Assembly (NCBI GenBank): GCA_017428495.1
Contig: JAFRQS010000011.1
Location: 1 to 64,000, forward strand
Origin: Bacilli bacterium
GTDB lineage: Bacteria > Bacillota_I > Bacilli_A > RF39 > UBA660
Length of the DNA stretch: 64,000 nucleotides
Direction of reading: 5' to 3'
Positions 1 through 64,000 of this stretch are shown here, in pieces. The notes beneath the pieces are model-generated. The model did not search any database and had not been told where the DNA came from. It saw only the letters and a program-made list of their open reading frames with translations. The position numbers and the translations under genes were made by a program. Within the stretch, counting starts at the first letter, position 1. Every line of letters begins with the position of its first letter.

Positions 1-792
1 GATGCTACTGTTGCACTTGCTGAGAGAATTGCTGGTAGTGAGGATGCTTTTGTAAAAATAATGAATGATAAAGTAAAAAAGTTAGGACTTAAAAATACAA
101 ATTTTAAAAATTGTACAGGATTAGATGAAGATGGACATTATTCATCTGCATATGATATGAGTATAATTGCAAAAGAATTAGTAAAGCATAAAAAAATATT
201 AGAATTTTCATCTATATATGAAACGTACTTAAGAGAGAATACAAATAATAAATTTTGGCTTGTAAATACAAATAAGTTGGTTAGATTTTATAAAGGTGTA
301 GACGGGCTTAAAACAGGATATACAGACAAAGCCGGATATTGTTTGACAGCCACAATAGAAAAAGATAATATGAGACTTATAGCTGTTGCTATGGGTGAAC
401 CTACAAGTAATATTAGAAATGCTGAAGTAACTGCTATGTTGGATTATGGTTTTAACTTGTATAAAAATGAAATATATGTAAGTAGTAAAGAAATATTAGG
501 TAGTAAAGATGTAGAATTAGGAAAAGATAGATTTGCTAATATTGTAGTTGTTAAAGATGTATCAAGTATAAATAAAAAAGGTCATAAAGTTGGAAATATA
601 ACTTATGATCTTAATGTAAAAAAATTAAAAGCACCAGTATATAGAGGGCAAAAAGTTGGTACATTGACCATAAAAGAAGATGGTAAAGAACTTACAACAG
701 TTGACGTTACTGTAGATAAATCAATTAAGAAAGCTGGAATATTTGAAATATATTATAGGTATTTAAAAGATATTTTAAGTTTTAATTTATAG
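1..792 (+). CDS. dacF: D-alanyl-D-alanine carboxypeptidase (DacF/PBP5 type), 5' end cut off by the window
   Basis: Low-molecular-weight PBP that trims the terminal D-Ala from peptidoglycan stem peptides outside the membrane. The frame is open from base 1 and reads DATVALAERIAGSEDAF, which in this family directly follows the SxN motif, so the active-site SxxK and SxN lie just left of the window. The KTG motif (VDGLKTGYTD) is at visible residues 104-106, followed by a PBP5 C-terminal-type domain and a hydrophobic/basic tail (YYRYLKDILSFNL) that could anchor it to the membrane. A SigF-type sigma gene follows, the same neighbourhood as dacF-spoIIA in Bacillus, which supports the DacF name. An internal ATG at 61 is not the start, because family-conserved sequence precedes it. 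Confidence 0.93.
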   Translation, partial: DATVALAERIAGSEDAFVKIMNDKVKKLGLKNTNFKNCTGLDEDGHYSSAYDMSIIAKELVKHKKILEFSSIYETYLRENTNNKFWLVNTNKLVRFYKGVDGLKTGYTDKAGYCLTATIEKDNMRLIAVAMGEPTSNIRNAEVTAMLDYGFNLYKNEIYVSSKEILGSKDVELGKDRFANIVVVKDVSSINKKGHKVGNITYDLNVKKLKAPVYRGQKVGTLTIKEDGKELTTVDVTVDKSIKKAGIFEIYYRYLKDILSFNL

Positions 793-820
793 TGCTTCGA
801 CAAAAGAAGTGCTTTTTTTA
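791..820 (+). terminator. Intrinsic terminator after dacF
   Basis: An 8-bp stem (AGTGCTTC with GAAGTGCT, two G-U pairs, 7-nt loop) is followed by seven T. It overlaps the dacF stop codon and separates dacF from the sigma gene. Confidence 0.8.
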
Positions 821-853
821 TATTAGTATTTGATTAAATATATTAAGAAGGAG

Positions 854-1513
854 ATGATAAAAATTGTTGATGAGGTAGTAAAAGAACATGAGAATCTAAT
901 TTATAAGCTTGCTAGTAGTTTTAATCAATCATATAAAGAGGATTTATATCAAGTTGGTGTAATTGGTCTTATAGAAGCATATAATAATTATAATCCTAAG
1001 TATAATGTAAAATTTTCTACATATGCATATCCTTTTATATTAGGAGAAATGAAAAGGTTCATAAGAGAAAATAGAGGTATAAAAGTAAGTAGGGAAATAG
1101 TATATTTATCTAATAGATTAGATAAATTGATTGAATTATTATATCAAAAGCATAAAAGAATGCCTACAGTAGAAGAACTATCTTTAGAAACTGGTATTGA
1201 TTCATGGAAAATAGTTGAAGCAATAGGTATTAGAAATTGTATAAGAAGTATTGATGAACCAATTAATTATGAAGGTAAAATTATTACACTAGAAGATGTT
1301 ATACCAACCAATGATAGCTTTGAAAGTAATGTTGAAGTAGAAGATGTATTTAATTCATTAGAAGATGATGAAAAAATAATAGCGGTAGACAGATTTATAC
1401 ATGATAAATCGCAAAGTGAAGTAGCAAAGATAATGGGATATTCACAAGCAAAAGTATCACGTAAAGAGCAAAAAATAATTACTAAAATCAAAGAATACTA
1501 TAGAGCTAGTTAA
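854..1513 (+). CDS. sigF: RNA polymerase sigma-70 family factor, sporulation SigF/SigG type
   Basis: Sigma factor of the SigB/SigF/SigG group. Region 2 is clear (EDLYQVGVIGLIEAYNNY, then FSTYAYPFILGEMKRFIREN), as is the basic GIKVSRE stretch. Region 4 ends with a helix-turn-helix (QSEVAKIMGYSQAKVSRKEQKI). At about 219 aa it is slightly shorter than usual, mainly at the N-terminus. The position after dacF matches the Bacillus/Clostridium dacF-spoIIAA-spoIIAB-sigF order, but no anti-sigma or anti-anti-sigma gene is present. The start is uncertain: AGAAGGAG (846-853) abuts ATG 854, while ATT 863 has ideal spacing and TTG 830 has no Shine-Dalgarno sequence. The family is sure; the exact paralog (F or G) is inferred from context. 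Confidence 0.88.
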   Translation: MIKIVDEVVKEHENLIYKLASSFNQSYKEDLYQVGVIGLIEAYNNYNPKYNVKFSTYAYPFILGEMKRFIRENRGIKVSREIVYLSNRLDKLIELLYQKHKRMPTVEELSLETGIDSWKIVEAIGIRNCIRSIDEPINYEGKIITLEDVIPTNDSFESNVEVEDVFNSLEDDEKIIAVDRFIHDKSQSEVAKIMGYSQAKVSRKEQKIITKIKEYYRAS

Positions 1514-1530
1514 TACTAGTTCTTTTTTTA
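1503..1530 (+). terminator. Intrinsic terminator after the sigma gene
   Basis: Stem GAGCTAGT/ACTAGTTC (one G-U pair) with a 4-nt loop and a run of seven T. It overlaps the last codons of the sigma gene. Confidence 0.8.
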
Positions 1531-1567
1531 TACATATAATTATAGTATAATTATGGTAGGTGGTTAT

Positions 1568-2299
1568 ATGGAAAGATATAAAGCATTATTAGATATTTTG
1601 AATGAAAAGATTATGGTATTGAATGAAAGAGGTATTGATGTTACTGATTTATTAAGTAGATTAGAAATCATAACAAATGATGAAGAGGCTAGGAATTTAA
1701 TACCAGGATCAGTTAAATATAATATTTATTATGAAAATAAAGTAAGAGAATTATCCGTTTTAATTAATAGAATTGATAATATGACTAATGTTGAAACTCA
1801 TAATAAGAGAAATGAGTGCAATGTTGATTTTGAAGAATTGTTTAATAGGAAAGTAAAAAGCAATATAGCTGTAACTTGTATTACAAATGATGCTATTGTT
1901 ACTAGGTATGCAAATCCTGATGAAAAATATCATTTTAATTCTTTGGCACATATTTTATATGATTTGACAGGCAATGAGGAGTTTAAAGATAAAGTAATGT
2001 TTTTTAATAATGAATATAAAGATTATTGTATTTTTATTAGATATGTAGATTTTGAAGATTACACAGAGATAACTATTGATTTGCCATACATAATCACTAA
2101 AGGAATGATTGATGGTTTATCTAATGTATTTAATTTGTGGAAAAGTGCAAGAATTGATGAAGATAGTTTAGTTCAAGTATATGTAGTAGATGAAGAATTT
2201 AATAAGAAATATAATCCTAGTTTAGATGGTATTGAATTAAATGAACTAGATAAATTATTAGCATATTTAAAAATTAAAGAAGAAAGTAAAATCAAATAG
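1568..2299 (+). CDS. Hypothetical cytosolic protein (243 aa)
   Basis: Not recognised. It is acidic and Asn-rich, with no signal peptide or membrane segment. The N-terminal part (MERYKALLDILNEKI...) looks helical; the second half (about 75-240) has mixed strand/helix character. An upstream in-frame ATG at 1553 exists, but GGTGG at 1559-1563 lies between it and ATG 1568 and fits the latter as Shine-Dalgarno sequence. A TATAAT at 1546-1551 suggests its own promoter just after the sigma-gene terminator. The rpsP promoter follows directly. Confidence 0.7.
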   Translation: MERYKALLDILNEKIMVLNERGIDVTDLLSRLEIITNDEEARNLIPGSVKYNIYYENKVRELSVLINRIDNMTNVETHNKRNECNVDFEELFNRKVKSNIAVTCITNDAIVTRYANPDEKYHFNSLAHILYDLTGNEEFKDKVMFFNNEYKDYCIFIRYVDFEDYTEITIDLPYIITKGMIDGLSNVFNLWKSARIDEDSLVQVYVVDEEFNKKYNPSLDGIELNELDKLLAYLKIKEESKIK

Positions 2300-2344
2300 T
2301 TGTTAACTTTTTTGGTTGACAACAGTATACTTTAGTGATATTAT
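2299..2344 (+). promoter_or_regulatory. rpsP promoter overlapping an inverted repeat
   Basis: TTGACA (2316-2321), a 17-bp spacer and TATTAT (2339-2344) form a near-consensus housekeeping promoter. The -35 box lies in the right arm of a 9-bp inverted repeat (2299-2307 with 2315-2323, one G-T, T-rich 7-nt loop). No T-run follows the hairpin, so it is not a standard terminator. Confidence 0.8.
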
Positions 2345-2365
2345 TGATTTGTGAGGAGGGATATT

Positions 2366-2638
2366 ATGGCAGTTAAATTAAGACTAATGAGAATGGGAGC
2401 TAAGAAAAGACCTTTTTATCGTGTTGTAGCAGCAGATTCTAGATACCCAAGAGATGGTAAATTTGTAGAAGTAGTAGGTACATATAATCCTGTTGATGAA
2501 AATGCTTCTATAAATATTGATGAAGAAAAAGCTATGAAATGGTTAAAGAATGGTGCTATACCTACTGATACAGTTAGAAATATTTTAAGTAGAGCTGGAG
2601 TTATGGAAAAGTTCCATAATACTAAACAAGGTAAATAA
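2366..2638 (+). CDS. rpsP: 30S ribosomal protein S16
   Basis: Small-subunit protein S16. It starts [19 protein letters not shown] and contains [19 protein letters not shown], both hallmark S16 segments; 90 aa is the normal size. ATG 2366 is chosen over the GTG at 2351 because GGAGGG (2355-2360) is positioned for 2366 and S16 begins at this methionine. It has its own strong promoter and is co-transcribed with khpA two bases downstream, as in many Bacillota. Confidence 0.97.
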
Positions 2639-2640
2639 TT

Positions 2641-2886
2641 ATGGATTTAGTAGAATTAACAAGTTATTTAGTTAAATCTTTGGTTAAAGATCCAGATAGT
2701 GTTTCTGTTAAAGAGTTTGAAACAGAGGATGACACTATTTTAATTGAAGTATTAGTAAGTGAAGATGAAATTGCATCTGTAATTGGTAAAGGTGGAAAAA
2801 TAGCTAACTCAATTAGAACTATTGTACAGGCTAGTTCATATTTAAATGGTAACAAGAGAGTAAAAATAAATATAGAAGGTTTTTAA
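2641..2886 (+). CDS. khpA: KH-domain RNA-binding protein KhpA
   Basis: 81-aa single KH-domain protein with the GKGG loop (SVIGKGGKIANSIRTIV, residues about 48-64) that contacts RNA. KhpA proteins bind small and structured RNAs, often with KhpB, and affect cell division and elongation in Gram-positives. Location directly after rpsP is the conserved order. It starts at ATG 2641, two bases after the rpsP stop; the CAAGG at the end of rpsP serves as ribosome site. Confidence 0.94.
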   Translation: MDLVELTSYLVKSLVKDPDSVSVKEFETEDDTILIEVLVSEDEIASVIGKGGKIANSIRTIVQASSYLNGNKRVKINIEGF

Positions 2887-2897
2887 TCTCTTTTTGT

Positions 2898-2972
2898 TGC
2901 CTCGTAGCCAAGTGGTAAGGCAGTGGACTCTGACTCCATCATTCGTAAGTTCGAATCTTACCGAGGCAGCCA
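2898..2972 (+). tRNA. tRNA-Gln (anticodon CUG)
   Basis: Complete cloverleaf: acceptor TGCCTCG/CGAGGCA, discriminator G, encoded CCA (2970-2972), D-arm with GCC/GGC, and anticodon stem GTGGA/TCCAT enclosing the loop CTCTGAC, which places CUG at 2930-2932. The T-arm is GTAAG-TTCGAAT-CTTAC. CUG reads CAG only, so a UUG-anticodon tRNA-Gln must exist elsewhere for CAA, the common codon in such AT-rich DNA. It lies in the khpA transcript direction with a terminator right after. Confidence 0.95.
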
Positions 2973-2980
2973 ATGATTTT

Positions 2981-3008
2981 AAGATAATAGAAATATTATC
3001 TTTTTTTT
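2981..3008 (+). terminator. Intrinsic terminator after tRNA-Gln
   Basis: Perfect 9-bp stem AAGATAATA/TATTATCTT, GAAA loop and a T8 run; ends the rpsP-khpA-tRNA unit. Confidence 0.9.
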
Positions 3009-3016
3009 GTTAAATA

Positions 3017-3045
3017 TTGATATAAATTTGTATTTGTAATATAAT
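3017..3045 (+). promoter_or_regulatory. Promoter of the cdsA operon
   Basis: TTGATA (3017-3022), 17-bp spacer, TATAAT (3040-3045), 20 bp before the cdsA start. Confidence 0.75.
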
Positions 3046-3064
3046 TTTAATAGGGTGAGGATAG

Positions 3065-3853
3065 ATGAAAGAGAGAGTAATAAGTGCCATTATAGCATTA
3101 ATTATTATTGTTCCATTTGTATTATTGGGTGGAGTATATTTTAATGTATCTGTAGCAATATTAGGAACTATAGGGTTATGGGAGTTATTGAGAATTAAGG
3201 AAAATATACCAAGTATAATTAAAATAATTGCATATGTTTTATTTTTAATGTTATTAGTATATGGTTATACATTTACAGGCAAGATATATCTTATGAATTT
3301 TACTTTTGTTGTTATAAGTTTCATAATTTTATTCTCATCATTGCTTGTATATAATGATAGAAAAAAATATAGTGTTGAAGATGTGTTTTACATTTTGGCT
3401 GCTATTATATTTTTGAGTGCGGCATTTAATTTGTTTATAGTTATTAGATCAAAGAGTTTAATGCTTCTTGTTTATTTACTTTTAATTACAACAATGACAG
3501 ATACTTTTGCATATACAATAGGTAGTAAGATTGGTAAACATAAATTATTACCTAATGTTTCACCAAAGAAGAGTGTTGAAGGATTTGTAGCAGGTCTTAT
3601 TGGTGGTACTTTGATAGCTACAGTATTCTACATATTTTGTATAGATTCATCTAGTATTATGTTAACTATAGCTATTACGTTAGTTTTATCCGTAATTGGT
3701 CAAATGGGAGATTTGATATTTTCTTCAATGAAAAGGCATTTTAATATAAAGGATTTTTCTAATATTATGCCAGGACATGGAGGAATATTGGATAGATTAG
3801 ATAGTATTATATTTGTTTTGTTTGGATATATTATTTTTACAATTTTTTTATAG
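3065..3853 (+). CDS. cdsA: Phosphatidate cytidylyltransferase
   Basis: Makes CDP-diacylglycerol from phosphatidic acid and CTP, the branch point of phospholipid synthesis. 262 aa with about seven hydrophobic membrane segments. The C-terminal CdsA signature is intact: SSMKRHFNIKDFSNIMPGHG followed by GILDRLDS. The conserved KKSVEGFVAGLIGG segment precedes it. It starts at ATG 3065 behind AGGGTGAGG. First gene of an operon cdsA-rseP-hypothetical-fmt-hypothetical, with gaps of about 10 bp and an AGGAGG before rseP; cdsA-rseP adjacency is common in bacteria. Confidence 0.96.
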   Translation: MKERVISAIIALIIIVPFVLLGGVYFNVSVAILGTIGLWELLRIKENIPSIIKIIAYVLFLMLLVYGYTFTGKIYLMNFTFVVISFIILFSSLLVYNDRKKYSVEDVFYILAAIIFLSAAFNLFIVIRSKSLMLLVYLLLITTMTDTFAYTIGSKIGKHKLLPNVSPKKSVEGFVAGLIGGTLIATVFYIFCIDSSSIMLTIAITLVLSVIGQMGDLIFSSMKRHFNIKDFSNIMPGHGGILDRLDSIIFVLFGYIIFTIFL

Positions 3854-3861
3854 GAGGAAAT

Positions 3862-4902
3862 ATGACATTAATATATTTTGTATTAATACTAGGATTAACT
3901 GTATTTATACATGAATTTGGACATTTTATAATAGCAAAGAAAAATGGAGTATATTGTTATGAATTTTCTTTAGGAATGGGCCCTAAGTTATATTCATTCA
4001 ATAGAAAAAATGATGAAACAACATATTCATTAAGATTATTTCCAATTGGTGGATATGTACAAATGGCTGGTGAAGAAATAGAAGAAGATAAAAATATACC
4101 GAAAAAAAATAGAATGCAATCAAAAACAATTCCACAAAAATTGTCAATTGTATTAGCAGGTATATGTAATAATTTTTTATTGGGAATAATTTTACTTTTA
4201 TTGATGGCATTCATATATGGTGCACCTGAAACAAAACCATATATAAAAACTGTAGATAAAGCATATAATGCGTATAAAGTAGATGTGCGTGAAGGTGATT
4301 TGGTTAAGAAATTAAATGGTAAGAGAATGAAAAGTATAGATGATGTTATGCTTGAATTTCAGCTTATTAAACCTGGAACATCAATTAGCGTTGAATTAGT
4401 AGATAAGGATGGTAATTTAAAAAGTAGAATATTAATTCCAACTAAAGTTAATGAAGATGGTAATGATAGATATGTTTATGGTATTGGATTTGATACTGAT
4501 ATTCATAGAGGATTTTTTAGATCAATACGATATACTTTTTCTAAATTTGGTTCTATAGTAAGAAATTTATTTAAAGTAATTGGTAAGCTAATAACTGGTG
4601 GATTAGGTATAAATAGTTTATCTGGCCCAGTTGGTATATATAATGTTATTGGTGAACAATCTAAGCAAGGTTTTGAAAATGTAATTTATTTAGCAGCGTA
4701 CATATCTATAAATGTTGGATTTGTTAATTTATTACCTTTTCCAGCATTTGATGGTGGAAGAGCTTTGTTCTTAATAATAGAAGCTATTACGAAGAAACCA
4801 ATAAATGCAAAAACTGAAAATATAATTCATACAATTGGTTTTGCATTGTTAATGTTATTGGTAGTATTAATAACTGTAAATGATATTATTAAATTATTTT
4901 AG
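3862..4902 (+). CDS. rseP: Site-2 intramembrane zinc metalloprotease (RseP/RasP, M50)
   Basis: Cleaves membrane-embedded substrates such as anti-sigma factors and signal-peptide remnants. The zinc motif HEFGH is at residues 17-21 in the first membrane segment; a PDZ domain spans about 115-200; the third zinc ligand motif NLLPFPAFDGG is at about 289-299. 346 aa is typical of Gram-positive RasP with one PDZ. Follows cdsA by 8 bp with TAGGAGG as ribosome site. The PDZ domain and cdsA linkage favour RseP over SpoIVFB, the other M50 protease found in sporulating relatives. Confidence 0.95.
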   Translation: MTLIYFVLILGLTVFIHEFGHFIIAKKNGVYCYEFSLGMGPKLYSFNRKNDETTYSLRLFPIGGYVQMAGEEIEEDKNIPKKNRMQSKTIPQKLSIVLAGICNNFLLGIILLLLMAFIYGAPETKPYIKTVDKAYNAYKVDVREGDLVKKLNGKRMKSIDDVMLEFQLIKPGTSISVELVDKDGNLKSRILIPTKVNEDGNDRYVYGIGFDTDIHRGFFRSIRYTFSKFGSIVRNLFKVIGKLITGGLGINSLSGPVGIYNVIGEQSKQGFENVIYLAAYISINVGFVNLLPFPAFDGGRALFLIIEAITKKPINAKTENIIHTIGFALLMLLVVLITVNDIIKLF

Positions 4903-4911
4903 GAGGATATT

Positions 4912-5268
4912 ATGAATGGTAATTTAAAGAATTTTTGTAAAAATTATAATATTATTGTTAATTGTGAATTCTTAGATGATGATTTGTTTAGTAAAAAACT
5001 AGTTGATTTTTATAAAAATGCAATTAATAAAACTTCTAGTACTGATGAGAATAGTTTAAAAAAATTAGCAATGTATGATAAAGTTATGAAAAAATATATC
5101 GATGATTATGCATTTTCTAAGAAATTAAGGAATTCAGTAGATATATCATCTATTTTGCGTAGTAAAATAGATTTAACAGATGCAGTTTTAGATTATGCAG
5201 TAGCATTTTCTAATAAATATAATGATAGAGAAATTGATGAACCAATTGTAACAACAAGATGGATATAG
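4912..5268 (+). CDS. Hypothetical small protein (118 aa) in the rseP-fmt operon
   Basis: Not recognised. Largely helical, Lys/Asp/Asn-rich, no signal or membrane segment. Two cysteines lie near the N-terminus (FCKNYNIIVNC). It begins 9 bp after rseP behind AGGAGG and ends 9 bp before fmt, so translation as part of this operon is very likely, but no function can be read from sequence or place. Confidence 0.75.
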   Translation: MNGNLKNFCKNYNIIVNCEFLDDDLFSKKLVDFYKNAINKTSSTDENSLKKLAMYDKVMKKYIDDYAFSKKLRNSVDISSILRSKIDLTDAVLDYAVAFSNKYNDREIDEPIVTTRWI

Positions 5269-5277
5269 AGGTGTAAT

Positions 5278-6216
5278 ATGGACACATTAAGAATAATTTT
5301 TATGGGTACGCCTGAGTTTGGTTTACCAGCATTGAAGGAATTGAATGAGAAGTATGGAGTTAAGGCTGTTGTATGTCAACCTGATAAGCCATCAAATAGA
5401 GGTGTAATTAATTATTCACCGATCAAAAAGTATGCTCTTGAGAACAATATAAAAGTTTATCAACCAATTAAGTTAAGTGAAGATTTTGTTGATATATTAA
5501 AAGAAAATCCAAATTTGATAATAACATGTGCTTACGGGCAGATAATTCCAGATGATTTATTGAGATATCCAATGTATGGATGCATTAATATACATGCATC
5601 ATTATTACCTAAATTAAGAGGTGGAGCACCTATTCATAGAGCTATTATGGAAGGATATAATGAAACAGGAATAACTATAATGAAAATGTCATCTAAGCTT
5701 GATGCTGGAGATATAATTTCACAAAGAAAGGTCATAATTGAAGATACTGATAATGTAGGTACTCTTCATGACAAATTGAGCATTGTTGGTAAAGAATTAT
5801 TAATGGAAACAATACCATCAATTATTAACAGAACTGCGACATATACAAAACAAGATGAGAGTATGGCAACTTATGGTTGGAATATAAAAAAAGAAGATGA
5901 GAGAATTGATTATCAAGAAACAACAAGAGAAATTGTGAATAAGATAAGAGGCTTAAATCCATGGCCGGGTGCGTATTCGCTTCTTAGTGGAAGAATTGTA
6001 AAAATATGGAATGCAAGATATGGTAATAATTATTATAGTGATGCTTTAAATGGACAAATTACTAACTTATATAGTGATGGTATTGGTGTTAAAACTCAAA
6101 ATGGAGAAATAATTATTACTGAGCTTCAATTAGAAGGAAAAAGAAGAATGAGTGCTAATGAATTTGTGAATGGTGTTGTAAATAAAGAAGTTTTGGTTGG
6201 TAGAATATTTGAGTAG
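5278..6216 (+). CDS. fmt: Methionyl-tRNA formyltransferase
   Basis: Formylates Met-tRNA(fMet) for initiation. 312 aa. The N-terminal Rossmann-type formyltransferase domain carries IFMGTPEFGLPAL at the start and the active-site segment NIHASLLPKLRGGAPIHRAI (Asn104, His106); the third catalytic residue is the Asp in KLDAGDII. The C-terminal tRNA-binding OB domain (RGLNPWPGAYS...) is complete. The partner deformylase (def) is encoded at 17324-17872. Ribosome site AGAGGTG before ATG 5278. Confidence 0.96.
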   Translation: MDTLRIIFMGTPEFGLPALKELNEKYGVKAVVCQPDKPSNRGVINYSPIKKYALENNIKVYQPIKLSEDFVDILKENPNLIITCAYGQIIPDDLLRYPMYGCINIHASLLPKLRGGAPIHRAIMEGYNETGITIMKMSSKLDAGDIISQRKVIIEDTDNVGTLHDKLSIVGKELLMETIPSIINRTATYTKQDESMATYGWNIKKEDERIDYQETTREIVNKIRGLNPWPGAYSLLSGRIVKIWNARYGNNYYSDALNGQITNLYSDGIGVKTQNGEIIITELQLEGKRRMSANEFVNGVVNKEVLVGRIFE

Positions 6217-6224
6217 GTGTAGTT

Positions 6225-6836
6225 ATGTTATATAAAATAAGAGAATTTAATAAGAATTATTCTAATATAGTATTTCTTATAATTATGATATTTATATTGG
6301 TTGTACTAATTATTACATCGATTAACAATAGAAATAAACCAAAAGAATGTGTAATTCCTAGTAAAGTAGTTGGAATGGCTACAGATTATTCATATGATAT
6401 AAAAGTTTTAAAAGATGATGTTGAAATAGCAAAATTATTTGTAAAGAAATATGATTCTAAACATTTAATTGAATTAAATAAAGATGATGAAAAAAATATT
6501 TATTTTTTACAATATACTGATTTTTTAAGAAAAAATTCAAATGGTACGTATTCTAATTTTGGTTCAAATGAATTAATAGAAGGCTTAGATAATAAGTATA
6601 TATTATTTGAGTATATCAATGATTTAAGTATGACTAGTGATATAATTACAAGAAATGATAGAAATTGCTATATTAATAGAAAAGAAAATGTCTCTATATG
6701 TGTAAATATGGATAATAGTGTGGAGCTTACATCAGATGAGTATACTTTAATATTTAATATTAAAGATAAGTATATTGATGATTTTGATGTTGTAATTGAA
6801 AAGTTAGAAAATTATGATGAAAATGTAAATGAATAA
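6225..6836 (+). CDS. Hypothetical membrane-anchored protein (203 aa)
   Basis: Not recognised. One N-terminal membrane segment (about 17-35, IVFLIIMIFILVVLIITSI) follows a basic start, so the remaining about 165 residues probably lie outside. The outer part is Asp/Asn/Lys-rich and has three cysteines (residue 41 and two near 150-160: DRNCYINRKENVSICVN), which could form a disulfide. Last gene of the cdsA operon, 8 bp after fmt, followed by a terminator. Confidence 0.75.
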   Translation: MLYKIREFNKNYSNIVFLIIMIFILVVLIITSINNRNKPKECVIPSKVVGMATDYSYDIKVLKDDVEIAKLFVKKYDSKHLIELNKDDEKNIYFLQYTDFLRKNSNGTYSNFGSNELIEGLDNKYILFEYINDLSMTSDIITRNDRNCYINRKENVSICVNMDNSVELTSDEYTLIFNIKDKYIDDFDVVIEKLENYDENVNE

Positions 6837-6863
6837 ATTATGAAATGTTTCATAATTTTTTTC
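6835..6863 (+). terminator. Intrinsic terminator of the cdsA-fmt operon
   Basis: 11-bp stem AAATTATGAAA/TTTCATAATTT with a 2-nt loop and T-run. A TATAAT at 6871-6876 just downstream probably starts the lspA transcript, with its weak -35 in the stem. Confidence 0.85.
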
Positions 6864-6891
6864 TTTATGTTATAATAAAATAGGTGATTTT

Positions 6892-7368
6892 ATGAAGAAG
6901 CTAATATTAATATTATCTATTGTATTATTATCTATTGATCAAGTAATAAAAGTGTTTATAACTAAATCGATGGATGTATATAGTAGTATTAAATTAATTC
7001 CTAATTTTTTAAATCTTACATATGTTAAAAACACTGGTGCAGCATTTAGTATATTACAAGGTGGAAGGATTTTTTTCATAATATTAGGTATAATTTCTTT
7101 AATAGTTTTAATTAGATTTATATTATTGGATAAAAAAATAACGAGGTTTGATAGTATAAGTTATTCATTAGTATTAGCTGGTATATCTGGTAATTTAATA
7201 GATAGAATATTTTATGGTGGTGTTATTGATTATATAAGTATCAATTTACCATTTTATGATATGCCAATATTTAATTTTGCAGATATGTGTATAGTTATTG
7301 GAATATTAATGATTATCTACATAATGATTATAAAGGGTGATAGTGATGAGAATATTTACCGTAGATAA
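6892..7368 (+). CDS. lspA: Lipoprotein signal peptidase (signal peptidase II)
   Basis: Aspartic membrane protease that removes signal peptides from prolipoproteins. 158 aa, four membrane segments. Conserved boxes: DQVIK (16-20), NTGAAFSIL (47-55), GNLIDRIFYGGVIDY (100-114) and FNFADMCI (127-134), with the catalytic pair Asp113 and Asp131. First gene of lspA-rluD-rhomboid; its end overlaps the next gene by 23 bases. lspA-rluD linkage is common in Bacillota. Confidence 0.96.
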   Translation: MKKLILILSIVLLSIDQVIKVFITKSMDVYSSIKLIPNFLNLTYVKNTGAAFSILQGGRIFFIILGIISLIVLIRFILLDKKITRFDSISYSLVLAGISGNLIDRIFYGGVIDYISINLPFYDMPIFNFADMCIVIGILMIIYIMIIKGDSDENIYRR

Positions 7369-8230
7369 TGATTTGGCAGATGTTAGAATAGATAAGTATT
7401 TAATAGATATATTAAATATTAGTAGAAGTAAAATACAAAAATTAATTGAATCAAATAATATATTGGTAAATGATAAGACAGTAAAAAATAGCTACATTGT
7501 AAGAGTAGATGATATGATAAAAGTTAATGATATTATTGAAAATACAGATATATTACCAGAAAATATACCTCTTGATATAGTTTATGAAGATGAATATTTA
7601 TTAGTAGTAAACAAACCTAGTGGAATGGTAGTGCATCCAGCATTGGGACACTATAGTGGAACTTTGGTAAATGCTTTAATGTATCATACTAATTTATCCA
7701 ATAATGATATGAGGCCGGGTATAGTACATAGAATTGATAAAGATACAAGTGGTTTATTATTGGTTGCTAAAAATGATGATGTGCATTTGTTTTTAAGTGA
7801 AGAATTAAGTAAAAGAAAAGTAAATAGAAAGTATATAGCACTAGTATATGGTGTTATTAATAATGATACTGGTACAATAGATGCTCCTATAGGTAGAAGT
7901 ATATTTGATAGGAAAAAGATGATGGTGACTGATATAAATAGTAAAAATGCTGTTACTCATTTTAAAGTTTTAGAAAGATATAAAAACGCTACATTAATTG
8001 AATGTACGCTTGAGACCGGAAGAACTCATCAAATAAGAGTACATATGGAATACATAGGTTATCCTATTGTTAACGATCCAGTATATTGTAAGAAAAAAAC
8101 TATAAATGATTTTGGACAGATGTTGCATGCTAAAACAATAGGATTTAGTCATCCAATTACAAATAAGTATATGGAATTTAGTAAAGATGCTCCAAAAGAA
8201 TTTTATGAAATATTAGAAACATTTAAATAG
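7346..8230 (+). CDS. rluD: RluD-family 23S rRNA pseudouridine synthase (RluA superfamily)
   Basis: Isomerises uridines in large-subunit rRNA. 294 aa: N-terminal S4 RNA-binding domain (about 13-60) and RluA catalytic domain with HRIDKDTSGLL at 128-138; Asp131 is the catalytic residue. The later GRTHQIRVH motif is intact. ATG 7346 is preferred to GTG 7337 because AAAGGGTGA (7332-7340) lies at ribosome-site distance from 7346. Overlaps the end of lspA, implying coupled translation. The exact uridine target cannot be read from sequence. Confidence 0.92.
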   Translation: MRIFTVDNDLADVRIDKYLIDILNISRSKIQKLIESNNILVNDKTVKNSYIVRVDDMIKVNDIIENTDILPENIPLDIVYEDEYLLVVNKPSGMVVHPALGHYSGTLVNALMYHTNLSNNDMRPGIVHRIDKDTSGLLLVAKNDDVHLFLSEELSKRKVNRKYIALVYGVINNDTGTIDAPIGRSIFDRKKMMVTDINSKNAVTHFKVLERYKNATLIECTLETGRTHQIRVHMEYIGYPIVNDPVYCKKKTINDFGQMLHAKTIGFSHPITNKYMEFSKDAPKEFYEILETFK

Positions 8231-8238
8231 GAGGATAT

Positions 8239-9390
8239 ATGAATGAGGTTTCATTTAAAGATAAGGATGTTCTAGTGATGAAATTACTTCATTACTTTAT
8301 AACAGAAAAAGGTTATAATCCAATTATATTGCGTGGTATAGATAATGAAATATGGCTTGAAAATATGGATGCTCCTTATAGAATTGTAAGGATAAATACT
8401 GGTTATATACATAATAAAGCGCAATATGATTTTGATATGTTTAAAACAAAGAGAATAATGAGTAGAATAAAATTAAAAACATTTTCATTCTCATTGAATA
8501 CATTATCATTATTTTTAGATTTAGGTGAAAGTGTTGAATTAACTTCTAATAATGCAATTGACTGTGTAAAAGTAACTAGTGAAAAAGATATTAAATCTTC
8601 TAAAGAAATAGTTGATGCGTATCCTGATATAAAAGATAAATTAGAATTTAATGAAAAGGGTATAGCTTTGTTTGTAAAGATGACTAGTGATATAAATAAG
8701 AAAAATATGGAATCAGCTAAAGAAGCAGAAGAGGTATTTAAAGAGAAAACACCAATTATTACGTATGGTTTACTAATAGTAAATACAATTATATTTATTC
8801 TTATGTATATATTGGGAAATGGAAGTAATGATATTGGTACTTTAATTAAATTTGGTGCACTTGCTAAAGATTTAGTATTAAATGGTCAATATTTTAGATT
8901 ACTTACTAGTGCATTCTTACATATTGGAATAATGCATTTAGTATGTAATATGTATGCTTTATACATATTAGGTAAAGATATTGAAAGTTATTATGGAAAG
9001 GTAAAGTATGCATTTATATATTTAACTAGTGCATTAATTGGTTCATTATTATCAATGGTATTTATGAGTGAATATTCTGTGTCTGCAGGTGCTTCTGGTG
9101 CTATATTTGGATTAATGGGCTCATTATTATATTTTGGATATAATTATAGAGCAACATTAAATAATTCTATTACAAACCAAATTTTACCAGTTATTATACT
9201 TAATTTATTTATAGGATTTACATCAACTGGAATAAATAATTATGCACATATAGGTGGATTAATAGGTGGTTATATTTCAAGTATAGTAGTTGGAGTGAAA
9301 TATAAAACAAGTAATAGTGAACAAAGAAATGGAAGCATTGCGTTATTTCTTTTAATATTATTTTTGATATATATGTCTTTCTTTAAATAA
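8239..9390 (+). CDS. Rhomboid-family intramembrane serine protease
   Basis: 383 aa. A soluble N-terminal region (1-170) precedes a rhomboid domain (172-383) of about seven membrane segments. Catalytic Ser286 in GASGAIFG and His337 in NYAHIGGLIGGY form the dyad; the oxyanion motif HLVCN is at 233-237. The layout (soluble N-part plus seven segments) resembles GluP/YqgP of Bacillus, involved in membrane protein quality control. Starts behind AGGAGG, 8 bp after the pseudouridine synthase. No TPR repeats like those at the C-terminus of YqgP are visible. Confidence 0.9.
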   Translation: MNEVSFKDKDVLVMKLLHYFITEKGYNPIILRGIDNEIWLENMDAPYRIVRINTGYIHNKAQYDFDMFKTKRIMSRIKLKTFSFSLNTLSLFLDLGESVELTSNNAIDCVKVTSEKDIKSSKEIVDAYPDIKDKLEFNEKGIALFVKMTSDINKKNMESAKEAEEVFKEKTPIITYGLLIVNTIIFILMYILGNGSNDIGTLIKFGALAKDLVLNGQYFRLLTSAFLHIGIMHLVCNMYALYILGKDIESYYGKVKYAFIYLTSALIGSLLSMVFMSEYSVSAGASGAIFGLMGSLLYFGYNYRATLNNSITNQILPVIILNLFIGFTSTGINNYAHIGGLIGGYISSIVVGVKYKTSNSEQRNGSIALFLLILFLIYMSFFK

Positions 9391-9421
9391 TAAATAATGT
9401 TATAATTAAAGTGGTGATAAT

Positions 9422-10192
9422 ATGAGAGATAAAAATTTATTGATTAATAATGGTATTGATGTTGACAAGAGCCTAGAACTATTTGGTGATATGCAAATGT
9501 ATGATGAAACTTTAGATGAATTTTTAAAAGGAGTTCAAAAAAAAGTAAGTGATTTGAATGCATATAAGGAAGCAAGTGATACACATAATTATGCAATCTT
9601 AGCGCATTCATTAAAAAGCGATGCTAGATATTTGGGATTTACAGATCTTGCTGAATTAGCATATAATCATGAAATGGCTGGCAAGGATAATGATGTCACA
9701 TATATATATAATAATTATGATGCTTTAATTAATGAAACAAATAGAATTGTAGCTATAGTATCTAAATATATGGGAATAAATACTGAAAGTGTATTTAAGA
9801 CTTCTAAAGCAATGGATAGTAGCAAAGTAGTATTAGTAGTGGATGATTCGGATATAGTTACGAACTTTATTAAAAAAATATTTAATAATATGTATGATGT
9901 TAAAATAGCAAAAGATGGTAATGAAGCATTAAATTATATAAATACTGAGACTGAAAAAGAGATAATAGGTATGCTACTTGATCTTAATATGCCTAATGTT
10001 GATGGATATCAAGTATTAAAATATTTTGAAGAAAATAATATGTTTGATAAAATACCAGTTGCAATAATAACAGGAGTAGATGATAAAGCGGATTTAACAA
10101 AAGCTCTTATGTATCCGATAATCGATGTATTATCAAAACCATTTAATGAAAGAAATATTAAAGCAGTAATTGAAAAAATGGAAAGAAAATAA
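9422..10192 (+). CDS. Hpt-receiver phosphorelay protein
   Basis: Two signalling domains in one chain with no kinase or output domain. Residues about 15-118 form a histidine phosphotransfer (Hpt) four-helix domain with phospho-acceptor candidate His62 in AHSLKSDARYLGF. Residues 135-256 form a receiver: Asp141-Asp142, phospho-acceptor Asp187 (LLDLNMP), Thr217 and Lys239 (SKPF). All receiver signature residues are present. Asp-to-His relay within one protein is possible; the cognate kinase is not in this window. TATAAT at 9401-9406 and GGTGAT before ATG 9422 suggest its own transcript, ended by the terminator at 10191. Confidence 0.87.
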   Translation: MRDKNLLINNGIDVDKSLELFGDMQMYDETLDEFLKGVQKKVSDLNAYKEASDTHNYAILAHSLKSDARYLGFTDLAELAYNHEMAGKDNDVTYIYNNYDALINETNRIVAIVSKYMGINTESVFKTSKAMDSSKVVLVVDDSDIVTNFIKKIFNNMYDVKIAKDGNEALNYINTETEKEIIGMLLDLNMPNVDGYQVLKYFEENNMFDKIPVAIITGVDDKADLTKALMYPIIDVLSKPFNERNIKAVIEKMERK

Positions 10193-10214
10193 AAGGATAG
10201 CAATATCCTTTTTA
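10191..10214 (+). terminator. Intrinsic terminator after the Hpt-receiver gene
   Basis: Stem AAAAGGATA/TATCCTTTT, GCAA loop and T-run, overlapping the stop codon. Confidence 0.88.
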
Positions 10215-10215
10215 T

Positions 10216-10243
10216 TTGACAAAAAAGTTAAAATATGTATAAT
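10216..10243 (+). promoter_or_regulatory. Promoter of the tandem membrane-protein pair
   Basis: TTGACA (10216-10221), 16-bp spacer, TATAAT (10238-10243); both boxes match consensus fully. Starts directly after the preceding terminator. Confidence 0.85.
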
Positions 10244-10270
10244 AAATAGTCAAAAAAAGGGGGTATTAAA

Positions 10271-11830
10271 ATGAACAAAGTACATTTATATACATCTACA
10301 TTATCAGTTATTTATGACAAATTAGATATAGTAAGAAGATATGGTGAAGATGTAACTGATTTTGAAGAAAGAATTGAATCCGCTATAGCTATTGCCGAAT
10401 CTATAGATGATCCTGTTAGTACATCAGGTAATGTAGCTGTGCAAAGATTACAAAATGATACAAAATATACTGAAGCATTAAATCAGTTAAGAGAAATAGA
10501 AAAGGAATTAGATGAATATACAAAATATTTAGTATTATATTTTAAAAATAAAAGTATAGAAAATGAATTATCTAAGGGAGCTATAATTGATAATGTTCGT
10601 GATTATAGAAAAGAAATAGAGAAATTATTAATAGATGCGAGAAATATAAATATTAGATCAATAGCTAAAGGTAGTGAACTTGTTATAAGTATATATAAAA
10701 CAGCATATGAAATAATTAAAATTGAACTTATTCAAAATGGAGAATCTAAATTATTAGAGCATATGATTAAAAATCAGGATGGTATAGAATTTATAAATGA
10801 TTTTATTAGAGAAGAATTGCAAAATATTGATTTAAATGATGAGAAAAATAGTGATATAAAAGCTATGGTAGATGAATTATCATCTGTAGGAATCAATTAT
10901 AATTATGCTGATGAAAGATTAATATTATCTATTTTATTGAGGACTGATTCAAGAGTTTTAGAAAGTATTAACGTTAAAATGGAACACTTACAATCAAGAT
11001 TGGAAGGTTTACTAAAATCTAAAGATAAAGCTGTAGCAGATAAATATGATTTAGATAAGTTGCATTTACATTATATTGATAAAGCAAGAAAAAATCGAAT
11101 AAAAAGTATTGTTATGTCGATTATGATGTTTTTAAACTTAGGATTATACAAAGCAGGTGAAGCAATAACAAAAAATGCATGTACTGATACTCAATACATG
11201 ACTACAAGAGAAGTATATGATACAGTTAATAATGAAACTAAATCTGTTTCTGAATTAGAGTATAAGCATGGTGATAATATAGTGGTATTAAAACAATATG
11301 GTGAAGTAAGAAGAGATGGTAAAAGAAATGTAAAAACATATAATTTGGATTATACTGAATTTGATAATATAGAAGACTTTGTTAATTATGATACATCTGG
11401 TGAGACAGCTACTACATCTAGTACTATTGATTATAGTATGGCAGAGCAATTATCAAAAGATGAGTATACAATAGTAGAAAGTAAATCTTATTCGGAAGAA
11501 CCTACAACTACTTTTAATGAAAAATCTTATAATAATATAACAAAAATTTTAATGTATGGAATGATGTCTTTAAGTGGTATTCAATTATTAATGTTGTTAA
11601 GATATATTTCAATATATTTGAATACTAAAGTTAAAGATAGAAAATTAAGAAAAACAATATCTACGCTTGATAATGAAAAAGATTTTTTATATGGTGAATG
11701 TGCTGATATAAGAAGACAAATAAGTGAATTAAAAGATATGAAATTGAAAGGTATAAGTGATAGTACTAAAGTAGATGAATATACTACAAAAGTACATCAT
11801 AAACATAAAAAAGGGAAAAAACATAGATAA
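10271..11830 (+). CDS. Two-pass membrane protein of unknown function, paralog A
   Basis: 519 aa, not recognised. Residues 1-270 are helical and probably cytosolic, with a conserved block AYEIIKIELIQNGESKLLEHM and EFINDFIREEL also found in the next gene. Membrane segment about 280-300, then about 130 residues probably outside containing KQYGEVRRDGKRNVKTYNLD, a second segment at about 425-450, and a basic coiled-coil tail ending HHKHKKGKKHR. Paralogous along its full length to the gene at 11845. Strong promoter and a GGGGG ribosome site. Confidence 0.8.
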   Translation: MNKVHLYTSTLSVIYDKLDIVRRYGEDVTDFEERIESAIAIAESIDDPVSTSGNVAVQRLQNDTKYTEALNQLREIEKELDEYTKYLVLYFKNKSIENELSKGAIIDNVRDYRKEIEKLLIDARNINIRSIAKGSELVISIYKTAYEIIKIELIQNGESKLLEHMIKNQDGIEFINDFIREELQNIDLNDEKNSDIKAMVDELSSVGINYNYADERLILSILLRTDSRVLESINVKMEHLQSRLEGLLKSKDKAVADKYDLDKLHLHYIDKARKNRIKSIVMSIMMFLNLGLYKAGEAITKNACTDTQYMTTREVYDTVNNETKSVSELEYKHGDNIVVLKQYGEVRRDGKRNVKTYNLDYTEFDNIEDFVNYDTSGETATTSSTIDYSMAEQLSKDEYTIVESKSYSEEPTTTFNEKSYNNITKILMYGMMSLSGIQLLMLLRYISIYLNTKVKDRKLRKTISTLDNEKDFLYGECADIRRQISELKDMKLKGISDSTKVDEYTTKVHHKHKKGKKHR

Positions 11831-11844
11831 TGGGGGTATTTAAT

Positions 11845-13530
11845 ATGAATGTAATATATGAATATAATTCAAGAGTATCTAAGGTATTAGATAATATAGA
11901 TATACTTAGAAGACAAGGGAAAGATATATCATTATATGATGCAAGATTGAAAAATATAATGAACTCAACTAGTAATAGTATGCATAGTGTTATTAAAACC
12001 AGTGGTAAAGCAGTGCAAAGTATGCAAAAAGATATGTACTATACAGAAGCACTTAAAGAGTTAGCAGTATTATTAGATGAGACTTCTGAAATGATAGAAT
12101 TGTCAAAGATTAGTTTTAAATGTGAAACTATAAAAACTAAACTAAATGATGATGAAGCAGATACTGATGAATTATATGAATTTTTAAAGAGCTTAATTAA
12201 TGATGCACACAATATAAAAGATGATTTTAATATATCTAATAATACAATTCATGAAGTATATCAAATTGCATATGAGGTAATAAAAATTGAACTAATTAAA
12301 CATGGTAAATCAAAACTATTAGAATATATTAAAGAAAATAATAAAGGCATAGAATTTATAAATGATTTTGTTAGAGAAGATTTAGAAAAAATAGATATGA
12401 AAGATTTATCAAACCAATCCATCAAAGTTAGATTAAATGAATTATTAAAAGATGGATTAAATTATGCGGATGAAAAACTAATACTTGCTATATTATTTAA
12501 AACAGATTCAAGAATATTCAAATTTGTGGAAAGTAGGATTGCAGAATTAGAGAAAAAATATGATGAAACATATTATAAAGAATATAATGCATATGAAAAG
12601 AGCTATAAAGCAAGTAGAGAAAAAGCCAAATTATCAGAACAAATGAGAAAAAACAAAAAGAAAAAAATTATTAATGCAATTTTTGTCGCATATTTTACAT
12701 TTGCAATGATATATGCTAAAACACAAAGAACATTTGAAAATAGTTGTACTACTAATAATTATGAAAATATAAATTCTACATATAGTACTATTTCAGGTAT
12801 AGAAGATAGTACTAGCGAAATGGTTTATGATAAAGGTAGTAATACAGTTATATTACAAGAATATGGTGAAGTATCATCTAGTGGTCAACGTATATTAACA
12901 ACTTATGATATGAGTGATATATCATTAGATAGTACCAAAGAATATACTGAATATGATTTAAGTTCATTAGATGGAGATACTAAATTAATCGATTATGAGG
13001 ATACACAGGAGAGTAGGGAATCTTATATGACAGTTGATAGAGTAACATATTCTGATAAGCCAGTTTCAAAAACGTTTGATGAAAAACGATATAAAACTAA
13101 ATTAGCATTATATATTGGCTTTTTATCATCTGTTAGTACACTTGATTTAATTATTATAGTATTAACAATAATTGATGATAAAAAGAGTAAAAAGAAAATA
13201 AAATTTGATGAAGAAGAAATTGAATTTTATAATGAAGAAATGGAAATGCTGAAAGAAGAGAAAAAAGATTTATATGCCGAAAAAGAAAGATTGAGAACAC
13301 TATATGAAAAAATGAAAAAAGAATTAAGTGAAGAAGATACTTTACATATAACAAGAAAAGAGTTAGAAAGAAGAAAAGCTGATAATCCAGAATATAAACG
13401 TTTAATTGAGAGATGTGAAGATCTTTGTGATTTCGATGATCCCGATGATTGTATAGAATGTTCTGAATGTATTCAATGTAAAGTAAAATCTAAAGAATTT
13501 TATAGTGTAGCTAGAGAATTAAATGATTAA
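11845..13530 (+). CDS. Two-pass membrane protein of unknown function, paralog B with Cys-rich tail
   Basis: 561 aa, same plan as its upstream neighbour: helical cytosolic part with AYEVIKIELIKHGKSKLLEYI and EFINDFVREDL, membrane segment about 275-295, an outer domain with LQEYGEVSSSGQRILTTYDM, a second segment about 410-430, then a long coiled coil. It differs by an acidic Cys-cluster near the end (RCEDLCDFDDPDDC, then CIECSECIQC), six cysteines that could bind metal or an Fe-S cluster. ATG 11845 is chosen over ATG 11830 because the GGGGG ribosome site (11832-11836) lies between them with the same spacing as in paralog A. Confidence 0.8.
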   Translation: MNVIYEYNSRVSKVLDNIDILRRQGKDISLYDARLKNIMNSTSNSMHSVIKTSGKAVQSMQKDMYYTEALKELAVLLDETSEMIELSKISFKCETIKTKLNDDEADTDELYEFLKSLINDAHNIKDDFNISNNTIHEVYQIAYEVIKIELIKHGKSKLLEYIKENNKGIEFINDFVREDLEKIDMKDLSNQSIKVRLNELLKDGLNYADEKLILAILFKTDSRIFKFVESRIAELEKKYDETYYKEYNAYEKSYKASREKAKLSEQMRKNKKKKIINAIFVAYFTFAMIYAKTQRTFENSCTTNNYENINSTYSTISGIEDSTSEMVYDKGSNTVILQEYGEVSSSGQRILTTYDMSDISLDSTKEYTEYDLSSLDGDTKLIDYEDTQESRESYMTVDRVTYSDKPVSKTFDEKRYKTKLALYIGFLSSVSTLDLIIIVLTIIDDKKSKKKIKFDEEEIEFYNEEMEMLKEEKKDLYAEKERLRTLYEKMKKELSEEDTLHITRKELERRKADNPEYKRLIERCEDLCDFDDPDDCIECSECIQCKVKSKEFYSVARELND

Positions 13531-13531
13531 T

Positions 13532-13559
13532 AAAAAATACAGTTTTTACTGTATTTTTT
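13532..13559. terminator. Bidirectional terminator between paralog B and rnhC
   Basis: AATACAGT/ACTGTATT stem with TTTT loop, A-run before and T-run after, so it can work for both converging genes. It overlaps the last rnhC codons. Confidence 0.85.
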
Positions 13560-14478
13560 CTGTGTTTTTAAAGTTTAATTTAGCAATATCTTTTAATTTA
13601 TTAATACCAAATTTGTCTTTTATTTTTTTTGCAGTATCATCAACTATTGGACCTGCTCCAAGTGGTATAAATATTCCTAACTCATTTGATAATTTTTTCA
13701 TTTCATTTAAAAATATATATCTACTTATAATAGAGGAACATGCTACTGATAAACATTTATCTTCAGCTTTAGTAGTAAAATTAATGTTTCTTACTATGTA
13801 TTTGCTTTCTTTTAGATGATTATAGTAACTCTTTGGAATTTCAAACTGATCAACAACTATCATTTCATAATCAAATTTTTCTTTATTAATTAAAGTACAT
13901 AGTGCTTTATTATGAAGTATAGCTTTAATTCTATTCATATTTATGTTATCACTATATATTTCATTATATTGCTTATTAGTAAGAATAATAGTAACATGTG
14001 GAATTCTTTTAATAATTTCGGGTGCTATTTTATATATTTTTTCATCTGTTATTTTTTTAGAATCTCTAACTCCTAGTTCTTCTAAAAAACCTATGTATTT
14101 TTTGTTTACATATGAAGCAGTTACAACTATAGGACCAAAATAATCACCTGTACCAACTTCATCACTACCAATAGAATTAATAAAGTAGTAATCAGTATTA
14201 TCTTTTTTTTCTTCTTTATCTTTTTTTACTTTTTCTATGACATCTTTACCAGTTAATGCTTTTTCTCTTTGCTTCCACATATCAGCATCTATGTCAGCAC
14301 TTATTCCTTGAAAAACAACTTTTCCTGATTCATAAAGAGTGACAACAGTATCTTCTTCATCAGCCTGAAATAATGCATATGGAGGGGTTTTGTCCCTTTT
14401 TTTAAATTCAAAGTATTCCATCATTTCATTTTTTAATTCATCACTAACTTTAAAACTAAAAGTTTTTTGTTTATTCAT
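13546..14478 (-). CDS. rnhC: Ribonuclease HIII
   Basis: Cuts RNA in RNA-DNA hybrids. 310 aa: an N-terminal substrate-binding domain of the RNase HIII type (about 1-85) and a type 2 RNase H catalytic domain. The catalytic region opens SIGSDEVGTGDYFGPIVV, with the D-E pair; further acidic residues are in VRDSKKITDEKI and VVDQFEIP. The GTGDYFGP wording and N-terminal domain separate it from RnhB. Divergent from cvpA, as commonly seen in Bacilli. Starts at ATG 14478 behind GGTGAT. Confidence 0.95.
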   Translation of the reverse strand: MNKQKTFSFKVSDELKNEMMEYFEFKKRDKTPPYALFQADEEDTVVTLYESGKVVFQGISADIDADMWKQREKALTGKDVIEKVKKDKEEKKDNTDYYFINSIGSDEVGTGDYFGPIVVTASYVNKKYIGFLEELGVRDSKKITDEKIYKIAPEIIKRIPHVTIILTNKQYNEIYSDNINMNRIKAILHNKALCTLINKEKFDYEMIVVDQFEIPKSYYNHLKESKYIVRNINFTTKAEDKCLSVACSSIISRYIFLNEMKKLSNELGIFIPLGAGPIVDDTAKKIKDKFGINKLKDIAKLNFKNTEKIQ

Positions 14479-14563
14479 AATATCACCAATTATATTTTAT
14501 CATATTTATGTTTATTTTTCTAATTTATTGTAATATAATATTAATAAAGAAAAGGAGCATTAT

Positions 14564-15268
14564 ATGAATATAATTGATATTATAATTATTGTAGCATTAT
14601 TATTAGGTGCAATTACTGGATTTATTAGGGGTTTTTTTAAACAAACAGTTATGTTTGTAGGAATATTTATAGTTGTAATACTATCATTTATATTAAAAAA
14701 TCCATTGTCATTAATACTATATAAAAATTTACCATTTTTTAAATTTGGTGGTCTTACTTCATTAAATATTTTAATGTATGAGATTTTGGCATTTATTATA
14801 TGTTTAGTTGTATTTACATTAGTACTTGGAATTATAATAAAATTAACAGGTATTATTGAAAACATACTTAAAGCAACAGTTATTTTGGCTCTTCCATCTA
14901 AGTTACTTGGAATGGTAGTAGGAGTAATACAATCAATAGTAATATTGTATGTTGTATTATTTATATTATCTTTACCTGTTTTTAAAGTACCATATATTAA
15001 TGAATCACAAGGCGCAAATATGATTCTTACTAAAACTCCAATTGTATCTGCTATAACTAATGATGCTGTGAAAACTTTTAATGAAATATATGAGTTTACT
15101 ACTAATGATGTAGATTTCAGAGATGTAAAAAATACAAATACAAAAATAGTTGATATAATGCTAAAGAATAAAGTAGTTACTACCGAAAACATTAAGATAT
15201 TAAGTGATAGTGGTAAAATAGAAGTTAGTAATATAAATGAGTTAATAACTAAATATACGGAGGCATAA
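14564..15268 (+). CDS. cvpA: CvpA-family membrane protein
   Basis: 234 aa. The N-terminal 135 residues hold four hydrophobic segments typical of CvpA (IIDIIIIVALLLGAITGFIR, then RGFFKQ). The remaining about 95 residues are soluble and helical. The family affects membrane and envelope integrity, with no agreed enzymatic activity. Shares the rnhC-cvpA divergent arrangement. TATAAT at 14534-14539 and AAGGAG before the ATG. Its stop overlaps the trxA start (TAATG). Confidence 0.85.
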   Translation: MNIIDIIIIVALLLGAITGFIRGFFKQTVMFVGIFIVVILSFILKNPLSLILYKNLPFFKFGGLTSLNILMYEILAFIICLVVFTLVLGIIIKLTGIIENILKATVILALPSKLLGMVVGVIQSIVILYVVLFILSLPVFKVPYINESQGANMILTKTPIVSAITNDAVKTFNEIYEFTTNDVDFRDVKNTNTKIVDIMLKNKVVTTENIKILSDSGKIEVSNINELITKYTEA

Positions 15269-15570
15269 TGGTTTTTCATGATATTGATGAATTAAAGCTT
15301 AATGAATATGTGAATAAAGATTATGTGCTACTAGATTTTTATGCTAATTGGTGTGGTCCATGTAAGATGTTATCACCAGTATTAGATGAATTGTCTAAAA
15401 TTAAAAATATTGATATATATAAGATAAACGTTGATCAACATCCAAGTATTGCTAGGGGGTATGGGGTTATGACTATACCAACAGTTGTTTTATATAGAAA
15501 TGGATTACAAATTAAGAAACATATTGGTTATTTGTCATTAAATGATTTAATTGAATGGATAGATGCTTAG
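15268..15570 (+). CDS. trxA: Thioredoxin
   Basis: 100-aa single-domain thioredoxin with the active site NWCGPCKM (residues about 27-34) and cis-Pro segment MTIPTVVLYRNG. Cytosolic disulfide reductant. Start overlaps the cvpA stop by one base, behind CGGAGG, so the two are translated together. A terminator overlaps its last codons. Confidence 0.95.
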   Translation: MVFHDIDELKLNEYVNKDYVLLDFYANWCGPCKMLSPVLDELSKIKNIDIYKINVDQHPSIARGYGVMTIPTVVLYRNGLQIKKHIGYLSLNDLIEWIDA

Positions 15571-15580
15571 GCATCTTTTT
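15561..15580 (+). terminator. Intrinsic terminator of cvpA-trxA
   Basis: AGATGC/GCATCT stem with TTAG loop and T5; overlaps the trxA stop codon. Confidence 0.8.
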
Positions 15581-15635
15581 ATATTGATAAAAGACATAAA
15601 ATATGATATTCTATTATTAGAATAGGGATGATGAT

Positions 15636-17303
15636 ATGAGAAAGTACATAAGTACTATATTTATACTATTTATATTATTATTTTCTTGTAAAGTATATGC
15701 TTCACCAGCAAATGATATTTTTTTAGATGACAATTTATATAATTGTATAATAGATGCATACAATCAAGGAAAAGAAGATAAGAAAGATTATAGTTATGAT
15801 ATTTTACCAGAAGAATTAAATGAAATAACTAGTTTGGATTGCTCTAAATATAAAGGTTCAATTGAAGATTTAACTGGTTTAAATAAATTAATATCATTGA
15901 AATCATTGAATTTAAGTGGTAATACTTTTTTGGGAGGTACTTTAAAACTTTCTAATAATTATGGTAAGCTAGTAAGTAAATTAAATTTACCACAATCACT
16001 TGCAATTACTGATAAAACTTATATAATTGAAAATCCAAAAATTGCAAAAGTTGAAAATGATTTGGTATATCCCTTAGAATCTGGTTCAACGTATATAACA
16101 ATGAAAGCAAAAGTATCTGGTAATGAAATTACTGAAAAGTATCTAGTATCAGTTGATGGTGGAACTGTAAAGAAAAGTAGTAATTGTAAATTATCATCTT
16201 TATTTTTGACTGCGGCAAATTTAAAGAAAGGTGAAGGAGAGTTTTCTTTTGATAATAAAGTTAAATCTTATTATGCAGTAGTTAATAATTCAGTTTCAAA
16301 AGTTAGAGTAAATGCGAGTGTTTTAGATAAAAGTGCAAAATTTGTAGAAGGGTATGGTCCAAGAGATGTTCAACTTAAGAATGGTACTAATACAATAGAT
16401 GTAAAAATAAAGGCACAGGATGGAACAATATGTTCATATTTTGTTAGTGTAATGCGTAGTGATGGTACTGATGCAAATAACAAACTAGCAAATATTGAAT
16501 TGTCAGTTGGTAAAATAGATTTTAGTAGAGATGTATATAATTATAATTTTACAGTTGCGACAAATGTTGATGCAATTGACGTTAAAGGTGTCGCAGAAAG
16601 CCCATTATCTAAAGTAACAGTAACTGATATTGATTCTAAGACATCTAATAATAGTATTACTTCAAAATTAAAGATAGGAGAAAATAAAGTTATTATAACA
16701 GTTTCTTCTGAATCTGGTAGTAAGCAAGAGTATACATTAAATATTACTAGGGAGGATTATGATTCAGAGGATAACTATTTAAGTGATATTGAAATTTCTA
16801 ATTATGATATAAATTTCAAGAGAGATGTATATAAATATGATTTGAAGATAAAAGATGAAAAAGCATTAATAATAATAGCAAAAGTAGAGAAAAAGAATGC
16901 AACATATAGTATCACAGGTAATAATAATTTAACTAATAATTCTAAAATTATTATTAAAGTTAGTGATGAAAATGGAAGTATAAGAGAATATACAATAATA
17001 GTACACAAAGATGAAAAAAAATCAGCATTTAATATTAGTGATATTTTTGATTTTAGTAATATATCTATAAAATGGATAATTCTTATAGCAGAAGGTGTTA
17101 CAATATTGGTATTATTACTCTATATAATATTTAGAGGTGGAAATAAACCAAAAAAGCCAAAAGTAAAGCAGCATAAAACTAATAAGAAATCAAAAGGTAA
17201 TGATAGTAAATTACTTAAATATGGTAATACATGTAAAATATGTGGTGCTATGAATGATGCAAATAGCAAAACATGTTATATATGTGGAAATGAGTTAAAA
17301 TAA
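15636..17303 (+). CDS. Surface protein with cadherin-like domains, membrane anchor and zinc ribbon
   Basis: 555 aa. An N-terminal signal peptide (about 1-22) leads to a short leucine-rich stretch (DLTGLNKLISLKSLNLSGN, about 88-106), then three cadherin-like beta-sandwich repeats (about 178-275, 278-372 and 378-460), each ending in a pattern like DGTICSYFVSVMR, GSKQEYTLNITR or GSIREYTIIVHK. One membrane segment follows (about 477-499), then a Lys-rich linker and a four-Cys zinc ribbon (CKIC and CYIC, 534-551) that must be cytosolic. The type of protein is clear; its ligand or partner is unknown. Single-gene transcript, ended by the bidirectional terminator at 17302. Confidence 0.82.
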   Translation: MRKYISTIFILFILLFSCKVYASPANDIFLDDNLYNCIIDAYNQGKEDKKDYSYDILPEELNEITSLDCSKYKGSIEDLTGLNKLISLKSLNLSGNTFLGGTLKLSNNYGKLVSKLNLPQSLAITDKTYIIENPKIAKVENDLVYPLESGSTYITMKAKVSGNEITEKYLVSVDGGTVKKSSNCKLSSLFLTAANLKKGEGEFSFDNKVKSYYAVVNNSVSKVRVNASVLDKSAKFVEGYGPRDVQLKNGTNTIDVKIKAQDGTICSYFVSVMRSDGTDANNKLANIELSVGKIDFSRDVYNYNFTVATNVDAIDVKGVAESPLSKVTVTDIDSKTSNNSITSKLKIGENKVIITVSSESGSKQEYTLNITREDYDSEDNYLSDIEISNYDINFKRDVYKYDLKIKDEKALIIIAKVEKKNATYSITGNNNLTNNSKIIIKVSDENGSIREYTIIVHKDEKKSAFNISDIFDFSNISIKWIILIAEGVTILVLLLYIIFRGGNKPKKPKVKQHKTNKKSKGNDSKLLKYGNTCKICGAMNDANSKTCYICGNELK

Positions 17304-17326
17304 AAAAGGCTTTTAAAGCCTTTTTA
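17302..17326. terminator. Bidirectional terminator between the surface-protein gene and def
   Basis: Palindrome centred on AAGGCTTTTAAAGCCTT flanked by A and T runs; serves both convergent genes. Confidence 0.85.
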
Positions 17327-17872
17327 TATTGTTCTAATTCCATCAATATTAAACGTAAGTTTATCTGTGAATAATATTCCATTTAAGTGATCTATTTCAT
17401 GCTGAAATGCTATTGCTAACTCTTCACGAGCTCTTATTATTATTTTGTTTCCATCCATGTCATATCCAGAAACTTTAACTCTTGCATATCTTTTTACATA
17501 TCCTTCAGTTTCTCTATTGACACTTAAGCATCCTTCACCAGCATCAGCGCATATTTCTTCTTCTGAATGACTAATTATTGTCGGATTTACAACAATATAA
17601 GTCTCAAATTTTTGCTCTATATCATTTTCTTCAGTAACTTCATATACAATTACAAAATAGCGTTTTTTAATTCCTAATTGTATAGCCGCCATTCCCATTC
17701 CAGGTCTTAAATTTCTTTCTTCAGCCAATTCTTCTATTTGACTATCATGTAAATATTCAATCATATCATGAATGGCTTTTTTATCTTTTTCTGTTAGTGG
17801 GAATATAACTTCTTTGCTTACTTCACGTAATCTTTTATCTTTTTCATCTAGAATATCTTTAGTTTTTAGCAT
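17324..17872 (-). CDS. def: Peptide deformylase
   Basis: Removes N-formyl groups from new proteins. 182 aa. All three motifs are present: GMGMAAIQLGI, EGCLSV (metal-ligand Cys) and QHEIDHLNG (two metal His and catalytic Glu). The second Pro of the usual AAPQ motif is replaced (AAIQ). The longer size fits type 2 deformylases of Gram-positives. Starts at ATG 17872 behind GGGGTGGT with its own promoter at 17897-17925. Confidence 0.95.
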   Translation of the reverse strand: MLKTKDILDEKDKRLREVSKEVIFPLTEKDKKAIHDMIEYLHDSQIEELAEERNLRPGMGMAAIQLGIKKRYFVIVYEVTEENDIEQKFETYIVVNPTIISHSEEEICADAGEGCLSVNRETEGYVKRYARVKVSGYDMDGNKIIIRAREELAIAFQHEIDHLNGILFTDKLTFNIDGIRTI

Positions 17873-17896
17873 ACTACCACCCCTAAATTCATTGCT

Positions 17897-17925
17897 ATTC
17901 TATCATAAAATGATATAAAAGTCAA
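17897..17925 (-). promoter_or_regulatory. def promoter
   Basis: On the minus strand: TTGACT (17920-17925), 17-bp spacer, TAGAAT (17897-17902). Confidence 0.7.
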
Positions 17926-17930
17926 AAATA

Positions 17931-17954
17931 AAAAAAAGGAAATAATCCTTTTTA
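17931..17954 (-). terminator. Terminator of the 55-aa membrane peptide gene
   Basis: Minus strand AAGGA/TCCTT stem, extended by A-T pairs, followed by T8; lies between the small gene and the def promoter. Confidence 0.7.
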
Positions 17955-18122
17955 TTAGTTATTTAATAATCTTGAACCAATCACAATAACTAAGAGAATA
18001 AATAATACTAATATGATTGCAGCACCACTACCAATTCCGCCATATCCATATTGTGGATATGCGTATGGCATAGAGCAAGGTGAACCATAACTATATCCGC
18101 TATTATATCCGTAATAATACAT
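17955..18122 (-). CDS. 55-aa Gly/Tyr-rich single-pass membrane peptide (YjcZ-like)
   Basis: Short gene with strong expression signals. It starts MYYYGYNSGYSYGS, continues with more Tyr/Gly (YAYPQYGYGGIGSG), then has one membrane helix (about 34-50, AAIILVLFILLVIVIGS) and ends SRLLNN. A perfect AGGAGG sits 8 bp before the ATG, and a promoter (18147-18174) and a terminator frame it. The Gly/Tyr head plus short membrane helix resembles the YjcZ family of small sporulation peptides; the assignment rests on composition and layout only. Confidence 0.72.
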   Translation of the reverse strand: MYYYGYNSGYSYGSPCSMPYAYPQYGYGGIGSGAAIILVLFILLVIVIGSRLLNN

Positions 18123-18146
18123 AATACACTCCTCCTTTACATTTCT

Positions 18147-18174
18147 AATATAATGTATTACAAAGATGTGTAAA
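18147..18174 (-). promoter_or_regulatory. Promoter of the 55-aa peptide gene
   Basis: Minus strand TTTACA (18169-18174), 16-bp spacer, TATATT (18147-18152). Confidence 0.6.
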
Positions 18175-18249
18175 TTGTTATATTAATAACCTAAAAATAA
18201 ACAAAAAAGTTATAAAATGTGATATTATATTTAATAGTAGAGGTGCATT

Positions 18250-19422
18250 ATGTTGAAAATAATAAGAAAAATTGATAAACCATTATTTTTTATTACAATC
18301 ATCATGTTTATTTTTGGTTTATTGATGATTTTTAGTGCATCATACGTTAAGGCTATTACATCTTTAGGGAATGCATATTATTATTTAATACGACATGGAA
18401 TCATATTAATTATATGTATGTTTGTATTTTTGTTTTTTATAAATATACCATCAAGTAAATATAAAAAGCACTATAAAACCATAGTATATCTTTCAATTGC
18501 ATTATTATTAGCTTTAATTCCCTTTGGTATAACTGTAAATGGTGCGAAAAGTTGGTTACATACACCGTTTCTTAATTTCCAACCTTCTGAATTAGCAAAA
18601 ATAGCAATTATTGTTTATATGGCAGTGTATTATGAAAAGCATAAAGATAATAAAGATGATTATAGATTAGCATTAAAACCTTTTGTTTTAGTGATTGCAA
18701 TTTGTATAATTATAGCAATGCAACCAGACTTAGGTAGTGCTTTAATTATATTTATAATCAGTGCATTACTATTTATTGGTGTTCCTTTATTACCAACTGT
18801 AAAGAAGAAAATATGGTCTAAAATTATTCTTACAGCTATTTTTGGTGTAGCTATATTAGCAGTATTATTTGTAACAGGTAAAACGGGTTTATATGAATAT
18901 CAATTACAAAGATTTAATTTTTTAAAACCATGTAAAAGATATACTGAAGTTGGTACTGGATATCAAGTATGCAATTCATATATTGCAATAAATAATGGTG
19001 GTTTATTTGGTGTTGGAATAGGTAATAGTACACAAAAATATTTATATTTACCAGAATCATATACAGATTTTATATTTCCAGTAATAATAGAAGAACTAGG
19101 ACTTATAGTTGGAATAGTAATAATTTTTATGTATGCAATAATTCTATATAGAATAATAATGATTGCGAAATCATGCTATAATCTTTCACAAGGACTTATT
19201 TGTTATGGTGTAGCAATATATATATTGGTTCATATTTTTATTAATTTAGTTGGTGTTCTTGGATTAATGCCTTTAACTGGTGTTCCATTACCATTTTTAA
19301 GTTATGGTGGAAGTTATTCATTATGTCTTACTATAGCACTTACTATGGTTCAAAGAATCAAAGCTGAAACTGAAATAACAAAGCAAGAAGAAAAACTAAA
19401 AAATAAAATTAGAGAAATATAG
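18250..19422 (+). CDS. ftsW: FtsW/RodA/SpoVE-family SEDS peptidoglycan glycosyltransferase
   Basis: Membrane polymerase that works with a class B PBP. 390 aa, about ten membrane segments. Signature segments: NGAKSWLHTPFLNFQPSELAK, DLGSALI, ESYTDFIFPVIIEELGL and, near the end, PLTGVPLPFLSYGGSYSL. A Cys-containing insert (CKRYTEVGTGYQVCNSY) lies in the large extracellular loop. A class B PBP is encoded at 36313-38286, but not adjacent. Which of FtsW, RodA or SpoVE this is cannot be settled from sequence alone; FtsW is the default name. Confidence 0.88.
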   Translation: MLKIIRKIDKPLFFITIIMFIFGLLMIFSASYVKAITSLGNAYYYLIRHGIILIICMFVFLFFINIPSSKYKKHYKTIVYLSIALLLALIPFGITVNGAKSWLHTPFLNFQPSELAKIAIIVYMAVYYEKHKDNKDDYRLALKPFVLVIAICIIIAMQPDLGSALIIFIISALLFIGVPLLPTVKKKIWSKIILTAIFGVAILAVLFVTGKTGLYEYQLQRFNFLKPCKRYTEVGTGYQVCNSYIAINNGGLFGVGIGNSTQKYLYLPESYTDFIFPVIIEELGLIVGIVIIFMYAIILYRIIMIAKSCYNLSQGLICYGVAIYILVHIFINLVGVLGLMPLTGVPLPFLSYGGSYSLCLTIALTMVQRIKAETEITKQEEKLKNKIREI

Positions 19423-19444
19423 AGGAATAAATTATATGTTGTAG

Positions 19445-19470
19445 AATAATCTCTTAGGAGGTTATTTTTT
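19445..19470 (+). promoter_or_regulatory. Hairpin covering the comEA ribosome site, with terminator-like T-run
   Basis: AATAATCTC (19445-19453) pairs with GAGGTTATT (19458-19466), one G-U pair, TTAG loop, and runs into six T directly before the comEA ATG. The only Shine-Dalgarno sequence (GGAGG, 19457-19461) lies in the right arm. It could end ftsW transcripts, block comEA translation, or both. Confidence 0.6.
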
Positions 19471-20229
19471 ATGAAAAATATATTTAGAAAGTATTGGTAT
19501 ATATTAATTATATTAGTATGCATTATAGGAATAATATTTTTATCTAATCATGAAGATGAAAAAGAAGTAATACTAGAAGAAAAAAAGAGTTTTGAAGAAA
19601 TTAATCTTGAAGATAATAATATTATTGAAACAAAAGCAATTGAAAATTGCAATCAAGATTTATTTTATGTTGATATTAAAGGTGAAGTAAAAAATCCGGG
19701 TGTATATGAAATAGATAGTACTAAAAGAGTGATAGATGTAATAAATATGGCTGGAGGATTAACAAAAAATGCGGACACATCACTTATTAATTTAAGTATG
19801 AAATTAAAAGATGAAATGACAATAAAAATATATTCAAAGTTAGAAATAGAAAATGCAAAAAAATCTATAATTGAAGAACCAAAGGAAGTTGAAATAATAA
19901 AAGAAGTAGAAAAAATTGTAGAAGTAGAAAAAGAATGCTTATGTAAAGAAAATGATGTTTGTATAAATGATTCAAATGAAGAAATAATTGTTAATAATAA
20001 GGAAGCTGAAGAACAAAATACCATCGCACAAAATAATGATATTTTGGTAAATATTAATACTGCCACTTTGGAAGAATTAATGACAATTAATGGTATTGGT
20101 GAATCAAAAGCACTAAAAATAATTGAATATCGCAATATCAATAATTTTGAACATATTGAAGATATAATGAATGTAGCAGGGATTGGGAATGCATTGTTTG
20201 AAAAAATTAAGGCATATATCACTGTATAA
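19471..20229 (+). CDS. comEA: Competence DNA-binding protein ComEA
   Basis: Binds double-stranded DNA at the outer membrane face during uptake. 252 aa: membrane anchor (about 9-25), SLBB domain (about 60-125: FYVDIKGEVKNPGVY...), a Glu/Lys-rich linker with a CLCKENDVC pair of cysteines, and a C-terminal helix-hairpin-helix domain (about 188-252: VNINTATLEELMTINGIG). The complete architecture matches Gram-positive ComEA. Overlaps the comEC frame by up to 47 bases. Expression may be limited by the hairpin on its ribosome site. Confidence 0.95.
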   Translation: MKNIFRKYWYILIILVCIIGIIFLSNHEDEKEVILEEKKSFEEINLEDNNIIETKAIENCNQDLFYVDIKGEVKNPGVYEIDSTKRVIDVINMAGGLTKNADTSLINLSMKLKDEMTIKIYSKLEIENAKKSIIEEPKEVEIIKEVEKIVEVEKECLCKENDVCINDSNEEIIVNNKEAEEQNTIAQNNDILVNINTATLEELMTINGIGESKALKIIEYRNINNFEHIEDIMNVAGIGNALFEKIKAYITV

Positions 20230-22243
20230 AATTCTATTTATTTTACTTATAGCATTTGTTTACGCTACTATATATGCTATTAATTATAAGAGTAAATTTA
20301 GTAATGAAACTAAAATATATGGTTACATAGATAATTATTCAATTGAAGATAGCAAATTAACAATAGAATTAAATTCAAAAGAAAAAATAATATGTATATA
20401 TTATTTTAAAGATATAAAAGAAATAAATAAATTAAAATTAGGCGATTATATAAAATTAGATGGTAATTTAAAGCCAATAAAAATTAGTACAAATTTTAAT
20501 ACATTTGATTATAAAGAATATCTTCAACACAATAAAATTAATTATTATTTTAATGTAACAAACATAAAAAAAATAAAAAATAATAATAAATATATGTATA
20601 AACTCAAAAATTTTATAATAGATAGAATAAATGAAGATGACAATAAAGACTATCTATACACTTTTATATTAGGTGAGAAAAAATATATTAGTAAGAATGT
20701 GTTAGAGAGTTATAAAACAAATGGAATTAGTCATCTTTTTGCAATTTCAGGTATGCATATATCATTAATAACATTACTAATTTATAAAATATTTAATAAA
20801 TCAAAATATAAAGAAATGATAGTGGCAATAATAATATTAATTTATATATTTTTAGCTAATTTTTCTCCTTCCATAATGAGAGCAGGTATATTTTTCTTTT
20901 TATTAATACTAAATAAAAAATTAAAATTAGGAATTCCTAATGTATATTTAATGCTTATATTACTATCGATTTGCATATTTATTGATCCATTTATAATATA
21001 TAAAATTGGTTTTCAATACTCATATTTAATATCATTTACATTAATTTTATTTCAGAATGTTATAAATATTACTAATAATAAATTAAAAAAAGCATTTATT
21101 ATATCAATAATATCATTTTTAGCTTCATTACCTATAACTGCAAATAATTTTTATCAAGTAAATTTATTAAGTATTATTTTAAATATTATATATATTCCTT
21201 ATGTTTCAACAATTGTATTTCCATTAACAATTTTAGATTTTTTTATTCCAATACCGATTTTAAAATATGTATTATTAATTTTAGAAAAATCTTCAGTTTA
21301 TTTTTCACAAATAAAAATGTTCATAATTCCATTATCGAAATTAAGCATTATTCTTTTTATTGTATATTATATGATTATATTCTATTCTTTATATCAAATT
21401 AGATTAAAAAAACACTATGGATTCTTATTATTAATGATAATATTTTTAATTCATTTTTTGATTCCATACTTTGATATGAGTTCAAAAATAGTGTTTTTTG
21501 ATGTTGAACAAGGGGATAGTAGTTTTATAAAATTACCTAATAATAAAGGATGTATTGTTATAGATACAGGAGGTAATATATTAAAAAAAGATAAATCTTA
21601 TATTGCTAGCAACATTATAATTAATTATATAAAATCAATTGGTATGAATAAGATAAATTATTTAATACTTACTCATGGAGACTTTGATCATATGGGAGAA
21701 GCTATTAATTTAGTTAATAATTTTAAGGTTGAAAAAGTAATATTTAATTGTGGAAACTATAATGAATTGGAAAAAGAATTAATTAAAGTATTAGATAAGA
21801 AGAATATTAAATATTATTCATGCATTAAAGAATTAAATATTGATAATAACAAATTATATTTCTTGCAAACAATAGAATATAATAATGAGAATGATAATAG
21901 TAATGTTATTTATACTGAGTTAAATGGTTATAGATTTATATTTATGGGCGATGCGAGTGTAACTACTGAAAAAGAAATATTATCTAAATATAATTTACCA
22001 GATATAGATATTTTAAAGGTAGGACATCATGGAAGTAAAACAAGTAGTGGTAAAGAATTTATTGATGAAATAAATCCTAAATATTCCATTATTAGTGTCG
22101 GCAAAAATAATAGGTATGGTCATCCAAATAAGGAAGTATTAGATAATTTAAATGAATCAAAAATATATAGAACAGACGAGGATGGAAGTATTATGTTTAA
22201 AATTAAAAATAATAAATTAAAAATAGAAACATGTAATCCATAG
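20183..22243 (+). CDS. comEC: DNA uptake channel ComEC/Rec2
   Basis: Membrane channel for single-stranded DNA. Up to 686 aa: N-terminal membrane segment, short outer domain, the multi-pass Competence domain with GISHLFAISGMHISL, then a C-terminal metallo-beta-lactamase-like domain (DVEQGDSSFIK, LTHGDFDHMGEA, VGHHGSKTSSGKEF). All three parts are intact. The start is uncertain: TTG 20183, ATG 20189, TTG 20198 and CTG 20222 are all in frame; TTAAGG (20207-20212) would suit the CTG. The longest form is given; the overlap with comEA implies coupling. Confidence 0.93.
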   Translation: MGMHCLKKLRHISLYKILFILLIAFVYATIYAINYKSKFSNETKIYGYIDNYSIEDSKLTIELNSKEKIICIYYFKDIKEINKLKLGDYIKLDGNLKPIKISTNFNTFDYKEYLQHNKINYYFNVTNIKKIKNNNKYMYKLKNFIIDRINEDDNKDYLYTFILGEKKYISKNVLESYKTNGISHLFAISGMHISLITLLIYKIFNKSKYKEMIVAIIILIYIFLANFSPSIMRAGIFFFLLILNKKLKLGIPNVYLMLILLSICIFIDPFIIYKIGFQYSYLISFTLILFQNVINITNNKLKKAFIISIISFLASLPITANNFYQVNLLSIILNIIYIPYVSTIVFPLTILDFFIPIPILKYVLLILEKSSVYFSQIKMFIIPLSKLSIILFIVYYMIIFYSLYQIRLKKHYGFLLLMIIFLIHFLIPYFDMSSKIVFFDVEQGDSSFIKLPNNKGCIVIDTGGNILKKDKSYIASNIIINYIKSIGMNKINYLILTHGDFDHMGEAINLVNNFKVEKVIFNCGNYNELEKELIKVLDKKNIKYYSCIKELNIDNNKLYFLQTIEYNNENDNSNVIYTELNGYRFIFMGDASVTTEKEILSKYNLPDIDILKVGHHGSKTSSGKEFIDEINPKYSIISVGKNNRYGHPNKEVLDNLNESKIYRTDEDGSIMFKIKNNKLKIETCNP

Positions 22244-22259
22244 AAAGGAAGCTGATAAA

Positions 22260-23063
22260 ATGAATGAAATAAATGATTATACTGAAAAAATATTTGAAGA
22301 TATTAAACATATAGATAAATTTGGCAGTGAATATTGGTTAGCAAGAGAATTACAACACGTTTTAGATTATTCTCAATGGAGAAGGTTTGAAAGTGTAGTA
22401 GATAAGGCAAAGATAACATGTAAGAACTCAGATTTAAATGTTAATGAACAATTTGCCAATGTTGGCAAGTTGTCAAAAAGATCAAATAATGCCATTGTAG
22501 AAATAACTGATTACAAACTGTCAAGATATGCATGTTATTTAATTGCACAAAATGGTGATTCCAGGAAGAAAGTGATTGCTTTAGCTAAAACTTACTTTGC
22601 TATCCAAACAAGAAAACAGGAACTATCTGAAAAAGAGTATAACGAACTTACTGAAGATGAAAAAAGATTATATCGAAGAAATCAAGCAAGAAAAGGTAAT
22701 TATAATTTAAATAAAACTGCAGTTAATAGTGGGGTAAAAGATTTAGCTAGATTTCATAATGCAGGATATAAAGGGCTTTACAATGGTGAAACAGCCGACG
22801 ATATTTTTAAAAGAAAGAGACTTAGATATAGAGAAGATATATTAGATAATATGGGGAGTGAAGAACTAGCTGATAATATATTTAGAATTGCTCAAACAGA
22901 TGCTAAATTAAAAAGAGATAATGTAGATAATGAATATACTGCAAACTCTATTCATTATGAAGTAGGCAGAGAAGTACGAAATAGCATTAAAAGATTAGGT
23001 GGTACTATGCCAGAAGATTTACCTACACCAGATAAAAGTTTAAGAGAAATAGAAAAAACGTGA
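22260..23063 (+). CDS. dinD: DinD-like DNA-damage-inducible protein
   Basis: 267 aa, close in length to E. coli DinD. The N-terminal part (about 10-110) is the BRO-N-like region (GSEYWLARELQHVLDYSQWRRFE, VEITDYKLSRYACYLIAQNGD), followed by the helical DinD-specific region (KAYFAIQTRKQEL-type segment, HNAGYKGLYNGETADDI). E. coli DinD is LexA-controlled and inhibits RecA strand exchange. Located 16 bp after comEC with GAAAGGA as ribosome site, so probably read from the same transcript; no LexA-type box is seen. Such genes are often mobile accessory genes. Confidence 0.85.
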   Translation: MNEINDYTEKIFEDIKHIDKFGSEYWLARELQHVLDYSQWRRFESVVDKAKITCKNSDLNVNEQFANVGKLSKRSNNAIVEITDYKLSRYACYLIAQNGDSRKKVIALAKTYFAIQTRKQELSEKEYNELTEDEKRLYRRNQARKGNYNLNKTAVNSGVKDLARFHNAGYKGLYNGETADDIFKRKRLRYREDILDNMGSEELADNIFRIAQTDAKLKRDNVDNEYTANSIHYEVGREVRNSIKRLGGTMPEDLPTPDKSLREIEKT

Positions 23064-23088
23064 TATAATGACGTTAGGATGTGGTTAT

Positions 23089-23523
23089 ATGAAAAAAATA
23101 AATATGATATCAAGAGTAATTATGATGATTATAACTTTTATTCTATTTAGTATTATGATAATCAATGAAGATTCATCTTGGAAAATTGTTCCATTAATTT
23201 TTGCATTAATAGTGTTTGGTTTGAGTTTTCCAAGTACTATCTTTGCTAAAAAAATTATTAAAATTGGAGATAAGATAAATAATAAATTATTAAAAATAGC
23301 GTATTACGTATTTTTACCAATTATTTTGTTGCTAATTTGTTTAACTATATATGTGATAGTTCTTTATGTTTATGAGAATTTTATTACTACTCTTAATGAA
23401 AAGGGAGATGCTCTTGGACAAGCAATTATACTATTATTTATCATAGCTGTTGTAGTTATAATGATTTTTTTGCCATATATTCAAGCAGTAATAATAAACA
23501 TTCTTAAAAGAATAATAAAATAA
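23089..23523 (+). CDS. Hypothetical multi-pass membrane protein (144 aa)
   Basis: Not recognised. Four hydrophobic segments with short loops fill nearly the whole protein. ATG 23089 is preferred over ATG 23068: the latter lies inside a TATAAT (23064-23069) that looks like its -10 box, while GGATGTGG provides a weak ribosome site for 23089. It follows dinD by 25 bp; a linked function is possible but not shown. Confidence 0.65.
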   Translation: MKKINMISRVIMMIITFILFSIMIINEDSSWKIVPLIFALIVFGLSFPSTIFAKKIIKIGDKINNKLLKIAYYVFLPIILLLICLTIYVIVLYVYENFITTLNEKGDALGQAIILLFIIAVVVIMIFLPYIQAVIINILKRIIK

Positions 23524-23544
23524 TCATATAATTTTAATGATTTT

Positions 23545-23567
23545 AAGCACAATTAAGTGTTTTTTTC
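23545..23567 (+). terminator. Probable terminator after the 144-aa membrane protein gene
   Basis: AAGCAC/GTGTTT stem (one G-U), 6-nt loop and T7; a modest hairpin. Confidence 0.6.
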
Positions 23568-23578
23568 TTTACCAAAAT

Positions 23579-23755
23579 TCATATGCATAAACGTATTTGA
23601 TTATGATATGAGTTTATTAATATTTCGGTATCAATAGAAAGACTAAAAAATATCAACCTACTGCTATAAATTAATAAAGTAAATAAAAAAGTAAAAATTA
23701 AAGCAACGTGATATTTAATTATAAATTGTTTGATATTCATATTTTCTTCTATCAT
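23579..23755 (-). pseudogene. Possible 5' remnant of a membrane-protein gene (58-aa frame)
   Basis: The minus-strand frame reads MIEENMNIKQFIIKYHVALI, then a membrane segment (FTFLFTLLIYSSRLIFFSL) and SIDTEILINSYHNQIRLC before TGA. It looks like the first membrane segment and first outer loop of a larger multi-pass protein (polytopic glucosyltransferase-like proteins can start this way) cut short. AAGGAT lies upstream of the ATG. It could also be a chance frame or a real small membrane peptide. Confidence 0.35.
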
Positions 23756-23916
23756 AATTAGTATAATCCTTATGTCTACATTCTATAATAAACAAAGTAT
23801 ACTGTTAAGTTTAAACAAATATATGTTTGTGTATTAAATTTTAAAAAATAAGTGTAACTATTTTAAATGTTGTACATAATATATATTGACACTGGAAAAG
23901 TGTTTATATAGATTTT

Positions 23917-23937
23917 GAGCTCATATGAGCTCTTTTT
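23917..23937 (+). terminator. Palindromic hairpin with T-run upstream of holA
   Basis: GAGCTC-ATAT-GAGCTC followed by T5, placed just before the holA promoter; may shield holA from upstream transcription. Confidence 0.6.
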
Positions 23938-23939
23938 GT

Positions 23940-23968
23940 TTTACTTTATTTTGTTTTTCTTTTATAAT
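23940..23968 (+). promoter_or_regulatory. holA promoter
   Basis: TTTACT (23940-23945), 17-bp spacer, TATAAT (23963-23968), 15 bp before the ATG. Confidence 0.7.
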
Positions 23969-23983
23969 TATATTGGTGGTACT

Positions 23984-24916
23984 ATGAATGGAATCTATTT
24001 GATTTATGGTGAGGAAGAATATTTAATAAATAATGAAATTAATAAGTTAAAAGATAAGTATTCAGGATATGATATTGTTACATATGATATGTTGGAGCAA
24101 AATATTTCTGATGCAATAGAAGATGCATCAATGATATCATTATTCTCATCAACTAAGCTTATAATATGCTATAATTGCTATTTTTTAACTGCTATAAAAT
24201 GTGATATAGAACATGATGTTGAATCATTAATGAAATATATGAAAAATGAAAATGATTCGATAATTATACTTACTGTAAATGGCGAAGTTGATAATAGAAA
24301 GAAAATAGTAAAAGAATTAAATAAATTTAATGTAGTAAAATATGAAAAATTAAAAGAGTTTGAAGTAAAGAAATTTGTTATTGATTATTGTAAGCATAAT
24401 GGTTTTAAAATAGAAGAAGATGCTATTAAATTGTTTTTAGAAAAATTAACAAATGATTTATATATAATTACTAGTGAATTAGAAAAATTATTTATATATA
24501 AGAATAACAAAATAATTACTAAATCTGATATAGAGGATATTACAAGTAGAGTAATAAATACTAATATATTTGATTTGATAAATAGTATTGTTGAAAAAGA
24601 TATTGATAAATCATTAAGATTATATGATGATTTAGTTATAATTAATGAAGAAGAGATTAAATTAATAGTAACATTAGCTAATCAATTTAGACTGATATAT
24701 CAAGTTAAAACTATGTTTAAAGGTGGGTATAGTGAATTTGATATATCTAAAAAATTAGATATTCATCCATTTAGAATAAAGCTTGCTAATGCTGTATGTA
24801 TAAGTTTGGATGAGTGTTTAGAGTATCTTAAAAAATTATCAATACTAGATGAAGAAATAAAGACAGGTATGATTGATAAAAAGAATGGATTTATAAAGTT
24901 TATATTAAGTTTGTGA
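23984..24916 (+). CDS. holA: DNA polymerase III delta subunit
   Basis: Clamp-loader subunit that opens the sliding clamp. 310 aa. It starts MNGIYLIYGEEEYLINNEI, the usual delta opening (degenerate AAA+ nucleotide site), and continues through a conserved middle with KFVIDYCKHNGFKIEEDA and NTNIFDLINSIVEKD to a helical C-terminal domain. ATG 23984 is used because the promoter and GGTGGT ribosome site lie between it and the upstream in-frame ATG at 23915. Followed after 6 bp by the U32 gene. Confidence 0.9.
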   Translation: MNGIYLIYGEEEYLINNEINKLKDKYSGYDIVTYDMLEQNISDAIEDASMISLFSSTKLIICYNCYFLTAIKCDIEHDVESLMKYMKNENDSIIILTVNGEVDNRKKIVKELNKFNVVKYEKLKEFEVKKFVIDYCKHNGFKIEEDAIKLFLEKLTNDLYIITSELEKLFIYKNNKIITKSDIEDITSRVINTNIFDLINSIVEKDIDKSLRLYDDLVIINEEEIKLIVTLANQFRLIYQVKTMFKGGYSEFDISKKLDIHPFRIKLANAVCISLDECLEYLKKLSILDEEIKTGMIDKKNGFIKFILSL

Positions 24917-24922
24917 GGTAGT

Positions 24923-27058
24923 ATGAAAAGAATAGAATTACTTGCACCTGCTGGTAATATGGATAATTTAGTAGCAGCAGTAGAAGCTGGGTGTGATGCT
25001 GTATATTTAGGTGGCAAGAGTTTTGGCGCTAGAGCTTTTTCTAAAAATTTTAGTGATGAGGAAATAATAAAAGCAATTAATTATTGCCATTTGTATGGTG
25101 TAAAAGTATATGTTACAGTGAATACAATAATATATGAAAATGAAGTGGATTCATTTGTTGAATATATTGATTTTCTACATAAAAATAATGTTGATGCAGT
25201 TTTAATACAAGATTTAGGTATGCTAGATTTAATTAGAAAAACATATCCAAATTTAGAAATACATTCATCTACTCAAATGCATATTCATAATTTGGATGGT
25301 GTACAATTTATGGAAAAATTAGGAGTTAGAAGAGTAGTATTAGCGCGAGAAACAAGTATAGATGAAATAAAAAAAATTAAATCTAATTCAAATGTAGAGT
25401 TAGAAGTTTTTGTGCATGGAGCATTATGCATAAGTTATTCTGGAGAGTGCCTTATGTCTTCTTTAATTGGTGGTAGAAGTGGAAATAGAGGGGAATGTGC
25501 AGGAAGTTGTAGATTGAGATATGATGTTGTTGATTCTAATAACAAGCGATTAAATAGAGGGGATTATCCACTATCTACAAAAGATTTAAATACTTTAGAA
25601 TACGTTGGAGATTTAATAGATAGTGGGGTTTCTAGCTTAAAAATAGAAGGTAGAATGAAATCTAAAGAATATGTATATATGGTAGTATCTTTATATAGAC
25701 ATGCAATTGATTCATACTATGAAAGAGGCAAGGTAGAAGTAAATAAATCTGATTTGATAAAATTAAAGAAGATATTTAATAGAAAATATACAAAAGGTTT
25801 TATAATGAATACTAAAAATAATGATTTAATAAATGATTATCGACCAAATCATCAAGGTGTGGAAATAGGTGAAGTTATTTCTTATAGTAATAATATTGCT
25901 AAGATTAAGTTGTTTGATACACTTACTATTGGCAGTGGTTTAAGAGTAGTTGGTAATCCTGATGTTGGAATAAGTGTTAATGATTTTTATATCAAAAATA
26001 AACTTGTAAAAGAAGCACATAAAGGAGAAATCATATCAATTAAAGTTAAAGATATTGTTAAAGTGGGAAGCCCTGTTTTAATAACGTTAGATAGTGGTTT
26101 AAATAAAGAAATAGATTCTATAATTGATTCTAATTTGCGAAAAGTTTCAATTGTGGCTACTTTAAGTGGAATTATAGGTAATAAGTTAAAATTGGAAGCA
26201 AGTGATGGTAATAATAATGTTATATTATATGGAAATATTGTAGAAAAAAGTAAAAATAATCCAACTACTAAAGAGGAAATAAAAGAAAAATTATATAAAT
26301 TAGGAGGGAGTGTATATAAATACTCTAAATTAACTATAAGTATTGATGATGATATATTTATACCTTTAAAAGAAATAAATGAATTAAGAAGGAAAATGAT
26401 TGAAGAATTAAATAATAGAAGATTGTATAAAATAGAGTATATTAAAAACGAGTATTCAATAAATGTACCTAATTTTAATAGAGAGAGGTTACTAACTTGT
26501 TTAGTAAATGATAAAACATATGCTAATTTAAATAAAAAATATGATTTTGTATATAGTGAGTCTAAAATTGAAAATACAATTTTAAAAATTCCTAGGGTAG
26601 TAAATGAATATAAGTATACTAATGATATGTTATTAGTTGGTGAAATAGGTGCTTTTAATAAACTTAAAAATATTTGCACAGATTTTAGTTTTAATGTAGT
26701 TAATTCTTATACAGTGGCGTTTTTGCATAGTATAGGAGCATATAGAATAACATTATCATATGAATTAAATGATAATCAAATAATGGAATTAATTGATTCA
26801 TATGTAAAAAGATATAATTCACATCCAAATCTAGAATTAATTGTCTATGGTTATCCTGAGGTTATGATATCTAAATTTAATATGGAGGAGTATTATAATA
26901 GTAAAAATATATCTTTAATAGATAGGTTTAATAATAAATTTAAAATAAGAGTTAAAGATAATTATACCTATATTTATTACTATAATTGTATTGATAAATA
27001 TAATGAAAAATATTATGAAATGGGGATAAATTCATTGCGTTATAATTTTGATTGTTAA
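24923..27058 (+). CDS. Peptidase U32 family protein (RNA hydroxylation type, RlhA/TrhP-like)
   Basis: 711 aa. The N-terminal TIM-barrel-like U32 domain carries ELLAPAGNMDNLVAAVEAGCDAVYLG, the U32 signature VFVHGALCISYSGECLMSS (Cys pair) and SGNRGECAGSCR (second Cys pair); these four cysteines are the expected Fe-S ligands. A long C-terminal region of about 300 aa fits the DUF3656-containing RlhA form rather than the short two-gene TrhP form. Known members hydroxylate rRNA (C2501) or tRNA wobble uridine, so the old peptidase name is probably misleading. Which RNA is the target is not readable here. Confidence 0.88.
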   Translation: MKRIELLAPAGNMDNLVAAVEAGCDAVYLGGKSFGARAFSKNFSDEEIIKAINYCHLYGVKVYVTVNTIIYENEVDSFVEYIDFLHKNNVDAVLIQDLGMLDLIRKTYPNLEIHSSTQMHIHNLDGVQFMEKLGVRRVVLARETSIDEIKKIKSNSNVELEVFVHGALCISYSGECLMSSLIGGRSGNRGECAGSCRLRYDVVDSNNKRLNRGDYPLSTKDLNTLEYVGDLIDSGVSSLKIEGRMKSKEYVYMVVSLYRHAIDSYYERGKVEVNKSDLIKLKKIFNRKYTKGFIMNTKNNDLINDYRPNHQGVEIGEVISYSNNIAKIKLFDTLTIGSGLRVVGNPDVGISVNDFYIKNKLVKEAHKGEIISIKVKDIVKVGSPVLITLDSGLNKEIDSIIDSNLRKVSIVATLSGIIGNKLKLEASDGNNNVILYGNIVEKSKNNPTTKEEIKEKLYKLGGSVYKYSKLTISIDDDIFIPLKEINELRRKMIEELNNRRLYKIEYIKNEYSINVPNFNRERLLTCLVNDKTYANLNKKYDFVYSESKIENTILKIPRVVNEYKYTNDMLLVGEIGAFNKLKNICTDFSFNVVNSYTVAFLHSIGAYRITLSYELNDNQIMELIDSYVKRYNSHPNLELIVYGYPEVMISKFNMEEYYNSKNISLIDRFNNKFKIRVKDNYTYIYYYNCIDKYNEKYYEMGINSLRYNFDC

Positions 27059-27062
27059 AAAT

Positions 27063-27107
27063 AAGAAATAGTAAGTATTTACATTTCTTTTTATTTTATT
27101 GTATAAT
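27063..27107 (+). promoter_or_regulatory. Terminator of holA-U32 overlapping the ftsA promoter
   Basis: Hairpin AAGAAATAGTAA/TTACATTTCTT (27063-27089, one internal mismatch) with T-run. The right arm contains TTTACA (27078-27083), which with TATAAT (27102-27107, 18-bp spacer) makes the ftsA promoter. Confidence 0.75.
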
Positions 27108-27127
27108 ACATATAGTAGGAGGAATAC

Positions 27128-28363
27128 ATGAGAAAGATTTATACTAGTGTTGATCTTGGTTCAAATTCTATAAAGATTATGACAGCAGAGATTTATGATA
27201 AGAAGTTAAATGTTTTAGCGGTTTCTGAAGTTAAATCAAGGGGAATCAAAAATGGATTAATAATTGATGCAAATGAGATATTGAGTTCTTTAAAAGAAGC
27301 CATTAGTGATATTGAAAATAAGCTTTCAATAACTATTGATAAAGTAGTTGCTAGTGTTCCTTCATATTATGCAAATTTTGAAATAGTAAATGGTGAAATT
27401 GATATTTCAAGAGAAGATGAAAGAGTAACAGGAAATGATGTAGTAACAGTGCTAAAAAGTGCTGTTATTGAAAAAGTAAAAAAAGATAGAGAGATAGTTA
27501 CAGTTATCCCAATTTATTTTATAGTAAATGGTAAAAAGAATATAAAAGATCCTAAAGGTCTTATATGTAAGAAATTAGGAGTTAAAGCAATGATGGTTAC
27601 AACACCATCTAAAAATGTTCAATCAATAATAAGTATATTTCAAAGTATCGGGATTGATGTTGTTGATGTTAATTTGGGACCTATCGCAGATTATAATGAA
27701 TTTAGTAATAATAATACAAATGAAGGATTAACTGTTATAGTAAATGTTGGATATGATATTACAACGGTTTCTTTATTTAATAAAGGTATAATTATTAATT
27801 CTGAAATAATTCAAATTGGTGGAAAGAATATAGATAATGATATATCATATGTATTTAAAATAGATAAAGAAACAAGTTCAAAATTAAAAGAAAGTTTTGC
27901 GGTTGCACATAAGAAATTTTCTAGAGTAAATGAAATAAAAGAGTGTATAACTGTTAATAAAGATTTAATAAGTATTACGCAGTATGATATATCACAAGTA
28001 GTTATGTCTAGGTTAACCGAAATATTAAAACTTGCAAAAAAGCAAAGTTATCTATTAACAAATAGAGAAATTAGTTATATAATAATTACAGGTGGTAGTA
28101 GCGAAATACCAGGTATGTCTTATTTAGTTGAAGATGTATTTGGGGATACTGCTCATGTTGGAAATATTGATACTATTGGAATACGAAATAATAAGTATTC
28201 TGTTGTTTCAGGACTTATTAGATGTTTTGATTCAAAGTTGAATTTAAGAGATAAAGAGTTTTCAATGGTAGATTTTGATGGTGAGAATATTAGTAAAAAA
28301 ATTAATTTGAGTGATAATAATTCGGTACTTAGTAAAGTATTTGGATATTTCTTTGATAATTAA
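27128..28363 (+). CDS. ftsA: Cell division protein FtsA
   Basis: Actin-like protein that ties FtsZ filaments to the membrane. 411 aa. Opening phosphate-1 motif [20 protein letters not shown]2 (1C) domain around 85-165; phosphate-2 region [15 protein letters not shown]; adenosine motif [13 protein letters not shown]. The C-terminal end [13 protein letters not shown] is a candidate amphipathic membrane anchor. Directly upstream of ftsZ with AGGAGG between them; AGGAGG also precedes ftsA. No other dcw cluster genes are nearby. Confidence 0.95.
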
Positions 28364-28373
28364 GGAGGAAATT

Positions 28374-29447
28374 ATGTTGGGATTAGAAATGGATCAATTA
28401 GCTAAAATTAAGGTAATTGGTGTTGGTGGTGCTGGTAATAATGCAGTTAATAGAATGATTGAGTCTGGTGTTAAAGGCGTTGAATTTATTGTTGCTAATA
28501 CAGATTTACAAGTGCTTAATAGTTCAAAAGCACCAGTTAAATTACAAATAGGTGAAAAATTAACTGATGGACTTGGTGCTGGGGCAAAGCCAGAAGTAGG
28601 TAGGGAAGCCGCTTTAGAGAGTAAAGATGCAATTAAAGATATTCTTACTGGTGCGGATATGGTTTTTGTTACTGCAGGTATGGGTGGAGGAACTGGTACA
28701 GGTGCTGCTCCTGTTATAGCTGAAATAGCTCAAGATTTAGGAGCATTAGTTGTAGGTATTGTTACTAAGCCTTTCTCTTTTGAAGGAAGAAAAAGAATGG
28801 AGCAAGCTATTGGAGGTTTGCAGGAATTAAAAAATCATGTAGATACTTTAATAGTTATTCCTAATGATAGATTAAGAGATATTATTGACAAATCAACTCC
28901 AATGTTAGATGCATTTAGAGAAGTTGATAATGTATTAAGAAGAGGAGTTCAATCAATATCAGATTTAATCGCTGTAACTGGTCTTGTTAATCTAGATTTT
29001 GCAGACGTTAAAGAAGTTATGAAAGATAGTGGTAATGCATTAATTGGTATAGGTATTGGTACTGGTGAAGGAAGAGCAGTAGAAGCTGCTAAACAAGCTG
29101 TATCAAGTCCATTATTAGAAGCAAGTATTACTGGTGCAACAAGTGCTATTATAAATGTAACAGGTGGGTCAAATTTAACATTATTTGAAGTTGAAGATGC
29201 TGCCGAAGTAATAAGAGCTGCAGCTAATACTGATATAAATACTATATTTGGTGCTGTAATTAATGAAAATTTAAAAGATGAGGTAATAGTAACTGTTATA
29301 GCAACTGGTTTTGATAAAGAGACTGAACCTTTGTATTTTGAAAATAGATCAAAAGAACAAGTTCAAATTAATAATAATACTGATAATGATGATGATGATA
29401 GTTCAGCATTTGATATTCCACCATTTTTAAGAAATAGAAAATTTTAA
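28374..29447 (+). CDS. ftsZ: Cell division GTPase FtsZ
   Basis: Tubulin homolog forming the division ring. 357 aa. [18 protein letters not shown] at the start, tubulin signature [13 protein letters not shown] (about 101-113), synergy region [11 protein letters not shown], and a C-terminal peptide [11 protein letters not shown] that matches the FtsA/SepF-binding tail. ATG 28374 is chosen because TAAGGAGG lies just upstream; the in-frame upstream sequence is inside ftsA. Both tail partners (FtsA, SepF) are encoded in this window. Confidence 0.98.
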
Positions 29448-29466
29448 GAGCATAGCTCTTTTTTCT
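29446..29466 (+). terminator. Terminator of ftsAZ
   Basis: AAGAGC/GCTCTT stem with 3-nt loop and T-run, overlapping the ftsZ stop. Confidence 0.85.
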
Positions 29467-29509
29467 TTTGTATATAGTTTAAATATGCTATAATAGTAAT
29501 GGTGGTAGT

Positions 29510-30523
29510 ATGAATAGTATATATTCTTATACTAGAGATGATTTTATTAATTATTTTTTAGATATTGGAGAAAAAAAATTTAAAGCAGATATATTATATG
29601 ATTGGTTGTATAAGAAAAGAGTAACAGATATAGATTCTATGAATAATTTAAATAAAAATGTTATTTCTAAGTTAAAAGAAGATATGTTTATCGATAATAT
29701 AAAAATAATAAAAAAAGATGTAGGATCGGATGTTGTAAAGTATTTGTTCGAACTTTCTGACAATGAAAAGATAGAAGCAGTAGTTATGTATCATGATTAT
29801 GGTACAAGTTTATGTATATCTACTGAGGTTGGTTGCAATATGTCATGTGCTTTTTGTGAGAGTGGAAGGCTTAAGAAAAGAAGAAATTTACTAGTAAATG
29901 AAATGGTGTTACAAATATTGGAAATAGAAAAAGATATAAATAAAAGAATATCTCATGTTGTATTAATGGGCATTGGTGAACCATTTGATAATTATGAAAA
30001 TGTAATAAAATTTGTAAATATTATAAATGATTCAAAAGGAATTGATATTGGTGCAAGACATATTACAATTTCTACTTGTGGCATAGTTCCTAAAATATAT
30101 GAGTTTGCTAGTTTAAAAACTCAAGTAAATCTTGCTGTGAGTTTGCACGCACCAAATAATGAACTTAGAAATAAATTGATGCCAATTAATAAGGTATACT
30201 CTTTAAATGAGTTAATGAAAGCAATAAAAGAATATATTAATATTACAAATAGAAGGGTTACATTCGAATATATTATGCTTGATGGTATTAATGATACAGA
30301 AGAATGTGCATATGAATTGAGTAATTTATTAAAAGGAATGAATTGTTATGTTAATTTAATCCCATATAATGAAACAAATAATATTGGATTTAAGCGTAGT
30401 AAAAGTGTGAAAATTGATAAATTTTATGATATACTTAAGAAGAATAATATAAGTGTGACTATAAGAAGAGAATTTGGTGGACTTGTGTCTGCAGCTTGTG
30501 GTCAATTAAGAAGTCATGAATAG
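29510..30523 (+). CDS. rlmN: Dual-specificity 23S rRNA/tRNA m2A methyltransferase RlmN
   Basis: Radical SAM enzyme methylating A2503 of 23S rRNA and A37 of some tRNAs. 337 aa. Fe-S motif CNMSCAFC (Cys109, 113, 116); the catalytic second cysteine is in LVSAACGQLR (about Cys330). The middle has VLMGIGEPFDNYENV and HITISTCGIVP. First gene of the conserved rlmN-prpC-prkC-rsgA-rpe operon; TATAAT at 29489-29494 and GGTGGT precede it. Confidence 0.96.
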   Translation: MNSIYSYTRDDFINYFLDIGEKKFKADILYDWLYKKRVTDIDSMNNLNKNVISKLKEDMFIDNIKIIKKDVGSDVVKYLFELSDNEKIEAVVMYHDYGTSLCISTEVGCNMSCAFCESGRLKKRRNLLVNEMVLQILEIEKDINKRISHVVLMGIGEPFDNYENVIKFVNIINDSKGIDIGARHITISTCGIVPKIYEFASLKTQVNLAVSLHAPNNELRNKLMPINKVYSLNELMKAIKEYINITNRRVTFEYIMLDGINDTEECAYELSNLLKGMNCYVNLIPYNETNNIGFKRSKSVKIDKFYDILKKNNISVTIRREFGGLVSAACGQLRSHE

Positions 30524-30531
30524 GAGGATAT

Positions 30532-31278
30532 ATGAGAACATTTTATTTAACTGATACTGGAAAAATTCGTGATCACAATGAAGATAATTTGGTTATTCTT
30601 CATAATGCAAGTAATGAATATTTACTTGCTGTTGCAGATGGTATGGGAGGACATAAAGCAGGAGAAGTGGCATCTTCAATTGCAGTTGAATATTTAAAAG
30701 AAAAATTTAATAGTAATTATACAATTGGAACAAAGGAAGAAGCAATATCTTGGATTAGAAAATCAGCAACAGAAATAAATGATAATATATTCAAATATAC
30801 TTATGAGCATGCTGAAAGTAAGGGTATGGGAACAACGCTTGTTGTAGCGATATATACAAAAGATTATTTATTATTTGGCAATATTGGAGATAGTTCTGGC
30901 TTTGTATTTAAAGATAATAAATTATTTAAAGTAACAAGAGATCATACTTTAGTTAATTTATTAATTTCTACTGGAGAATTATCAGAGGAGGATGCAAAAT
31001 TTCATCCAAAGAAAAACGTTCTTATGAAAGCATTAGGTGCTGTAAATCCAGTTGAAGTTGATATTTTTGATGTTGAGACAGATGTAGATGGTATATTATT
31101 ATCATCAGATGGACTCACAAATATGCTTAATGTTGATCAAATAGAGAACGTACTTAAAATGGATTTAAGTATTGAAGAAAAAGCTAGAAAATTAATAATG
31201 AAGAGTAATAATAGGGGTGGTACTGATAATATATCGGTTGCTATATTAGATAGAGAGAGTGGTACTAATGATAACTAA
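30532..31278 (+). CDS. prpC: PP2C-type Ser/Thr protein phosphatase
   Basis: Removes phosphate from targets of the kinase encoded next door. 248 aa. Metal-binding motifs: RDHNEDNL, VADGMGGHKAGEVAS, GMGTTLVVA, GNIGDSSG, LLSSDGLTNM and GGTDNISVAIL. Starts behind AGGAGG, 8 bp after rlmN; its last codons overlap the kinase start by 11 bases, coupling phosphatase and kinase synthesis. Confidence 0.96.
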   Translation: MRTFYLTDTGKIRDHNEDNLVILHNASNEYLLAVADGMGGHKAGEVASSIAVEYLKEKFNSNYTIGTKEEAISWIRKSATEINDNIFKYTYEHAESKGMGTTLVVAIYTKDYLLFGNIGDSSGFVFKDNKLFKVTRDHTLVNLLISTGELSEEDAKFHPKKNVLMKALGAVNPVEVDIFDVETDVDGILLSSDGLTNMLNVDQIENVLKMDLSIEEKARKLIMKSNNRGGTDNISVAILDRESGTNDN

Positions 31279-32980
31279 AGGTCAAAAGATTAATGATAGA
31301 TATGAAATAATACGTGTCCTTGGTGAAGGTGGAATGGCTAATGTTTATTTAGCAAATGATGTTATTTTAAATAGAAAAGTTGCAGTTAAAGTTTTAAGAG
31401 GAGATTTAGCAAATGATGAAAAATTTGTTAGGAGATTCCAAAGAGAAGCTTTAAGTGCATCAAGTTTAAATCATCCAAATATTGTTGAAATATATGATGT
31501 TGGTGAAGATGATGGAAATTTTTACATTGTAATGGAATATATTGATGGAAAAAATCTAAAGCAATTAATTAAAAGAAGAACAAAATTATCATTACCAGAA
31601 GTAATCGATATTATGAAACAATTAACGGATGGTATAGCATCAGCTCATGATTCTTTCATCATTCATAGAGATATAAAACCTCAAAATATGTTGATATTAG
31701 ATAATGGTTTAGTAAAAATTACTGATTTTGGTATAGCTGTAGCGCTTAATAGCACACAGCTTACACAAACAAATTCTGTAATGGGTTCCGTACATTATTT
31801 GCCACCTGAACAGGCTGCTGGAAAAGGGGCAACATTTAAGAGTGATATATATTCTTTAGGAATACTTATGTATGAACTTGTAACAGGAACATTGCCATTT
31901 AAGGGTGATAATGCAGTAGAAATAGCACTAAAACAATTAAAAGAGCCAATACCTTCTGTAAGAGACTTTGATTCATCTATTCCTCAAAGTGTTGAAAATA
32001 TAATATTAAAGGCATGTGCAAAAAATCCTAGAAACAGATATGAAAACGTTAGAGATATGTACAATGATTTATGTAATTGTCTTGATGATTCAATGAAAGA
32101 TGTAGAAAAAGTTGAATATGAGTATAAAGAGTATGAAGAATTAAAAAAAGTAAAGGATGTAGAGGTTAAAGAAGAGGAGGAAGAAGAAATAAAAAAGGTG
32201 AAAAAGAAGGAAAAATCAGGTAATAAATTAGCATGGGTTATAGGAATTATTATAGGTATACTAGTTATAGCGGGTGTTACATTGATACTTTTATTACCTA
32301 AGTTAACTAAAATACCAGAAATAAGCGTTCCAGATGTTAGTAATTTAAATCTTGCACAAGCTGAAAAGAAATTAAGAGAAGCAGGATTTATAATTAATGA
32401 AAAAGAGGAAGAAGAGTATAGTGATAAAATTGAAGAAGGAAAAGTTATACGTACTAATCCACAAGCAAATGTTGTAAGGAAAAAAGGAACATCGGTAACT
32501 ATATATATTTCAATGGGAACAGAAAAAATAAAAATAGAAGATTATACTGGTCAAAATATATATGAAGTAAAAGGAAAACTTGAGCAACTAGGACTTAAGG
32601 TATCAGTTGAATCACAAAATGTAGATGATGTAACTTTATATGAAGATAAAGAAGATAAGATAATTGATCAAAATCCAAAAACTGGAGAATTGTATAAGAA
32701 TGACCAAATTATCCTTTATTATCCTAATGTTGTTGTATATCCGGATTTAACTGAATATACTTTAAATGATTTGCAAGATTTCGCAGATAAATATGAGTTA
32801 AGCTTGTATATAGAGGAAGTTGAAACTGATTCTGTAGCTGAAGGTACAATTATATCTCAAAATAGAATTAAAGGAACATTGATTGTAAGAGGTGCTGAAT
32901 TAAATGTTAAGATTGCAGTCGCACCTAAAGCAATTGAAACACCTTCTGAAGTTCCTTCTAATGGTGAGACAACGGAATAA
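31268..32980 (+). CDS. prkC: PASTA-domain Ser/Thr protein kinase
   Basis: Membrane kinase sensing cell-wall fragments. 570 aa. Cytosolic kinase domain (about 10-270) with GEGGMANVYLA, AVKVL, HRDIKPQNML, DFGIA and activation-loop threonines in LTQTNSVMGSVHYLPPEQA; a Glu/Lys-rich linker; one membrane helix (about 325-345); three PASTA repeats outside (about 350-550) and a Pro/Ser/Thr tail. ATG 31268 (MITKGQKINDRY) fits homologs better than GTG 31259. In relatives this kinase affects wall metabolism, dormancy exit and division. Confidence 0.96.
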   Translation: MITKGQKINDRYEIIRVLGEGGMANVYLANDVILNRKVAVKVLRGDLANDEKFVRRFQREALSASSLNHPNIVEIYDVGEDDGNFYIVMEYIDGKNLKQLIKRRTKLSLPEVIDIMKQLTDGIASAHDSFIIHRDIKPQNMLILDNGLVKITDFGIAVALNSTQLTQTNSVMGSVHYLPPEQAAGKGATFKSDIYSLGILMYELVTGTLPFKGDNAVEIALKQLKEPIPSVRDFDSSIPQSVENIILKACAKNPRNRYENVRDMYNDLCNCLDDSMKDVEKVEYEYKEYEELKKVKDVEVKEEEEEEIKKVKKKEKSGNKLAWVIGIIIGILVIAGVTLILLLPKLTKIPEISVPDVSNLNLAQAEKKLREAGFIINEKEEEEYSDKIEEGKVIRTNPQANVVRKKGTSVTIYISMGTEKIKIEDYTGQNIYEVKGKLEQLGLKVSVESQNVDDVTLYEDKEDKIIDQNPKTGELYKNDQIILYYPNVVVYPDLTEYTLNDLQDFADKYELSLYIEEVETDSVAEGTIISQNRIKGTLIVRGAELNVKIAVAPKAIETPSEVPSNGETTE

Positions 32981-33813
32981 TGGAAGGCTTAATAATAAAA
33001 AACATAAGTGATTTATATAGAGTTAAGTCACAAGATGGGTATTTTGAATGTAAGGCTAAAGGTATTTTTAGAAAAAAGAACATAATACCTACAGTAGGAG
33101 ATAAAGTTCTATTTGATAAAGAAAAATTAATAATTACTGATATATTAGATAGAAAAAATATACTTGTAAGACCACCTATTGCTAATGTTGATCAAGCATT
33201 AATTGTTATGAGTACTATAAATCCAACTTTTTCAACTTATTTAATTGATAAATTATTAAATGTGATTGAATTCAATAATATTAAACCTATTATTTGTATA
33301 ACAAAATTGGATTTGTTTCATGATAAAACAATCGACAAATACATTAATTATTATAGAGGTATAGGTTATGAAGTTATATTAAATACAAATATAGATGATA
33401 TTAAAAAAGTATTAAAAAATAAAATAACCGTATTAACTGGTCAAAGTGGAGTTGGAAAGTCAACATTGCTTAATAAACTTAATTTTAATTTGAATTTAAA
33501 AACAAATGATATATCTTATGCTTTAGGAAGAGGTAAGCATACTACTAGACATACAGAAATATATGAAGTATGTGATGGATATATAGCTGATACTCCTGGA
33601 TTTAGTTCTCTATTATTAAATATGAAAAAAGAAGATATTAGAGATAATATGGTTGAGTTTAATAATTATAAAGATAAATGTAAATATAGAGATTGTATGC
33701 ATTTAAATGAAGATGAATGTGAGATAAAAAGATTAGTAAAAGAAGGTACTATAATTAGTTCTAGATATGAAAACTACATAAAGTTTATAAGTGAAATTAA
33801 GAGTATCTACTGA
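32980..33813 (+). CDS. rsgA: Ribosome small subunit-dependent GTPase RsgA
   Basis: Late 30S assembly factor. 277 aa: N-terminal OB fold, circularly permuted GTPase (G4 ITKLD before G1 TGQSGVGKSTLLNKL and G3 DTPGF), and a C-terminal zinc-binding element (CKYRDCMHLNEDEC). Start overlaps the prkC stop (TAATG). Conserved operon position. Confidence 0.96.
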   Translation: MEGLIIKNISDLYRVKSQDGYFECKAKGIFRKKNIIPTVGDKVLFDKEKLIITDILDRKNILVRPPIANVDQALIVMSTINPTFSTYLIDKLLNVIEFNNIKPIICITKLDLFHDKTIDKYINYYRGIGYEVILNTNIDDIKKVLKNKITVLTGQSGVGKSTLLNKLNFNLNLKTNDISYALGRGKHTTRHTEIYEVCDGYIADTPGFSSLLLNMKKEDIRDNMVEFNNYKDKCKYRDCMHLNEDECEIKRLVKEGTIISSRYENYIKFISEIKSIY

Positions 33814-33823
33814 TACTCTTTTA
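33800..33823 (+). terminator. Hairpin between rsgA and rpe, weak terminator or attenuator
   Basis: 8-bp perfect stem AGAGTATC/GATACTCT with TACT loop but only four or five T; lies across the rsgA stop and just before the rpe ribosome site. Confidence 0.5.
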
Positions 33824-33836
33824 TTAAGGAGGATAT

Positions 33837-34472
33837 ATGAAAATTTCAGCATCATTATTATCTGCTAGGGATAATTTAGAAACAATAACAAAAGAATTAA
33901 ATAATTTGGATATAGATTATATACATTTAGATATTATGGATGGTTTATTTGTACCTAATACATCATACACAGATGAAGAAATTAATATAATAATGAATAT
34001 TACAAATAAAAAATTAGATGTACATTTAATGGTTAATGATATAGATAAATATGTTAATTATTATTTAAAAGATAATGTTGAATCAATAACTTTTCATTAT
34101 GAAGCAATGAATGATATAAATATAATTAATAAAATTAAAAACAATGGAATTAAATGTGGTATAAGTATTAAACCAAATACAAATGTTGAGGAAATCTATC
34201 ATCTATTACCATTAATTGATAAAGTGTTAGTAATGAGTGTAGAACCTGGTAAAGGTGGTCAAAAATTTATTCCAAATTCATTGGATAAAATCAGTAAATT
34301 AAGAAAAAAAATAGATAGTTTAAATTTAAATGTATTAATATCAGTAGATGGGGGAATAAATAATAATAGTGCTACTCAATGTATAGAAAACGGAGTAGAT
34401 ATATTAGTAATTGGAAGTGCGTTAACTAATAGCGAAAATAAGGAATTATTTATCAATCAAGTTAGAGTGTAA
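33837..34472 (+). CDS. rpe: Ribulose-phosphate 3-epimerase
   Basis: Pentose phosphate pathway enzyme interconverting ribulose-5-P and xylulose-5-P. 211 aa TIM barrel: starts KISASLLSA, has HLDIMDGLFVPN (metal His/Asp), HLMV, VMSVEPGKGGQKFIP and SVDGGI with the second catalytic Asp. Starts behind AAGGAGG, 23 bp after rsgA; last member of the conserved operon. Confidence 0.95.
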   Translation: MKISASLLSARDNLETITKELNNLDIDYIHLDIMDGLFVPNTSYTDEEINIIMNITNKKLDVHLMVNDIDKYVNYYLKDNVESITFHYEAMNDINIINKIKNNGIKCGISIKPNTNVEEIYHLLPLIDKVLVMSVEPGKGGQKFIPNSLDKISKLRKKIDSLNLNVLISVDGGINNNSATQCIENGVDILVIGSALTNSENKELFINQVRV

Positions 34473-34508
34473 AGTTAATATTCAGATAGTAAAACACATT
34501 AAAATATA

Positions 34509-34537
34509 TTGACAGTTAAAAAACTCTATGATAAGAT
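34509..34537 (+). promoter_or_regulatory. Promoter of the prepilin gene
   Basis: TTGACA (34509-34514), 17-bp spacer, TAAGAT (34532-34537), followed by a 30-nt leader ending in the strong ribosome site AGAAGGGAAGG. Confidence 0.75.
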
Positions 34538-34571
34538 AAATATGTAAAATAAAGAAGGGAAGGAATTTAAA

Positions 34572-34997
34572 ATGAAGAAAAGAAATGGATTTACATTAGT
34601 AGAATTACTAGCAGTAATTGTTATCTTAGCAATCATTTTAGTAATCGCAATACCACAAATTATGAAGACAATTGATTCAGCAAGATTAGGATCATTTAGG
34701 AGTACAGTAAGATTACTATTAACTCAAGCTGAAAAGCAATACTTAGTTAATAGTACATTAGGTGAATCTACAAGTACTATAACTGGTAGTGCATGTAATG
34801 ATTTAGCTAAATTATCTGCTACTGATTATGATGTTACTAACTGCAACATAACATTTGATTCTAATGGTTATGCAACACTTAAGTTATCAGGTCAAGGTAA
34901 ATTTGCTAACTATAGTTGTGGAAATACCGGTGCTCACATTTCAGCAGCTAGTGGTACAGCTGATAATGTAGATACTGTATGTGTTAAGTCAAGTTAA
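34572..34997 (+). CDS. Type IV prepilin-like protein (class III signal peptide)
   Basis: 141 aa. The leader KKRNGFTLVELLAVIVILAII is a classic prepilin peptidase site (cleavage after Gly6, Glu at +5 of the mature protein) followed by the hydrophobic assembly helix. The C-terminal globular domain has four cysteines that could form two disulfides and is Ser/Thr/Gly-rich. A single-gene unit with a strong promoter, strong ribosome site and terminator, so probably abundant. With ComEA/ComEC it may be a competence pseudopilin or pilus subunit; no assembly ATPase or peptidase is in view. Confidence 0.88.
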   Translation: MKKRNGFTLVELLAVIVILAIILVIAIPQIMKTIDSARLGSFRSTVRLLLTQAEKQYLVNSTLGESTSTITGSACNDLAKLSATDYDVTNCNITFDSNGYATLKLSGQGKFANYSCGNTGAHISAASGTADNVDTVCVKSS

Positions 34998-35034
34998 GTC
35001 AACGACTTAATATCATTAATCATAGTGATAAAAT

Positions 35035-35058
35035 ATCTAGAGCAATCTAGATTTTTTT
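35035..35058 (+). terminator. Terminator of the prepilin gene
   Basis: ATCTAGA/TCTAGAT stem, GCAA loop, T7. A second hairpin without T-run (TTAAGTC-AAC-GACTTAA, 34994-35010) lies over the stop codon and may stabilise the mRNA end. Confidence 0.85.
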
Positions 35059-35106
35059 CTTTATTCTTTTATTAAATCATTATATAATATTTATGTAGGT
35101 GATAGT

Positions 35107-35997
35107 ATGTTGTACATTGGTTCTCATGTGAGCTTTAGTAAAGATAAACAATTATTGGGAAGTGCTTTAGAAGCAATTAGTTATGGTTCAAATACATTTA
35201 TGTTTTATACTGGTGCACCACAAAATACTTTAAGAATGCCAATTGATGATAATTTAACAATAAATGCTATTGAATTAATGAAGGAAAATAATATAGATAT
35301 TTCTAAAGTAATAGTACATGCACCATATATTATTAATCTAGCAAATCCAAATAATTTTGATTTTAGTGTTAGTTTTTTAAAACAAGAAATAAAAAGATGT
35401 GAAGAATTAGGAATTAAGTATTTAGTGCTTCATCCTGGTAGCCATGTTGGAAATGGCATTAATGTTGGTTTAAATACTATATGTGAAGCTTTAAATTTAG
35501 CTTTAGATAAAGATACTAACGTAAGTATATGTCTTGAAACAATGGCTGGTAAAGGTTCTGAATTGGGATGTAATTTCGAACAGTTAAAATATATAATTGA
35601 TAATGTTAAATATAATGATAAGATTATGGTATGTTTAGATACATGTCATTTAAATGATTCTGGTTATGATGTATCAAATTTTGATAATATATTAGATGAA
35701 TTTGATAAAATTGTTGGTATAGAAAAAATTGGATGTGTTCATATAAATGATTCTAAAAATCCCATTGGTTCACATAAAGATAGACATGAAAATTTAGGAT
35801 TTGGTACTATTGGATTTAATACATTAATAAGTATTATATATAATAATAGATTAGATAATATTCCAAAAATATTAGAAACGCCATGGATAAAAGATGATAA
35901 AGATACATATCCGCCATATAAATTTGAAATTGAAATGATTAGGAATAAAGAATTTAATAATGATGTAATAAGTGAAATAAAAAGATATTATAGTTAA
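35107..35997 (+). CDS. nfo: Deoxyribonuclease IV (AP endonuclease)
   Basis: Cuts DNA at abasic sites. 296 aa TIM barrel with the trinuclear zinc site residues in HAPYIIN, HPGSHVG, CLETMAGKG, CLDTCHLNDSGYDV and HINDSKNPIGSHKDRHENLGFG. Starts at ATG 35107 (MLYIGSHVS) after GGTGAT. The convergent small gene next to it matches the nfo neighbourhood seen in Bacillus. Confidence 0.96.
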   Translation: MLYIGSHVSFSKDKQLLGSALEAISYGSNTFMFYTGAPQNTLRMPIDDNLTINAIELMKENNIDISKVIVHAPYIINLANPNNFDFSVSFLKQEIKRCEELGIKYLVLHPGSHVGNGINVGLNTICEALNLALDKDTNVSICLETMAGKGSELGCNFEQLKYIIDNVKYNDKIMVCLDTCHLNDSGYDVSNFDNILDEFDKIVGIEKIGCVHINDSKNPIGSHKDRHENLGFGTIGFNTLISIIYNNRLDNIPKILETPWIKDDKDTYPPYKFEIEMIRNKEFNNDVISEIKRYYS

Positions 35998-36245
35998 TTA
36001 TAATATCTTTTTATATTATTATATAGTTCGATAAGTTTATTATATGTTGAATCTTTTAATTTGCTTTTATACTCATTTATTACAGTAATTCCATCTATAT
36101 ATATATCTTTCCAACGTATTTTAATTGTATTATATAGTAATTCCAATTCATTTTTATCTAATTTAATATCATTTTTATTTGCGTATATTTCTATATCACT
36201 TTTTTTTAAATTATTAACATATTTTTTTATTAAATCTAAATACAT
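35994..36245 (-). CDS. Small hypothetical protein (83 aa), DUF2624/YqfT-like
   Basis: Helical, Lys/Asn/Tyr-rich, no membrane segment. The pattern DIEIYANKNDIKLDKNELELLYNTI...DIYIDG resembles the small YqfT/DUF2624 family, whose gene also sits beside nfo (yqfS) in Bacillus; this is by recollection of layout and motif, not alignment. Four bases overlap the nfo end (convergent). AGGTGA precedes the ATG. No function is known. Confidence 0.65.
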   Translation of the reverse strand: MYLDLIKKYVNNLKKSDIEIYANKNDIKLDKNELELLYNTIKIRWKDIYIDGITVINEYKSKLKDSTYNKLIELYNNIKRYYN

Positions 36246-36312
36246 TATTCACCTCTATTTTAATATATGTATAAAGTAAATATAATAAACAAAAATAATA
36301 ATAGGTGATTGT

Positions 36313-38286
36313 ATGAAAAGATTTAATATTATTATAATTTTTTTAATAATATCATTTTTAATCATATTATTTAGATCTTTTTATATTTCGATTATACAAT
36401 ATGATAAATATAAATATTTGTTAGAAAATGTATTTTATACAAGTATGGAAGGTAATAATGCTCCAAGAGGTAAAATATATGATAGGAATCATAAATTGTT
36501 AGTAGATAATATTAATATTAAAAATATTTACTATAAAAAAGAAAGTGGAGTATCAGTTTATGATGAGATTAGATTGGCAAAAGAAATTAGTGGATTTTTA
36601 GAATTAAATTATGAACTTGCCACAGAAAATATGTTAAAGGATTTATGGCTAGTATTAAATAATGGTAATGAAAAAATAAGTGATGAAGAAAGAAAAATGT
36701 TACATATAAGGAAAATTAGTAATGATAAAATTGAGTTGTTAAAAAGAGAAAGAATAACAAAGGATGAATTAAAGGGAATTGATAAGAAAACAGCATATGT
36801 ATATTTTTTAATGCATAATGATTATGCATATAAAGATAAATTGATAAAGAAAAATATAAGTGATGAAGAATGTTTAGTTATAAATTCAATGAAGTATAAA
36901 GGCTTTACTTGTAAATTAAGTTGGGAAAGAACATATCCTTTTGGCAATACATTAAGAGGAGTTTTTGGTAGTGTATCAGAAGAGGATATTGGAATAACAA
37001 GTGATTTAAAAGAATATTATTTAAAAAAGGGTTATAAATTGACGGATAGAGTTGGATTAAGCGGATTGGAGCTTTATTATGATGAATATTTAAGAGGTAA
37101 ACCTGCTAGATACAAAAATTATGGTAATGGTTTTGAACTTATAAGTAAAGAGAAAAGAGGAAGTGATATTGTATTATCAATTGATATTGAACTACAATTA
37201 GAATTGGAAAAAATTATTGAAAATGAAATGATAAAAGCAAAAAAGGAACCTAATACAGAATTTTTTGATAGGGTATTTGTAGTAGTGAGTGATCCAAATA
37301 ATGGAGATATAATATCTATGATTGGTAAATTAATTAGTAATAATAAAACATATGATTATAGTGCATATATACCAATATCTTCAATTACAATGGGTTCAGT
37401 TATAAAAGGAGCATCAATATCAGTAGGTTATAATACTAAGGTAATAGATATAGGGACTATAATTAAAGATGAATGTATAAAATTATTAAATACTAATACA
37501 AAGTGTTCATGGAATAGGAATGGATTTGGATATATAGATGATATTAATGCATTGAGATTATCATCTAATGTATATCAATTTAAAACTGCTATGAAAGTAG
37601 CAAATTATAATTATTGTTATAATTGTCCATTTAGTTATACAAATGAACCTTTTGATATATATAGAGATATGTTTAACTCATATGGACTTGGAGTAAAAAC
37701 AGAAATAGATTTACCATATGAAGGTATAGGAATAGTTGGTAGAAATGATACCCCGGGTTTGTTATTAGATTTTTCTATTGGTCAATATGATACGTATACA
37801 CCATTGCAATTAAGTCAATATATAAATACTATAGCAAATGATGGGAAACGATATAGATTAAATTTATTAAAAAGTGTTCATAAAAGTATTGATGATGGCT
37901 TATCGGATGAATTATTGCTTTATAATAAGAAAAAACTACTTAATAGTGTAAATTTAGATCAAAGATATTTTAAACGTATAAAAGAAGGCTTTAAAGCAGT
38001 TTTAGGGTATAATGGTACTGGATATGGATATATGGATTTAATTTATAATCCTGCTGGTAAAACAGGGACTTCACAAAGCTTTTATGATAGTGATAATGAT
38101 GGTATTATCGATAAAGAAACAATAACTTCCACATTTGCTGGTTTTGCACCATTAGATAATCCACAAATGAGTATTGTAGTAATAACACCAAATATTAGTC
38201 ATATTTATGGTAATTCATATATGAGTATGCTAAATAGGCGAATTAGTAATCAAATTACTAAAAAATACTTTGAATTTTATAAATAA
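36313..38286 (+). CDS. Class B penicillin-binding protein (PBP2/FtsI-type transpeptidase)
   Basis: Cross-links peptidoglycan with a SEDS partner. 657 aa. N-terminal membrane anchor (about 5-25), pedestal domain with [10 protein letters not shown] (about 53-62), and transpeptidase domain with all three catalytic motifs: Ser362-x-x-Lys365 (GSVIKG), SSN at 417-419 and KTG at 583-585. It could serve elongation, division or spore cortex; the sequence does not decide. TATAAT at about 36280 and GGTGAT precede the ATG. Confidence 0.93.
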
Positions 38287-38297
38287 TTTGCTATAAT
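38270..38297 (+). promoter_or_regulatory. rpmG promoter
   Basis: TTGAAT (38270-38275, inside the PBP gene end), 16-bp spacer, TATAAT (38292-38297). Confidence 0.65.
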
Positions 38298-38324
38298 ATA
38301 AAAGTTGAAAAAGGAGTGTGTTTT

Positions 38325-38489
38325 ATGGCAAAGGCTGGTAATAGAGAAAGAATTACTCTAGTATGTACAGAATGTAATGAAGAAAACTATAGAACAATAA
38401 AAAACAAAAAAAATAATACTGAGAGATTAGAATTAAACAAATATTGTTCTAGATGTAATAAAAGTACAAAACATAAAGAAAAGAAATAA
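38325..38489 (+). CDS. rpmG: 50S ribosomal protein L33 (zinc-binding form)
   Basis: 54 aa, below usual length cut-offs. Reads [22 protein letters not shown] with a CTEC pair and a later CSRC pair that bind zinc, then the basic tail [16 protein letters not shown] precedes the ATG. First gene of rpmG-small ORF-efp. Confidence 0.95.
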
Positions 38490-38509
38490 TAAAAGTTAGG
38501 AGTTTTGGT

Positions 38510-38671
38510 ATGGATAAAAATTTACATTTAGGTTATACAATGGAAGATATCATCGATGATATGAAAAGAATGCAAAAGATACCAACTGGTGTTGTACAAC
38601 CTAAGTCAAAAATAAAAGTAAAGACAATTAATAAACAAATTAGACCTATGCTTGTAAGAAAAGCGAGATAA
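38510..38671 (+). CDS. 53-aa protein of unknown function between rpmG and efp
   Basis: Starts [20 protein letters not shown] and ends in a basic stretch ([11 protein letters not shown]). It has an acidic helical front and Lys/Arg-rich back, no membrane segment or cysteines. TTAGGAG lies 7 bp before the ATG, and its stop overlaps the efp ribosome site, so it is built into a translation-gene operon. The basic tail would suit RNA or ribosome binding, which is inference only. Confidence 0.7.
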
Positions 38672-38679
38672 GGAGTATT

Positions 38680-39237
38680 ATGGTAAATGTTAATGATATA
38701 AAAAACGGAATGACAATAGAAGTAGATGGAAACATTTATACTATATTAGAGTTTCAACATGTTAAACCTGGTAAAGGTGCTGCTTTTGTAAAAATGAAAT
38801 TAAAAAATTTAAGAACAGGTGCTATATATGAGCAAACATTTAATTCTAGTACAAAAGTAGGAAAAGCAATGATTGAGAAAAAGACTATGCAATATTTATA
38901 TAACGATGGTGAAAACTATGTATTTATGGATATGAATGATTATAGTCAAATTGAGCTTCCTAAGTCTCAAATTGAGAATGAAATAAAGTATTTAACTGAG
39001 AATTCTGAAGTAAATATAATGTATTATAATTCTGAAATGTTAGGTATAAATTTACCTGAAAAAGTAGAATTAGAAGTAATAAAGACTGAGCCAGGTATTA
39101 AAGGTAATACTGCTACAACAGCTACAAAAGAAGCTGTGTTAAATACAGGATTAGTTGTAAGGGTTCCTTTATTTATAAATGAAGGTGATATTGTAATAGT
39201 ATCTACAAGTGATGGAAAGTATGTTTCTAGAAAGTAA
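38680..39237 (+). CDS. efp: Elongation factor P
   Basis: Relieves ribosome stalling at proline runs. 185 aa with three domains: KOW-like domain I with the loop KPGKGAAFV carrying the usually modified lysine (about residue 32), then two OB domains ([18 protein letters not shown]..., [24 protein letters not shown]-type segment). Starts 8 bp after the small ORF behind AAGGAG. Confidence 0.97.
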
Positions 39238-39250
39238 CATACTTTTTTTA
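39217..39250 (+). terminator. Terminator of rpmG-efp
   Basis: AAGTATGTT/AACATACTT stem with a 10-nt loop and T7, overlapping the end of efp. Confidence 0.85.
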
Positions 39251-39294
39251 TGAATAATTATAATCATAATTAATATTATATTATAGGAGGACCT

Positions 39295-39777
39295 ATGATA
39301 AATAAACAAAAATTATGGTTTTTAACACTTTTTAGTTTGATATTAGTATTGAGTGTATATTACATAACTATGCCTGATAATTTGATGGAATCTGATACTA
39401 AAAGTAGTAGTATACCTGTTGTAAATATCAAAAATCAGGATGAAATAATGGTTTTAAGGGAATTGAGTGATGAGGAGCGTTTAAAAGAAATTGAGGATTT
39501 AAAAATTATATTATCAAATGTTGATAGTACTATTGAGGAAAAAAATAATGCATATGAAAAATTAAAATTAGTAGAAGATTTAAAGAAAACAGAGTTAAAA
39601 TTGGAAGAGAAGATAAAAAAAGATTATAATTTAGATTCTTTTATTACAATAAATAACAATCAAATAAAAGTGGTTGTAAATACAAAAAATCACAACTATG
39701 AGTTGGCTAATAATATTATTAGAAGTATACAAGAAGAGTATAATGATAAGATGTATATATCAGTAAAATTTAAATAA
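39295..39777 (+). CDS. spoIIIAH: SpoIIIAH-like stage III sporulation protein
   Basis: In spore formers SpoIIIAH sits in the mother-cell membrane and binds forespore SpoIIQ, forming a channel with a YscJ/FliF-type ring domain. 160 aa versus about 218 in Bacillus. Starts MINKQKLWFLTLFSLILVLSVYYITMP, a membrane opening very like SpoIIIAH, followed by a Glu/Lys-rich coiled stretch (45-105) and the compact ring-building domain (NNNQIKVVVNTKNHNYELANNII). The other spoIIIA genes (AA-AG) are not next to it. Behind AGGAGG, single-gene spacing. Confidence 0.82.
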   Translation: MINKQKLWFLTLFSLILVLSVYYITMPDNLMESDTKSSSIPVVNIKNQDEIMVLRELSDEERLKEIEDLKIILSNVDSTIEEKNNAYEKLKLVEDLKKTELKLEEKIKKDYNLDSFITINNNQIKVVVNTKNHNYELANNIIRSIQEEYNDKMYISVKFK

Positions 39778-39848
39778 TTGGTACAAATTGACATTTTATA
39801 TTTCTTATTTTTGTAAATAATAATAATGTATGTCGTAGGTGATGAAGT

Positions 39849-40838
39849 ATGAAAAAAATAAAAGAATTAATTATATATATATTATTATTAGTTACTATAT
39901 TACCATCTAATGCTTTTGCATATTCAGATAAACTAATTGTATCTGGTAAAAATATAGGTATAGAAATAAATACTAATGGTGTAATGGTAGTAGGATTATA
40001 TAGTATAAATAATATTTCACCTGCTAAAGAAGCTGATATTAGATTAGGTGATAATATTATTAAAGTTAATGATATAAAAGTTACAAATATAAAAGAAATG
40101 TTAACTGTAATAGATAAATATAAAAATAATAACGTAGTAAAAATTACATATGTAAGAGGAAATAAAGAGTATAATACAAACTTAAAATTAATTAAGGATG
40201 ATAATAATATTTATAAGACAGGGTTATATGTCAAAGATACAATAAGTGGAATAGGTACATTGACATATATAGATCCTGAAAGTGGAATGTATGGTGCACT
40301 TGGTCATGAAATAATTGATAAAAATACATTATCAATAGTAAATATAAGCGGTGGTAAAATATATAAATCTAATGTAATTGGAATAAATAAAAGTAAAAAA
40401 GGTAATGCCGGAGAAAAAAATGCAATATTTTATAAAGATGAGGTATATGGTTCTATAGATAAAAATACTTCAAGTGGTATATTTGGTAAATATTATGTAG
40501 ATAAAGATAGTAGTATATTGTATGATGTTGCAAATATTGATGAGATAAAATTAGGGAAAGCAAAGATATTAACTGTATTAAAAAATAATGAAATAAAAGA
40601 ATATGACATAAAAATAAATAGGTTAAGTAGCAGTAATTTAAGTACAAAAAATATATCATTTTCAATTACAGATAAAGAATTACTTGAGAATGCAGGTGGT
40701 ATAGTTCAAGGAATGAGTGGTTCTCCAATTATACAAGATAATAAAATAATAGGAGCAGTAACTCATGTAGTAATTGAAAATCCAATTAATGGATATGGTA
40801 TTTATATAACTAATATGTTAAATGAAATGGAAAAATAA
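39849..40838 (+). CDS. spoIVB: SpoIVB-type serine peptidase (S55) with PDZ domain
   Basis: In spore formers it is secreted from the forespore and triggers sigma-K activation. 329 aa (Bacillus 426). Signal peptide or membrane segment at 1-24, PDZ domain (about 40-118), then the S55 domain: IGTLTYIDPESGMYGALGHEI (catalytic His), and IVQGMSGSPIIQD (catalytic Ser about 290) followed by GAVTHVVIENPINGYGIYI. All hallmark boxes are intact. No spo0A is adjacent, unlike Bacillus/Clostridium. TTGACA at 39788-39793 is a possible -35 but no good -10 follows. Confidence 0.9.
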   Translation: MKKIKELIIYILLLVTILPSNAFAYSDKLIVSGKNIGIEINTNGVMVVGLYSINNISPAKEADIRLGDNIIKVNDIKVTNIKEMLTVIDKYKNNNVVKITYVRGNKEYNTNLKLIKDDNNIYKTGLYVKDTISGIGTLTYIDPESGMYGALGHEIIDKNTLSIVNISGGKIYKSNVIGINKSKKGNAGEKNAIFYKDEVYGSIDKNTSSGIFGKYYVDKDSSILYDVANIDEIKLGKAKILTVLKNNEIKEYDIKINRLSSSNLSTKNISFSITDKELLENAGGIVQGMSGSPIIQDNKIIGAVTHVVIENPINGYGIYITNMLNEMEK

Positions 40839-40864
40839 AGAAAAGATTACTCTTTTCTTTATTT
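40833..40864. terminator. Bidirectional terminator between spoIVB and the AI-2E-family gene
   Basis: 13-bp perfect stem AAATAAAGAAAAG/CTTTTCTTTATTT with a 6-nt loop; overlaps the ends of both convergent genes. Confidence 0.88.
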
Positions 40865-42103
40865 TAAGTTATTAAATTTTATAGGTTTTTTTGTGGTTTC
40901 ATCAATATATTTTAAATCCACATAATCACTATCATTATATGGTATATCTTTTTTATTTAAATATTTATTTATATACAAGATAACAAAATGATAAATTATT
41001 GCAAATATAGGTACACCAAATATCATTCCAATAAATCCAAACAATTCATCAAATACAATAATAGCAAACAATACCCAGAATCCAGAAATGCCAGTAGTAT
41101 TACCAACTATTTTAGGTTCTAATATATTTCCCTCTACTTGTTGTAATACAATGTTTAATAAAGTAAAATATAATGCTTTTATTGGACTTATCATAAGTAT
41201 CAATATAACACTTGGTATCCAACCAATAATTGGTCCAAAGAATGGAATAATATTTGTAACAGCAATTATAATACTTATTAGTAGAGCATATGGAAGACCT
41301 AAAGCAATCATTCCAATATAATTTGCAGTTCCTATAATTAATGATGTAATTAATTTTCCTTTTACAAATCCATTAAAAATTTTATAACTATATCTTCCTA
41401 TTTCCATTATATTATTGCCATGTTTTATTCCACATATTGTATATATGAATTTTTTTATTCCAGCAATAAATTTAGTTTTATTTGCAAGAATATAGACAGA
41501 GAATACTATGCCTATAATAAAGTCTTTAATGAAAGTATACATATCGCTTAATCCAGTTGTAACACTATCTGAAATCATTTCCATTTTAGGTAATAATGCA
41601 TTAGATAACCATGATAAAATAGATGTCGATGAATCATTAATTGCATCTAAAATTCTTTCTTCTAATATAGGACTAGATTTTAATAAACTTTCAAGCCACA
41701 TTTCAATATTATTCATATTTGTAGGCCATGTTTCAATTATACCTAGAATACTTACAACCATTTTTGGAATAAATACATAGAATATTAAAAATAATATGGC
41801 TAGTAATACTAATATTGAAATTATAATACTAAGAATTTTAGAAATATATTTAGCTTTCTCTTCAGATCTTTTTTTAATTAATAGTTTAGTTAATCTTTTA
41901 TCAAAATAGTTAAAAATTTGAGTTAATAAAAATGCTAATATAATGCCATAAAATAATGGTTTTAATATAATAAAGATTTTACCGATTGATTTAATAATAT
42001 TATTAAATCTTAATATAAAGAAATATAATAAAATACTGGCTGCAATTACAGAAAAAGCTGTGAAAGCCCATTTTAAATATATATTATCAAACTTTTTCCT
42101 CAT
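40859..42103 (-). CDS. AI-2E/PerM-family membrane transporter
   Basis: 414 aa, about eight membrane segments. The conserved C-terminal core reads IIAVTNIIPFFGPIIGWIPS and QQVEGNILEPKIVGNTTGISGFWVL, diagnostic of the family. Members export autoinducer-2 or small ions or metabolites, and YtvI-type members in Bacillus are sporulation-linked; substrate is unknown here. Starts at ATG 42103; its GGAGG ribosome site overlaps the stop of the 31-aa peptide gene upstream. Confidence 0.9.
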   Translation of the reverse strand: MRKKFDNIYLKWAFTAFSVIAASILLYFFILRFNNIIKSIGKIFIILKPLFYGIILAFLLTQIFNYFDKRLTKLLIKKRSEEKAKYISKILSIIISILVLLAILFLIFYVFIPKMVVSILGIIETWPTNMNNIEMWLESLLKSSPILEERILDAINDSSTSILSWLSNALLPKMEMISDSVTTGLSDMYTFIKDFIIGIVFSVYILANKTKFIAGIKKFIYTICGIKHGNNIMEIGRYSYKIFNGFVKGKLITSLIIGTANYIGMIALGLPYALLISIIIAVTNIIPFFGPIIGWIPSVILILMISPIKALYFTLLNIVLQQVEGNILEPKIVGNTTGISGFWVLFAIIVFDELFGFIGMIFGVPIFAIIYHFVILYINKYLNKKDIPYNDSDYVDLKYIDETTKKPIKFNNLK

Positions 42104-42106
42104 ATA

Positions 42107-42202
42107 TTACCTCCATAATAGTGGTGATATTACTGATATAATAACACTACCAACCATTATAATTAGTGCAAACCAAACAAAAATTTTACCTAATTTTTTC
42201 AT
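42107..42202 (-). CDS. 31-aa single-pass membrane peptide (DUF4044-like)
   Basis: Minus-strand gene reading MKKLGKIFVWFALIIMVGSV, then IISVISPLLWR. One membrane helix after a basic start. GAGGTGAAAG precedes the ATG, and its stop codon overlaps the ribosome site of the AI-2E-family gene, so the two are co-translated. The pattern basic head, FVW-LIIMVGS is like the DUF4044 family of tiny Bacillota proteins, whose function is unknown. Confidence 0.68.
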   Translation of the reverse strand: MKKLGKIFVWFALIIMVGSVIISVISPLLWR

Positions 42203-42264
42203 ACTTTCACCTCAAGATAATTATATCATAGCAAAATAATTATAGCAAAATATTATATTAATAA

Positions 42265-42293
42265 TTGTAATATTTTTTATTAAAAATTATATA
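42265..42293 (+). promoter_or_regulatory. Probable spoIIM promoter
   Basis: TTGTAA (42265-42270), 17-bp spacer, TATATA (42288-42293), directly before GAGGTGA. Looks like a housekeeping promoter; in Bacillus spoIIM uses sigma-E. Confidence 0.5.
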
Positions 42294-42310
42294 ATTTTAT
42301 GAGGTGAAAT

Positions 42311-42919
42311 ATGAATAAGATTTTTAATATTATATTTGAAGATTTAAGAAAAGATAAAAGTATATATTACTCATTAATTATTGCTATATTAATATCTGTA
42401 ATATTTGGATTATTATTTATTACTATATTAAAAGCCTCGGATAAAACTTTATTAACAGAAAATATAAATAGTTATTTTGACTCAATTAAAGAAGGAAGAT
42501 ATCATATTAATATATTAAAAACTATATTGAGTAACAATATACTAGCTATACTAATTTTTATATTAGGATTTTCAGTAATAGGTATTCCAATATTAGTATT
42601 TATATTATTTTATAAGGGATTTTTACTTTCTTTTTCTATAACATCATTAATATATAATTTTAAAGTTGATGGAATATTTTTTAGTTTTATATATGTGTTT
42701 CCACATCATGTACTAAACCTAATATGCTATTTTATACTTATATATTATAGTTTTAAATTATGTATAAAAATAATACATGCTCTAACAAAGAAAAAAGAAT
42801 TAAATTTTAAATATATTAAAAAGTATTTCATTATATTTTTAATTATTAATATTACACTTGTAATAACAGCTTTATATGAAACATATATATTACCGTATCT
42901 TATAAAAATGATTTACTAA
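42311..42919 (+). CDS. spoIIM: SpoIIM-family stage II sporulation protein
   Basis: In spore formers SpoIIM works with SpoIID and SpoIIP to drive septal thinning and engulfment. 202 aa (Bacillus 214), five membrane segments. The core IFILGFSVIGIPILVFILFYKGFLLSFSI...PHHVLNLICYF matches the SpoIIM pattern (GxSVIGxPIxxxxxxxKGFxxGF, then P-(N/H)-xxLxxxYxx). Family membership is good but SpoIIM/YdiK-type relatives also occur in non-spore-formers. Followed by mnmA with its own -10. Confidence 0.8.
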   Translation: MNKIFNIIFEDLRKDKSIYYSLIIAILISVIFGLLFITILKASDKTLLTENINSYFDSIKEGRYHINILKTILSNNILAILIFILGFSVIGIPILVFILFYKGFLLSFSITSLIYNFKVDGIFFSFIYVFPHHVLNLICYFILIYYSFKLCIKIIHALTKKKELNFKYIKKYFIIFLIINITLVITALYETYILPYLIKMIY

Positions 42920-42955
42920 TTTTTAAAATAATGTATAATAAAAGTGGTGATATAT

Positions 42956-44059
42956 ATGAAAGTGGTAGTTGGAATTTCAGGTGGTGTAGATTCATCAGTT
43001 GCAGCATATCTTCTTCAAAAAGAAGGATATGAAGTAATTGGATTATTTATGAGAAATTGGGATGCTACTATTAATAATGATATAATGGGAAATCCCACTT
43101 TAAATAATAATATATGCCCACAAGAACAGGATTATAATGATGCATTAGAGGTTTGTAATAAATTAGGTATTCCATTACATAGAGTTGATTTTGTAAAAGA
43201 ATACTGGGATTATGTTTTTAAATATTTTTTAGATGAATTAGAAAAGGGTAGAACCCCTAATCCAGATATTATGTGTAATAAATATATTAAATTTGATTTA
43301 TTTATAAGTGAAGCTAAAAAACTAGGTGCTGATTATATTGCTACTGGTCACTATGCAAGATATGATGGAAAGTATCTTTTAAGAGGAATAGATGATAATA
43401 AAGATCAAACTTATTTTTTATCACAAGTTACTAAAGGACAATTAAAAAATGTATTATTTCCTGTAGGAGATTTAAATAAAGCTGAAGTAAGAAAAATAGC
43501 AAAAGAATTAGATTTATCTACAGCAACTAAAAAAGATTCAACTGGTATATGCTTTATTGGTGAAAGAAATTTCAAACAATTTTTAAAAAATTATCTTCCA
43601 AATCAAAAAGGAGATATTATAAATATCGAAACTAATGAAAAATTAGGTGAACATATTGGCCTTATGTATTATACAATTGGACAGAGAAGGGGACTTGAAG
43701 TTGGAGGTACAAAAGATAAATTATTTGTTGTAGGAAAAGATTTAAAAAAGAATATATTATATGTATCAATTGGTGAAGATAATAAATATTTGATATCTGA
43801 TAGCTGTATAGTTGAACAAATCAATTTTAATTGTGAGTTAAGGCCAACAAAATGTACAGCAAAATTTAGATATAGACAAAAAGATAATGATGTTGAATTA
43901 GAATATTTAGATGATGGAAATATATTAGTAAAATATAATAATGTTAAAGCTGTAACTCCTGGCCAAGCATGTGTATTTTATCTTGAAGATAAATGTATTG
44001 GTGGTGGAATTATTAAAGAAGTAAGAAAAGATAATAAGAAATTATGGTATTTATTGTAA
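42956..44059 (+). CDS. mnmA: tRNA-specific 2-thiouridylase
   Basis: Thiolates U34 of tRNA-Lys, Glu and Gln. 367 aa. PP-loop GISGGVDSSVAAYLL at the start; catalytic cysteines Cys107 (PDIMCNKYIKF) and Cys199 (STGICFIGERNF); ATGHYAR and GQRRGLEVGG motifs; C-terminal beta-barrel. ATG 42956 is chosen because AAGTGGTGA (42942-42950) is its ribosome site; GTG 42944 lies within that site. TATAAT at 42934-42939. Confidence 0.96.
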   Translation: MKVVVGISGGVDSSVAAYLLQKEGYEVIGLFMRNWDATINNDIMGNPTLNNNICPQEQDYNDALEVCNKLGIPLHRVDFVKEYWDYVFKYFLDELEKGRTPNPDIMCNKYIKFDLFISEAKKLGADYIATGHYARYDGKYLLRGIDDNKDQTYFLSQVTKGQLKNVLFPVGDLNKAEVRKIAKELDLSTATKKDSTGICFIGERNFKQFLKNYLPNQKGDIINIETNEKLGEHIGLMYYTIGQRRGLEVGGTKDKLFVVGKDLKKNILYVSIGEDNKYLISDSCIVEQINFNCELRPTKCTAKFRYRQKDNDVELEYLDDGNILVKYNNVKAVTPGQACVFYLEDKCIGGGIIKEVRKDNKKLWYLL

Positions 44060-44099
44060 AGTGTCATTAGTTGACACTTTTTTATGTTTGTGATAAAAT
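44059..44099 (+). promoter_or_regulatory. mnmA terminator overlapping the next gene's promoter
   Basis: AAGTGTCA/TGACACTT hairpin (44059-44079) plus T6. TTGACA (44071-44076) in its right arm, a 17-bp spacer across the T-run, and TAAAAT (44094-44099) form the promoter of the HTH gene. Confidence 0.8.
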
Positions 44100-44128
44100 T
44101 AAATTGTGTTAAATAGGAGGGATTTGAT

Positions 44129-44902
44129 ATGAAAAATGTAAATAATTTGTTAAAAGAATTAGGTATTTCTAAGGTAAAATTAGCAAAATATTTAGGTGTT
44201 TCAAGACAGATGGTTTATAACTATCTAGAAATGGATGATATTAATGAATGGCCAAAAGATAAAAAAACAAAGTTATTTATACTATTTGATGTACAAGATA
44301 TAGATGAAGTAAAGAATATAAAACCAAGTAATGAATATATGGTTAGAGTCGAAAAACTATTATCTGATAGCGAAAAGGAAGAAAATAGTAGGGAAGGGAT
44401 AACTACTGATCTAAAGGGATTAAATAAAAAGAGTCAAAAAGTGTTATTTGATATAGTTACCCTACTCAAAGAAAGATTAAGTGAAGATAGTAGTGAGGAA
44501 ACTTCATATAATACATTTAGATATTTATATAATTTTTTACAAGTTATGGATGATGTTGAAGAATTAAGATACGTGCTTGCATATTTTGCTAAATCAAATG
44601 GTTTTATTAAAACAAATGAATATTCATTTAATGAAGAAAAACAAATCATTTTTGAAGGTATAATGTATCAGGCAATATCATTATTTAATAACGGAGGGTT
44701 CTCTAAGTCAAAAGTAATTGAAACACATAGGAAGTTTGAAGCAGAAATTGAACAACGTAATGAAGAAAAATTGTCTAGAACTCAAGAATTGTATACTGTT
44801 AAATCTCAAGCATTAAAAGAACTTGGATATACTGAAATTAATGAAAAAAATGCTACAGAAGTATTTGAAAGAATAGCTGAAATACAATCAAGGAAAATAT
44901 AA
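44129..44902 (+). CDS. HTH (XRE-like) DNA-binding protein
   Basis: 257 aa. Residues 1-45 form a helix-turn-helix (LLKELGISKVKLAKYLGVSRQMVYNYLE). The rest is helical, without a known ligand domain: a block LKGLNKKSQKVLFDIVTLLKERL similar to linker helices in XRE-type regulators, then YLYNFLQVMDDVEELRYVLAYFAKSNGF and a charged coiled C-terminus. Own promoter and GGAGGG ribosome site. Targets unknown; single gene, followed by a shared terminator. Confidence 0.78.
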   Translation: MKNVNNLLKELGISKVKLAKYLGVSRQMVYNYLEMDDINEWPKDKKTKLFILFDVQDIDEVKNIKPSNEYMVRVEKLLSDSEKEENSREGITTDLKGLNKKSQKVLFDIVTLLKERLSEDSSEETSYNTFRYLYNFLQVMDDVEELRYVLAYFAKSNGFIKTNEYSFNEEKQIIFEGIMYQAISLFNNGGFSKSKVIETHRKFEAEIEQRNEEKLSRTQELYTVKSQALKELGYTEINEKNATEVFERIAEIQSRKI

Positions 44903-44954
44903 AAGCAATTTCGCATAATGTATATTATGTTGACTTCTAATGATGAAATTAAAT

Positions 44955-44981
44955 AAGGATTATGTAATATAATCCTTTTAT
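44955..44981. terminator. Terminator between the HTH gene and the NERD gene
   Basis: AAGGATTAT/ATAATCCTT stem, 5-nt loop, T4 on the plus strand and A-rich left flank; convergent genes on each side. Confidence 0.75.
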
Positions 44982-44987
44982 TATGCT

Positions 44988-45944
44988 CTATTCATTGAGA
45001 ACCTTAATTATTTGTTTACCATGACATTTAATTTTAATTTCGCTTAATATATCTTTTAATTTATTTAAATCCTTTGGTCTATCAGAAATTAGTTTTTTCA
45101 TCTCTTCATCGGTAAATACATAATACGCTGGTATATTAAGTTTTTTTGATCTACTACTTCTAAATGTTCTTAATTTATGTTCTAATAGTTTGATATCTAC
45201 TTTCTCTTTATATTTATCTGCAATATTATTGAAATTATCTGTGTTATCTTCTATAAAACTGTTTGCTAATTCTTCCATGTATGCTTTGCCATTATATAGT
45301 GTCCTATCATAGTTCCTTATATCATTTTCAATATATTCTACTAATTTATCTACACGGATAGTGCTACTCCTCACCTCTTTAGGTGCATATTTAGTATTTA
45401 GTATCGATTTTGAATTTGCTAGTACTACTATTGGTTTATACCATAGTTTATCGAAGTATTTCCCTTGTATTGCTACTCTAAGTTTACTGTTTGCATTAAT
45501 CCATTTTTTCTTTAATATATTTAAATTTTTAATTATTTGAGTATAAGGTGAATATATAGCTTCTGTGTACTTTTTGCCATTATATTCATATTTTCTTATA
45601 AATTGTCCATTATCATCTACAGATATATTTCCAATTAAGTTTTTGCATTCTACCAAATATATAAAACCTTTAGTAATAATAATATAATCAAATTGTGCTT
45701 TTAAATCCTCATATTCAATAGTTATATCATGTAACACATACATGCCTATATTGGCATTTTTAAGCTCATATGCGATTTCTTTTTCACCTTGTAAGCCTAT
45801 TTCTAACATTCTTATATCATAATCTATTTTGTCCTTATAATAAGGATTTTTATTTCGCTCTATTTTAAGATCTTCGATTTGTTTTTCTAGATTACTACTC
45901 TCTTTTAAAAATACTGTATCAGTAAATTTATTAAACAACTCCAT
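44988..45944 (-). CDS. NERD-domain protein with C-terminal HRDC-like domain
   Basis: 318 aa. A helical start, a NERD (nuclease-related) domain at about 50-165 with LQGEKEIAYELKN, FDYIIITKGFIYLVECKNLIG (the Asp...Glu-x-Lys nuclease-like core) and YSPYTQIIKNLNIL, a middle region, and at about 265-318 an HRDC-like helical domain (KLNIPAYYVFTDEEMKKLI). HRDC domains bind nucleic acid in RecQ and RNase D. ATG 45944 is preferred: GTG 45953 lies inside the AGGTGA ribosome site. DNA processing is likely; the substrate is unknown. Confidence 0.82.
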   Translation of the reverse strand: MELFNKFTDTVFLKESSNLEKQIEDLKIERNKNPYYKDKIDYDIRMLEIGLQGEKEIAYELKNANIGMYVLHDITIEYEDLKAQFDYIIITKGFIYLVECKNLIGNISVDDNGQFIRKYEYNGKKYTEAIYSPYTQIIKNLNILKKKWINANSKLRVAIQGKYFDKLWYKPIVVLANSKSILNTKYAPKEVRSSTIRVDKLVEYIENDIRNYDRTLYNGKAYMEELANSFIEDNTDNFNNIADKYKEKVDIKLLEHKLRTFRSSRSKKLNIPAYYVFTDEEMKKLISDRPKDLNKLKDILSEIKIKCHGKQIIKVLNE

Positions 45945-45976
45945 TTTATTCACCTATTTTATTATAACATATTATT

Positions 45977-46639
45977 TTATTTTTTGACTTTTACTTTTGG
46001 TTTATTGTATATATATTCCTCAGTAGTTGGATTATGATCCGTATCAATTAATCTTATTGAACAATTACTTGGTGTTATTTCTTTACTATACCATTCTGGT
46101 GTGTAATGCATAAAATTCATAACAAAAGTTTTAATTGTTATACCATGTGTAACTATAAATAAAGTATCTTCTTTATCTCTATATATAGTCTCGATAAATT
46201 GCCTTGTTCTTAGTGCTACATCATATGGTGATTCACCTTGAGGTAGTCTTGCATAAAATTTCCCATCATTTTTATAATAGTTATCATAGAACGCAAATTC
46301 AACAGGATATTTTTCTCTTATTTCACTTATCTCTTTATCACTAAATAATCCATATCTTTGTTCAATTAATGCAATATCTTCTTTTTGTTTAGATATATTT
46401 AGATGACTATTAATAATTCTTGCAGTTTCCCTAGTTCTTTCATATGGACTTATCCATAATACTGAACTATCTAAATTAATAGTATTATGTGTGCAATAAT
46501 CCTTTAGAAATTCCCCTGCTCTTTCTGCTTCTTTCTTACCTTTATCAGTTAGATATACTTTATGATCTGGTAATTTAATACTAAAATTCTCTTTAGTATT
46601 TTGCATAGATTCCCCATGTCTAATTAAAAATATCTTCAT
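45977..46639 (-). CDS. Histidine phosphatase family protein (phosphoglycerate mutase-like)
   Basis: 220 aa. Phospho-histidine motif LIRHGESMQN (RHG at about 7-9), second Arg in SPYERTRETA, catalytic Glu in QRYGLFSD-type segment and second His in FIVTHGITIKTFV. Many substrates are possible in this family, so no gene name is given. Directly downstream of the DAHP synthase gene (2 bp), likely one transcript. Confidence 0.88.
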   Translation of the reverse strand: MKIFLIRHGESMQNTKENFSIKLPDHKVYLTDKGKKEAERAGEFLKDYCTHNTINLDSSVLWISPYERTRETARIINSHLNISKQKEDIALIEQRYGLFSDKEISEIREKYPVEFAFYDNYYKNDGKFYARLPQGESPYDVALRTRQFIETIYRDKEDTLFIVTHGITIKTFVMNFMHYTPEWYSKEITPSNCSIRLIDTDHNPTTEEYIYNKPKVKVKK

Positions 46640-46641
46640 AA

Positions 46642-47355
46642 CTATCCCCTATTAACAATATCTAGTATTTCTTTTAATTCATCTGGTGTAATTGCTTGTT
46701 CTTTATCAGATAAAGCGTGTTCAATATCATCATGAACTTCAATTATTAAACCATCTGCTCCTGCGGCAATAGCTGCAATTGACATAGGTTTAATCATATA
46801 ATTATTTCCTGCTGCATGAGATGGATCTACAATTATTTTATAATTTGTATGTTTTTTAATATATGGTATTGCTTGTATATCTAAAGTATTTCTAGTTTCT
46901 GTTTCAAATGTTCTAATACCTCTTTCACATAGAATAATATTATTATTTCCATTATTACTTATATATCTACTAGCATTTAACCATTCATTATATGTAGCAG
47001 ATAATCCTCTTTTTAATATAACTGGTTTATTTAATTTTCCCACTTCTTTTAGTAACTCATAATTATACATATTCCTACTTCCAATTTGAATTATATCAAT
47101 TAGATCAGCATATTTATGTACTTGCTCAATAGTTAACAATTCTGTAACAATTTTGATGCCAGTTATTTCTTTTGCTTTAATTAAATATTTAATAGCATCT
47201 TCTCCTAATCCTTGAAAACTATCTGGATTAGTTCTAGCTTTAAAACTTCCACCTCTTAAATATTCTATTCCTATATCTTTTAACTTTTTAGCAATTCTTA
47301 TAATTTGTTCTTCACTTTCAACTGAACAAGGTCCAGCAATAATAATCGGATTCAT
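46642..47355 (-). CDS. aroF: 3-deoxy-7-phosphoheptulonate (DAHP) synthase, short KDO8PS-like type
   Basis: First step of aromatic amino acid synthesis, from PEP and erythrose-4-P. 237 aa TIM barrel of the short type I-beta form: IIAGPCSVESEEQI, FKARTNPDSFQGLG, TELLTIEQV, KRGLSATYNEWL, CERGIRTFE and VDPSHAAGN. ATG 47355 (MNPIIIAGPCS) is chosen over the upstream in-frame ATG at 47382, which lies in the ileS terminator; GGTGATGAT serves as ribosome site. No fused chorismate mutase. Other pathway genes are not in view. Confidence 0.9.
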   Translation of the reverse strand: MNPIIIAGPCSVESEEQIIRIAKKLKDIGIEYLRGGSFKARTNPDSFQGLGEDAIKYLIKAKEITGIKIVTELLTIEQVHKYADLIDIIQIGSRNMYNYELLKEVGKLNKPVILKRGLSATYNEWLNASRYISNNGNNNIILCERGIRTFETETRNTLDIQAIPYIKKHTNYKIIVDPSHAAGNNYMIKPMSIAAIAAGADGLIIEVHDDIEHALSDKEQAITPDELKEILDIVNRG

Positions 47356-47379
47356 ATCATCACCAATCTTATTATAACA

Positions 47380-47408
47380 CAAAAAAAGAACTATTTTTAG
47401 TTCTTTTC
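47380..47408 (-). terminator. ileS terminator
   Basis: Minus-strand AAAAGAACTA/TAGTTCTTTT stem with T7 after it; overlaps the ileS stop. Confidence 0.88.
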
Positions 47409-50400
47409 TAGTTTAATACCTAATTCAATACCATTTATATCATAAGTATTATCAAATTTATCAGCTGTAACTAAACTATCTGCTAATGTTTCTTTTTTAA
47501 TAAATTCAACATAATCTTTTATTGAATTTTCAAACTCTTCATTATTAGAATAATAAATAGTTATTCTATCCATCATCTCATAATCATTAGATTTTCTTAT
47601 TTGTTGAACTTTACTTATAAATTCCCTTACAATACCTTCATCTAATAAATCTTTAGTAAGTGTTGTGTTTAATATAATAAAGTTATTATTTTCATGAGCA
47701 GCATTAAATCCTTCTTTAGAATTAATTCTTACATCTAACATATCATAAGTAACATTAACTTCTTCATCATTAATTTTTAATTTAATAGTACTGCCCTTCT
47801 CTAGCGTATTGATATCAGTATCTGTTAGTTTAGATACAGCACTTGCAAATTCTTTTATATTTTTTCCTAATAATGGTCCACATACTTTGAAATTAGGTTT
47901 TATTTCAAATGATATATATGTATTTAAATCTTTGGTAAATTTAATTTCTTTAACATTTAATTCTTCTTTAATTAAATCAGTTAAATCACCTATTATTCTT
48001 TTGTTTTTAGCATCTAATACAACTTCACTTATTGGCTGTCTAACCTTAATTTTTGCCTCTTCCCTAGCGTTTCTACCTAGAGATATTAAATTTCTTACCA
48101 AATCCATTTTCTTTTCAATAGTTTCATTTATCATTGCCTTATTATATTTAGGGAAATCTTGCAAGTGAACTGATTCATTAGTTAACTTAGTATATATATC
48201 TTCAGATACAAATGGCACTATTGGTGCAATCATCTTGCATAAGCCTGTTAATACTTCATATGTAGTATTATATACAGATTTCTTATTATCATCTAATTCT
48301 GATGCCCAGAATCTTCTTCTTGTTCTTCTAATATACCAATTAGATAAATCTTCAGATATAAAGTCTGTAACACTTCTTACTACTTTAGTTAAATCATATG
48401 AATCATAACTTTCAGTAACATACTTTAATAATTTATTAAATTTAGATAATATCCATTTATCTATCTCTTCTCTATTTTCATATGGGACATTAAATTCTCT
48501 TGGATCCAAATCATCAGTGTTTGCATATAATGCAAAGAAATTATATGTATTTCTCAATGTATTATAAAATTTTGAATATACTTCTTTAATTCCTTCAATA
48601 TCAAATTTAAGTGGCGTCCATACTGGAGAAGCATATGGTAGATACCATCTTACATTATCTGCACCATACTCTTTTATAGTACTAAATGGTTCAACTATAT
48701 TACCCATAGTTTTACTCATTTTTTTACCATCTTTATCTAGTAATAAATCATTTACAAGTACGTTTTTGAATGGGCTCTTTCCAGTTACAAAGGTAGATAT
48801 TACTATTAATGTATAGAACCATCCTCTTGTTTGATCTATTCCTTCACTTATAAAGTCTGCTGGGAACTGACTTTCCCATAATTCTTTATTTTCAAATGGA
48901 TAGTGATATTGACTAAATGGCATAGATCCTGAATCAAACCAACAGTCTATTACACATTCTGTTCTAGTCATTTCTTTACCACATTTTGGACATTTTAGGT
49001 GAACATCATCAACATATGGTCTATGTAAATCTATTGATTCATCAATATCTTCAATTGCTTTTTCTACTAATTCTTTTCTACTACCTATCATTTCCTCATG
49101 TCCACAAGAACATATCCATAGTGGTAGAGGTGTTCCCCAATATCTATTTCTAGATATTGCCCAGTCATTCATATTTTCAAGCCAATTTCCAAATCTTTTT
49201 TCACCAACATAGCTTGGATACCAATTAACTTTTTTATTTTCTTTTATAATTTTATCTTTTAATTTAGTAACTTCTAAATAATAACTTGGCTTAGAATAAT
49301 ATAAAAGTGGTGTTTTACATCTCCAACAATGAGGATAATTATGACTCATTTTTTGTTTCTTAAACAATTTATCATTTTCTTTTAACCATTTAATTACGTC
49401 TAAATCAACATCAAATACTTTAGTGCCCTTCCATGGACCTTCAGTATAGCATCCATCTTCACCTACTGGATTTAAATATGGCAAATTATATTTCTTACCA
49501 ACATTAGCGTCATCTTGACCAAATGCTGGGGCAATATGAACTATACCTGTTCCATCAGCATCAGTTACATATTCATCACAACATACAAAGAATCCTTTTT
49601 TATTAACCTTTAAGAAAGGCATTAATTGCTCATATTCAATGTATTCCAAGTCTTTACCCATAAATGTATTAACTATATTTAAATCTTCTCCTAGAACCTT
49701 ATTTGCAAGACTTTTAGCAACTATAAAATGATATCCTTTAGATTCAACTTCAACATATTCATATTTTGGGTTAACACATAATGCAACATTTGCAATTAAT
49801 GTCCATGGAGTTGTTGTCCATACAAGAAAGTATGCATCTCTATCTTTAAGTTTCATAGGTACAGTTACTGTATCTACATCAATTTCTTTATATCCTTGTG
49901 CAACCTCATGACTAGCTAGTCCAGTACCACATCTTGTACAGAAAGGCAATATTTTAGATCCTTCATAGAATAAACCTTCATCAAAGAATTTCTTTAATAT
50001 CCACCATTCAGTTTCAATATAATTATTATCATATGTAACATATGGATTTTTTGTATCTATAAATTGACCCATTTTATCAGTTAAATCAGTAAATGTTTTC
50101 TCATTTCTTCTTACGGATTCCTTACATTTAGCATTAAACTCTTTTATTCCATATTTTTCAATATCACCTTTATTAGTAAAACCAAGTTCTTTTTCAACTT
50201 GAAGTTCAACAGGAAGTCCATGTGTGTCCCATCCTACTTTTCTTAAAACTCTATATCCTTGCATTGTTTTATACTTACATATAGAATCCTTTAAGAATTT
50301 AGCAACCATATGATGAAGTCCTGGATGTCCATTAGCTGTAGCAGGTCCATCATAGAATACAAAGTTCTTACAACCTTCTCTATTTTCTATAGTTTTATTT

Positions 50401-50483
50401 AAAATATCTTCTTTTTTCCATCTTTCTAATATTTCTTCTTCAACTACATTTACCTTTTCTTTAGATAATTCTTTAAATTTCAT
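47397..50483 (-). CDS. ileS: Isoleucyl-tRNA synthetase, type 2 (eukaryote-like)
   Basis: Charges tRNA-Ile. 1028 aa. Class I HIGH motif variant HPGLHH (53-58) in YDGPATANGHPGLHH; KMSK motif in DGKKMSKTMGN (about 588-592); editing domain with TTPWTLIANVALCV; zinc pair CxxC in WICSCGHEE and CPKCGKEM; WFDSGSMP; C-terminal anticodon domain. The GPATANG-PGLHH wording and length over 1000 aa indicate the type 2 form, which in other bacteria is naturally insensitive to mupirocin. Preceded by a T-box leader and the sepF-divIVA pair, the conserved Bacillota order. Confidence 0.96.
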   Translation of the reverse strand: MKFKELSKEKVNVVEEEILERWKKEDILNKTIENREGCKNFVFYDGPATANGHPGLHHMVAKFLKDSICKYKTMQGYRVLRKVGWDTHGLPVELQVEKELGFTNKGDIEKYGIKEFNAKCKESVRRNEKTFTDLTDKMGQFIDTKNPYVTYDNNYIETEWWILKKFFDEGLFYEGSKILPFCTRCGTGLASHEVAQGYKEIDVDTVTVPMKLKDRDAYFLVWTTTPWTLIANVALCVNPKYEYVEVESKGYHFIVAKSLANKVLGEDLNIVNTFMGKDLEYIEYEQLMPFLKVNKKGFFVCCDEYVTDADGTGIVHIAPAFGQDDANVGKKYNLPYLNPVGEDGCYTEGPWKGTKVFDVDLDVIKWLKENDKLFKKQKMSHNYPHCWRCKTPLLYYSKPSYYLEVTKLKDKIIKENKKVNWYPSYVGEKRFGNWLENMNDWAISRNRYWGTPLPLWICSCGHEEMIGSRKELVEKAIEDIDESIDLHRPYVDDVHLKCPKCGKEMTRTECVIDCWFDSGSMPFSQYHYPFENKELWESQFPADFISEGIDQTRGWFYTLIVISTFVTGKSPFKNVLVNDLLLDKDGKKMSKTMGNIVEPFSTIKEYGADNVRWYLPYASPVWTPLKFDIEGIKEVYSKFYNTLRNTYNFFALYANTDDLDPREFNVPYENREEIDKWILSKFNKLLKYVTESYDSYDLTKVVRSVTDFISEDLSNWYIRRTRRRFWASELDDNKKSVYNTTYEVLTGLCKMIAPIVPFVSEDIYTKLTNESVHLQDFPKYNKAMINETIEKKMDLVRNLISLGRNAREEAKIKVRQPISEVVLDAKNKRIIGDLTDLIKEELNVKEIKFTKDLNTYISFEIKPNFKVCGPLLGKNIKEFASAVSKLTDTDINTLEKGSTIKLKINDEEVNVTYDMLDVRINSKEGFNAAHENNNFIILNTTLTKDLLDEGIVREFISKVQQIRKSNDYEMMDRITIYYSNNEEFENSIKDYVEFIKKETLADSLVTADKFDNTYDINGIELGIKLEKN

Positions 50484-50502
50484 AATATCCTCCTTAAAAT
50501 AT

Positions 50503-50680
50503 AAAAAAATCTATAATCTAAGGGTCCATAAGGACGGTTCCACCTTAGTTCATAGATTCTATGCACTTAAATTATAACGTAATTAACGTTCTTTCCTTAT
50601 CAGAAAGAATTATCAAGAGTGATTTATATACTATTATCTTCCCTACTCACACCAATCTAGGTTCTCTTTAAGCTTCATAA
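50503..50680 (-). promoter_or_regulatory. T-box riboswitch of ileS
   Basis: Minus-strand leader sensing uncharged tRNA-Ile. The T-box motif AAGGTGGAACCG is at 50535-50546. The terminator pairs AATCTAT with ATAGATT, CTAAGG with CCTTAG and GTCC with GGAC, ending in a T7 run (50503-50557). A stem III (CTTTC/GAAAG) lies upstream. Stem I begins near AAGAGA and closes with CTCTT, placing a likely AUC isoleucine specifier at 50621-50623. No strong promoter is seen between divIVA and the leader; it may start within the divIVA end. Confidence 0.92.
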
Positions 50681-50697
50681 TATATCGTCTCTATCAT

Positions 50698-51150
50698 CTA
50701 ATCTAATTCTTCTTTATCTAAATCATCAACTATATCTAATTGTTGATTTAATAAAGTTCTTACTCTACTTTTAAACAAATTAATATTCTTTTTTAAAACT
50801 TGAGCTTGAAATTCAGTTTTCTCAGCACGAATTAATGCATCACTAACAATTCTATTTGCATTTTTCCTTGCTTCATTTATTATAGCATCTCTTTCAGAAT
50901 TTGCAAGCCTTTTTATATATTCTGCATGATCTTGTGCTGTACTTATTGAGGAATTGAGTTCATTTTCAATAGATTTATAATGTTCTAGAGTATATTCTAA
51001 TTCTTTAATCTTATTATCTTTACCAATAATTTCACGTTTTATTTGTTCTTCTTCTTTTAAAATAGACTCTATTCTTCTTATAACGTCATCAATAAATGCA
51101 TTAACTTCATCAACGTTATAGCCATTAAAACTCCTTCTAAATTTTTTCAT
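50698..51150 (-). CDS. divIVA: DivIVA-family cell-pole/septum protein
   Basis: 150 aa. The N-terminal membrane-curvature domain KKFRRSFNGYNVDEVNAFID is followed by long coiled coils (about 40-140) with heptad-like Glu/Lys/Leu pattern. DivIVA recruits partners to curved membranes at division sites and, in spore formers, to poles. Sits between sepF and ileS as in other Bacillota. Ribosome site GAGGTGAG. Confidence 0.93.
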   Translation of the reverse strand: MKKFRRSFNGYNVDEVNAFIDDVIRRIESILKEEEQIKREIIGKDNKIKELEYTLEHYKSIENELNSSISTAQDHAEYIKRLANSERDAIINEARKNANRIVSDALIRAEKTEFQAQVLKKNINLFKSRVRTLLNQQLDIVDDLDKEELD

Positions 51151-51171
51151 AAACTCACCTCAAAAAAGCAA

Positions 51172-51591
51172 TTACCACTCTATATCTATTTCACTATTAT
51201 CATGTACTTTTTCTTTTTTATCATCAGAATCATTAGATATCTTGCCTTGTACATTCATATTATTTGGAGCACATAAAAATATACCTCCACCAATCTTTTG
51301 TAAATCTCCACCAATTGCATATACACAACCACTTAAGAAATCTACAATCCTTTTAGCTTGATCTGTAGTAACTCTTTTTAAATTAACAACAACAGTGTGT
51401 CTATTCTTTAAATGATCTGCAATTTGTTGAGATTCAGAATATGCTCTTGGTTCCAATAATATTAATTTAGAACCCTCTCCAGTAGCACTTTTTAATGCTT
51501 CTTCTGTACTCATTTTATAATATTCATTTTCAACATTTTCATTATTCTTATCTTCTTTATCTGTACCAAGTATATCTTTTATAAAACCCAT
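51172..51591 (-). CDS. sepF: Cell division protein SepF
   Basis: Membrane-binding partner of the FtsZ tail. 139 aa: N-terminal amphipathic helix [11 protein letters not shown], flexible linker, and SepF core (about 45-120: [53 protein letters not shown]). ATG 51591 with AGGAGATGA upstream is preferred over the in-frame ATG at 51630. ylmG and ylmH, which often lie between sepF and divIVA, are missing. Confidence 0.93.
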
Positions 51592-51667
51592 ATTATCATC
51601 TCCTATTATTATACGTATATATAATAACACAAATAATAAAAATATTAAAGAAAATTTAAATATTTAT

Positions 51668-53947
51668 TTAGACTTTTTTCTTACTTTTTACTTTTCCTTC
51701 ATTCTTTTTCTTTTCAAGTTCAATTCTTTCAATTATTTGATTACACAATTTTTGAGCATATTTAAATGTTAACTTAGAATCTGCTTTATAAGTTTCATTT
51801 TTAACTCTCATATTTTTTAATGTAGTGTAGTATTGTACACTATCTAATTTTATTTCTCCTACATCCAAGCCATTTTCTTCCAATATTATAGATTCAAGAT
51901 GCTCCGGCATTACTCTAACATCAACATCGACCCTTATATCAGCATATGGCCAATCTAGTATTGTCCTTTTATTTCTAAAATTTTGCGTTCTACATATTAA
52001 TGCACCATATAATAAATTTGCAAGTTGCTCAGGATTTCTTAATATTCTAGAATTACTATAGTCCTTAAATCTTAATTTTTTGATATTCGAGTAATCAATG
52101 CTACCTAATTTACATTCTTCTAATGATGAAGGTATATCAAGTGTTTCTAATATAGTATGTATTTGTTTATAGCGTCCAATTTTTATTATACCATCATTTA
52201 AAACTATACTTCTTGCATGTTCAAGCGTATTAGAATTAAATTTCCTTAATGATTTTGGCATTATTACTACTTTATCTATTGACTCATTAACAACTCTTTT
52301 AGAATAATCACTATAATCATATGGTTCATAGTATACATCTATTTCTTTTATACCTTCTGGTAAGAAATATACATCTTTAAATTCCACTCCATCAGGTATT
52401 CTACTATATATTTTTTTATCTTTTGTGAACACTTCATAGTCTAACATAAAGAAATATGGATTGATTTCTTTTCTAATAGCATTATATATTTCTTTTAAAC
52501 ATTTATAGTAGCTTGGTACATCTTCATCACTCATTACTTCAAGTACTGTAGAAAGTGGTACTATATCATCAAATACAAATTGACCTAATCCTTTAATTCT
52601 TTTTAATTCATCAAAGCAAGCATTATTTGGAAGAGATTGTATATTAATTTTTCTATTCATTAATCTAATAAACTTATGTTCACTGTCAAGAGATAGTAAT
52701 AATCTTAATGCCTCAATACTAAAATGGTAATTTGGTTCTCCATAAAATTCAAATCTAGTACTATCATCTTTAAAAAAGTTAGATAATAATTTCGATAATT
52801 TGTTTAAAATAGCAAACTTTTTATCTTCATTACCTGTCATATTATAGAATATATTTCTTAAAATACCCTTTGAAGCACTTAATATTTCACCCTTCTTATG
52901 ATATATAATATCAGCATATACTTTTCTTTCTATTTCATTTGAATGCATAAATAGAGCTTCTTCTAATTGCCAATCACTATAATTATCTGCTATATCGAAT
53001 GTAAGTATTTTAAATTTAGCACTATAAAATTCATACCAATGCTCATATTTTAAAATATTTTTTCCAAATAAATAGTAAGCCATAAACCTATCTTCTAATT
53101 GTTCAAGTTGTTTTAATAATAAATTTTTTATTGGAATAGTTTCACTATAGTTTAGATCTGGAGTACATCCTATACTTTGAGCATTCCAAGTTAAATCTGT
53201 TATACATATATCTGGTTTATTAATATATAATTCTTTTTCCATTTCTGTTTCTAGTATTGCGATTATAGACATTTGTTTATATATATTATTATCAGTTAAT
53301 TCTTCATCAGTAAATAGATCATTTGGTTTTATAACATATGATGCATATTTAAGTGTTTTATCTCTTCTTCCTTCAATTGCTTTAGGGCTTACTCTATTAT
53401 CACTTATAGAAATATGCGTTAGATATGAATCAATTTCATTTCTTATAGATGTTTTTTGAGATATTAGAATTTGTAACGTTACTTTTAAATTATCAATTTC
53501 TGATTTTAAAGTACTTCTATTTAAATGGGGTACTCTTCTACCTTTTTCAAGTTCAGAAAGAGCAATCAATCTTTCTATAACTTCATCTTCTATTTTAACT
53601 ATTTCATCTAAATATATTTTTAATTTAGATATCATAATTTTATTATCTAAGAGTGTTTGATTCTCAATATCATAAAAATTATCTCTCATTACTAATCTAA
53701 GAATAAGATCAATATACATTTTATTACTTTCTACTAAATCATCACATGATATATCTTTAGTAGTTAATCTTCTCTTTTGTGACAATATTTTTAGATATTC
53801 TTCTTTGTATTTATCAATTAAATCTAATTTAGTTTGTTCATTAATATAGTATTCTCTTCCAGGTATTTGTATTAAATCAGCTATATTTATGATATCTACT
53901 TTTGTTTCATTAAAAAACCACTTTTTAAATTTATCAAGTAACCTCAT
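51668..53947 (-). CDS. Large cytosolic LRR-type paralog 1 (unknown function)
   Basis: 759 aa, no signal peptide or membrane segment. Starts MRLLDKFKKWFFNETKVDII (a basic amphipathic stretch shared by the next two genes). A helical middle (35-440) has no recognised domain. The C-terminal third (about 505-680) is BspA/LRR_5-like: FLPEGIKEID, VIMPKSLRKF, SIVLNDGIIKIG, LDIPSSLEECKLGSIDYSNIKKLRF. It ends in a Lys-rich tail. Preceded by repeat module 53940-54009, which holds its promoter and ribosome site (GAGGGGA). Residues about 35-245 are almost identical to paralog 2. Confidence 0.75.
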   Translation of the reverse strand: MRLLDKFKKWFFNETKVDIINIADLIQIPGREYYINEQTKLDLIDKYKEEYLKILSQKRRLTTKDISCDDLVESNKMYIDLILRLVMRDNFYDIENQTLLDNKIMISKLKIYLDEIVKIEDEVIERLIALSELEKGRRVPHLNRSTLKSEIDNLKVTLQILISQKTSIRNEIDSYLTHISISDNRVSPKAIEGRRDKTLKYASYVIKPNDLFTDEELTDNNIYKQMSIIAILETEMEKELYINKPDICITDLTWNAQSIGCTPDLNYSETIPIKNLLLKQLEQLEDRFMAYYLFGKNILKYEHWYEFYSAKFKILTFDIADNYSDWQLEEALFMHSNEIERKVYADIIYHKKGEILSASKGILRNIFYNMTGNEDKKFAILNKLSKLLSNFFKDDSTRFEFYGEPNYHFSIEALRLLLSLDSEHKFIRLMNRKINIQSLPNNACFDELKRIKGLGQFVFDDIVPLSTVLEVMSDEDVPSYYKCLKEIYNAIRKEINPYFFMLDYEVFTKDKKIYSRIPDGVEFKDVYFLPEGIKEIDVYYEPYDYSDYSKRVVNESIDKVVIMPKSLRKFNSNTLEHARSIVLNDGIIKIGRYKQIHTILETLDIPSSLEECKLGSIDYSNIKKLRFKDYSNSRILRNPEQLANLLYGALICRTQNFRNKRTILDWPYADIRVDVDVRVMPEHLESIILEENGLDVGEIKLDSVQYYTTLKNMRVKNETYKADSKLTFKYAQKLCNQIIERIELEKKKNEGKVKSKKKV

Positions 53948-54009
53948 AAAATCCCCTCAATTTAGGCTTTATAATAACAAAAAAAGTAATGTAAGTCAAT
54001 TACATTACT
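53940..54009 (-). repeat. Terminator/promoter module, copy 1
   Basis: About 70 bp repeated at three sites. On the minus strand: hairpin AGTAATGTAA-TTGAC-TTACATTACT (53985-54009) followed by T7, ending paralog 2; -35 TTGACT (53994-53999) in the loop, 17-bp spacer, -10 TATTAT (53971-53976), then GAGGGGATTTT and the ATG of paralog 1. Confidence 0.85.
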
Positions 54010-56198
54010 TATCCTTTTCTTAATACTTTAGCATCTTTCTCTAATTCATATTTATCTATTTCTGATTTAATTTTTCTAATTAATGCCTCAGTATATTTTA
54101 ATGCCAGTTTATAATTTAATTTATAGTATGCCTCTTTATAATTGTTTCCTTTTAAGGTGCCATGATAATTTAACTCTCCTACATTAATAATGATTACATC
54201 TACTCCATTTTCTTCTAAAATTATATTTTTAACATTAGAAAAAACTCTAACAACTGCATCTATTTTAGTTTCAACTTTATTATGATTATAATTAACTTTT
54301 TTATTTTTAAAACTTAAAGATTTACAACATAATGAAGAATATATCAAATTTGCTAATTGCTTTTCATTAAATAGCAATTTGGAATTTTTATAATCTTTAA
54401 ATCTAAGCGTTTTTATATTAGAGCAATCAATGCATCCGGATTCACATTTTTCAAGTGATGAAGGTATATTAAAAATAACAGATGACCATCTTACATATGC
54501 ATAGCATCCAATTTCTTTTAAACCTTCATTTAAAATAGAGCTTTTTACATATTTTGTAGAACATAAATCACCTTGTATTACTTTTAAAGAATTTGGCATA
54601 ACTAATATTTTACTTTTTGCTTCTTCTCTTACTTTTTGCATATAATAAGTATCATAAACACTATAGGATTTATGTATCTCTTCAATACCTTCTGGCAATA
54701 AATAATAATCTTTGCTTATTTTTCTATCAAGAAAAAAGTATGAACCAAAAATGTTTTTAAATCTTACATATACATCTTTTAAAAATTTATAATAATTGGG
54801 TAAATCTGTGTAATTAATCACTTCTAATATAGTACTAAGTGGAACCATATCACAAAATACAAAATTTGCTTTTTTATTTTTTATTTCTTCAAAGCAAATA
54901 TTATCAGGTAATGAGTTAATATTTATTTTTCTATTTAATAATCTTAAAAAATTAAAGAATGAATCAAATGAAAGCAATAATCTAATTGCTTCTATACTAT
55001 GATGCTTATTATTTGCATAGTATTCATAGTAATCAATATCTTTTTTTAGATATTTTAAAAAAGCTAAATATGTTGATGATTTAAATGTATTATCATCTAA
55101 TCTAATTGCTTGTTCAAATAAGCTGTTTTTACCATCAGTTATTTTTAATTTCTTTTTATAAATAATATCTTCATATACTTTTCTTTCTATTTCATTTGGA
55201 TATACAAATAATCTTTTTTCTAACTCCCAATCATTATAATTATCAGCAATGTCAAATGTTAATATTCTAAATTTGGCAATATAAAATTTATACCAGTCTT
55301 CATACGTAACGAGATTTTTTCCAAACAGATCATAAAGCATCAATTCATTTTCTAATCCATCTAAATCATGTAATAATTTACATTTCATTAATCTAGTTTC
55401 ATCATAGTTTAAATTAGCAGCATTCTTGATTTCATTTGCTCTACTAATAATATGAGCTATATTTGGCCTATTAATATATAATTCTTTTTCCATTTCTGTT
55501 TCTAGTATTGCAATTATAGATATTTGTTTATATATATTATTATCAGTTAATTCATCTTCATTAAATATTCTATTTACATTAATAATATGTGATGCATATC
55601 TTATTGTTTTATCTCTTCTTCCTTCAATTGCTTTAGGGCTTACTCTATTATCACTGATGGATATATGTGTTAAATATGAATCAATTTCATTTCTTATAGA
55701 TGTTTTTTGAGATATTAGAATTTGTAACGTTACTTTTAAATTATCAATTTCTGATTTTAAAGTACTTCTATTTAAATGAGGTACTCTTCTACCTTTTTCA
55801 AGTTCAGAAAGAGCAATTAATCTTTCTATAACCTCATCTTCTATTTTAACTATTTCATCTAAATATATTTTTAATTTAGATATCATAATTTTATTATCTA
55901 AGAGTGATTGATTTTCAATATCATAAAAATCATCTTTCATTACTAATCTAAGAATAAGATCAATATACATCTTATTACTTTCTACTAAATTATCACATGA
56001 TATATCTTTAGTAGTTAATCTTTTTCTTTGTGATAATATTTTTAGATATTCTTCTTTATATCTATCAATTAAATCTAATTTATTAGGTTCATCAGCATAG
56101 TAATCTCTACCAGGTATTTGTATTAAATCAGCAATACTTATGATATCTAGTTTAGTTTCATTAAAGAACCATTTCTTAAATCTATCAAGTAACCTCAT
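54009..56198 (-). CDS. Large cytosolic LRR-type paralog 2 (unknown function)
   Basis: 729 aa, same plan as paralog 1: start MRLLDRFKKWFFNETKLDII, helical middle, C-terminal BspA/LRR_5-like repeats (LPEGIEEIHKSY, LVMPNSLKVIQG, SSILNEGLKEIG, FNIPSSLEKCESGCIDCSNIKTLRF). Residues about 35-245 match paralog 1 nearly base for base, while the rest has clearly diverged. No signal peptide. Preceded by module copy 2. Stop codon lies at the edge of the hairpin of copy 1. Confidence 0.75.
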   Translation of the reverse strand: MRLLDRFKKWFFNETKLDIISIADLIQIPGRDYYADEPNKLDLIDRYKEEYLKILSQRKRLTTKDISCDNLVESNKMYIDLILRLVMKDDFYDIENQSLLDNKIMISKLKIYLDEIVKIEDEVIERLIALSELEKGRRVPHLNRSTLKSEIDNLKVTLQILISQKTSIRNEIDSYLTHISISDNRVSPKAIEGRRDKTIRYASHIINVNRIFNEDELTDNNIYKQISIIAILETEMEKELYINRPNIAHIISRANEIKNAANLNYDETRLMKCKLLHDLDGLENELMLYDLFGKNLVTYEDWYKFYIAKFRILTFDIADNYNDWELEKRLFVYPNEIERKVYEDIIYKKKLKITDGKNSLFEQAIRLDDNTFKSSTYLAFLKYLKKDIDYYEYYANNKHHSIEAIRLLLSFDSFFNFLRLLNRKININSLPDNICFEEIKNKKANFVFCDMVPLSTILEVINYTDLPNYYKFLKDVYVRFKNIFGSYFFLDRKISKDYYLLPEGIEEIHKSYSVYDTYYMQKVREEAKSKILVMPNSLKVIQGDLCSTKYVKSSILNEGLKEIGCYAYVRWSSVIFNIPSSLEKCESGCIDCSNIKTLRFKDYKNSKLLFNEKQLANLIYSSLCCKSLSFKNKKVNYNHNKVETKIDAVVRVFSNVKNIILEENGVDVIIINVGELNYHGTLKGNNYKEAYYKLNYKLALKYTEALIRKIKSEIDKYELEKDAKVLRKG

Positions 56199-56260
56199 AA
56201 AATCCCCTCAATTTAGGCTTTATATTAACAAAAAAAGTAATGTAAGTCAATTACATTACT
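56191..56260 (-). repeat. Terminator/promoter module, copy 2
   Basis: Same arrangement as copy 1: hairpin 56236-56260 with T-run, TTGACT (56245-56250), 17-bp spacer, TAATAT (56222-56227), GAGGGGATTTT, ATG of paralog 2. The stop codon of paralog 3 lies inside the hairpin. Confidence 0.85.
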
Positions 56261-58412
56261 TTTTAACTTTTGATAATTCTTTTATTTGATTCAATGTTTC
56301 TGTTACGGCATTGGCTACTTCTACTACATCATTATGAATTTTTATTTTCCTTCTTATTTTGGCAATTATATTGTTTGCTTCTTGTTGATTCAAAACAGTC
56401 TTATCATATAAATGCCTTTTCCAAAACTTATCATAATAAGTATAACTCAAATCTTTCCTACAAATTCCAAAACTATTATTAAATCTAATTTCATCAAATA
56501 TTGGTGTTACTAGTATTTCATAAGTCCATTTTGAAGATATTATTGCACCTAGTGCCTCTTCACTTAAATCTGCTACATCACTTGGCTGTTCAATTTTAAT
56601 GCCTTCGAAGCCTTCTAATTTTCTTTCAACTTGTTTTTTATAAAACATCATTTTAATAAAAGCTGCGAACTCAGTTTCACTATTTAATAATTTTGAATTT
56701 TCATAATCTTCAAAATTAATAGTTAAAACTCTAGTAGTATCGAATGCCATTTCATCTATTTTTCTTACACTTGAAGGTATTGTTAAATAAGAACTATTTA
56801 GATGATAGAATGCATATTTACCAATTACTTCTAGCCCATCATTTAATACTACTTTAGGATAATCATCATTAAATAAATTACCACTAAGACTTATTAAGGT
56901 ACTAGGCATTAATAATACTTTCCATTTTGATTTTTTTCTTATTAACTCTTTTGTTTCTTCTAACATATCTGAAGTATTTATACTTTTAATTCCATATGGC
57001 AAACTATATGTACTATTTCTTGATTCCTCAATTCTATTCATGAGTTTATAAAGAATATATATTCCATATTTAACTTCATCTTCTTTTGCAGTTTCTTCAC
57101 TAATAATAGATAATAAAGATTCAAAAGGAACACAATCGTTCCATTCAATACCACTTTGATCTAATAACATCCTTTCATACATATTAGTATCTTTATATGA
57201 TTGTTGTGGATATAAAACATTGTTAGTAACCATATCTTTAAATCCATGTTCTTTATCAAAAGAACACAATAAATTTAACATATATTTATCAGTAAGTATC
57301 TTATCTAAATCAAATTCACCGTTTTCATCTTTAAAATATTCTCTAATAATTTTTATTGCATCTATTGCACTATCTTTAAAAGTTTTATCTATATAAATAT
57401 TTTCAGCTTTTAAAATTCTTTCTATTTTTTTGAAAATAATTTCTCTGTAGTAATGATAACCATATTCATCTTCATTAATTGGCGATTCTCTTAAATAATC
57501 TATGTCACATGTAAGAATATCAAATTTTATTCGGTATAAATTCAACATTTCTTCCTCTGTTACAACATTTTTTCCATATTCATAGAAAACAATATATTTT
57601 TGTTCTAAAAAACTTAATTCATGTAATAATTCGTTTTTATTCTCTTTTGTTTTTGCTTTTTGATCTAATTTTTTTAATCTTTCATGTAATAAATTAATCT
57701 CACTTTTATTTTTATATACATAAATTTCTAATTCTCTTTCTATTTCTGATATTCTCAAAACTTTAGATTCTATTTGGTATATAATATCAAATGCTTTATT
57801 TCCAATAAGAGTTGATGATATTTCGATTAATTTATCATATCTTTTATTTATTAAATCCACATCTACATCGGCTGTACCTATGTTTATTGTTGTTAAATAT
57901 GCATTTACTTCAATTTCTATAGCCCTTTTTTGACTCATAAATATAAATAAAGCATTAGTTAAATTATTTATTTCCTCATTAAGAGCCATTTTATTTCTGG
58001 AAGGTACTTTCTTTTTTTCTAATTCCTTTAATGATACTAGTCTTATAATAGCCTCAGTTTCTAACTTTTTTATTTCTTTCAAATATAGCTTTAGTTTTGT
58101 CATTTGAACTATTAATTCTTCAGGTGCAAGTTCAGAAAAATTATTTTCTTTAAGAACATGATAAAATAATAAATCTACATTCATAAGTATATCTTTCTGC
58201 AATTCATCAAGTGATAATTCTTTACTAGTTATTAATCTCTTTTCTAATAATATGCTTAAATATTTATCTTTATATCTATCAATTAAATCTAATGCATATT
58301 TATTATCTTTAAAATAATTTCTACCTGGTATCTGTATTAAATCAGCTATATTTATGATATCTACTTTTGTTTCATTAAAAAACCACTTTTTAAATTTATC
58401 AATTAACCTCAT
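56256..58412 (-). CDS. Large cytosolic LRR-type paralog 3 (unknown function)
   Basis: 718 aa. The first about 33 codons (MRLIDKFKKWFFNETKVDII...IQIPG) are nearly identical in DNA to paralog 1; the helical middle is diverged. The C-terminal repeats are the clearest BspA/LRR_5 match of the three: YPKVVLNDGLEVIGKYAFYH, then LTIPSSVRKIDEMAF. No signal peptide or membrane helix, unlike typical surface BspA proteins, so it is predicted cytosolic. Ends in a helical charged tail. Confidence 0.75.
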   Translation of the reverse strand: MRLIDKFKKWFFNETKVDIINIADLIQIPGRNYFKDNKYALDLIDRYKDKYLSILLEKRLITSKELSLDELQKDILMNVDLLFYHVLKENNFSELAPEELIVQMTKLKLYLKEIKKLETEAIIRLVSLKELEKKKVPSRNKMALNEEINNLTNALFIFMSQKRAIEIEVNAYLTTINIGTADVDVDLINKRYDKLIEISSTLIGNKAFDIIYQIESKVLRISEIERELEIYVYKNKSEINLLHERLKKLDQKAKTKENKNELLHELSFLEQKYIVFYEYGKNVVTEEEMLNLYRIKFDILTCDIDYLRESPINEDEYGYHYYREIIFKKIERILKAENIYIDKTFKDSAIDAIKIIREYFKDENGEFDLDKILTDKYMLNLLCSFDKEHGFKDMVTNNVLYPQQSYKDTNMYERMLLDQSGIEWNDCVPFESLLSIISEETAKEDEVKYGIYILYKLMNRIEESRNSTYSLPYGIKSINTSDMLEETKELIRKKSKWKVLLMPSTLISLSGNLFNDDYPKVVLNDGLEVIGKYAFYHLNSSYLTIPSSVRKIDEMAFDTTRVLTINFEDYENSKLLNSETEFAAFIKMMFYKKQVERKLEGFEGIKIEQPSDVADLSEEALGAIISSKWTYEILVTPIFDEIRFNNSFGICRKDLSYTYYDKFWKRHLYDKTVLNQQEANNIIAKIRRKIKIHNDVVEVANAVTETLNQIKELSKVKK

Positions 58413-58474
58413 AAAATCCCCTCAATTTAGGCTTTATATTAACAAAAAAAGTAATGTAAGTCAATTACATTACT
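58405..58474 (-). repeat. Terminator/promoter module, copy 3
   Basis: Same as copies 1 and 2: hairpin 58450-58474 with T-run, -35 TTGACT in the loop, -10 TAATAT, GAGGGGATTTT, ATG of paralog 3. It also supplies the stop codon and terminator for the ABC transporter gene. Confidence 0.85.
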
Positions 58475-61010
58475 CTGTTCTTAATGCTTCAACAGGGTCT
58501 TTTTTTGATGCCATAGAACTTGGTATTAAACCTGCTATTACTGTAAGTATAATACTTATAATAATTAATACTATTGCACCAAATATAGGAAGTACACTTA
58601 TTCTACTAACATTAGTTAAATGTTTAATAATAATATTTATTGGTATATTTAATAATAATGTTATTAGTATACCAAATATACCTGCACATAAACCAATTAT
58701 TAATGTTTCAGCATTAAATACTCTTCTAATATCTCTTTTAGATGCTCCTATAGCTCTTAATATTCCAATTTCTTTTGTTCTTTCAATTACAGAAATATAT
58801 GTTATTATTGCTATCATAATTGATGATACTACTAAACTTATAGCTACAAATGCTATTAATACTTTACTAATAATATCCACTATATTAGTAACAGATTTCA
58901 TCATTATACCAACTATATCAGTATATTTTATTTTATCATCTTCATCTTTATTTTCATTAAATTTATCAATTATACTAGTTATCTTTTCTTTAGAATCAAA
59001 ATCTTTTGGATATATTGATATATTATCTGGATTTGATAAATCTGCAATACCTAATTTAATTAAATTTTCCTCATAACTAGAATTCATATTTTCAGTATAA
59101 TTTTTCATAAAATTAGCAAGTTCTAATTCACTCATTCTTTGCAATTGTATAAGTTGTGATGGGCTTAAATCTTTAATATCAAATTTTTTATTATCACTAA
59201 ATTTAGTACCAGTAAATATATTTGTTTCTTTATTACTTATTTGCTCTTTAGCTATATCACTATCATTTATTTTATTAATTAAATGTTCTGTTAATTCGTG
59301 CGTATATTTAACTATACCTGCTTGATTATTACCCACTATTGCTTCATCATTTGGTCTTATAATACCAACTATTTCTATATCTTCAGCATTTTTAATTACT
59401 TTTTTCATAAATGATTCATCATCACTCATATTAATCCATGCACCATTTTGTTTTTTATAATAATCTGTATTAAGTACTAATTTGAATTTTAATCCAATTA
59501 ATTCATCTAATTCATAACTAGTTTCATCAAATTCAATTTCTTTACCTAAAGTCATATTAGTAAATTTTTCTTTTAAATCAGCTTGTGATAATATTCCTAA
59601 ACTATATAATGAATAATCAGATATTCTATTGTATTTATCTACTTGTAATACTACTTCATTATATTTAGTAGGCCATTTACCTTTTAATAAATCATATTGT
59701 CTTTTATTTAATGCACTATTATCCATCATTTCTTCAAAAACATCATAATTAGATAAATATGAATTATATACACTTGAAACACCAGACATAGACATACCTA
59801 ATGAATCAAATACTGATGTAGGATTAACTTTAATTATTTCATCAGAATCTTTATATAAATTCATAGTAACATCATATGAATATTTAATATCAGATACATA
59901 ATCTTTTATTTCATTATTATTATCAAAATATTCTTTTAAACTCTTTAAATCATTCTTACCAGCTTGTTTAGACATACTGGATAACATATCACCCATTATA
60001 TTAACAGAATGTATTTTATTATCATTATATTCTTTTTTATCAACACTTGCAGTCATTGACTCAATAACAGAACCAATATCAAGTGTATTTTTTTGAATTA
60101 TTAATGGATAAGAACTTAATGTTTCCTCTTCTACTCTATTTATATACTTTTGTATACCATTACTTAAAGACATAATAAGAGCAATACCAATTATACCTAT
60201 TGAACCTGCAAAAGCAGTAAGAATAGTTCTTCCTTTTTTAGTCATTAAATTGTTTAAACTTAAACTTAATGCAGTAATAAATGACATTGATGTTTTTTTA
60301 TCTTTTCTTATCTCTTCTTTTTCATTTTCTTTACTAAATGGATTAGAGTCTTCAATCTTTTCTCCATCTTTTAGTTCTACTATTCTATTAGAATATGCAT
60401 ATGCAAGTTCAGAATTATGTGTAACCATGATTACCAATCTATCTTTTGCAACTTCAGAAAGCAAATCAAGTATTTGAGTACTTGTTTTCGAATCAAGTGC
60501 TCCTGTAGGTTCATCTGCAAGGAGAATATCTGGATCATTAACTAATGCTCTTGCTATAGCTACTCTTTGCATTTGACCACCAGAAAGTTGATTTGGTCTT
60601 TTATTAATATGATCTATTAAACCAACTTTTTTTAAAGCATTTATAGCTTTTTTCTTTCTTTCGTTTTTAGATACTCCTGATAAAGTAAGTGCAAGCTCCA
60701 CATTTGACAAAACACTTTGATGTGGTATTAAATTATAACTTTGAAATACAAATCCTACTTTATGATTTCTATAAGTATCCCAATCTCTATCATTATATTC
60801 TTTTGTACTTACACTATTTATTATTAAATCGCCACTAGTATATTGATCAAGTCCACCAATAATGTTTAATAATGTGGTTTTTCCACTACCAGAAGGTCCA
60901 AGAATAGATACAAATTCGCATTGTCTAAATTTAATACTAAATTTATTTAATGCTTTTTGTTTAAAACCTTCTGTTTCATATATTTTAGTTATATTTTTAA
61001 GTTCTAACAT
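58470..61010 (-). CDS. ABC transporter, ATPase fused to FtsX/MacB-type permease
   Basis: 846 aa. ATPase domain (1-225): Walker A GPSGSGKTTLLNIIGG, Q-loop FVFQSYNLIPH, signature QLSGGQMQRVAIARAL, Walker B ILLADEPTGALD, H-loop MVTHN. Then one membrane segment (about 255-285), a long outer domain (about 290-690), and three C-terminal membrane segments with ISVIERTKEIGILRAIGASKRDIRRVF. This MacB-like layout exports peptides or lipoproteins or senses envelope stress; substrate unknown. Extended -10 promoter at 61026-61034. No periplasmic partner gene is nearby, as expected in a one-membrane cell. Confidence 0.92.
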   Translation of the reverse strand: MLELKNITKIYETEGFKQKALNKFSIKFRQCEFVSILGPSGSGKTTLLNIIGGLDQYTSGDLIINSVSTKEYNDRDWDTYRNHKVGFVFQSYNLIPHQSVLSNVELALTLSGVSKNERKKKAINALKKVGLIDHINKRPNQLSGGQMQRVAIARALVNDPDILLADEPTGALDSKTSTQILDLLSEVAKDRLVIMVTHNSELAYAYSNRIVELKDGEKIEDSNPFSKENEKEEIRKDKKTSMSFITALSLSLNNLMTKKGRTILTAFAGSIGIIGIALIMSLSNGIQKYINRVEEETLSSYPLIIQKNTLDIGSVIESMTASVDKKEYNDNKIHSVNIMGDMLSSMSKQAGKNDLKSLKEYFDNNNEIKDYVSDIKYSYDVTMNLYKDSDEIIKVNPTSVFDSLGMSMSGVSSVYNSYLSNYDVFEEMMDNSALNKRQYDLLKGKWPTKYNEVVLQVDKYNRISDYSLYSLGILSQADLKEKFTNMTLGKEIEFDETSYELDELIGLKFKLVLNTDYYKKQNGAWINMSDDESFMKKVIKNAEDIEIVGIIRPNDEAIVGNNQAGIVKYTHELTEHLINKINDSDIAKEQISNKETNIFTGTKFSDNKKFDIKDLSPSQLIQLQRMSELELANFMKNYTENMNSSYEENLIKLGIADLSNPDNISIYPKDFDSKEKITSIIDKFNENKDEDDKIKYTDIVGIMMKSVTNIVDIISKVLIAFVAISLVVSSIMIAIITYISVIERTKEIGILRAIGASKRDIRRVFNAETLIIGLCAGIFGILITLLLNIPINIIIKHLTNVSRISVLPIFGAIVLIIISIILTVIAGLIPSSMASKKDPVEALRTE

Positions 61011-61025
61011 GTTATCACCTTATTA

Positions 61026-61034
61026 AGTATACCA
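61026..61034 (-). promoter_or_regulatory. Extended -10 promoter of the ABC gene
   Basis: Minus-strand TGG-TATACT (61026-61034) with no convincing -35, 15 bp before the GGTGAT ribosome site. Confidence 0.5.
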
Positions 61035-61065
61035 TAAAATATAATTTTTAATACCAATTATAAAT

Positions 61066-61090
61066 AAAAAAAGAATGAAATAATTCATTC
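61066..61090 (-). terminator. Terminator of the radical SAM operon
   Basis: Minus-strand GAATGAA/TTCATTC stem, 4-nt loop, T7; overlaps the radical SAM stop codon. Confidence 0.85.
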
Positions 61091-62078
61091 ATAGATCACA
61101 TCCAATATCTTTATGATTTAAATCATGATATAAAGCATAAGTTAAACACCTTAAACCACCATGACATAGTTTACTATGTTCACATTCTTTACAATCATCT
61201 GGAATGTTCTTATTTCTTAATTCTTTTAATATTTTATTATTTATATATAAATCATACATATCATCTTTTAATAAATTCCCAATAAATATAGGCATTCTTC
61301 TACAAGGTACTAAATCACCATTTTCCATTACAGTTAGCAATGTATCTCCTGCTGTGCATCCATATGATATATCATTAGTCATTTGAAATTGTAATGCTCT
61401 ATTCATTGAGATAGTAGTAATACTATGTTTTTTATTAATTAATTTTTCTCTTTCAGAATACATAATTGTAAAGTATTCTCTAGTTTCATCAAAATTTAAT
61501 GCTAAATCTTTGTCTTTAGAATTACCAAGGGGAATATATCTATCACTCCAAACATTATTGACCTTATATTTTAATGCATATTTTACTACTTTAGGGAAAT
61601 CTTTATAATTCAATTTGTTTGCAGTAAATGATATAGAAGTAAATATATCATATTTTTTTAAATTTTTTATTCCCTCAGCAATTAATTTATAAGTGTTTTT
61701 TCCTCTTATATAATCATTAATTTTTTTACCCCCTTCTAAACTAACTTGTACATAATATGGATTATATGTTTTAATCTTTTTAGCAATTTCATCTGTTATT
61801 AATGTACCATTTGTAAGTATAGAAAAAGTAATTAAATCAGAATCTTTATTTATTAAATCTAATAATTTAAAAAGATGAGGGTTGCATAGAGGTTCTCCAC
61901 CAGTAATATTTATATGCCCCCTCATCTTTTTTCTTTTTAATAATTTTTTAAACTGATTATATATTTTTACTAATTTATCATAGTCTAATTGTATTGGTAT
62001 ATGATTTTCTTGGTAACAATGCAAACACTTTAAATTACATGCCTCTCCCAAATGCCATTGAAGAATAAATCTTACCAA
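61089..62078 (-). CDS. Radical SAM/SPASM-domain enzyme, candidate peptide modifier
   Basis: 329 aa from TTG 62078. Radical SAM Fe-S motif CNLKCLHC (Cys14, 18, 21) preceded by FILQWHLGEA; GGEP motif in INITGGEPLCNP; then SPASM region with CTAGDTLLTVMENGDLVPC, and CKECEHSKLC with further CGG/C residues for auxiliary Fe-S clusters. SPASM enzymes commonly modify Cys- or Gly-containing peptides. The gene overlaps the end of the DUF2207 gene by 7 bp, and the GGAGGTGGAGG that encodes the Gly tail is its only ribosome site. An upstream-extended Trp-rich N-terminus (to 62147) would lie wholly inside the Cys-tail codons and is rejected. Confidence 0.85.
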   Translation of the reverse strand: MVRFILQWHLGEACNLKCLHCYQENHIPIQLDYDKLVKIYNQFKKLLKRKKMRGHINITGGEPLCNPHLFKLLDLINKDSDLITFSILTNGTLITDEIAKKIKTYNPYYVQVSLEGGKKINDYIRGKNTYKLIAEGIKNLKKYDIFTSISFTANKLNYKDFPKVVKYALKYKVNNVWSDRYIPLGNSKDKDLALNFDETREYFTIMYSEREKLINKKHSITTISMNRALQFQMTNDISYGCTAGDTLLTVMENGDLVPCRRMPIFIGNLLKDDMYDLYINNKILKELRNKNIPDDCKECEHSKLCHGGLRCLTYALYHDLNHKDIGCDL

Positions 62079-64000
62079 GAACCTCCACCTCCACATGATG
62101 AACATCCACCACCACAGGAAGAGCATCCTCCTCCACATGATGAACATCCACCACCACTTGAACTACTACTGTATGAAGGTGTTGGATAATATACATGATT
62201 AGAAATACTAAATACGTCTGAACCACTACTATAATCAATTGTACCCATATCAACTTCTGGTATTGGAATATCTTCAAACTTCTTTATCCATTTTTTAGAA
62301 ACATTAAGTACATATGTATATGGCAATATGTTATAGAAATATTTTGGATCTTTTTCTACTAAAGCTTCTAAATCATCTTTTTCTACTCTTACTAAAAAAT
62401 CTCTAAATCCAAAAACTCTAGCTCTAATTATTTCACCATATTCAGTTTTTCTTTTCATTATAAATGCAAAGAATATATCAACAAATATACATCCAAAAGA
62501 TACATAATACATAAAACTAAACATTGGATTTAAATCTTCAACATATCTATATGCAACCATACTTAGTATTAATGAAATGAAACTTGCAAGTATAGCAAAT
62601 TTTATTTTAGATGACGCAACTTTATCTTTAATTTTATATTTTAACTCATCTTCAACACTCTTTTTAACTTTACTAAATACTGTATAAAAAGTTTTATGCT
62701 TACTCAAAATAACATTACTTTCATTCTCAAATAGTTTAGAATATATTTCATCCTCAATTTCACTTAAAGGTTCTAATTTTGCTCTTTCAGTATTATAAAT
62801 CTCAAGTTGCTTATAATATTCACTATTTATATGTTCATACTTATGTTTAATTATATCTTCAATTTCTTTTTCACTTAAACTATCTACATCATAACCTTCA
62901 TTAGTTAATAGATCTTTTATCTTTTTTGTACTTCTAATTTCATGCAATCTTTCATCATTATTATCACTAATTATTTTTATGTAGCCTTTGTTTACTAAAG
63001 AATCTCTAACTTTTAAAAATTTATCTATATTAGCATTAATTTTTTTGGTATCATTTTTTCTAAATAAATACTTCATCATCGTATTTTCTTCAGAATTCAA
63101 AGTATCATCAGATTTTTTTAATCTTTTTACTTCAATTTCACGCTTTTTTATTTTTCCAAAGATATTTTCATAATTTTTAATTTTAGGTATCTCCATAAAA
63201 TTAATTATTTCAATTTCTTTATCATCATTTTCATTTATTTTTATATAACCTTTAGCTGCTAATGATATCAATAATGAAATGGTTAATTTCTTATAATTTC
63301 TATTACCAAATATATATCCTATTTCAGCAGAATTTAAATTTTCAGGTGGATAAAATTCTACAGTTCTACTTCTTTTCTCATAATCTTTTCCATATTTATC
63401 CCAAATTAAATATACCCATACTGTAATGCCAATAACTGCAAGTATAATTGCAAGAGAACCATATCCATAATTATTAGAACCTCCAACAAAATATCCTTCA
63501 GGAAATTCAATATCAACTGTTAAAGATTTATATAACGGATAATCATCTGACAAACTTGCTATTATCTTATTTCCACTAACTGTATAATTAATAAATTTAT
63601 TAATATTATCTTTTCTATATTTATCTGCAAAGAAATTAATTGTTTCGGTTTCTATTCCTTTAGGTAAATGTATTTCTAAACTTGCATTTGAAATTCTTGT
63701 ACCCCAATAATCACCAAAAGCATGAAATATAAATTCATCAAATCCTTTAAATGGATCTTTTCCCATATTATATGTATATTTTATTATATATTCTTTATCA
63801 CCAGTAGGTAATGTTATATTTGGACTACCTATTTTAATCCTTGGTTTACTTTTTACTTTATCTACTGAATATTGTTCATCAACTGCTATATAATTAGTTA
63901 AAATTGATTTTCTTTTTATTGTTTTACCATCTTTTCCAGTATAGTTTAACCATTCAGGAGTAAACTTATATATTCCATGATGTTTACTTTCATACCAATT
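62072..64000 (-). CDS. DUF2207-type membrane protein with Cys/Gly-repeat tail, 5' end outside the window
   Basis: 642 residues visible; the frame stays open to the right edge (reading NWYESKHHGIYKFTPEW), so the signal peptide lies beyond it. Outer DUF2207-like domain (YIIKYTYNMGKDPFKGFDEF...FGDYWGTRI), membrane segment YGSLAIILAVIGITVWVYLIW, a long charged cytosolic part, a membrane hairpin (FAILASFISLILSMV and FMYYVSFGCIFVDIFFAF), and a cytosolic tail ending SSSS then (GGGCSSC)x3-GGGGSW. DUF2207 proteins often end in a Gly-rich tail with terminal Trp, but here each unit carries two Cys. Function of the family is unknown. Confidence 0.85.
   Translation of the reverse strand, partial: NWYESKHHGIYKFTPEWLNYTGKDGKTIKRKSILTNYIAVDEQYSVDKVKSKPRIKIGSPNITLPTGDKEYIIKYTYNMGKDPFKGFDEFIFHAFGDYWGTRISNASLEIHLPKGIETETINFFADKYRKDNINKFINYTVSGNKIIASLSDDYPLYKSLTVDIEFPEGYFVGGSNNYGYGSLAIILAVIGITVWVYLIWDKYGKDYEKRSRTVEFYPPENLNSAEIGYIFGNRNYKKLTISLLISLAAKGYIKINENDDKEIEIINFMEIPKIKNYENIFGKIKKREIEVKRLKKSDDTLNSEENTMMKYLFRKNDTKKINANIDKFLKVRDSLVNKGYIKIISDNNDERLHEIRSTKKIKDLLTNEGYDVDSLSEKEIEDIIKHKYEHINSEYYKQLEIYNTERAKLEPLSEIEDEIYSKLFENESNVILSKHKTFYTVFSKVKKSVEDELKYKIKDKVASSKIKFAILASFISLILSMVAYRYVEDLNPMFSFMYYVSFGCIFVDIFFAFIMKRKTEYGEIIRARVFGFRDFLVRVEKDDLEALVEKDPKYFYNILPYTYVLNVSKKWIKKFEDIPIPEVDMGTIDYSSGSDVFSISNHVYYPTPSYSSSSSGGGCSSCGGGCSSCGGGCSSCGGGGSW
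62093..62155 (-). repeat. Three 21-bp units encoding the GGGCSSC tail repeats
   Basis: Each unit encodes Gly-Gly-Gly-Cys-Ser-Ser-Cys. Units at 62135-62155 and 62093-62113 are identical in DNA; the middle one (62114-62134) uses different synonymous codons, so the protein repeat looks preserved by selection and not only by recent duplication. Confidence 0.9.

Follow-up and report, generated by a model that had tools for sequence, protein, structure and literature searches.

Two overlapping genes in the 64,000-nucleotide stretch of DNA analysed here (the window), part of the 1.2-Mb bin of a gut bacterium, encode a radical SAM/SPASM enzyme and a DUF2207 membrane protein that ends in a tail of glycine, serine and cysteine. 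Sequence comparison suggests that the two genes likely constitute a self-contained substrate–enzyme unit: the enzyme would modify the cytosolic cysteine tail of the DUF2207 protein, which acts as its carrier. This appears to be the best explanation for the consistent pairing of tail and enzyme, the conservation of the tail at the protein level, the fact that one clade of enzymes serves two homologous carriers, and the kinship of these enzymes with others that are associated with Cys–Gly precursors.

An overlapping gene pair

Both genes lie on the reverse strand. The enzyme gene (61089–62078; 329 aa) starts with TTG at 62076–62078 and stops at 61089–61091; its homologues are 42–78% identical and there, too, the genes overlap. 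The carrier gene (62072–64000) runs past the window to approximately position 64240 of the contig; its N-terminus is cut by the window, and read to its end the ORF encodes about 722 aa. The proposed substrate region is the carrier's tail (62075–62155, reverse strand), which reads (GGGCSSC)x3-GGGGSW, contains six cysteines and has its repeats at 62093–62113, 62114–62134 and 62135–62155. A pattern search of the whole genome found the DNA pattern of these repeats to be unique. The earlier note had described this tail on a DUF2207-type protein, overlapping a radical SAM/SPASM gene by 7 bp, and both descriptions hold: the tail reads exactly so, the carrier exceeds the cut-offs for PF20990 (112.3 bits, cut-off 33) and PF09972 (41.6 bits, cut-off 24.4), and the enzyme matches PF04055 (88.1 bits) and PF13186 (29 bits). 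A profile search returned no TIGR04222 match in the window carrier.

The overlap itself (62072–62078, reverse strand) is TTGGTAA, made up of the Trp codon and stop of the carrier together with the start codon of the enzyme; in homologues the junction is kept as TTGGTAA, ATGGTAA or ATGGTAG. The glycine codons of GGAGGTGGAGGT (62081–62092, reverse strand) may double as the Shine-Dalgarno sequence of the enzyme gene that follows. An ATG at 62147, an upstream start that ORF callers may prefer, was rejected: it lies in another frame, within the tail, and homologues allow TTG or ATG overlapping the terminal SW and stop. The linker that precedes the tail, SISNHVYYPTPSYSSSSS (62156–62209, reverse strand), is a possible recognition element. 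A Y-x-P-x-P motif is found in this linker in most paired DUF2207 proteins and is absent from the unpaired tails that were read; no RRE or other recognition domain was seen in the carrier–enzyme pair.

Outside the window, upstream of the carrier, are what we take (by eye, from the sequence) to be a LemA-like gene followed by a glyA-like one. The conserved part of the locus consists of the two genes only; flanking genes vary from locus to locus. Separately, the reverse strand at 54009–58412 carries tandem paralogues of 729 and 718 aa with the common N-terminus MRL(L/I)D(R/K)FKKWFFNET, and beyond the window, at about 71.8–74.3 kb of contig C3 (L004 11766–14283), there are three tandem paralogues of ∼220 aa that by eye are HD-phosphohydrolase-like.

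Conservation and topology of the tail

The terminal unit GGCSSCGGGGSW is invariant in nine homologues, with synonymous changes only. The last 12 residues are identical in all nine intact-tailed DUF2207 pairs: in 11 of the 12 codons the third position is variable, no first or second position changes, and pairwise comparison gives 195 synonymous and 0 nonsynonymous differences. Identity of 12 residues in nine pairs, with third codon positions alone varying, argues that the Cys tail is not a product of chance; judged from these codons, purifying selection acts on it at the level of the protein. The number of CSSC units varies: there is one in G210 and there are three in the window.

The carrier has four hydrophobic segments. 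Positive flanks are found at the N-terminus, following TM2, preceding TM3 and following TM4. Since the fold model of the DUF2207 protein was too poor for use (pLDDT 58), topology was based on hydropathy and charge counts. The predicted arrangement is N-in, four TM, C-in, placing the tail in the cytosol – the compartment in which radical SAM enzymes work – and agrees with the location proposed in the earlier note.

Tail cysteines and enzyme occur together

Among 193 genomes from the family to which the window genome belongs, 174 have DUF2207_C and five have the Cys-tailed form. The enzyme occurs in exactly those genomes (5/5, against 0/188 of the others; Fisher p about 5e-10 by genome and 5e-15 by gene, kinship not being corrected for). 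The underlying tail pattern, GGGC..C, was detected in six of the 193 genomes: in the five DUF2207 proteins and in a collagen-like GPT protein (G015/L046), which is not a carrier. An independent search for the enzyme (E <= 1e-30) recovered the five Cys-tail genomes, each at E <= 1.1e-130, and two further genomes at 1e-34 to 1e-37, where the match is a true ACGX enzyme in one case and a protein nearest to ACGX in the second.

The association also holds gene by gene. Tail cysteines are present in all 11 DUF2207 or TIGR04222 carriers that have a readable tail and stand beside an enzyme of the paired clade (only 11 such pairs, mostly from metagenome bins and many of them related), as opposed to 0/92 unpaired carriers. 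The unpaired tails come from 90 DUF2207 loci, of which two are truncated, and from four paralogues in paired genomes; there is no cysteine in the last 40 residues of any of the 92, and none of those loci contains the enzyme. Cys-free paralogues in the paired genomes G000, G064, G197 and G210 lie behind LemA-like genes and are without the enzyme. The tail from G107 (L103) falls under the glycine threshold of our script, yet ends SGCSSCGGGCSSCGGGGSW and was counted as Cys-tailed. G001 and G003, which belong to the same genus, have neither Cys tail nor enzyme; tail and enzyme thus come and go together. These counts are the co-occurrence check that the earlier note had proposed, and they bear it out: Cys-free DUF2207 proteins go without the enzyme, and no Cys-tailed DUF2207 protein lacking an adjacent radical SAM gene was seen in the sampled genomes.

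Named relatives with enzyme homologues are uncultured Bacilli and Bacillota bins. At 71–78% identity, homologues occur in five other named bins, each behind a DUF2207 gene, with a Cys-rich tail in four. In L037 the enzyme is intact (1154–2070, forward strand), the DUF2207 frame is broken, and GCSSCGGGGSW is readable in another frame. The L037 tail is down to one unit, through decay of the pair or a collapse in assembly; this bin carries the label Blautia.

No further pair was found in the phylum sample, and none of the inspected weak radical SAM matches in relatives adjoins a Cys-tailed DUF2207 gene. Viral contigs yielded no relative; on plasmids the radical SAM proteins were all distant, with about 27% identity in the best rows. 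Several candidates were set aside. L091 matched the tail pattern by chance. A RidA-like protein (L090 1473–1982, reverse strand; G302:C22) matched it through an independent tail of Cys and Gly that may bind metal, but is not a carrier; no radical SAM gene lies near it in the 3 kb read. Enzyme relatives in L121 and L122 (G827 and G865) fall outside the paired clade, are without the GGLxC motif and adjoin an amidohydrolase-like gene; in about 1.5 kb on each side no Cys tail can be seen. They (L121 1450–2496, forward strand; L122 1498–2520, reverse strand) represent a related radical SAM subfamily found beside an amidohydrolase/GNAT-like gene, and in L121 beside a creatininase-like gene too.

The enzyme and its nearest relatives

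The radical SAM motif CxxxCxxC (C14, C18 and C21) is invariant, as are seven further cysteines of the SPASM region (C241, C259, C296, C299, C305, C311 and C327). The SPASM spacing is atypical: CX2CX5CX5C is found instead of CX2CX5CX3C, and CxGGLxC for CxGGC. The CxGGLxC motif is diagnostic of paired enzymes, being present in 11/11 and not seen in the 28 other rows.

The top profile match is to ACGX (TIGR04340, 143.2 bits, cut-off 400), followed by SbtM (TIGR04082, 139.9 bits, cut-off 350), where the match covers profile positions 199–497 only and about 198 N-terminal positions are missing. The PapB profile scores lower (95 bits), and WgkB and DynA are among the weaker matches. Assignment to ACGX was rejected because the score is far under the cut-off and the adjacent gene encodes a 722-aa DUF2207 protein rather than a short ACG-repeat precursor; assignment to SbtM was rejected because the score is again far too low and the match is not full-length. 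By profile, then, ACGX and SbtM are the nearest families and the enzyme belongs to neither. In a phylogenetic tree, which contains no SbtM representatives, all paired enzymes group in a single clade (100/98), subdivided according to the type of carrier, and at 98/97 this clade and two more distant relatives are joined by the ACGX enzyme. A structure model of the enzyme (pLDDT 78) resembles SkfB, SuiB, anSME and PqqE, with SkfB the best match.

A true ACGX enzyme is found in G011, a genome of the same family (550 bits against TIGR04340; L006 1477–2541, reverse strand), with a precursor bearing ACGTACGA repeats next door; the G011 precursor in L107 (4104–4331, reverse strand) carries TACGTACGA repeats immediately upstream of the TIGR04340 enzyme. 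Elsewhere, a Cys/Gly-rich peptide in a 91-aa frame, IACVSCGATGCNIVECVSCGCSGGCNP, lies downstream of two radical SAM genes (L108 3021–3293, reverse strand; G101:C17) and is a candidate RiPP precursor.

A second carrier

In CTSoil_075 (L040) and G757 (L120) the enzyme's partner is a TIGR04222 protein, not DUF2207. The L040 enzyme is 42% identical to that of the window and the G757 enzyme matches at E 4e-130; the L040 partner scores 66.6 bits against TIGR04222 (cut-off 43) and the G757 partner is also over the cut-off. Their tails are GGGCSGCGGCGGGN and GGCSGGGGCGGGCGGCGGGD, and here also the genes overlap. Within the class of G757, TIGR04222 is over cut-off in 4 of 250 genomes: the enzyme stands beside both Cys-tailed proteins, and the homologues in G716 and G705 lack both the Cys tail and this enzyme. 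TIGR04222 is a homologue of DUF2207_C (E 9e-5; 97% probability). Glycine and cysteine are common to all partner tails; the C-terminal Trp is absent from the TIGR04222 tails, which end in N or D. TIGR04222 tails have been placed in the periplasm (PMC12452194), and the TIGR04222 proteins found here have an additional hydrophobic segment before the tail; the prediction of a cytosolic tail applies to DUF2207.

Proposed mechanism and alternatives

We propose that carrier and enzyme are made together by translational coupling, and that DUF2207 serves as a membrane carrier presenting its Gly/Ser/Cys tail to the cytosol. There the enzyme would act on the tail – we infer the tail as substrate and its cysteines as the site – by means of 5′-deoxyadenosyl radical chemistry, leaving the cysteines cross-linked or oxidised. 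The modified tail would probably, if we may speculate, serve as a membrane-tethered metal or redox site.

As to the product, a thioether to a neighbouring Gly or Ser is a realistic possibility. SbtM converts Cys to thiooxazole with the loss of four hydrogens (PMC11002830), and by analogy a thiooxazole-like four-electron oxidation of the tail may be entertained, rather tentatively; some other chemistry seems unlikely. In the TIGR04222 tails the cysteines are irregularly spaced, which speaks slightly more for a local modification of each one than for cross-links of fixed distance. It is conceivable, if doubtful, that the cysteines become thiooxazole-type metal ligands without oxygen, such that radical SAM enzymes in some bacteria and MNIO enzymes in others, with their unrelated chemistries, converge on one kind of metal-binding tail within a single homologous family of membrane proteins.

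Modification need not be invoked if the Cys tail, left bare, were itself a ligand for metal or an Fe-S cluster: it might then anchor the enzyme, or supply it with iron, sulfur or electrons, the reaction of the enzyme being directed at a different substrate. Cys/Gly tails are indeed seen on unrelated proteins that have no such enzyme, for example on the RidA-like protein of L090 (GGCSSCGGGCDSGCGGC). We nonetheless regard this as improbable: no other conserved gene stands by the pair to provide a substrate, the nearest relatives of the enzyme act on Cys-containing precursors or adjoin Cys–Gly precursors (SbtM: PMC11002830), and related tails have been proposed as substrates of the unrelated MNIO enzymes (PMC12452194).

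That the target is the C-terminal Trp, or the Ser or Gly of the tail, is suggested by the invariance of GGGGSW across DUF2207 tails and by the existence of Trp-using SPASM enzymes (WgkB and DynA), but is very improbable given that SW ends occur also on the Cys-free, unpaired paralogues L098, L100 and L105, that the TIGR04222 partners end without Trp, and that cysteine is what separates paired from unpaired tails. Least credible of all is an accident of operon history without functional link: although the pair is found in few genomes, many of them related, gene order and overlap are constant across differing neighbourhoods, presence is patchy and joint (G001 and G003 have neither gene), a second carrier type occurs in another class, and the association across genomes is strong (Fisher p about 5e-10, kinship not being corrected for).

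Relation to known systems

Modification of the tail cysteines by the enzyme would make the pair work as radical SAM-modified peptide systems do, except that a full-size membrane protein takes the role of the short precursor; unlike in radical SAM-modified RiPPs, the candidate substrate is the C-terminus of such a protein and not a short leader-bearing peptide. ACGX, the best profile match and close in the tree, has a precursor with ACG repeats, but that precursor is a short peptide and CxGC is found where the paired clade has CxGGLxC. SbtM, the second-best match, also acts on Cys, but on a precursor peptide rather than the tail of a membrane protein. The ranthipeptide and sactipeptide maturases PapB, CteB and SkfB are likewise SPASM enzymes of Cys-containing substrates; these are short free peptides with leaders, and the profile scores are lower. 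The anaerobic sulfatase-maturating enzyme (anSME), a SPASM enzyme whose structure is close to the enzyme model, does modify a protein and not a small peptide, converting a single Cys or Ser of sulfatases to formylglycine, but its substrate and motif differ from those of the window pair.

If our proposal holds, the window pair would extend to a protein tail what has so far been known mainly from small peptides. The closest published idea is that of MNIO (DUF692, PF05114) enzymes, for which TIGR04222 Cys tails are the proposed substrates (PMC12452194), a precedent that the earlier note does not mention. In both cases a membrane protein with a C-terminal Gly/Ser/Cys tail adjoins a metalloenzyme proposed to modify it, the carriers are homologous, and TIGR04222 itself is the enzyme's partner in L040 and L120. 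However, the window enzyme is radical SAM/SPASM and not MNIO, and the tail, periplasmic in that work, is predicted to be cytosolic in DUF2207. PF05114 is absent from the window genome (control genomes were positive). In the text of PMC12452194 radical SAM appears in the references only, and in the open-access literature we found no paper linking DUF2207 or ACGX to radical SAM and none on a G011-type ACGX system.

The sole physiological lead that may bear on the DUF2207 pair is a streptococcal DUF2207 mutant that is sensitive to acid and peroxide (PMC10457818). If the proposal is correct, full-size membrane proteins would join the substrates of peptide-modifying radical SAM enzymes, the Cys-tailed subset of DUF2207 and TIGR04222 proteins would acquire a testable role, and the pair would be a counterpart, independent of oxygen, to the modification proposed for MNIO enzymes on related tails.
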